This document shows, in pieces, positions 1 through 23,775 of a DNA stretch of 23,775 nucleotides. The stretch's first letter is position 1; every line of letters begins with the position of its first letter. The notes under the pieces were generated by a model. The model worked only from the letters and a program-made list of their open reading frames with translations. It did not search any database and was not told where the DNA came from. The stretch is from a virus: positions 1-23,775 of the IMG/VR virus record IMGVR_UViG_3300033388_005284, one strand, 5' to 3'. The position numbers were made by a program, and so were the translations under genes.

Positions 1-115
1 GGTATCGCAGCCGCATTTATTCGCAATTTATGAGATTTTGCCGGTGATTTCCTTCCTTGAATTCAGAGTGGTTGTTTCAAAATCGTGATCTATACTTTTA
101 TAGTAAAGTTGACAT
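1..115. other. Left edge, no gene recognised
   Basis: No supported coding region is seen in the first 115 bases. A short inverted repeat (CTATA, 4-base loop, TATAG) lies at 90-103. TATACT at 91-96 and TATAGT at 99-104 resemble -10 boxes but have no convincing -35 box. TTGACA at 109-114 has no good -10 box downstream. This may be a control region for the gene that follows. In lambda the cos site lies near here, but I see nothing that identifies one. Confidence 0.3.
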
Positions 116-166
116 ATGGTTGACATTCATGTGTTAATCGAAGGAAAACCAAATAGGAGAATGTTT

Positions 167-949
167 ATGTCGGGTGCAATTAAGTTAGAGATTGATCGAA
201 TACCAAGTAAAATTGATCAACTTGCGGATTTGTGTGCAATCTGGTCGGGCAGACGAAGCGAGCACGCTGATTGCGAATTAATTAGAGCGGCGATACTTAG
301 CTCAATCGAGTGCATGCCCCCTCCATCTCGTTTTATAATAAACGAGGAAAAAGAAAAGGAGGTCGAAGAGATTTTACGCGCCAGCGCGGTATCGGGAATG
401 ATATCTAGGAAAGACATGGTCGCTGCTTTTGAAAAAGAGAATGGGCATACAGAAGGTCGTACTGAAAAAGACCTTAACAAGGAGATTCTTATATCCCTCG
501 ATCTAATGACATGCGCTACTGATAAAAATAGCGGGGGTCCAGAAAGTTGTGATAACCCTCTGGGAGATGGCCGGTCAATATCAGATACTACTAAGACTTA
601 TCTATCGAGAGTTAATATTAATATTCTGGAAAAACTAGCGTCAGGCGGAAGAAAGCTTGACCTCCATGATATAGGTAGAGCTTTGGAGATTTTTTGTTTT
701 AATCTTACGGAGAGAGGGGTTAGGCTGGCTCGGATTATCGCTAAGAATAATGGGATTACAAGTAGATCTGATATTCAAGGGATGAGTAGCTCTACAAATA
801 TTTTACGCCAGCTCGCGGATCCGACTAAAATGCCATCTGTATACGCTGCCGCTGCCGCGATGTATCTTTTGTGTGAAACAGCGTCACTAGAAAATATAAT
901 TAGCGCCAGGAGTGTAGCGCAGAAGGCGATTGACGCCTCACCTATATAA
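167..949 (+). CDS. Unrecognised 260-residue protein
   Basis: I do not recognise this protein. An in-frame ATG also exists at 116, but the best ribosome binding site (AGGAG at 155-159) sits 7 bases before the ATG at 167, so I start there with MSGAIKLEID. The protein is soluble and mixed in charge, with no signal peptide or clear membrane segment. It has a charged stretch near residues 50-110 and an alanine-rich helical C-terminal region. It ends one base before the ATG of the gpZ-like gene, so it belongs to the same transcription unit as the packaging genes. It could be an accessory or regulatory protein expressed with the late operon; nothing in the sequence decides this. Confidence 0.6.
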   Translation: MSGAIKLEIDRIPSKIDQLADLCAIWSGRRSEHADCELIRAAILSSIECMPPPSRFIINEEKEKEVEEILRASAVSGMISRKDMVAAFEKENGHTEGRTEKDLNKEILISLDLMTCATDKNSGGPESCDNPLGDGRSISDTTKTYLSRVNINILEKLASGGRKLDLHDIGRALEIFCFNLTERGVRLARIIAKNNGITSRSDIQGMSSSTNILRQLADPTKMPSVYAAAAAMYLLCETASLENIISARSVAQKAIDASPI

Positions 950-950
950 A

Positions 951-1565
951 ATGACGTTTAACGTAACGTTCGATGCTGATATTGAGTCGGCTAGAAAAGA
1001 ACTGAAAAGCTACCAACGCACAGCCTTGCCGAAGGCTATCGTGAGATCGTTGAATCGTGCAGGCAAACCAACATTAACCCGTGCGAGGAGTAGCGTATCT
1101 AAAGTTACCGGCTTTCGGGCGAAAGAAATCAAGGATAAGAAATACATTTCTGATATTAAAGCCAGTAAGAATAGATTCGCTTACACAATACGCGCAAGAC
1201 GAAGAGCGCCAAATCTCAGTCATTTTCAGACAAAGTCACAGAGAAATTCAGCGTTGAGAGCGAGAGCGCTGGGTAATATGGCGAGAAAGGGAAAAACCTT
1301 TGTCCGTACCAAAACTATGGCAAAAAATTCCCAGGGGCATCAAAAAGGCTTTCTTGTCACCGTTCCTACTAAGCAAGGCCGGCGATTAGTGGTGATGAAG
1401 CGCTTAACCGCTCATCGTATGCCAATCGCTCCGATGTTCGGACCCAATCTCGCGAAAGTATTTGCCCGAGATGCAGTTCAAAGGCACTTAAAGAATAGGG
1501 CTATCGGTATTTGGAGAAGAGAGTTTCCGCGCCAATTGGAATATTATCTCAGCAGGATACGATGA
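951..1565 (+). CDS. Minor tail protein Z-like (tail completion)
   Basis: A highly basic protein of 204 residues that resembles the prophage minor tail protein Z family, which acts in tail completion in lambda. Recalled similarities are the N-terminal region with SLNRAGKPTLTRARS, which matches the family's pattern of asparagine-arginine and alanine-rich helix. The C-terminal part, MKRLTAHRMPIAPMFGP followed by a helix ending FPRQLEYYL, parallels the lambda end with its RLPKEL segment. I chose the ATG at 951, which follows the previous stop by one base and suggests reinitiation. A TTG at 930 with GAAGG just upstream is an alternative that adds seven residues. Its stop overlaps the next start as ATGA. 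Its place upstream of the terminase is unusual. Confidence 0.68.
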   Translation: MTFNVTFDADIESARKELKSYQRTALPKAIVRSLNRAGKPTLTRARSSVSKVTGFRAKEIKDKKYISDIKASKNRFAYTIRARRRAPNLSHFQTKSQRNSALRARALGNMARKGKTFVRTKTMAKNSQGHQKGFLVTVPTKQGRRLVVMKRLTAHRMPIAPMFGPNLAKVFARDAVQRHLKNRAIGIWRREFPRQLEYYLSRIR

Positions 1566-2086
1566 GCGACGGATCAGAATTCAAAGTAACGAAAAAACAT
1601 ATCGCTCATATGCTTGGCGTTGATCTGCGATCAGTCACCAACTTCCAGAATAACGCCGATCATCCATTACCCATTCACAGAAGAGAAAAGCGTGGTGGAA
1701 AGGGGCATGAATACGATACCCGTGAAGTACTTAAATGGCATGTCGCAAAAGAGATGAGAAAGTTCAGTAGTGGCTCTGGTGATGGCGAAGCAATTAACTA
1801 CGAAGATGAGCGAGCCAGGCTGACCAAAGAGCAGGCCGACGCCATGTCAATAAAAAATGAGGAGGCCCGTAGAAATCTTATTCCACGCTGGGTGCTCGAA
1901 TGGGCTCTGGAAAATATTGCATCACAAATCGCCGCAGTACTCGATAGTGTTAAGCATGAAATTAAGAAAAAAGACAAAAAAGTAAGTAGTCGCTCACTTG
2001 ATATCGTTGAATCAGCCTTAGCAAGAGGGAGGAACATTGCAGTTAGAGTTAAGCCAGATTACTCAAAGCTTGAGGGAAACAATTGA
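1562..2086 (+). CDS. Terminase small subunit, Nu1-like
   Basis: This 174-residue protein is the likely DNA-recognition subunit of the packaging terminase. Residues about 10-30 (TKKHIAHMLGVDLRSVTNFQ) form a winged helix-turn-helix of the phage Nu1 type, followed by a basic wing with HRREKRGGKGHEYD and a helix with a DTREVLKWH-like pattern. The middle and C-terminal parts are long charged helices, expected for dimerisation and large-subunit contact. The start at 1562 overlaps the preceding stop as ATGA. It lies directly upstream of, and overlaps by 50 bases, the large terminase gene, which supports the assignment. Length is close to that of lambda gpNu1 (181 residues). Confidence 0.8.
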   Translation: MSDGSEFKVTKKHIAHMLGVDLRSVTNFQNNADHPLPIHRREKRGGKGHEYDTREVLKWHVAKEMRKFSSGSGDGEAINYEDERARLTKEQADAMSIKNEEARRNLIPRWVLEWALENIASQIAAVLDSVKHEIKKKDKKVSSRSLDIVESALARGRNIAVRVKPDYSKLEGNN

Positions 2087-3968
2087 TAGCTCTGTTGAGC
2101 GAGGATTAGCTCCTTTATCTGCGAATGAGCCAATTAAGGCTGATGTGTGGGCCGATAGAAACTTTTGGTTATCCGCCGAATCGTCTGGCACCACTGGTCC
2201 GTGGACTACCAGGTCTTATCAAAAAGCCATATTAAACGCGATGTCAAATGACGATGTGCGTGTTTTAACTTTCAAGAAATCTGCCCGAGTCGGGTATACA
2301 AAATTACTTCTCATCGATATCGCTTATAAGATTGTTATCAAGCGAAGAAATCAATTAATTTACCAGCCAACCGATACTGATGCCAAAGACTTTGTGAAAG
2401 ACGAAGTGGATACGATGATTCGTGACGTACCCGTGGTTGCTGAGCTGTTAAAAGCCGATCCAGACAAGCGAAGTGGAAAAAACACGCTCGGAAAAAAGCA
2501 ATTTGTTGGCACAGTGTTGGATATCAAGGGCGGGAAGTCACCTGGTAATTATCGCCGGATGACTAAGGACGATGTTAAATACGACGAGCTGGACGCCTTC
2601 GATCCTGATATCGGTAAGGGTGAAGATAAGGGCGAGGGCTCCGCCACAAGACTTGGTGACGCCAGGACTCGCCAATCATCTTTTCCAAAATCGATTCGAG
2701 GTAGTACACCGAGTATTTTGGGCGCTTCTCAGATCGATAAATCGCTTGCAGAGGCCGATGCCGTTTTTGAGCGATACATCCCCTGTCCTCACTGTGACGA
2801 ATTCCACACACTAAAATGGCGCAACATAAAATGGACTGAAGGTGACCACAAAACAACCTATTGCGTGTGCGAGGATTGCGGTAGCCCGTATGATTACAGT
2901 GACTACGAAGGCATGGACATCAAAGGCCAGTGGCGAACCACGGACGGCATGTGGATTGATGATGATGAAATGTTTCGTTCCCCGGATGATGAATATGTGG
3001 ACCCACCTTTCCATGCTGGCTTTTTTATTTGGTCAGCTTATTCATATGATTACTCATGGCAGGAGATGGTCAGAGAATTCATTCATGCCGACAAGCAGTA
3101 CAAAGAAAATGGCGATCCCTCCGCATTAAAAACATTCTGGAATACGAATCTCGGCGAATCGTATGACATGACTGGTAAAGATAGCGGTCTGGACTGGGTT
3201 AAGCTCAAAGCAAGAGCGGAGCCGTTCAAAATGTATACGGTTCCCATGAAAGGGCTTCTTTTGTCGATGGGTGTGGATACCCAGGATGATCGCTTAGAGT
3301 ATATTCTCGATGCCTGGGGTAAAGGTCAGGAGCGGTGGACCATCGGTGCCGGTGAGCTTTATGGTGACCCGGCTATGGATGGTGTTTGGAAAGAATTAAC
3401 CCTTTTGCTTGAGCGAGAATATGAGCACGCATCAGGGGCAATGCTTCGAATATCGAGCACTGCTATTGACACTGCTGGACATAGGACGCAAGCCGTATAT
3501 AATTATTGTCGAGGAAGGCCTAACGTAATAGCCATTATTGGCCGAGGCGGAATAGGTCGACCAGTGATTGGAAGGCCAACGCTTCAGGATGTCTCTGTCA
3601 TTGGCAAGACAGTCAAAGGCGGGATTAAATTATGGTCTGTTGGTGTAGAAACAACAAAGGCGATGGTTTATGCCCGTTTTTGCTTTGAAGATAAAGGGCC
3701 AGGATACCATCACTTTCCTATCGGTCTTGACGACGAATTTTATATGCAAATTGTTTCCGAAAAATTGGTTACAAAATATAAAAATGGTATTCCAAGTCAA
3801 GTATGGACAAAGACACGAGCAAGAAATGAAAAATTTGATTGTGCAAACTATTCCTATGCCGCGGCAATTAAGTTCGGCATGGAGCGTATTGACTGGGATA
3901 GTCTGGAGGCGGATATTTTAGACCTGAAGAAAGACGAAAAATCGGAGAACTGGTATTATGGCAACTAG
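2037..3968 (+). CDS. Terminase large subunit, GpA family
   Basis: ATPase and nuclease that cuts concatemeric phage DNA and drives it into the prohead. It has 643 residues, similar to lambda gpA (641). A Walker A-like motif SARVGYTK is at 82-89, the form typical of the GpA family, and a Walker B-like YDELDAFD is at about 182-189. A cysteine cluster (C250, C253, C276, C278, C281) may form a zinc site. The nuclease domain starts around MGVDTQDDRLEY (411-422) with D414, D417 and D418. The start is TTG at 2037, preceded by a strong purine-rich binding site (GAGGGAGG at 2025-2032). It overlaps the small subunit gene by 50 bases and the gpW gene by 11 bases. Confidence 0.95.
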   Translation: MQLELSQITQSLRETIDSSVERGLAPLSANEPIKADVWADRNFWLSAESSGTTGPWTTRSYQKAILNAMSNDDVRVLTFKKSARVGYTKLLLIDIAYKIVIKRRNQLIYQPTDTDAKDFVKDEVDTMIRDVPVVAELLKADPDKRSGKNTLGKKQFVGTVLDIKGGKSPGNYRRMTKDDVKYDELDAFDPDIGKGEDKGEGSATRLGDARTRQSSFPKSIRGSTPSILGASQIDKSLAEADAVFERYIPCPHCDEFHTLKWRNIKWTEGDHKTTYCVCEDCGSPYDYSDYEGMDIKGQWRTTDGMWIDDDEMFRSPDDEYVDPPFHAGFFIWSAYSYDYSWQEMVREFIHADKQYKENGDPSALKTFWNTNLGESYDMTGKDSGLDWVKLKARAEPFKMYTVPMKGLLLSMGVDTQDDRLEYILDAWGKGQERWTIGAGELYGDPAMDGVWKELTLLLEREYEHASGAMLRISSTAIDTAGHRTQAVYNYCRGRPNVIAIIGRGGIGRPVIGRPTLQDVSVIGKTVKGGIKLWSVGVETTKAMVYARFCFEDKGPGYHHFPIGLDDEFYMQIVSEKLVTKYKNGIPSQVWTKTRARNEKFDCANYSYAAAIKFGMERIDWDSLEADILDLKKDEKSENWYYGN

Positions 3969-4182
3969 CGCACAATTAGCTATCTGGCTAGATGAGGCGG
4001 AGGCCGCGCTACATGCCTTGCAGATCGGTGAGGCTGCTGTACAGGTTAGCGGTGAAGGTCGAACAGTTATTTATAATCAGGCTAGCGTCACGGAACTCAA
4101 GCAATATATTGGGAGCCTAAAAGATCAGATCGCGGGTTATTCCTCCGCTCCAATTAGTTTAGTCCGGAATCTAGGGGGTTAG
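3958..4182 (+). CDS. Head-tail joining protein, gpW-like
   Basis: A 74-residue protein that matches the gpW family, a small connector component that sits on the portal after packaging and is needed for tail attachment. Visible family traits are a first helix with the alternating pattern DEAEAALHALQIGEA, a short beta hairpin (VQVSGEGRTVIYN), then SVTELKQYIGSLKDQI, which parallels the lambda segment before its C-terminal tail. Its position between the large terminase and portal genes is exactly that of W in lambda. It overlaps the terminase end by 11 bases and is separated by one base from the portal start. Confidence 0.88.
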   Translation: MATSAQLAIWLDEAEAALHALQIGEAAVQVSGEGRTVIYNQASVTELKQYIGSLKDQIAGYSSAPISLVRNLGG

Positions 4183-4183
4183 C

Positions 4184-5761
4184 ATGGCCAAGAAAAGTCG
4201 CGCAAAAAGAAAGGCGGCAAAGATGTCGGCCGAATCAAGTATTTACGCAGAGAACCATAATGCTGGTGGTTTTTCCATTGATGGCATTTCAAGCTGGATT
4301 CCTCAGTTAACATCGCCTGATAACGAGATGGATGGCGAGCGTGAAACGATGGTTGCTCGTCAACAGGATCTGGAACGCAATGACAGCATTGTATCAGGCC
4401 TTATTCAAACCAATGTTGATAACATACTCACCTCATCTTTCACCTTATCCTCTCGAATCGATTATCGTGCCTTGGGTTATGATAAAGAATGGGCCGATAA
4501 GAAAGGGAAGGAAATTGAGGCTTTGTGGCGCCCATATGCGGACTCAGTTGAAATGGATGCCGCTAGAATTCACAATTTTCATGGATTAACTGATCAATTT
4601 TTGCGCTCTGGCTTAACGTATGGCGAAGGCGCGGCACTTCCTCATTACATGAGGGGTCGAAAATTTAGAACAACGATTCAAATGATCGACCCAATGCGTA
4701 TAACCACGCCTATTGCTATGTCTAACGACGTTATGGTTCAAGATGGCGTGCGGATAAACACTTATGGCGAAGAGACGATGGTTTATGTCCAGAAAGCGCA
4801 TCCTGCCGACATGTATGCGATTAACGAATGGGAATCTATCCCGATGCGCAATCGGTTTGGCAGGGCTAAATTCATTCGTGCGGTTGATAGAAAGCGTGTC
4901 GGTCAGCGCAGAGGCAAACCATTAGCCACTGCAATAATGTCTTTGTTGAAAATGAGGAATAAGGCATACAACATTGAGCTTGAATCTGTTGTCGCTAATT
5001 CAATTGTCTCTGCAGTGGCACAAACCAGTATGTCTGCTGAAGATCTTGCCAGTGCTTTTGGTAATAGCGCAGATAAATTTATTGATGCGCGGAAGCAGTG
5101 GGAGCCATCGATATCGGGTGGCGGAAAAATAATTCAATTACCCCCGGGTGAGGAATTAAAACCTTTTGCGCCATCAAGACCAAATACGGCTTTCCCTTAT
5201 TTCATGGAGCAATTAGCAAAACAATTATCTACTGGCGTCAATATTCCTTATGAATTATTGATGAAAGATTTTTCAAATGTAAATTATTCCTCTGCAAGAG
5301 CAGCTTTATTGGAAGCCTGGCGATTTTTCATGAGCAAGCGCCGATGGTTGTCTGATTATTGGGCAACGCCGGTTTTCTCGCTATGGCTAGAAGAGGTTGT
5401 CGAGCGAGGATTAATTGATCTACCTGGCTTCCGGGATAACAAAACATCGTATTGCCGCGCTAGATGGATAGGCGCTGGTCGCGGCTGGGTTGATCCGGTC
5501 AAAGAGGTCAAAGCAGCTCAAATGCGTATCGAGATGGGCGTTTCGACTTACGAGGACGAATGTGCCGAGCAGGGTAAAGACTGGGAAGAAGTGTTTGAGC
5601 AGCGTTCACGCGAAAATATCTACGCTGATACTTTAGGGCTAAAACTACAGAGCGGCGTTCTTGAGAGCGTTACACCTGAATCACAAATGGAAGATGAGGA
5701 AGAAGAAAATGTCCCGAGCACTGACAAGACTGATGGCCGAAACGTGGGCAATACAACCTAG
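4184..5761 (+). CDS. Portal protein, lambda gpB family
   Basis: The 525-residue portal forms the ring at one head vertex through which DNA enters and leaves. Features of the lambda portal family are an N-terminal basic segment (KKSRAKRKAAK), the RQQDLERNDSIVSGLIQTNVDN region near residues 60-85, and a central portion with IDPMRI. The segment PYELLMKDFSNVNYSSARAALLE (about residues 355-378) is a hallmark of the family. The C-terminus is acidic (EDEEEENV) and overlaps the start of the prohead protease by 53 bases in another frame. Lambda gpB has 533 residues, so the length fits well. Confidence 0.93.
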   Translation: MAKKSRAKRKAAKMSAESSIYAENHNAGGFSIDGISSWIPQLTSPDNEMDGERETMVARQQDLERNDSIVSGLIQTNVDNILTSSFTLSSRIDYRALGYDKEWADKKGKEIEALWRPYADSVEMDAARIHNFHGLTDQFLRSGLTYGEGAALPHYMRGRKFRTTIQMIDPMRITTPIAMSNDVMVQDGVRINTYGEETMVYVQKAHPADMYAINEWESIPMRNRFGRAKFIRAVDRKRVGQRRGKPLATAIMSLLKMRNKAYNIELESVVANSIVSAVAQTSMSAEDLASAFGNSADKFIDARKQWEPSISGGGKIIQLPPGEELKPFAPSRPNTAFPYFMEQLAKQLSTGVNIPYELLMKDFSNVNYSSARAALLEAWRFFMSKRRWLSDYWATPVFSLWLEEVVERGLIDLPGFRDNKTSYCRARWIGAGRGWVDPVKEVKAAQMRIEMGVSTYEDECAEQGKDWEEVFEQRSRENIYADTLGLKLQSGVLESVTPESQMEDEEEENVPSTDKTDGRNVGNTT

Positions 5762-6935
5762 CGCCCTGCAGGATATTATTTCGGTTGCGACAGGTGAGAA
5801 TAAGAGCGTTGAAGCCGTCGCAAAAGAGTTAGGCAGAGAATTAAACAATACCTACGATGTTGAATATCGAAATGGTGTGGCGTCAATTCCCGTTACGGGC
5901 CCACTGGTGATGAAGGGCAATCTTTTTAGTAAGGTAAGTGGTTTAACATCATACAATATTATTGCCCAGGATTTTAATGTCGCGCTAAATGACGATACTG
6001 TAAAGGCGATTATATTTACAATTCATAGTCCCGGTGGAATGGTTGATGGCGTCTCTGAATTGGCTGATATGATTTATTTGGCGCGAGGGATCAAACCTAT
6101 TGTTGCTTATGTCGAGGGAATGGCGGCATCGGCAGCATATTGGATAGCTGCCGCAACAGATCGGATATATCTTCCTGATACCGCGCAAGCCGGTAATCTT
6201 GGTGCAGTGATGACGGTTGGAAAGAACGACGACGATGTTATTGAAATCGTCTCAGAGCAAACTCCTTATAAGCGTATCGATGCGGAATCAAAAGAGGGTA
6301 AAGCCCTCCTAAAAGGTCATGTAAATTACGCTGCAAGCATTTTTATTTCCAAAGTTGCACTGTATCGAGGTGTATCTGAATCCTATGTACTTGAGAATTA
6401 CGGAAAAGGTGATATGCTTATAGGTGAAAATGCTGTTAATGCAGGCCTTGCGGACGAAGTGAGTACTTACGAACATCTCATGTCATCATTGCAGGATAAC
6501 GATGCATCAGTAGCGGGAATGTCTGCAACCAAGGAAACTAAGGAGGTCATTATGGCCGATAAAAAAACGGCCTCTGCCGATGACGATGGAGTAGTGATTA
6601 CTGCCGAGGCTATTAAACCAGTCACAGTAGAAAGCATTAAAGCAAACAATCCAGAAGTTTTAGCCTCAATCACGACTGAAGCTAATTCTCGCGTTGAAGA
6701 TATTTTGACTTCAGAGCACGCGACTGGACGTGAAGTCATGGCAAAGCACTTGGCTTTTAAAACAAACATGGACGTGAAAGCGGCAACTAGCTTGCTTGAA
6801 ACTGCCCCGAAACAAACGGAAAGTTCCTTTGATGCAGCAATGCTTGAAGAGGGCAATATTGATGTCGGTGCGGGTAGCGACGTCACTCTTGAGAATGATG
6901 GATGGGATGCAGCTTTTGCAAAGGTAGGTAAATAA
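5709..6935 (+). CDS. Prohead protease (S49, gpC-like) with C-terminal scaffold
   Basis: A 408-residue S49 (SppA-like) serine protease that matures the prohead, fused to a scaffold-like tail as in lambda C. The protease core carries SPGGMVDGVSELADMI and the catalytic serine segment VEGMAASAAYWIAA. The probable catalytic lysine is in the later GKALLKGHVNYA segment. The C-terminal part from about residue 282 is alanine- and charge-rich, like scaffold proteins. I start at the ATG at 5709 (MSRALTRLMAETW), with GAGG at 5696-5699, rather than at upstream in-frame starts. It overlaps the portal gene by 53 bases and its stop overlaps the next start by one base (TAATG). Confidence 0.92.
   Translation: MSRALTRLMAETWAIQPSALQDIISVATGENKSVEAVAKELGRELNNTYDVEYRNGVASIPVTGPLVMKGNLFSKVSGLTSYNIIAQDFNVALNDDTVKAIIFTIHSPGGMVDGVSELADMIYLARGIKPIVAYVEGMAASAAYWIAAATDRIYLPDTAQAGNLGAVMTVGKNDDDVIEIVSEQTPYKRIDAESKEGKALLKGHVNYAASIFISKVALYRGVSESYVLENYGKGDMLIGENAVNAGLADEVSTYEHLMSSLQDNDASVAGMSATKETKEVIMADKKTASADDDGVVITAEAIKPVTVESIKANNPEVLASITTEANSRVEDILTSEHATGREVMAKHLAFKTNMDVKAATSLLETAPKQTESSFDAAMLEEGNIDVGAGSDVTLENDGWDAAFAKVGK
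6552..6935 (+). CDS. Nested in-frame scaffold protein (Nu3-like)
   Basis: Within the protease gene, in the same frame, an excellent ribosome binding site (AAGGAGGT at about 6540-6547) precedes an ATG at 6552. Translation from here gives a 127-residue acidic, alanine-rich product beginning MADKKTASADDDG. In lambda the scaffold Nu3 is made from an internal start within C, and the same arrangement recurs in many relatives. The strong internal binding site in the middle of a coding sequence is what I see directly; that the product acts as the scaffold is inferred from the lambda parallel. Confidence 0.75.
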   Translation: MADKKTASADDDGVVITAEAIKPVTVESIKANNPEVLASITTEANSRVEDILTSEHATGREVMAKHLAFKTNMDVKAATSLLETAPKQTESSFDAAMLEEGNIDVGAGSDVTLENDGWDAAFAKVGK

Positions 6936-7579
6936 TGACAACTTTAACGGAAACGTTCCAAGACGGCGGTTTTATTGTCTCTGAGCAGAATAAATCTTTG
7001 TCACGCGAAGCTATCACGGTTCTCTCGGGTGAAAACCTGTTGGCCGGTACGGTTCTTGGCGCGGTTGATGTCGGTTCGGCTGCTGCGGCTGCTGATGCAG
7101 GCAATACGGGTGACGGAGCCATGGGCGCGGTTACGGTCGGCGCTGGCGCATCACCGGGTGTTTACACTTTAACGATTGTTGATCCTGCCACTAATGCCGG
7201 CTCTTTCACTTTCGAAGACCCTGCTGGTGTGACGGTCGATTCGGGAACGGTTGCGGTTGCCTTTGCTGGCGGCGGTTTATCCTTCACGTTGGCTGATGGT
7301 GCTACTGATTTTGTGGCCGGTGATATTATTCGAATTACGGTTGCTGCCGGTACAGGTAAATATCGTGAATACGATCCTACCAATACCGACGGGACTGAAA
7401 CAGCTGTCGGTATTTTGTTTGCTGATGTTGATGCAAGCGCGGCAGATGCATCGGGTGTTGCAATTAAACGCCTTGCTGAAGTTAATGAATCCGAGTTGGT
7501 TTGGTTTTCTGGGGCGTCTGCTGGTCAGATCGTAACAGGTATGGCTGAGCTTGCTTTACTTACCATCATTGGACGCTAA
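6935..7579 (+). CDS. Head decoration protein, gpD-like, with inserted domain
   Basis: A 214-residue head-stabilising protein that should trimerise on the capsid surface. The N-terminal arm (TETFQDGGFIVSEQNKSLSREAITV) and C-terminal part (YDPTNTDGTETAVGILFADVDA, then LAEVNESELVWF) match the gpD/HDPD family. Between them, about residues 50-125 form a glycine- and valine-rich insert (GAVTVGAGASPGVYTLTIVD onward to DFVAGDIIRITV). Such inserts are seen in longer decoration proteins; lambda gpD has only 110 residues. It starts by a one-base overlap with the protease stop and ends 11 bases before the capsid gene. Confidence 0.88.
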   Translation: MTTLTETFQDGGFIVSEQNKSLSREAITVLSGENLLAGTVLGAVDVGSAAAAADAGNTGDGAMGAVTVGAGASPGVYTLTIVDPATNAGSFTFEDPAGVTVDSGTVAVAFAGGGLSFTLADGATDFVAGDIIRITVAAGTGKYREYDPTNTDGTETAVGILFADVDASAADASGVAIKRLAEVNESELVWFSGASAGQIVTGMAELALLTIIGR

Positions 7580-7590
7580 GGAGATATAAC

Positions 7591-8634
7591 ATGGCATCGA
7601 TGGATATTTTTAATCAAAATGCGTTCAAAATGCAGACGTTGACTGACACGCTGAATAAGCAGGATTTTCAGCCAACACTGTTGCGGTCGATGGGTCTTAC
7701 TATCCCTCGCCGCGTTCGAACCGAAGCGATTTCTGTTGAAGAAAAATCGGGCGTCTTGAGTCTTATTGCGACTTCTGAGCGTGGTGCTCCTCTTGGACAG
7801 CGCACTACAGAAAAACGCATCATCCGCGACTTCAGAACAAAGCGAATAGCCAAAGGTGATCGTATCAATGCCTCTGAAATTGCAAACGTCCGTGCGTACG
7901 GTTCTGAGACAGAATTAATGCAGGTTCAGGCCGTTGTTTCTGAACGACTTAATGGACCAGCAGGTATTATGCGTGATGTTGAGCTTACCTGGGAAAATCA
8001 GCAGTTAGGTATGATTCAAGGTATTGTGCTTGATTCTGACGGCTCAACGGTTATTAATAACTGGTATACTGAGTTCGGAGTGACTCAAGCCACTGAGCTT
8101 GATTTTGATTTGGATAATGCGACACCCGCTTCTGGCGCGGTTCGCAAGGTGTGCTCACAGGTTACGCGTCAAATGAAGCGCGCAGCAAAAGGTGCGTGGG
8201 TCGAGGGTCGAACAGGTGTTGTTGGACTCTGTGGTGATGCGTTTTGGGATGATTTAACGGCCCATGCCGAGGTTCGTACTACGTTCCTTAATACGCAGGA
8301 AGCAAGAGATCTCCGTGAAGGCCATGGAGAGCCTTTCGAGAAATTTCGTTACGGTGGCATTACTTGGATTAACTACCAAGGCACTGATGATAATTCAGAG
8401 GTTGCAATCGCCACTAATGAAGCCAAATTTTTCCCAGTTAATGCGCCTGGTGCATTTATAGCGGGTTATAGTCCTGGTGAATGGTTTGACGTGGTCAACA
8501 CTCCTGGTAATGACGTTTACAGCATGATCGTTCCTGATCGTGATCGTAATATGTTTGTGGATGTTGAAGTTTACAGCTACCCATTATTCATGTGCACTCG
8601 ACCAGCTATGCTTCAAAGAGGTAAGCGAACTTAA
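7591..8634 (+). CDS. Major capsid protein, gpE family
   Basis: At 347 residues this is close to lambda gpE (341), and it has an HK97-type fold by family. Recognisable features are the N-terminal MDIFNQNAFKMQTLTDTLNK, the segment GLTIPRRVRTEAISVEEKSG, and the C-terminal half with FEKFRYGGITWINYQG. The region with NAPGAFIAGYSPGEWFDVVNTPG followed by YSYPLFMCTRPAML is also characteristic of the family. The gene has the strongest ribosome binding site of the cluster (AAGGAGATATAAC before the ATG), as expected for the most abundant structural protein. It lies directly after the decoration gene. Confidence 0.95.
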   Translation: MASMDIFNQNAFKMQTLTDTLNKQDFQPTLLRSMGLTIPRRVRTEAISVEEKSGVLSLIATSERGAPLGQRTTEKRIIRDFRTKRIAKGDRINASEIANVRAYGSETELMQVQAVVSERLNGPAGIMRDVELTWENQQLGMIQGIVLDSDGSTVINNWYTEFGVTQATELDFDLDNATPASGAVRKVCSQVTRQMKRAAKGAWVEGRTGVVGLCGDAFWDDLTAHAEVRTTFLNTQEARDLREGHGEPFEKFRYGGITWINYQGTDDNSEVAIATNEAKFFPVNAPGAFIAGYSPGEWFDVVNTPGNDVYSMIVPDRDRNMFVDVEVYSYPLFMCTRPAMLQRGKRT

Positions 8635-8635
8635 T

Positions 8636-9004
8636 ATGCCAAAAAAGGGCGACAATCTTGACTCGGTTACGGCAACGACAGTATTTGACCACTTGCCTAA
8701 CCGAGTTATGAGGTACACGCCGCCCGGCCTTGTTCACGAATCAGCATCAACAGTTTCTGTTAATGTTGTTTTTGATTCTGGCTCGGTTGAAGGCTTTGAC
8801 GGGGTGGGGAATGTTATTAGTCATGAGTCCACAAGGGTCTCATGTTTGATTGCGGATTTACCCAAGGTGAAAAAAAGTGGTCTCCTGACTATTTATCCGC
8901 TGGGTACGGTAGTTTTCCCATCAAGTGACGGTGTAGATTTTAAAGTAGACCGGTACGATCGAACATCACCCTATACGGTAAGGCTTGAACTGCATGACAG
9001 ATAG
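8636..9004 (+). CDS. Head-tail connector, FII-like
   Basis: A 122-residue protein in the position of the head-tail joining protein FII, after the capsid gene. The layout fits the FII family: an N-terminal helix region, then beta strands (VSVNVVFDSG), then TRVSCLIADLPKVKKSGLLTIYP, which parallels the lambda strand-turn segment ahead of the WVDRV motif. Here the corresponding segment is DFKVDRYDRTSPYTVRLEL near the end. The start at 8636 is one base after the capsid stop, and the end overlaps the next gene by 11 bases. Similarity is by pattern only, so the assignment rests partly on position. Confidence 0.68.
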   Translation: MPKKGDNLDSVTATTVFDHLPNRVMRYTPPGLVHESASTVSVNVVFDSGSVEGFDGVGNVISHESTRVSCLIADLPKVKKSGLLTIYPLGTVVFPSSDGVDFKVDRYDRTSPYTVRLELHDR

Positions 9005-9455
9005 AGCCTTACAAATTATTGAGTATTTAAACAATACTGTTTTAAAAAATCTCGAATGCACTGGTGAGAATGTTTTTATTGGTGACGCGAATTTTTTCGA
9101 TAGCGACAGTGTTCCTGGGATTGGTCTTGCGCTAGGTGAGAACGTGACACTTGGTGATCAGGGGCAGTTAACAAGCGGCTTCATAGATCGAAATCTCCAG
9201 GTAAGAATTACATACGCTTTGTTTGATAATGACGAGCGTAAATATTATTTACTAAGCGAAATTAATGCGAGTATCTTTGCTGCTATGGCGTCATCATACG
9301 ATGCTTTAAAAATAGCGTTACCTTGGGTTCTTGATTATTGGTTGGACGGCGATCTTGAGCCGAATATAACCAATGAAGCAAGCAAAGATTTATTTACACA
9401 GGAAGTCATCTGGGTTTTTCACTATCGACACTCACTAGCGAGTGCTGAATCATGA
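8994..9455 (+). CDS. Tail terminator protein, gpU-like
   Basis: A 153-residue protein in the position of the tail terminator, which caps the tail tube when it reaches full length. It begins MTDRALQIIEYL and contains a helix-strand pattern with RNLQVRITYALFDND, then a helical segment LSEINASIFAAMAS and a late strand (TQEVIWVFHYRH) typical of gpU-like proteins. The ATG at 8994 is preferred because AAGG at 8980-8983 is suitably placed; a TTG at 8985 is less well placed. The stop overlaps the next small gene as ATGA. Confidence 0.6.
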   Translation: MTDRALQIIEYLNNTVLKNLECTGENVFIGDANFFDSDSVPGIGLALGENVTLGDQGQLTSGFIDRNLQVRITYALFDNDERKYYLLSEINASIFAAMASSYDALKIALPWVLDYWLDGDLEPNITNEASKDLFTQEVIWVFHYRHSLASAES

Positions 9456-9598
9456 CGGATCGACCATTAACCGTTACTGTCAAGCCAAGGAAAGCCGGCC
9501 GGAAAACTGTTGAAAAAAATGATGAAAAAATTAAACCAAACAAAGTAAAGGAGTCTGGCGATGCTGGTCAAGAACGAGATAATTCTAGCAAAACTTGA
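9452..9598 (+). CDS. Small basic protein between tail terminator and tube
   Basis: An open frame of 48 residues starts at an ATG that overlaps the preceding stop as ATGA, the linkage used throughout this cluster. It runs through the next start site and ends inside the tail tube gene in another frame. The product is very lysine-rich and probably disordered (MTDRPLTVTVKPRKAGRK onward). I do not recognise it. It fills an otherwise empty 105-base gap in a very compact region, which favours a real gene. It could also serve mainly to couple translation to the tube gene. Confidence 0.5.
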   Translation: MTDRPLTVTVKPRKAGRKTVEKNDEKIKPNKVKESGDAGQERDNSSKT

Positions 9599-10499
9599 AG
9601 GTGTAGGTTCGTACAATACAGACTCCGTTCCTGCTGGGGCTGATGCAATACTGGTCGAAAACTTGTCATGGGGTTTTGATTCACCACGAATGATCGATCG
9701 TCCTTCAATACGCGGAAGCCTTGGTTCATTACAAGCCATTTTTGGCGGCACATTGAAAATGGTTTCCTTTGATGTTGAGATAAAAGGATCTGGTACAGCT
9801 GGAACCGCTCCGGAACTTGGTCCGTTGCTAGTTGGCGCTGGATTTGCCGAAACGATTGTTGCTTCAACGAGCGTTACTTATAAGCACGCATCTGATTCAG
9901 CTACACATGACAGCTTATCTATTTATTATCATCAAGATGGGTTGCGTCACAAAATAACTGGTTGCCGTTGTTTCTCGATGTCATTCACTGCTGGTGTTGA
10001 GTCATACGGAAAACTTACAATGTCATTTGTTGGCCACGATGCCGGCACTTCTGATACTGCTAATCCAACGCCGGTATATAGCGCCCAGGTTCCACCAAAA
10101 TTTCTCAACGTCGGCCTCACTGTTGGATCTTACGCGGCTGTTATCTCTGCCTTGGCGTTTGATATGGGCTTTACCGCTGCGAGACAGCCTGATGTGAATG
10201 CGACAGATGGCTTTGGCGAAGTACTTATTAGTGGTCGTGCTGTTACGGGTTCAATTGACCCTAGTGCGGTAACTATTGCGACAAATGATTTCCTTGGTGA
10301 TTTTCTAGCTGGCAATTTGATGGATATCGGTACGGGCTTAATTGGTTCGGCCGGAAATCAGTGGCAATTAATATTAGCCGACTCGTACTATGACAATATT
10401 TCTATTGCAGACCGTGAAGGCGTTCGAACTTTTGATACTCCTTTCCGCTGTACGGATGAATTAACAACCGATGATGAAGTGACCTTGGCTTTCACATGA
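9561..10499 (+). CDS. Major tail tube protein
   Basis: A 312-residue protein of the siphovirus tail tube type. It starts MLVKNEIILAKLEGV after AAGGAG with 8-base spacing. The pattern of NLSWGFDSPRMIDRPSIRGS, then FGGTLKMVSFDVEIKGSG, then ELGPLLVGAGF and a later GRAVTGSIDP region is typical of long tail tube proteins. These resemble a tube domain duplicated in tandem or followed by a second beta-rich domain. It follows the tail terminator and precedes the tail chaperone and tape measure genes, the expected place for V in lambda. The stop overlaps the next start as ATGA. Confidence 0.88.
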   Translation: MLVKNEIILAKLEGVGSYNTDSVPAGADAILVENLSWGFDSPRMIDRPSIRGSLGSLQAIFGGTLKMVSFDVEIKGSGTAGTAPELGPLLVGAGFAETIVASTSVTYKHASDSATHDSLSIYYHQDGLRHKITGCRCFSMSFTAGVESYGKLTMSFVGHDAGTSDTANPTPVYSAQVPPKFLNVGLTVGSYAAVISALAFDMGFTAARQPDVNATDGFGEVLISGRAVTGSIDPSAVTIATNDFLGDFLAGNLMDIGTGLIGSAGNQWQLILADSYYDNISIADREGVRTFDTPFRCTDELTTDDEVTLAFT

Positions 10500-10879
10500 A
10501 ATTTATTTCAAAAAAAACACTGGCATTAGAGTGGATAGTTCCACCCAAAGATGATCCAGATGGCCCTGAACCGCCTCATTTTCAGATTAAGCCATTAACG
10601 AATATTGAAAAGCTTGAGTTAGAAGATTTACTTTTTGCTTCCGCGCACCAGCAGAAGAGGGAAGGTGTGCAGGTTACCTCCTTGAGATTCACAAAAAATA
10701 TTGTTCTCTTTCTTCTAAAGAAAGGTATGGTTTCTTGGCGCGGTATGCCGGAAGAAATTGAGTGGTCAAAAGATGTCATGGAAAATATTGGCATTATGGA
10801 TCAAGAAGCAATGAGTTGGCTGGCAAGCGAGATTTATCACAAGTCAACTTTAACGGAAGACGATAAAAAAAAATCCTAA
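10496..10879 (+). CDS. Tail assembly chaperone, zero-frame (G-like) product
   Basis: A 127-residue protein between the tail tube and tape measure genes, the place of the tail assembly chaperone. It starts MKFISKKTLALEWIVPP and contains a central helical region (IEKLELEDLLFASAHQQ) and a charged C-terminus (TLTEDDKKKS). The last codons lie on a run of nine A, after which translation ends almost at once (TCC TAA). An open frame in the -1 register continues to the tape measure gene. This is the G/GT arrangement of lambda, where the short form is the main product and a small share of ribosomes shift. Confidence 0.82.
   Translation: MKFISKKTLALEWIVPPKDDPDGPEPPHFQIKPLTNIEKLELEDLLFASAHQQKREGVQVTSLRFTKNIVLFLLKKGMVSWRGMPEEIEWSKDVMENIGIMDQEAMSWLASEIYHKSTLTEDDKKKS
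10865..10873 (+). promoter_or_regulatory. Programmed -1 frameshift slippery run (A9)
   Basis: Nine consecutive A bases in zero-frame codons AAA AAA AAA. The last seven fit the tandem-slip heptamer X XXY YYZ with X and Y both A, so both lysyl-tRNAs can re-pair after a one-base backward slip. The zero-frame stop TAA comes one codon later (10877-10879). I did not find a clear stimulatory stem-loop by eye. Reading ATC at 10873 in the -1 frame opens a 101-codon extension. Confidence 0.8.
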
Positions 10880-11178
10880 TTGCGGTTGAAGTCTCCAGAA
10901 ATATTGGCGAATTCAATTGTGAGACTTGTAAGTGGGGTCGTTATTGTACAGAAGATAATCGCGCACCGAGGGATCTTTGGCAAATTAAGAAGCAGGGCGA
11001 AATCGTCATTAAAACCGATTACTGCTTATTAAATCAGTTCGACAGACAGCAAAGCCTATTAATCAATCTTTATTATCGATATGTTGATGGCATGTATTGG
11101 TCAGATGGCGGTTGGTGCGATATGCCGGCATTGTATACAGATGCAATGGATTACATAAAGGCCAATTTCAATGACTAG
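10873..11178 (+). CDS. Tail chaperone -1 frameshift extension (GT-like)
   Basis: This 101-codon stretch has no good start of its own but is fully open in the -1 frame from the slippery run to TAG at 11176-11178, overlapping the tape measure start by 8 bases. Joined to the first 126 residues it gives a protein of about 227 residues; lambda gpGT has 279. The extension contains NCETCKWGRYC (a C-x2-C-x5-C cluster) and two later cysteines (TDYC and GWCD), so it may bind a metal. In lambda the T part recruits the tape measure protein while G binds tail tube monomers. That role here is inferred from gene order and the shift site. Confidence 0.78.
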   Translation: MLIAVEVSRNIGEFNCETCKWGRYCTEDNRAPRDLWQIKKQGEIVIKTDYCLLNQFDRQQSLLINLYYRYVDGMYWSDGGWCDMPALYTDAMDYIKANFND

Positions 11179-13273
11179 AAAGAAAGGTGATGTAGATCTT
11201 AATATCAACGGTAAGGATAAAACCACCCAAGCCTTCAAGTCCGTTCAGAAAAAACTTCAAAATACCGCCTCCGCTGTTGCCATTCTTGATGGTCCTTTAT
11301 CTGCCGTATCTGGCCGAATAAATGCATTAGGGGCTGCGTTTGGTCGATTCAACCCTACTATGGTCATATCTGCCTCGCTATTTGGTGGTTTCTTATGGGC
11401 GTTAAAATCCGGAACTGAAGAAGCGATTGAGTTCGAGCGCCACACTTTTCGCATGGAAGCTCAGTTAAGAGCAACCGGCAATGCAGCTGGATTCACATCA
11501 GACAAATTAACCGAGCTCGCCGAAAATCTCGATGCAACCACACTGGCGAACGATGAGAATGCCAGGAATGCGATAAGTCAATTATTGGCTTTTAAGCGCG
11601 TATCTGGTGATGTGTTCGAATCAGCTATTATCTTATCTCAGGATTATGCCGAAGTTTTTGGCAGAAGCCTCGAACGTTCCACTCGAAACATTGCCCGTGC
11701 ACTCGACTCTGTTGAAGGTTTGCAGACAATTAATCGCGAACTAAGCCTGCTAACAAAAACAGAAGAAGAGCACGCGAAATCATTATTCGAATCCGGCGAA
11801 TTAATCGAGTATCAAACATTAATTATTGGAAAATTGAATGCCGTCCTTGGTGGTGCTGGTGCTGGAGCTGCCGGTGGTGCTGCTGGCGCAGCAGATAGTG
11901 CTGCTTTGGCATGGCGATTACTGAAAAGAGATATGGCTGATGGTCTTGGTGTTGTGGGCGCATGGGAAGGTGCGGCAGACCGGCTGACAAATCTTTTAAT
12001 AAATCTTCGTAAACTTGTTGGCAGTGATGTTGATAAAAAGCCAGAATTAGTTCGTGTTGATCATGTTGCAAATCTTGCCGCACAGACAGAAAATTTAGCC
12101 AAGCAGCAAAAGATTCTGCAAAAAGCCATCGACACTGAATTGTCTCAGGAGGTAATTAACCAGCTCATCACCAATGTTGCTGTCACGCAAAATGCCATCG
12201 CCGTTAAGCAGCAGTGGATCGACGCACACGAGGATGAGGCTGACGCACTTCGCCGCGGTGTTACGCTTGCACAGATTTTGGCTGAGAAGAAATTGCAGGC
12301 AATAGTTGCTGAGAAAGAATTTGTTGAGCTACGAGATGAGGCAAATAAGCTATATGAGAAAAATCTTTCTTCCAGGGATGAGTTAAACAATAAGTTTGCC
12401 GATAGCTTTGATCGGGTTATTGAATTCATTTCAATGTCGCACAAGCGTGGTGAAGATGTTGATAGCAAGCATTATGAAACACTGTCAGCTCTACAGTCCA
12501 AGTACCTGGAAGATAAGGTGAAGCTTGACCAACTTGATGTTGTGGGTCCGCAAAAACCAGCCGGATTTGACGAGAAGCAGGCGGCTGCTATTGCAGGGTT
12601 AGAGCAATCCTTGCTTGACGAAAATCAGAAAAGAGAATCGGCCCTAGCTGAATGGTTCGTTAAGAGAAACGAGCTTGTCAGTAAAAATGTTGCTGATACA
12701 GAAAAAGCAGAGCAATTAAGGCTCGATATTGCAAAGAAATACCTAGCAGAGCATATAAAGCTAGTAAAAATAGAAGAAGACAAAAAATCACAGCTTCGCT
12801 GGAAAGCATCAAGTGATGTTGCGAGTATTGCCACTAATCTATCGAGTATTTTTGCAGACCAATCAAAAACGGCATTTAAAACTCACCAAGCATTTGCCGC
12901 AACAGAAGCGGGAATAAGTACCGCTCAAGGTGTTGCTAAGGCATGGGGGCAGGGTGGTGTTTTTGGATATATCGGAGCAGCTGCCGTTTTCGCCGCTGGT
13001 ACAGCGCAAATACATAACATTCTAAAAGCATCGCCCGGTGATGGTGGCGGCAGCGCGTCTCCACCTGCAGATGTTGGGTCATCTGTTGGTGACTTATTGG
13101 GTGCGCCAGATAACTTTCTTCAATCGCAGGCACCAACAACCAATATTATCAGGATTGAAATTGGAGGAAAATCTCTGGCCGAGGTTGTTGTCGAAGGAAA
13201 TAGAATAGCCCAGGACAACGATATGCAAACATTCCAAAATGAAAATACCTTCGAGAGGGTTGTTATCGCATGA
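11171..13273 (+). CDS. Tail tape measure protein
   Basis: The 700-residue protein sets tail length. The N-terminal part (VDLNINGKDKTTQAFKSVQK) is the typical start of prophage tail length tape measure proteins. A hydrophobic segment near residues 62-80 (TMVISASLFGGFLWALKS) is followed by long helical, coiled-coil stretches. A glycine/alanine-rich hinge lies near residues 225-245, and long charged helices run to about residue 560. The C-terminal region holds a hydrophobic segment with AWGQGGVFGYIGAAAVFAAG (about 590-610) and a proline/glycine-rich linker. If the lambda ratio of about 1.5 angstroms per residue holds, the tail would be roughly 100 nm long. It overlaps the next gene as ATGA. Confidence 0.92.
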   Translation: MTRKKGDVDLNINGKDKTTQAFKSVQKKLQNTASAVAILDGPLSAVSGRINALGAAFGRFNPTMVISASLFGGFLWALKSGTEEAIEFERHTFRMEAQLRATGNAAGFTSDKLTELAENLDATTLANDENARNAISQLLAFKRVSGDVFESAIILSQDYAEVFGRSLERSTRNIARALDSVEGLQTINRELSLLTKTEEEHAKSLFESGELIEYQTLIIGKLNAVLGGAGAGAAGGAAGAADSAALAWRLLKRDMADGLGVVGAWEGAADRLTNLLINLRKLVGSDVDKKPELVRVDHVANLAAQTENLAKQQKILQKAIDTELSQEVINQLITNVAVTQNAIAVKQQWIDAHEDEADALRRGVTLAQILAEKKLQAIVAEKEFVELRDEANKLYEKNLSSRDELNNKFADSFDRVIEFISMSHKRGEDVDSKHYETLSALQSKYLEDKVKLDQLDVVGPQKPAGFDEKQAAAIAGLEQSLLDENQKRESALAEWFVKRNELVSKNVADTEKAEQLRLDIAKKYLAEHIKLVKIEEDKKSQLRWKASSDVASIATNLSSIFADQSKTAFKTHQAFAATEAGISTAQGVAKAWGQGGVFGYIGAAAVFAAGTAQIHNILKASPGDGGGSASPPADVGSSVGDLLGAPDNFLQSQAPTTNIIRIEIGGKSLAEVVVEGNRIAQDNDMQTFQNENTFERVVIA

Positions 13274-14004
13274 CCTCTTTAACTTATGTCGCAATAAGAA
13301 GTATTCACGCAGACCATATCCAGAGCGAGCTAGTTTCCAATGGTGACTTTTCATCCGGCTCAGCAGGGTGGACTGCCACAGATTGGGCAGTTACCACTGT
13401 GGCAACCCATAACACAGGAAACACAACCGCCTTGTTACAAGCCCTATCGGGAACGCTTGGTTACACATACGATGTAACAGTCACCACGTCAGGTAGAACC
13501 GCAGGAAGCGTAACACCTTATCTAGGTACTCAAGCAGGCTCGGCAATATCAACAAATACCACGGAAACACAAAGTATTGTATTTACCGGAAATTTGAATC
13601 TATCCTTTGTTCCGACAAGTGACTTTGATGGTGCGGTTGATGATATTTCAGTGATAGTGACTGGCTCATGGGGGATGGATATAATCGCTTCATCTCTCGG
13701 TGAAAAATGGCCTGTAAAAAAGAATACCCACACAGCATTAGATAATACAACTGAGACTATCTTTCATCGCAGGGATCGCGTATTTGATTACAGCTCAGAC
13801 TTAATTTCAAATACAGACTTAACAGATGCTTACTGGTGTGAAATGTTAGATTCCATTTTGGGTGGGGAGACCTTTACTTTTGATTACAATGGCTCAATTG
13901 CAACTCCAGTTAGTGCTGGTGATGCAATCATGGTTGGTGAGCCAAGGTATAGTGCTGTCGGCGCATTATTTACCCGTGTCTCATTCACGGTGAAGATGCT
14001 GTGA
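13270..14004 (+). CDS. Distal tail protein with inserted jelly-roll domain
   Basis: A 244-residue protein between the tape measure and the large tail-tip gene. The first 20 residues and the last 110 (from SWGMDIIASSLGEKWPVKKN to the end) look like a phage minor tail or distal tail protein. They are interrupted at about residues 22-132 by a module starting NGDFSSGSAGWTATDW and ending DFDGAVDDISVIVT. That pattern, with an N-G-D-F-S start, a GW and an aspartate-rich last strand, resembles carbohydrate-binding jelly-roll modules. It may help the tail tip bind surface polysaccharide. It fills the slot of lambda M and L; the assignment to either is not clear. Confidence 0.6.
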   Translation: MTSLTYVAIRSIHADHIQSELVSNGDFSSGSAGWTATDWAVTTVATHNTGNTTALLQALSGTLGYTYDVTVTTSGRTAGSVTPYLGTQAGSAISTNTTETQSIVFTGNLNLSFVPTSDFDGAVDDISVIVTGSWGMDIIASSLGEKWPVKKNTHTALDNTTETIFHRRDRVFDYSSDLISNTDLTDAYWCEMLDSILGGETFTFDYNGSIATPVSAGDAIMVGEPRYSAVGALFTRVSFTVKML

Positions 14005-17000
14005 GAGAATTTAATGATAATTTTTTAGCCGCATCCAATCAGTCAACTAAAAGACCTCTTTATACGATAGAGATTGCCACTGATACCGCGTTCACCGCCT
14101 TAGAATATTTCACTTCATCACCTGACGCGCAGCATCCAGGCGGTGCTAGTGTGATTGATTCTGTTGTTGAAAATTTCTCAGGCACATCACAAAGGATCGA
14201 TCCGATTAAATTTGTCGCTTCTATTGGCGCGATTAACTTTGAGCTGGTGGATAAAGGCAGAGCAGTAACGGCGTTGTTTAATACCATTTTAGATGGTGGC
14301 GACGGATTAAGAGAAAAACGCGTCCGTATCTATATGGGTTTTGAGGGTCTTGCATGGGCTGATTATGAAATCAGCCAAACTCAAATTATTACCGGCGTTG
14401 TATATGATGGGGGAGTATATAAAATATCGTGCGCGGATATTCAGCGTATCGAGAAAAAGGATATATTCGATCTAGCTAAAACCAATATTCAATCGACTGT
14501 TGAGCTTCCACCCGAATCAAGCCTTACGTCAGCAATAAATAACTCAGTGACGACTATAGCGATTGGTGACGCGAGCGACTTTGCTTCAAGTGGCGCTATA
14601 CTTATTGGCTCTGAAATCATTACATACACAATCAAAGGTGCTACCAATATTTTAGACTGTACTCGTGGCACAAATAACACCACAGCCGCCGCCCATAATG
14701 ATAATACTACCGTATACCAAACAATGTATACGGTGACAGTATACGATACGTCTGATTTTGAATTAAACGAGCATGACGCAGAATATACAGACGAACCAGA
14801 TCAAACCGTTGGTTATTTTAAGATGGGTGATGAGGTTTTCCGTTACGACTCAAAAACTGGAACCACTTTCATTAATTGCTTTCGAGGCGCATTGAATACA
14901 AAGCCAGCAGAGCATAAGGTTGATACAACGAAATCCCGCTATAAGCGCCCCGAGGTTGAAGAGTATGTTTACATTGAAACCAATGCGGTAAAAGTTATTT
15001 ACGGGCTTTTATTAGGCGCATGGTACAACAATCCTACGTTTGTAAATTTACCGAGTAATTGGCATCTAAACATAGATACAATATGGATTAGAAATTCGGA
15101 TTTCACTGATATAGGCGATGATTTTTGGAATAACACTGTAACGAACATTAACTCGGGTTTTAAGGTTCGTTTCGAGGGCGTTAAAAAGCAGGATGGCAAG
15201 CGATTTATTGAAAAAGAAATACTTCCCTTAATTGGCTGTTACCCTCCTGTTTATGCAGAAGGTGATATCGGACTAAAAAGATCTACTGGCGTATTAAGTG
15301 ACGCGGCTTACGTTATTGAGTTGAATGCATCTAATATTAACCAAAATTCATCGTTAGCACTAAATTTTAATCAAAAAGCAGTGGCCAATAAATTTAAATT
15401 AAAATGGAATTGGTCGCCTGTTACCGAAGATTATTCGCGCCCGTTTACCTTTGTCGATGCAACATCAATCGGCATTCATCAGGATGCCGCAGCTATTGAG
15501 TTAAACTTTCGCGGCCTTTATGGAAATATTCACACGGAAGCAACCGTAAAGCGTATAGTTCAACGCTTACGAGATAGGTATGCAGCACCTCCAATAGAAA
15601 TGACGCTGAGCGTACTACCATCTCTACACGGCCTAGAGGTCGGCGATATCGTGAGAGTTAATTACGATAAAATCCGTGATTACACATCAGATTCCGAAGT
15701 CCTTGATCGGTCTTACGAGATACAGCAAAAATCTGTTAATTGGATAACTGGAAACGTCACATTAAAGCTATTCGGCTCAACTGCTCAAGCGGGAATTGAA
15801 GTCTTGTCGGATAGTACAAAAGTACTATATAACAATGACACCACCTTAAACGGCGCTATCAATAACTCAGTAACAACAATCACATTAACCGATGCGTCTG
15901 ATTTCCCATCGTCTGGCGCGGTTGAAGTAGATTCTGAGTCGATTACATATACAGGAAAATCAAGCAATGATTTAACAGGATGCAATCGAGGCGCTCACGG
16001 CACGACAGCAGCAAGCCATACCGACACAACCAATGTTCACAACAGTTACTACACTGATCAAGGCGGGATAAATATAAAGTCCTTGTCGAGCTATTCGTCT
16101 AATTCGATCAATTCCGAAAGCTTAACTGGAATGACACTGTTGGCTGACGCAGTTTATTATCATACTGCCGGACTTACAATAAACACAGGAACAACTATTG
16201 ATTGGTCTAATAATGCGTCTCTTCTAGTAGAAGGGCATATAGCAGTAAACGGGGCGTTTGATTTGAGTGGTGGCGGCAAATTCGGCGCTTCCGCTGGAAA
16301 CTTATTGAATGGCCAGGTCGGTAAGCTGTCAAGCCTTCCAAGCGGCGGCGGAATTCTTGCCCTTATTAATTATAGCACCGCCAGCACTGTATACGCCCCT
16401 TACGCCCCGCATTACGGGTTTTCAACAGAGGGTGATCGCGATGGTAGATCGGGGCTACATCCCGGTGAGCTGAATTACAATGGTACTGACATTATAGGCT
16501 TACCAACAAACTTAATGGGGTCAGGCGGGAGAAGTGGCGGCAGCACTATCATAAAAAGAGATCGACCTCACGGGCTATTTACCAACACTGCCAATGGTGG
16601 CGCAGGCGGTGATGGTGGCAGTGGGTTTCTGATAATCTGCCAAGGCATGTCTTTCGGTGTCAATGGCTCGATTAATACATCAGGCGAAGATGGATCACTA
16701 GGAACCACAACAACTTTACCAGGAACCAGTGAGCCGGATATATATTCTGGTGCTGGTGCTGGTGGCGCGCCTGGGGGTGTGTATATTGTTATCGAGGGGT
16801 CTGGTTCGACTATTCCAGGCCTGTCGAGCAAGTTAACAGCTAATTACGGCGCTTGCCCTGTTCAATCTAATGCTGTTTTGCTTAATGCCGCCCGATCTAG
16901 CGTGCCCGATAATTCACTTAGTAAGTATATATCTAACGGCGATAACACAAAGTCCGGCTACAAATCGGCAAGCAGAATTCAATTCCTAACTGATTACGTA

Positions 17001-19043
17001 GACGAAGGCGCGGACGACAATGAATGGGTTCCTTCTGGCCCTACAGGACTAACGGCTGCAAGCGGCACAACCGAGCTAATGACGCTGGGCGATGGAACAG
17101 TAGTAAGTCGAATAAAACTCACATGGACAGCAAGTACGGATCAAAATATAGATCATTACGAGATAGGCTACATTGGGCCAGATGGTTTGCGACTTAGCGA
17201 AGAAAAGCCATCACGCGATGTCACAACAGCCTATTTATACCCTGTTGTTGATGGCGCTGAATATTACTGCTTTGTCACGCCGATTAATGTTTTTGGCAGA
17301 GTCGGCAATGCTCTTTATGTTTTTGAAACCGTCACAGGCAAGTCGGCAGCACCCTCTGATCCAACAGCATTTACTTCGTCAAGCGTTATTGGCGGCATAG
17401 AGATTTCATTAACATCAGGGCAAATGCCAACAGACAAAGATTTAAAATCCATTATCATTTATACCGGGACAACGAACAACGTAGCGTCTGCTACTGATAC
17501 GTTCTCCGTTGCTGCCGCACATAGCCAAAAGCTCAAATACAGATACGATGCGACAGCAGGGCAAACAAGGTACCACTGGATTTCATTTTTAGATACCACA
17601 GGGAATGAGTCAGGAACATACCCAGGTGATACATCAGGCCAAGCGGCGACGGCTGGGTATGCGTCTGGAACTGATGTCCAGTACTCGGATTCTACGCCGC
17701 TTGATGATTTACAGCCAGGTGAGTCTGGTGGATATAATCGTGGTGTTTTTAATGAAACATTCGAGTTGGGAAATACGGACAAATGGACAATATATGAAGG
17801 GGCTGGAACATATACATTTCCATCTAACGGTGTCAATGGGGGAAAGGTTGCTAATATAGACTCTCATTCCTGGAAGTACTTAGATAAAAATATATCGTTT
17901 GATCCGTCATCTTTATATCGCATACGGTGCAAGGTGAGGCTGACTACTGCCTCCGCTGATCCCGCCAAGGACCATTTCTGGTGCGGGATAGAAGGGTACG
18001 CGCAAAACGGTACGACATTGTTAAACCAGGCCGGGGCAGATAGTCACGAAAGTCAATTCTATATATGCGCAAACGCCAAAGACATGAGCGGCTTTTCCTT
18101 AAATTCTTGGCAAGAGTTTACAGGGTATTTCAAGGGGCATGGGACATTTATTGGGAATGCTTCAGATCCTGAAAACCCTTCTGGACTGTATGCTGGGATT
18201 GCCTATTTTAGGCCATTATTTATTGTTAGTTACAATGGTGGCGATGGAGTTATGGAAATAGATTACATTTCTATAGACATTATGCCAGAGGATGCAGATC
18301 AAATACCTGAGAGCGCGACACAAAAATGGGCAGGAGAATCCGGCGCAGATGTGACGCAGACGGCAGTAGAAAGTGGGATTGATGCAGTTTCCTCCCCTGT
18401 GATCATGAGAGGTGTCGACGCTTACAGTAATGACGCTGTTTATTGGCACACATATTTCGATAGTATCGACGGATTCAACAAAGTGATGGGGGGTGGAGAG
18501 CTTGGAGTGGAGGGAATATATATCTCCGCTAACGAATTGCGCGTCCAAGTTGACACTGCCGGTAGCGAAGATATAGAAATATCAAAAAGCTTAAATTACA
18601 CAATAACTGATTTAACATGGTCGAATAATAGGCGATTTAAAATGCAAGCAAGTACCCCGTCTAATTTTTATACTAGGACTGTATTTATCGGGATAGGCGC
18701 AAAAGATAACAGGCGTGTAGGGGTTACGTCGGATAGCTCTAATACAAATATCTGGGGATCGTGCCATAATGGGACATCAGAAAGCAGAATAGACTTAGGC
18801 GTTGGCTGGTCAGCTATTGGGTCAGGCGGCGGACTGCTAGAAGCAGAGTTTCTCGCTGGCGATAGAGTTAAATTTTATGTCAATGGTAGCTATATGACGG
18901 GAAAAGATTTAACGACAAACCTACCGACAGGTACTTTATCAGCCGATAAAGTAATGGATATATATATGAATAATGACGGGTCAACTCAAACATCGGCAGC
19001 TCAGATAAAAACATCAGAGTTTAAATTCTACCAAGATAATTAA
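14001..19043 (+). CDS. Large tail-tip/fibre protein, multi-domain
   Basis: At 1680 residues this is the largest gene, starting with GTG at 14001 in a GTGA overlap. The N-terminal part and the region around residues 300-610 look like a tail hub. Two copies of a small beta-rich module (AINNSVTTI, then DASDF, SSGA and a CxRG turn) lie at about 173-238 and 614-678. A glycine-rich section spans about 750-935. A fibronectin type III-like region (SRIKLTWTAS, HYEIGYIGPDG) begins near 1015. A jelly-roll module (NETFELGNTDKW onward) begins near 1250, and the last 220 residues form another beta-rich, lectin-like domain that probably contacts the host receptor. It seems to combine the roles that lambda splits between J and other tip genes. 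Confidence 0.8.
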   Translation: MREFNDNFLAASNQSTKRPLYTIEIATDTAFTALEYFTSSPDAQHPGGASVIDSVVENFSGTSQRIDPIKFVASIGAINFELVDKGRAVTALFNTILDGGDGLREKRVRIYMGFEGLAWADYEISQTQIITGVVYDGGVYKISCADIQRIEKKDIFDLAKTNIQSTVELPPESSLTSAINNSVTTIAIGDASDFASSGAILIGSEIITYTIKGATNILDCTRGTNNTTAAAHNDNTTVYQTMYTVTVYDTSDFELNEHDAEYTDEPDQTVGYFKMGDEVFRYDSKTGTTFINCFRGALNTKPAEHKVDTTKSRYKRPEVEEYVYIETNAVKVIYGLLLGAWYNNPTFVNLPSNWHLNIDTIWIRNSDFTDIGDDFWNNTVTNINSGFKVRFEGVKKQDGKRFIEKEILPLIGCYPPVYAEGDIGLKRSTGVLSDAAYVIELNASNINQNSSLALNFNQKAVANKFKLKWNWSPVTEDYSRPFTFVDATSIGIHQDAAAIELNFRGLYGNIHTEATVKRIVQRLRDRYAAPPIEMTLSVLPSLHGLEVGDIVRVNYDKIRDYTSDSEVLDRSYEIQQKSVNWITGNVTLKLFGSTAQAGIEVLSDSTKVLYNNDTTLNGAINNSVTTITLTDASDFPSSGAVEVDSESITYTGKSSNDLTGCNRGAHGTTAASHTDTTNVHNSYYTDQGGINIKSLSSYSSNSINSESLTGMTLLADAVYYHTAGLTINTGTTIDWSNNASLLVEGHIAVNGAFDLSGGGKFGASAGNLLNGQVGKLSSLPSGGGILALINYSTASTVYAPYAPHYGFSTEGDRDGRSGLHPGELNYNGTDIIGLPTNLMGSGGRSGGSTIIKRDRPHGLFTNTANGGAGGDGGSGFLIICQGMSFGVNGSINTSGEDGSLGTTTTLPGTSEPDIYSGAGAGGAPGGVYIVIEGSGSTIPGLSSKLTANYGACPVQSNAVLLNAARSSVPDNSLSKYISNGDNTKSGYKSASRIQFLTDYVDEGADDNEWVPSGPTGLTAASGTTELMTLGDGTVVSRIKLTWTASTDQNIDHYEIGYIGPDGLRLSEEKPSRDVTTAYLYPVVDGAEYYCFVTPINVFGRVGNALYVFETVTGKSAAPSDPTAFTSSSVIGGIEISLTSGQMPTDKDLKSIIIYTGTTNNVASATDTFSVAAAHSQKLKYRYDATAGQTRYHWISFLDTTGNESGTYPGDTSGQAATAGYASGTDVQYSDSTPLDDLQPGESGGYNRGVFNETFELGNTDKWTIYEGAGTYTFPSNGVNGGKVANIDSHSWKYLDKNISFDPSSLYRIRCKVRLTTASADPAKDHFWCGIEGYAQNGTTLLNQAGADSHESQFYICANAKDMSGFSLNSWQEFTGYFKGHGTFIGNASDPENPSGLYAGIAYFRPLFIVSYNGGDGVMEIDYISIDIMPEDADQIPESATQKWAGESGADVTQTAVESGIDAVSSPVIMRGVDAYSNDAVYWHTYFDSIDGFNKVMGGGELGVEGIYISANELRVQVDTAGSEDIEISKSLNYTITDLTWSNNRRFKMQASTPSNFYTRTVFIGIGAKDNRRVGVTSDSSNTNIWGSCHNGTSESRIDLGVGWSAIGSGGGLLEAEFLAGDRVKFYVNGSYMTGKDLTTNLPTGTLSADKVMDIYMNNDGSTQTSAAQIKTSEFKFYQDN
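14519..14716 (+). repeat. Internal protein repeat copy 1 in tail-tip gene
   Basis: Encodes the first copy of a module of about 65 residues: AINNSVTTIAIGDASDF, SSGAILIGSEIITYT, then a CTRG turn and a TTAAAHNDNTT end. The second copy is at about 15841-16035. The two are clearly related at protein level and partly at DNA level (both contain AATAACTCAGT), which indicates an internal duplication. Confidence 0.75.
15841..16035 (+). repeat. Internal protein repeat copy 2 in tail-tip gene
   Basis: Second copy of the module: AINNSVTTITLTDASDF, SSGAVEVDSESITYT, then a CNRG turn and TTAASHTDTT. Spacing between copies is about 440 residues, so they bracket the hub-like region rather than lie in tandem. 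Confidence 0.75.
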
Positions 19044-19148
19044 AGCAACACGACTCCCGAAGCCTTATAAATTAAATTAATCTAAACTGAGTTATATTTA
19101 GATAACGCATAAACTAAAACAGTTGGAGCAATTATCAAGAGAGAGTGA
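19044..19148. other. Intergenic gap between convergent genes, small inverted repeat
   Basis: No gene is seen here. A perfect 7-base inverted repeat (ATCTAAA at 19080-19086 and TTTAGAT at 19097-19103, loop of 10) lies between the end of the tail-tip gene and the end of the minus-strand gene. Without a T run on either side it is only a weak candidate for a two-way terminator. Confidence 0.35.
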
Positions 19149-19400
19149 CTATATTTTAACATTAAACCCCGCCGAAAGATTATTAGACACATAGCTGACT
19201 TGCACCATACTTGCACCAATAATAACGGGCTTTCTCCATTTTGCAGGAAGAAAATAGGACGCGGCAGTAACGGCGGCATAAGTGGCGGCAAAGTAAATAT
19301 TCTGCTTTCTAATAGAAGGGTTTTTGCCCATAATAAAATTAGATTCATAATAGTTATCATTTGCTACTATTTTTTTAGTTTGAATACTATCGGCAATCAT
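19149..19400 (-). CDS. Small minus-strand membrane protein candidate
   Basis: An 83-residue frame on the minus strand, inserted between + strand late genes. The C-terminal half (NIYFAATYAAVTAASYFLPAKWRKPVIIGASMVQVSYV) suggests one or two membrane segments separated by a PAKWRKP turn. I recall small phage proteins of this shape near lysis genes, but cannot name a family. No clear ribosome binding site precedes the ATG at 19400; a shorter start at the MGKNPSIRK methionine is possible. The overlapping + strand frame looks less protein-like. Function unknown. Confidence 0.5.
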   Translation of the reverse strand: MIADSIQTKKIVANDNYYESNFIMGKNPSIRKQNIYFAATYAAVTAASYFLPAKWRKPVIIGASMVQVSYVSNNLSAGFNVKI

Positions 19401-19442
19401 TAAAACGGTAAATGATAGGCGATATTTATCAAGGAAGCGTTA

Positions 19443-19820
19443 ATGTCAGGTAATAATGATAAACATGAAGGTCAGGATTCGAAAAATCGACGATCAGATA
19501 AAGTTCACATTGATAAAACAGTCCCTATTTTTCAGATAGGTTCTTTTCTCCTGACATTAATTATTGCGGCCATCACTATGACTAATTGGGCAGATGGGGA
19601 GCACGCTGAAACAAATAATCAGATTGCCGAGACCAATAAGCAGGTCGCTATTAATGCAGCTGTCATAATCTCGGAAAAAGAAGCGAAACAACAAGATAGA
19701 AAAGTTACCATGCGATTTTATACCAGTATTGAGAACAAGGTATCCAGTATTGAACACATTATGATTAAGCGCGACGAAAGAATTAATAACTTTATGATTG
19801 AAATGGCCAAGAAGAGATGA
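19443..19820 (+). CDS. Membrane-anchored coiled-coil protein, probable lysis cassette
   Basis: A 125-residue protein with a charged N-terminus, one strong membrane segment (FQIGSFLLTLIIAAITMTNW, about residues 30-49), and then a long charged helix, probably coiled coil (ETNNQIAETNKQVAINAAV, and SIENKVSSIEHIMIKRDERI). The shape is that of a spanin-like or antiholin-like accessory membrane protein, but no cysteine or lipobox identifies it. The binding site AAGGAAG lies just before the ATG. The stop overlaps the next start as ATGA, so the two are translated together. Confidence 0.65.
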   Translation: MSGNNDKHEGQDSKNRRSDKVHIDKTVPIFQIGSFLLTLIIAAITMTNWADGEHAETNNQIAETNKQVAINAAVIISEKEAKQQDRKVTMRFYTSIENKVSSIEHIMIKRDERINNFMIEMAKKR

Positions 19821-20044
19821 AGGATATGATAAAAAATCTGGACTGGTGGGATAAGTTTAGATTTAGTTTTTATAGTGGCATTGGTGCTGCCGCGACTCAA
19901 ATGGCAAGCGTTATGGCCAACCAAGAATCAGCATCAATGACCGGCACACTCATCATCACCACCGCCTTAACCTTCATCATTCACTATTCCAAAGAGGCAA
20001 AAAGCTTCATATCTTCCTCAATTAACAAGAAAGACTTTGATTAG
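19817..20044 (+). CDS. Putative holin
   Basis: A 75-residue protein starting MKDMIKNLDWWDKFRFSFYSG, with two possible hydrophobic segments (YSGIGAAATQMASVMA, about 19-34, and TGTLIITTALTFIIHY, about 42-57) and a charged C-terminus. Small size, two membrane segments and position between another membrane protein and an enzyme gene fit a class II holin that opens the inner membrane at lysis. A second ATG at 19826 is possible. Ten bases separate it from the lipase start. Confidence 0.6.
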   Translation: MKDMIKNLDWWDKFRFSFYSGIGAAATQMASVMANQESASMTGTLIITTALTFIIHYSKEAKSFISSSINKKDFD

Positions 20045-20053
20045 GAGTAGAAA

Positions 20054-20800
20054 ATGCTGAGAGCAAAAACATCATTTGATAGAGATAATGCACGATACCT
20101 AGTTGATTTATCAAAACTAGCCTATTCTAGCGAATCAAACATAAAATCCTATCTCAATAAATACCATATCGACTTCGTCGAAAACGCAGAAACAGACACC
20201 CAGTGCTTTATTGTCACCGATGATAAAAACCTGATCATCATCTTTCGCGGATCATCCAATTTAGATGACTGGATAACTAACTTCAAAATTGACAAGGTCC
20301 GTCACAGCTTCACTCAACATGAAGGATTTTACGAAGCGTACCAATCTGTACAGAGCGCCATCTTCAATACTGCAAGTAAAAATAAGACAAAAAACATATT
20401 TATAGCAGGCCACTCATTAGGTGGCGCCCTAGCCTCTCTATGTGCCGTGGATCTCCATATGCTGCTAGATACTCCTGTTACATCTTGTTATACATTTGGG
20501 TCTCCACGGGTATACGACGCCGTGTCAGCAAGTAATATCAACGACATCATGGGTGACCGCATTCATCGTGTAGTTAACAATAACGACATCGTTACTCACA
20601 TGCCGTCCGAAAAACTTAACTTTTCCCATATTGGCGAATTAGCTTATTTTGAAGAAAACGGCACATTACACGTAAACGAGGACTTTACCTGGTGGCAGAA
20701 AAAACGCTATGCATTAGTAGGAAGGTTGGATGATTTGTTCGAACCGGGAACCGATGGTGTGAAAGATCATCTCATTAGTGAGTATGACGATTATGTTTGA
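20054..20800 (+). CDS. Class 3 lipase / esterase (alpha/beta hydrolase)
   Basis: A 248-residue class 3 lipase. The nucleophile elbow is GHSLGG with Ser121. The probable triad is completed by Asp178 (NNNDIVTHMP) and His239 (VKDHLISEY). An oxyanion segment IIIFRGSSNLDDWITN is at about 61-76, and TFGSPRV (147-153) is typical of the family. No signal peptide is seen, so the enzyme would stay in the cytoplasm until a holin lets it out. It follows two small membrane proteins, in the usual place of an endolysin, with AGGAG seven bases before the ATG. It may attack membrane lipid during lysis. Substrate and role are inferred, not shown. Confidence 0.88.
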   Translation: MLRAKTSFDRDNARYLVDLSKLAYSSESNIKSYLNKYHIDFVENAETDTQCFIVTDDKNLIIIFRGSSNLDDWITNFKIDKVRHSFTQHEGFYEAYQSVQSAIFNTASKNKTKNIFIAGHSLGGALASLCAVDLHMLLDTPVTSCYTFGSPRVYDAVSASNINDIMGDRIHRVVNNNDIVTHMPSEKLNFSHIGELAYFEENGTLHVNEDFTWWQKKRYALVGRLDDLFEPGTDGVKDHLISEYDDYV

Positions 20801-20819
20801 TTTATGATTTATGATTTAT
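20799..20819. repeat. Three tandem copies of GATTTAT
   Basis: Three exact heptamers in a row between two convergent genes. They include the last bases of the lipase stop and the stop of the ribbon-helix-helix gene. On the minus strand they supply extra TAA stops after that gene. Confidence 0.85.
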
Positions 20820-20980
20820 GATTTTTCTTTAGCTTTTTCTACATAACTCTTATTTTCCTCTAAATATTTCTTTGCCGCATTAACATACACATCAGTCATC
20901 GACTTATTACCCAAACGACCAACTAAATACCTTAGTTGGTCGTCTATCTCCTTCGGGATATGTAACAATCGTTTTTTCAA
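20816..20980 (-). CDS. Ribbon-helix-helix protein overlapping rsr
   Basis: A 54-residue gene with a TTG start whose first bases overlap the rsr stop (TTGA), indicating translational coupling. The protein has the layout of Arc/CopG-type DNA-binding proteins: a short N-terminal strand (KKRLLHIP), a first helix (KEIDDQLRYLVGRLG), the turn NKSMTD, and a second helix (VYVNAAKKYLEENK) with a charged tail. Such proteins dimerise and insert the paired strands in the major groove, often repressing their own operon. Codons look normal and the frame is open to a TAA at 20816. Its target could be the ATATAACG boxes at the operon promoter; that link is inference. Confidence 0.72.
   Translation of the reverse strand: MKKRLLHIPKEIDDQLRYLVGRLGNKSMTDVYVNAAKKYLEENKSYVEKAKEKS
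20916..20942. repeat. Perfect 10-base inverted repeat inside the RHH gene
   Basis: CGACCAACTA at 20916-20925 and TAGTTGGTCG at 20933-20942 are exact inverted copies with a 7-base loop. In RNA this makes a stable hairpin within the coding region. It has no U run, so it is not a classic terminator. It could slow 3' decay of the operon transcript or be a DNA-binding site. Confidence 0.7.
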
Positions 20981-22362
20981 GAAAGTTCCGGCTCCGGCTC
21001 CGATTCTGATTCACGAATATAATCCACTATCGCCTCACTAAAGCCGTCGATATGCCGCCATCCACCATAACCTACACCATTTTTACATGATGAAACATTA
21101 ACTAGGTAGCCTTTCTTTTTTGGGTTTGGCACCTTATCTTCTGACTGCTCATCAGTGAATACAACAAGCCGATCATAATCAAGTTTATTGATTTCCTTGA
21201 CCGCCTTGCCGAGCTGAGTGGCTCCAAACTTCATTGATGATAATATTGCGTCACATAAAGCCATTCCCGATCTGTTCGGCACTTCAGCCAAAAGCTTAAA
21301 GCCATTGGCTGCTGTATATCCCTGTCTCTGATGTTGCGGGAAATCATTCATGTCTGCAGCAAATGAAAAAATCCTGATATCATCGCAAATTCCTCTCATT
21401 AAAACAGCCAGCGCACAGGCCGCATCAAAACGGCTTAGGTCTGACTTATTAGATAATTTGTCAGTCATCGACTGAGAATGATCAATCATAAGTACCGTTC
21501 TGCCTTTTAGCTTCACAGCACCCTCAAGCGCCAGAATCATCGCTTTATCAACAGATGCCTCCCACGCAGGAACCGCCCTTGCTGCCGCAATAAATCGAAA
21601 TGGTAGTGCTTTTGATTTTGATGCGCTGCCGAGCAATCTATTTTCGACCACCTTTCGATCAACACCAGACTCATGCATATTTCTCAAGTTTTTAAGCAGC
21701 GCCATGTAGCCGAGCTTATTTTCCGTCAAGAGACGTGTGAAGACTTCTCTTTTGTTTGCACCGCCGGACAATGCGACTTCCCAAGTATCAGGGGTCTCTA
21801 GTTTTTTATCCTTTAATTTTTTCCACAACGCTGCTTGCTCATCATCCTTTGGCTTTGCATGACAGAGAAATAAAACGTCTCGCAACTTAACTGGCTTGTC
21901 TCGGTTATATTTAGCTAAAGCATATTCACTGAATTTATTAAATGCTTTAGCTAAACCCTTTTTTACTTGGCCGCTCAATGGCTGCCTGCCTTCAGCCCAG
22001 TAAATCGACAAGAATTCAGTTAAGTCATCGGCCCGAGTAATTGTATCGTTTATCACGCCAGAAATAAGGGCGCGCTCGCGAACGCCAGCATGTCGAGCCA
22101 ACTCTCTAGCTAAAAACAAAGGTACGTGGCGGAGCTTGTATTTTATCTTAGCCTCAACCGCAAGTTCAGCTAACTCATCAGCAGTGACCTTATGCGCCAG
22201 ATCTTTAATTCTGTCAGCAACAGAAATGCCATCTTCATAGAAAGTTTTTTCCCATAAAAGGCAGGATAAAACAGTTCGTCTTAATTCCTGGTAAGGTGAA
22301 ATGTGATGCGCTTTCGCACCTTGGTGAGTAAAAGTTTGAACTCGCTTGTTTGTAGTCGCCAT
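20977..22362 (-). CDS. rsr: Ro60/Rsr ortholog (TROVE and vWA domains)
   Basis: A 461-residue ring-type RNA-binding protein of the Ro60 family. The N-terminal two thirds (about 15-280) are alpha-helical repeats of the TROVE domain, with segments such as VPLFLARELARHAGVRERAL and KLRDVLFLCHAKP. The C-terminal part (about 285-450) is a von Willebrand A domain with the metal site DHSQS at 294-298 and FTDE at 402-405. In Ro60 proteins the ring holds misfolded RNA ends and its outer face binds Y RNA; in Deinococcus, Y RNA links Rsr to PNPase. I start at the ATG at 22362, with GGAG 6 bases upstream, rather than the ATG at 22374, which overlaps that site. Two Y RNA-like genes lie just upstream, and a small DNA-binding protein overlaps its end. 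Confidence 0.93.
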   Translation of the reverse strand: MATTNKRVQTFTHQGAKAHHISPYQELRRTVLSCLLWEKTFYEDGISVADRIKDLAHKVTADELAELAVEAKIKYKLRHVPLFLARELARHAGVRERALISGVINDTITRADDLTEFLSIYWAEGRQPLSGQVKKGLAKAFNKFSEYALAKYNRDKPVKLRDVLFLCHAKPKDDEQAALWKKLKDKKLETPDTWEVALSGGANKREVFTRLLTENKLGYMALLKNLRNMHESGVDRKVVENRLLGSASKSKALPFRFIAAARAVPAWEASVDKAMILALEGAVKLKGRTVLMIDHSQSMTDKLSNKSDLSRFDAACALAVLMRGICDDIRIFSFAADMNDFPQHQRQGYTAANGFKLLAEVPNRSGMALCDAILSSMKFGATQLGKAVKEINKLDYDRLVVFTDEQSEDKVPNPKKKGYLVNVSSCKNGVGYGGWRHIDGFSEAIVDYIRESESEPEPELS

Positions 22363-22382
22363 AATGTTCTCCATTAGGAATT

Positions 22383-22514
22383 AAAAAAGGGTCGCCAAGG
22401 ATGGACTCGAACCACCGACATCAAGATTGAAGTAACTGCAATCTTCGCCACCTTTCGGGGGATAATCGATTACAGTAGAGGGTTCTTGTGATCTCCCAAC
22501 TGATCTACTTGGCG
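22383..22514 (-). ncRNA. yrlA: YrlA-like Y RNA with tRNA-like domain, copy 1 (nearest rsr)
   Basis: On the minus strand, 22514 to 22392 folds as a tRNA mimic. The acceptor stem is CGCCAAG with CTTGGCG (22508-22514 and 22393-22399). The D arm is GATC, loop AGTTGGGA, GATC. The T arm is GGTGG, TTCGAGT, CCATC (22400-22416). An A follows, then CCC and a run of six T. The anticodon arm is replaced by a 73-base insert. CAAGA and TCTTG can pair at its base, and an 8-base stem (22468-22475 with 22436-22443) encloses a GAAA hairpin and GTGGCG. TTACTTCAAT follows the stem. This matches YrlA-class Y RNAs, which lie next to rsr and bind Ro60. No CCA is encoded. The RNA ends 21 bases before the rsr start. 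Confidence 0.85.
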
Positions 22515-22546
22515 GAATGTACACGACGATCTTCCATCATGCATTT

Positions 22547-22683
22547 AAAAAAAAGGGGCTAGTGGTCGGACTCGAACCGACGACCACGTCATTAGCATTG
22601 AAGTAACTCTATTCTACGCCACTAAAAAGGGAATAATCGAAAAGAGAGATTATCGCGCTCTAACCAACTGAGCTACACTAGCC
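22547..22683 (-). ncRNA. yrlA: YrlA-like Y RNA with tRNA-like domain, copy 2
   Basis: On the minus strand, 22683 to 22557 forms an 8-bp acceptor stem (GGCTAGTG with CACTAGCC), a canonical D arm (GCTC, AGTTGGTTA, GAGC) and a perfect T arm (GTCGG, TTCGAGT, CCGAC). Then come CC and a run of eight T (22547-22554). The anticodon arm is replaced by a longer insert with the same core as copy 1. An 8-base stem (22639-22646 with 22607-22614, one U-U mismatch) encloses GATTATTCCC and GTGGCG and is followed by TTACTTCAAT. The D-loop GG and T-loop TTC needed for the tRNA elbow are present. The T arm and acceptor followed by T8 could also end transcription. Confidence 0.87.
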
Positions 22684-22687
22684 AATG

Positions 22688-22755
22688 TAACGAAGGAATT
22701 AACTAGACCCGGATTATTTCCCCAAGAAGTAACGGTATCTATTCGCCATTCGTTA
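22688..22755 (-). ncRNA. Candidate third Y RNA without tRNA domain (operon leader)
   Basis: The leader carries the same core as the two YrlA-like RNAs: TGGCG, a 10-base spacer, then GTTACTTC (the others have 9 bases between). Its ends, TAACGAA (22755-22749) and TTCGTTA (22694-22688), pair perfectly over 7 bp. Inside, UAGA can pair with UCUA, with short GG/CC and CC/GG helices on either side. The predicted transcription start falls at about 22755, exactly the first base of the terminal stem. The RNA ends 4 bases before the acceptor stem of copy 2, where RNase P might cut. Y RNAs of animals and some bacteria have such a terminal stem. By-eye folding only. Confidence 0.5.

Positions 22756-23775: not shown

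Follow-up and report, generated by a model that had tools for sequence, protein, structure and literature searches.

What is transcribed between the promoter and the first tRNA-like RNA of a phage operon that encodes its own Ro60 protein? We addressed this question for the virus record IMGVR_UViG_3300033388_005284, of which positions 1 to 23,775 (23.8 kb, hereafter the window) were analysed, and which belongs to a tailed phage with lambda-type terminase and portal genes as identified with Pfam. On its minus strand the window carries an operon in the order promoter, leader, YrlA1, YrlA2 and rsr, the last of these (20977..22374) encoding a Ro60/TROVE protein of 465 aa (Pfam TROVE, 63 bits) with 45-55% identity to other phage Rsr proteins. 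The leader is encoded beside this Ro60/Rsr (TROVE) gene, which lies about 310 nt downstream. A hairpin resembling an intrinsic terminator (22836..22853, minus strand) divides the operon from the upstream genes. Upstream of the operon, the minus strand also contains two small ORFs (22949-23305 and 23316-23549), both without a Pfam match, and a gene for a class 3 lipase domain protein (20054-20800, plus strand) is convergent with rsr. The existence of Y RNAs without a tRNA-like domain (TLR) is implied by the literature, in which each species is described as having one or more Y RNAs with a TLR, so that others need not contain it. An earlier note had proposed that the leader is such an RNA, a Y RNA of canonical form without tRNA domain at the start of the operon, and based on the sequence evidence described below we consider this identity very probable.

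The leader occupies 68 nt on the minus strand (22688..22755) and consists of two stems separated by an internal loop. The terminal stem (stem 1) is formed by TAACGAA (22749..22755) and TTCGTTA (22688..22694) and, as had been claimed, is Watson-Crick paired at 7/7 positions when checked base by base. It is followed by the 5' internal element TGGCGAA (22742..22748), matching the consensus TGGYGWA of 48 relatives introduced below, and by the inner stem (stem 2), in which the 5' strand TAGAT-A-CCG (22733..22741) makes 8 pairs with CGGGTCTA (22704..22711), a strand supported by both a shuffle test and a base-by-base check, leaving A22736 bulged. The apical motif GTTACTTC (22726..22733) contains the TACTTC that is invariant or nearly so in the 48 relatives, and a third conserved element, absent from the earlier note, is the 3' internal element GTTAATTCC (22695..22703, consensus GYTTRTTCC), which directly precedes the 3' strand of the terminal stem. 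All 15/15 pairs of the two stems are intact, and between GTTACTTC and the 3' element there is no D arm, T arm or acceptor. Y RNA 5' and 3' ends are known to pair in an extended stem (PMC6181284, PMC8394870); the leader has such an extended terminal stem, together with the motifs of the Ro60 site and the inner stem. The core previously described as common to the leader and both YrlA copies does recur in all three as TGGCG and GTTACTTC, but the 10-nt spacer between these motifs is a property of the leader only, since both YrlA copies and most relatives have 9 nt; the extra base is the bulged A at 22736.

The terminal stem begins where transcription is predicted to start. The sigma70-type promoter (22762..22790, minus strand) has a -35 box TTGACA (22790-22785), a 17-nt spacer and a -10 box TATATT (22767-22762), matches at 11/12 positions and is the best sigma70 match in 2.9 kb. 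From the end of the -10 box to 22755 there are 7 nt, in agreement with the earlier placement of the start at the first base of the stem, a start at 22756 or 22754 being equally possible. At the other end, the distance of 4 bases to the next RNA holds if the YrlA1 acceptor is taken as 8 bp (GGCTAGTG/CACTAGCC) and becomes 5 nt with the usual 7-bp acceptor aligned by Rfam; a full-length fold retains the leader hairpin, a CAUU spacer and the 8-bp acceptor. Chance occurrence of motif and stem was assessed by shuffling. When the window was dinucleotide-shuffled 300 times, the core with a stem of at least 4 bp occurred on average 0.047 times per window and the core with a 7-bp stem 0 times. When the middle of the leader alone was shuffled, TTNRTTCC was found in place in 0.025% of shuffles, and an 8-bp inner stem together with TTNRTTCC in place in 5/100,000 (5e-5). 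The folding energy of the leader is ordinary (z -0.3), and minimum free energy was dropped as evidence.

To obtain an independent description of this RNA type, we gathered Rsr homologues in viral contigs, sequenced phages, plasmids and one Gammaproteobacterial MAG, and scanned their flanks with a motif descriptor that demanded the core and a stem 1 of 4 bp or more and left stem 2 free. TLR-less Y RNAs of 61-95 nt proved common in these rsr flanks, with the element order stem 1, TGGYGWAG, stem 2, YTACTTC, loop, stem 2', GYTTRTTCC and stem 1', all of which the leader has. With the window excluded, 48 of these RNAs from other rsr loci were aligned and used to build a covariance model, R1; in this alignment a few rows are misaligned on the 3' side (e.g. 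those of loci L015 and L049). Both stems covary strongly in the 48 relatives, with standard pairs in 84% of cells compared to 37-50% when the partner is slid, and two-sided changes in 14/14 pairs; for stem 1 this covariation is partly circular because the descriptor selected on at least 4 bp of it, a circularity of which stem 2 is free. R1 scores the leader at 40.4 bits (E 8.7e-11) with 14/14 model pairs standard, compared to 21.5 and 14.2 bits for the YrlA copies and 11.1 bits for the best unrelated site in the window. As the YrlA copies contain the same core in another order and score lower, about 20 bits come from the structure and the 3' element and not from the core. R1 matches were present in 55/57 rsr loci searched, of which some had supplied training sequences and many had not, and every match was on the rsr strand.

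These results bear on the reading that the leader is a decayed, functionless YrlA copy that lost its tRNA-like domain. The leader does depart from the consensus by one bulge and the 10-nt spacer; against decay, every element is in place with 15/15 stem pairs, and this position is often occupied by TLR-less Y RNAs whose stems covary, which makes this reading very improbable. A close relative of the leader that could inform on within-species conservation was not found. Blastn in phages returned short matches only, all in the tRNA-like part, and a single-protein search of genome contigs yielded one locus only. In a viral contig locus (L072:2605-2670) the whole apical loop, TACTTCTTGGGGAAATAATCC, is identical to that of the leader, with stem sequences that differ yet pair, and an exact search for TACTTCTTGGGGAAATAATCC in viral contigs returned this contig only.

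Known RNA families do not describe the leader. RF02553 (YrlA) reaches only 17.7 of the 69 bits set as cut-off, and its register straddles the leader and YrlA1; RF01053 (Deinococcus Y RNA) has no match up to E 10. Neither T-box or attenuator families nor other cis-regulatory Rfam families match at the leader, which argues against an ordinary regulatory leader of the T-box or attenuator kind. A leader peptide could be suspected, as a short ORF (ATG at 22749, MANRYRYFLGK) begins 6 nt past the predicted start; this distance is too short for a ribosome-binding site, the ATG is present only because stem 1 ends in A, and 41/48 relatives have a G-C pair at this site, so that the start codon is not conserved. 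We therefore give hardly any credence to a regulatory leader of these types.

The position of the leader at a predicted promoter is itself recurrent. Within an array, the TLR-less Y RNA that comes first has a sigma70 match of at least 8/12 at its start in 34% of 47 cases, compared to 6% of 32 inner TLR-less copies and 3.6% of random places (p 6e-10 versus random places, 2e-5 versus inner copies); the promoter of locus L094 is perfect and those of L014, L057, L095 and the window score 11/12. Since first copies often begin at predicted sigma70 starts, the coincidence of motif, stem and start in the leader represents a recurrent arrangement.

The adjacent RNAs differ from typical Y RNAs in another way. 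YrlA1 (22557..22682, minus strand) is a TLR Y RNA with an open acceptor GCTAGTG/CACTAGC, in which the Y module takes the position of the anticodon arm and the Y stem 1 is capped by UUUU. YrlA2 (22392..22514, minus strand) likewise has an open acceptor, CGCCAAG/CTTGGCG, with Y stem 1 capped by GAAA. The Y inner stem occurs in swapped order, with 7/8 pairs in YrlA1 and 8/8 pairs in YrlA2 (CTGTAATC/GATTGCAG). Both RNAs thus have a true tRNA order, a circular permutation that is the reverse of the canonical YrlA. The Salmonella Y RNA structure 6CU1 is a circular permutation of tRNA (PMC11472068), and the TLR Y RNAs of the relatives are almost always of this canonical form, with open Y ends, circularly permuted tRNA order and a capped acceptor, the cap being mostly a tetraloop (UUCG, GCAA or GAAA, for example). 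In line with the true tRNA order, Rfam reads YrlA1 as tRNA (45.3 bits) and as YrlA with only 17.7 bits; ARAGORN detected no tRNA in the window. A canonical register in which the leader is fused with half of YrlA1 was considered and ruled out, since the leader has no T arm and each acceptor pairs inside its own unit. Among the loci examined, other convincing open-acceptor forms were found only in crAss-like phages (L015, L097-L099, L102 and L103); open-acceptor calls in L002, L004, L026, L051, L056 and L070 look spurious, with no proper D arm after the acceptor. T runs lie directly 3' of the YrlA acceptors, at 22556-22548 (TTTTTTTT) and 22390-22385 (TTTTTT, minus strand), and could cause partial transcription end and so a higher ratio of Y RNA to rsr mRNA.

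Comparison with known systems places the leader within a wider family. It has in common with YrlA (RF02553; Salmonella YrlA, PDB 6CU1) the Ro60-binding Y module (terminal stem, GGCGAA, TTACTTC), and differs from it in that YrlA has a D arm, T arm and acceptor. A TLR-less Y RNA on plasmid P2 of Deinococcus gobiensis (L106:1741-1810) resembles the leader in stems, internal loop elements and length and likewise sits before a TLR Y RNA and rsr; R1 assigns it 51.1 bits even though it is outside the training set and fails the motif filter, whereas RF01053 gives merely 15 bits (cut-off 80). It differs in its apical TTCCTTC and in its TLR neighbour, which is canonical with open Y ends and a capped acceptor and scores 49.6 bits as YrlA in Rfam, compared to 17.7 bits for YrlA1 of the window. 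Deinococcus is the genus of D. radiodurans, of which the Y RNA/Rsr/PNPase complex was studied experimentally. Both D. gobiensis Y RNAs, the TLR-less one and the canonical YrlA, lie between a transposase gene and rsr (L106:1741-1944) and are unannotated in the table examined.

In phages, a leader-like architecture is found at L072:2605-2670, in the Microcystis phage Mvi-JY20 (L014:3892-3959) and in the Caulobacter phage CcrColossus (L013:1262-1342), where, unlike in the window with its tRNA-ended copies, canonical YrlA copies come next; several phage TLR-less Y RNAs with this architecture start at a predicted promoter start. Nearest in layout are crAss001 and its relatives (L097, L098, L099, L015), in which a TLR-less Y RNA is followed after about 4-12 nt by a TLR Y RNA with open acceptor. 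The TLR-less Y RNA of crAss001 (L097) has a 7-bp stem ATGCCAT/ATGGCAT and ends 5 nt before the open acceptor, nearly the layout of the window, but in this group the Y RNAs are downstream of rsr and the Rsr is about 37% identical to that of the window. In L097 (crAss001, 3944-4530), and also in L015, L098 and L099, the Y RNAs that follow the TROVE gene, both the TLR-less and the tRNA-ended ones, are unannotated. A contig of the Gammaproteobacterial MAG (L008:1819-3000) carries a tandem array of at least 8 Y RNAs upstream of rsr, several of which end in a T run. The leader adds an example to a type that dozens of other phages carry next to their Ro60 genes. Together, the R1 score, the covariation, the third conserved element and the recurrence in phages with rsr and on a Deinococcus plasmid sustain the proposal of a canonical-form Y RNA lacking a tRNA domain at the start of this operon.

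As to how the leader would be made and used, we propose that transcription begins at 22755 +/- 1 at the predicted promoter, that RNase P cuts the 5' end of YrlA1 near 22683/22682 (with the 7-bp acceptor) and so frees the leader, and that exonuclease trimming of the 3' end would halt at the terminal stem, leaving an RNA of about 68-73 nt. With YrlA1 and YrlA2 in true tRNA order, the array would be separated into its RNAs by the tRNA-processing machinery of the host, with RNase P acting at the 5' end. Release of the leader by RNase P is consistent with the open YrlA1 acceptor and the layout in crAss001, and we put its chances at about even. In Listeria phage CKA15, three highly transcribed regions at most 2 kb from an Rsr homologue were proposed to be Y RNAs (PMC12282133); CKA15 is unrelated to the window phage, and these abundant short transcripts near Rsr make expression of the leader plausible.

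The ring of the phage Rsr would then bind the terminal stem and internal loop of the leader, in the way that other Y RNAs are bound by Ro60. We consider such binding likely, and that the leader is both a TLR-less Y RNA and bound by Rsr is, on sequence grounds, likely to the same degree. The Y RNA of D. radiodurans contacts Rsr through its stem and PNPase through a region of two hairpins, one of which is T-arm-like (PMC6181284). Lacking a TLR, the leader would be unable to tether PNPase in the known way, and our best guess, offered tentatively, is that it stably occupies or gates Rsr, blocking or buffering the ring, while YrlA1 and YrlA2 may tether an exonuclease or another tRNA-binding partner. 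A different possibility is that no separate RNA matters and that the Y-like hairpin remains part of the nascent operon transcript as a cis element, where binding of Rsr feeds back on processing or expression. The location of the leader at the 5' end of an operon encoding its own binding protein and the lack of a terminator between the leader and YrlA1 would fit such feedback; conversely, copies in relatives are also found inside arrays, after TLR copies, as the final RNA ahead of rsr (L001) and on the downstream side of rsr (L014, L015, L097), positions that a role purely as leader leaves unexplained. We regard an exclusive cis role as unlikely; release of the leader and feedback in cis are compatible with each other.

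If the leader is such a Y RNA, one promoter supplies the phage Ro60 with two Y RNA classes, only one of which is able to tether a tRNA-binding partner. R1 provides a searchable model for TLR-less Y RNAs; Rfam reported none of them at the loci tested, and even crAss001 and other sequenced phages lack annotations for them. Less expected are the tRNA-ordered neighbours and their potential link to processing by RNase P. These could reflect a rewired Y RNA system, in which TLR Y RNAs were permuted back to tRNA order and the same RNase P cut frees the leader, in crAss-like phages likewise, a scenario to which we assign slightly less than an even chance. If the processing idea is true, the maturation of viral Y RNAs would be determined by RNase P of the host.
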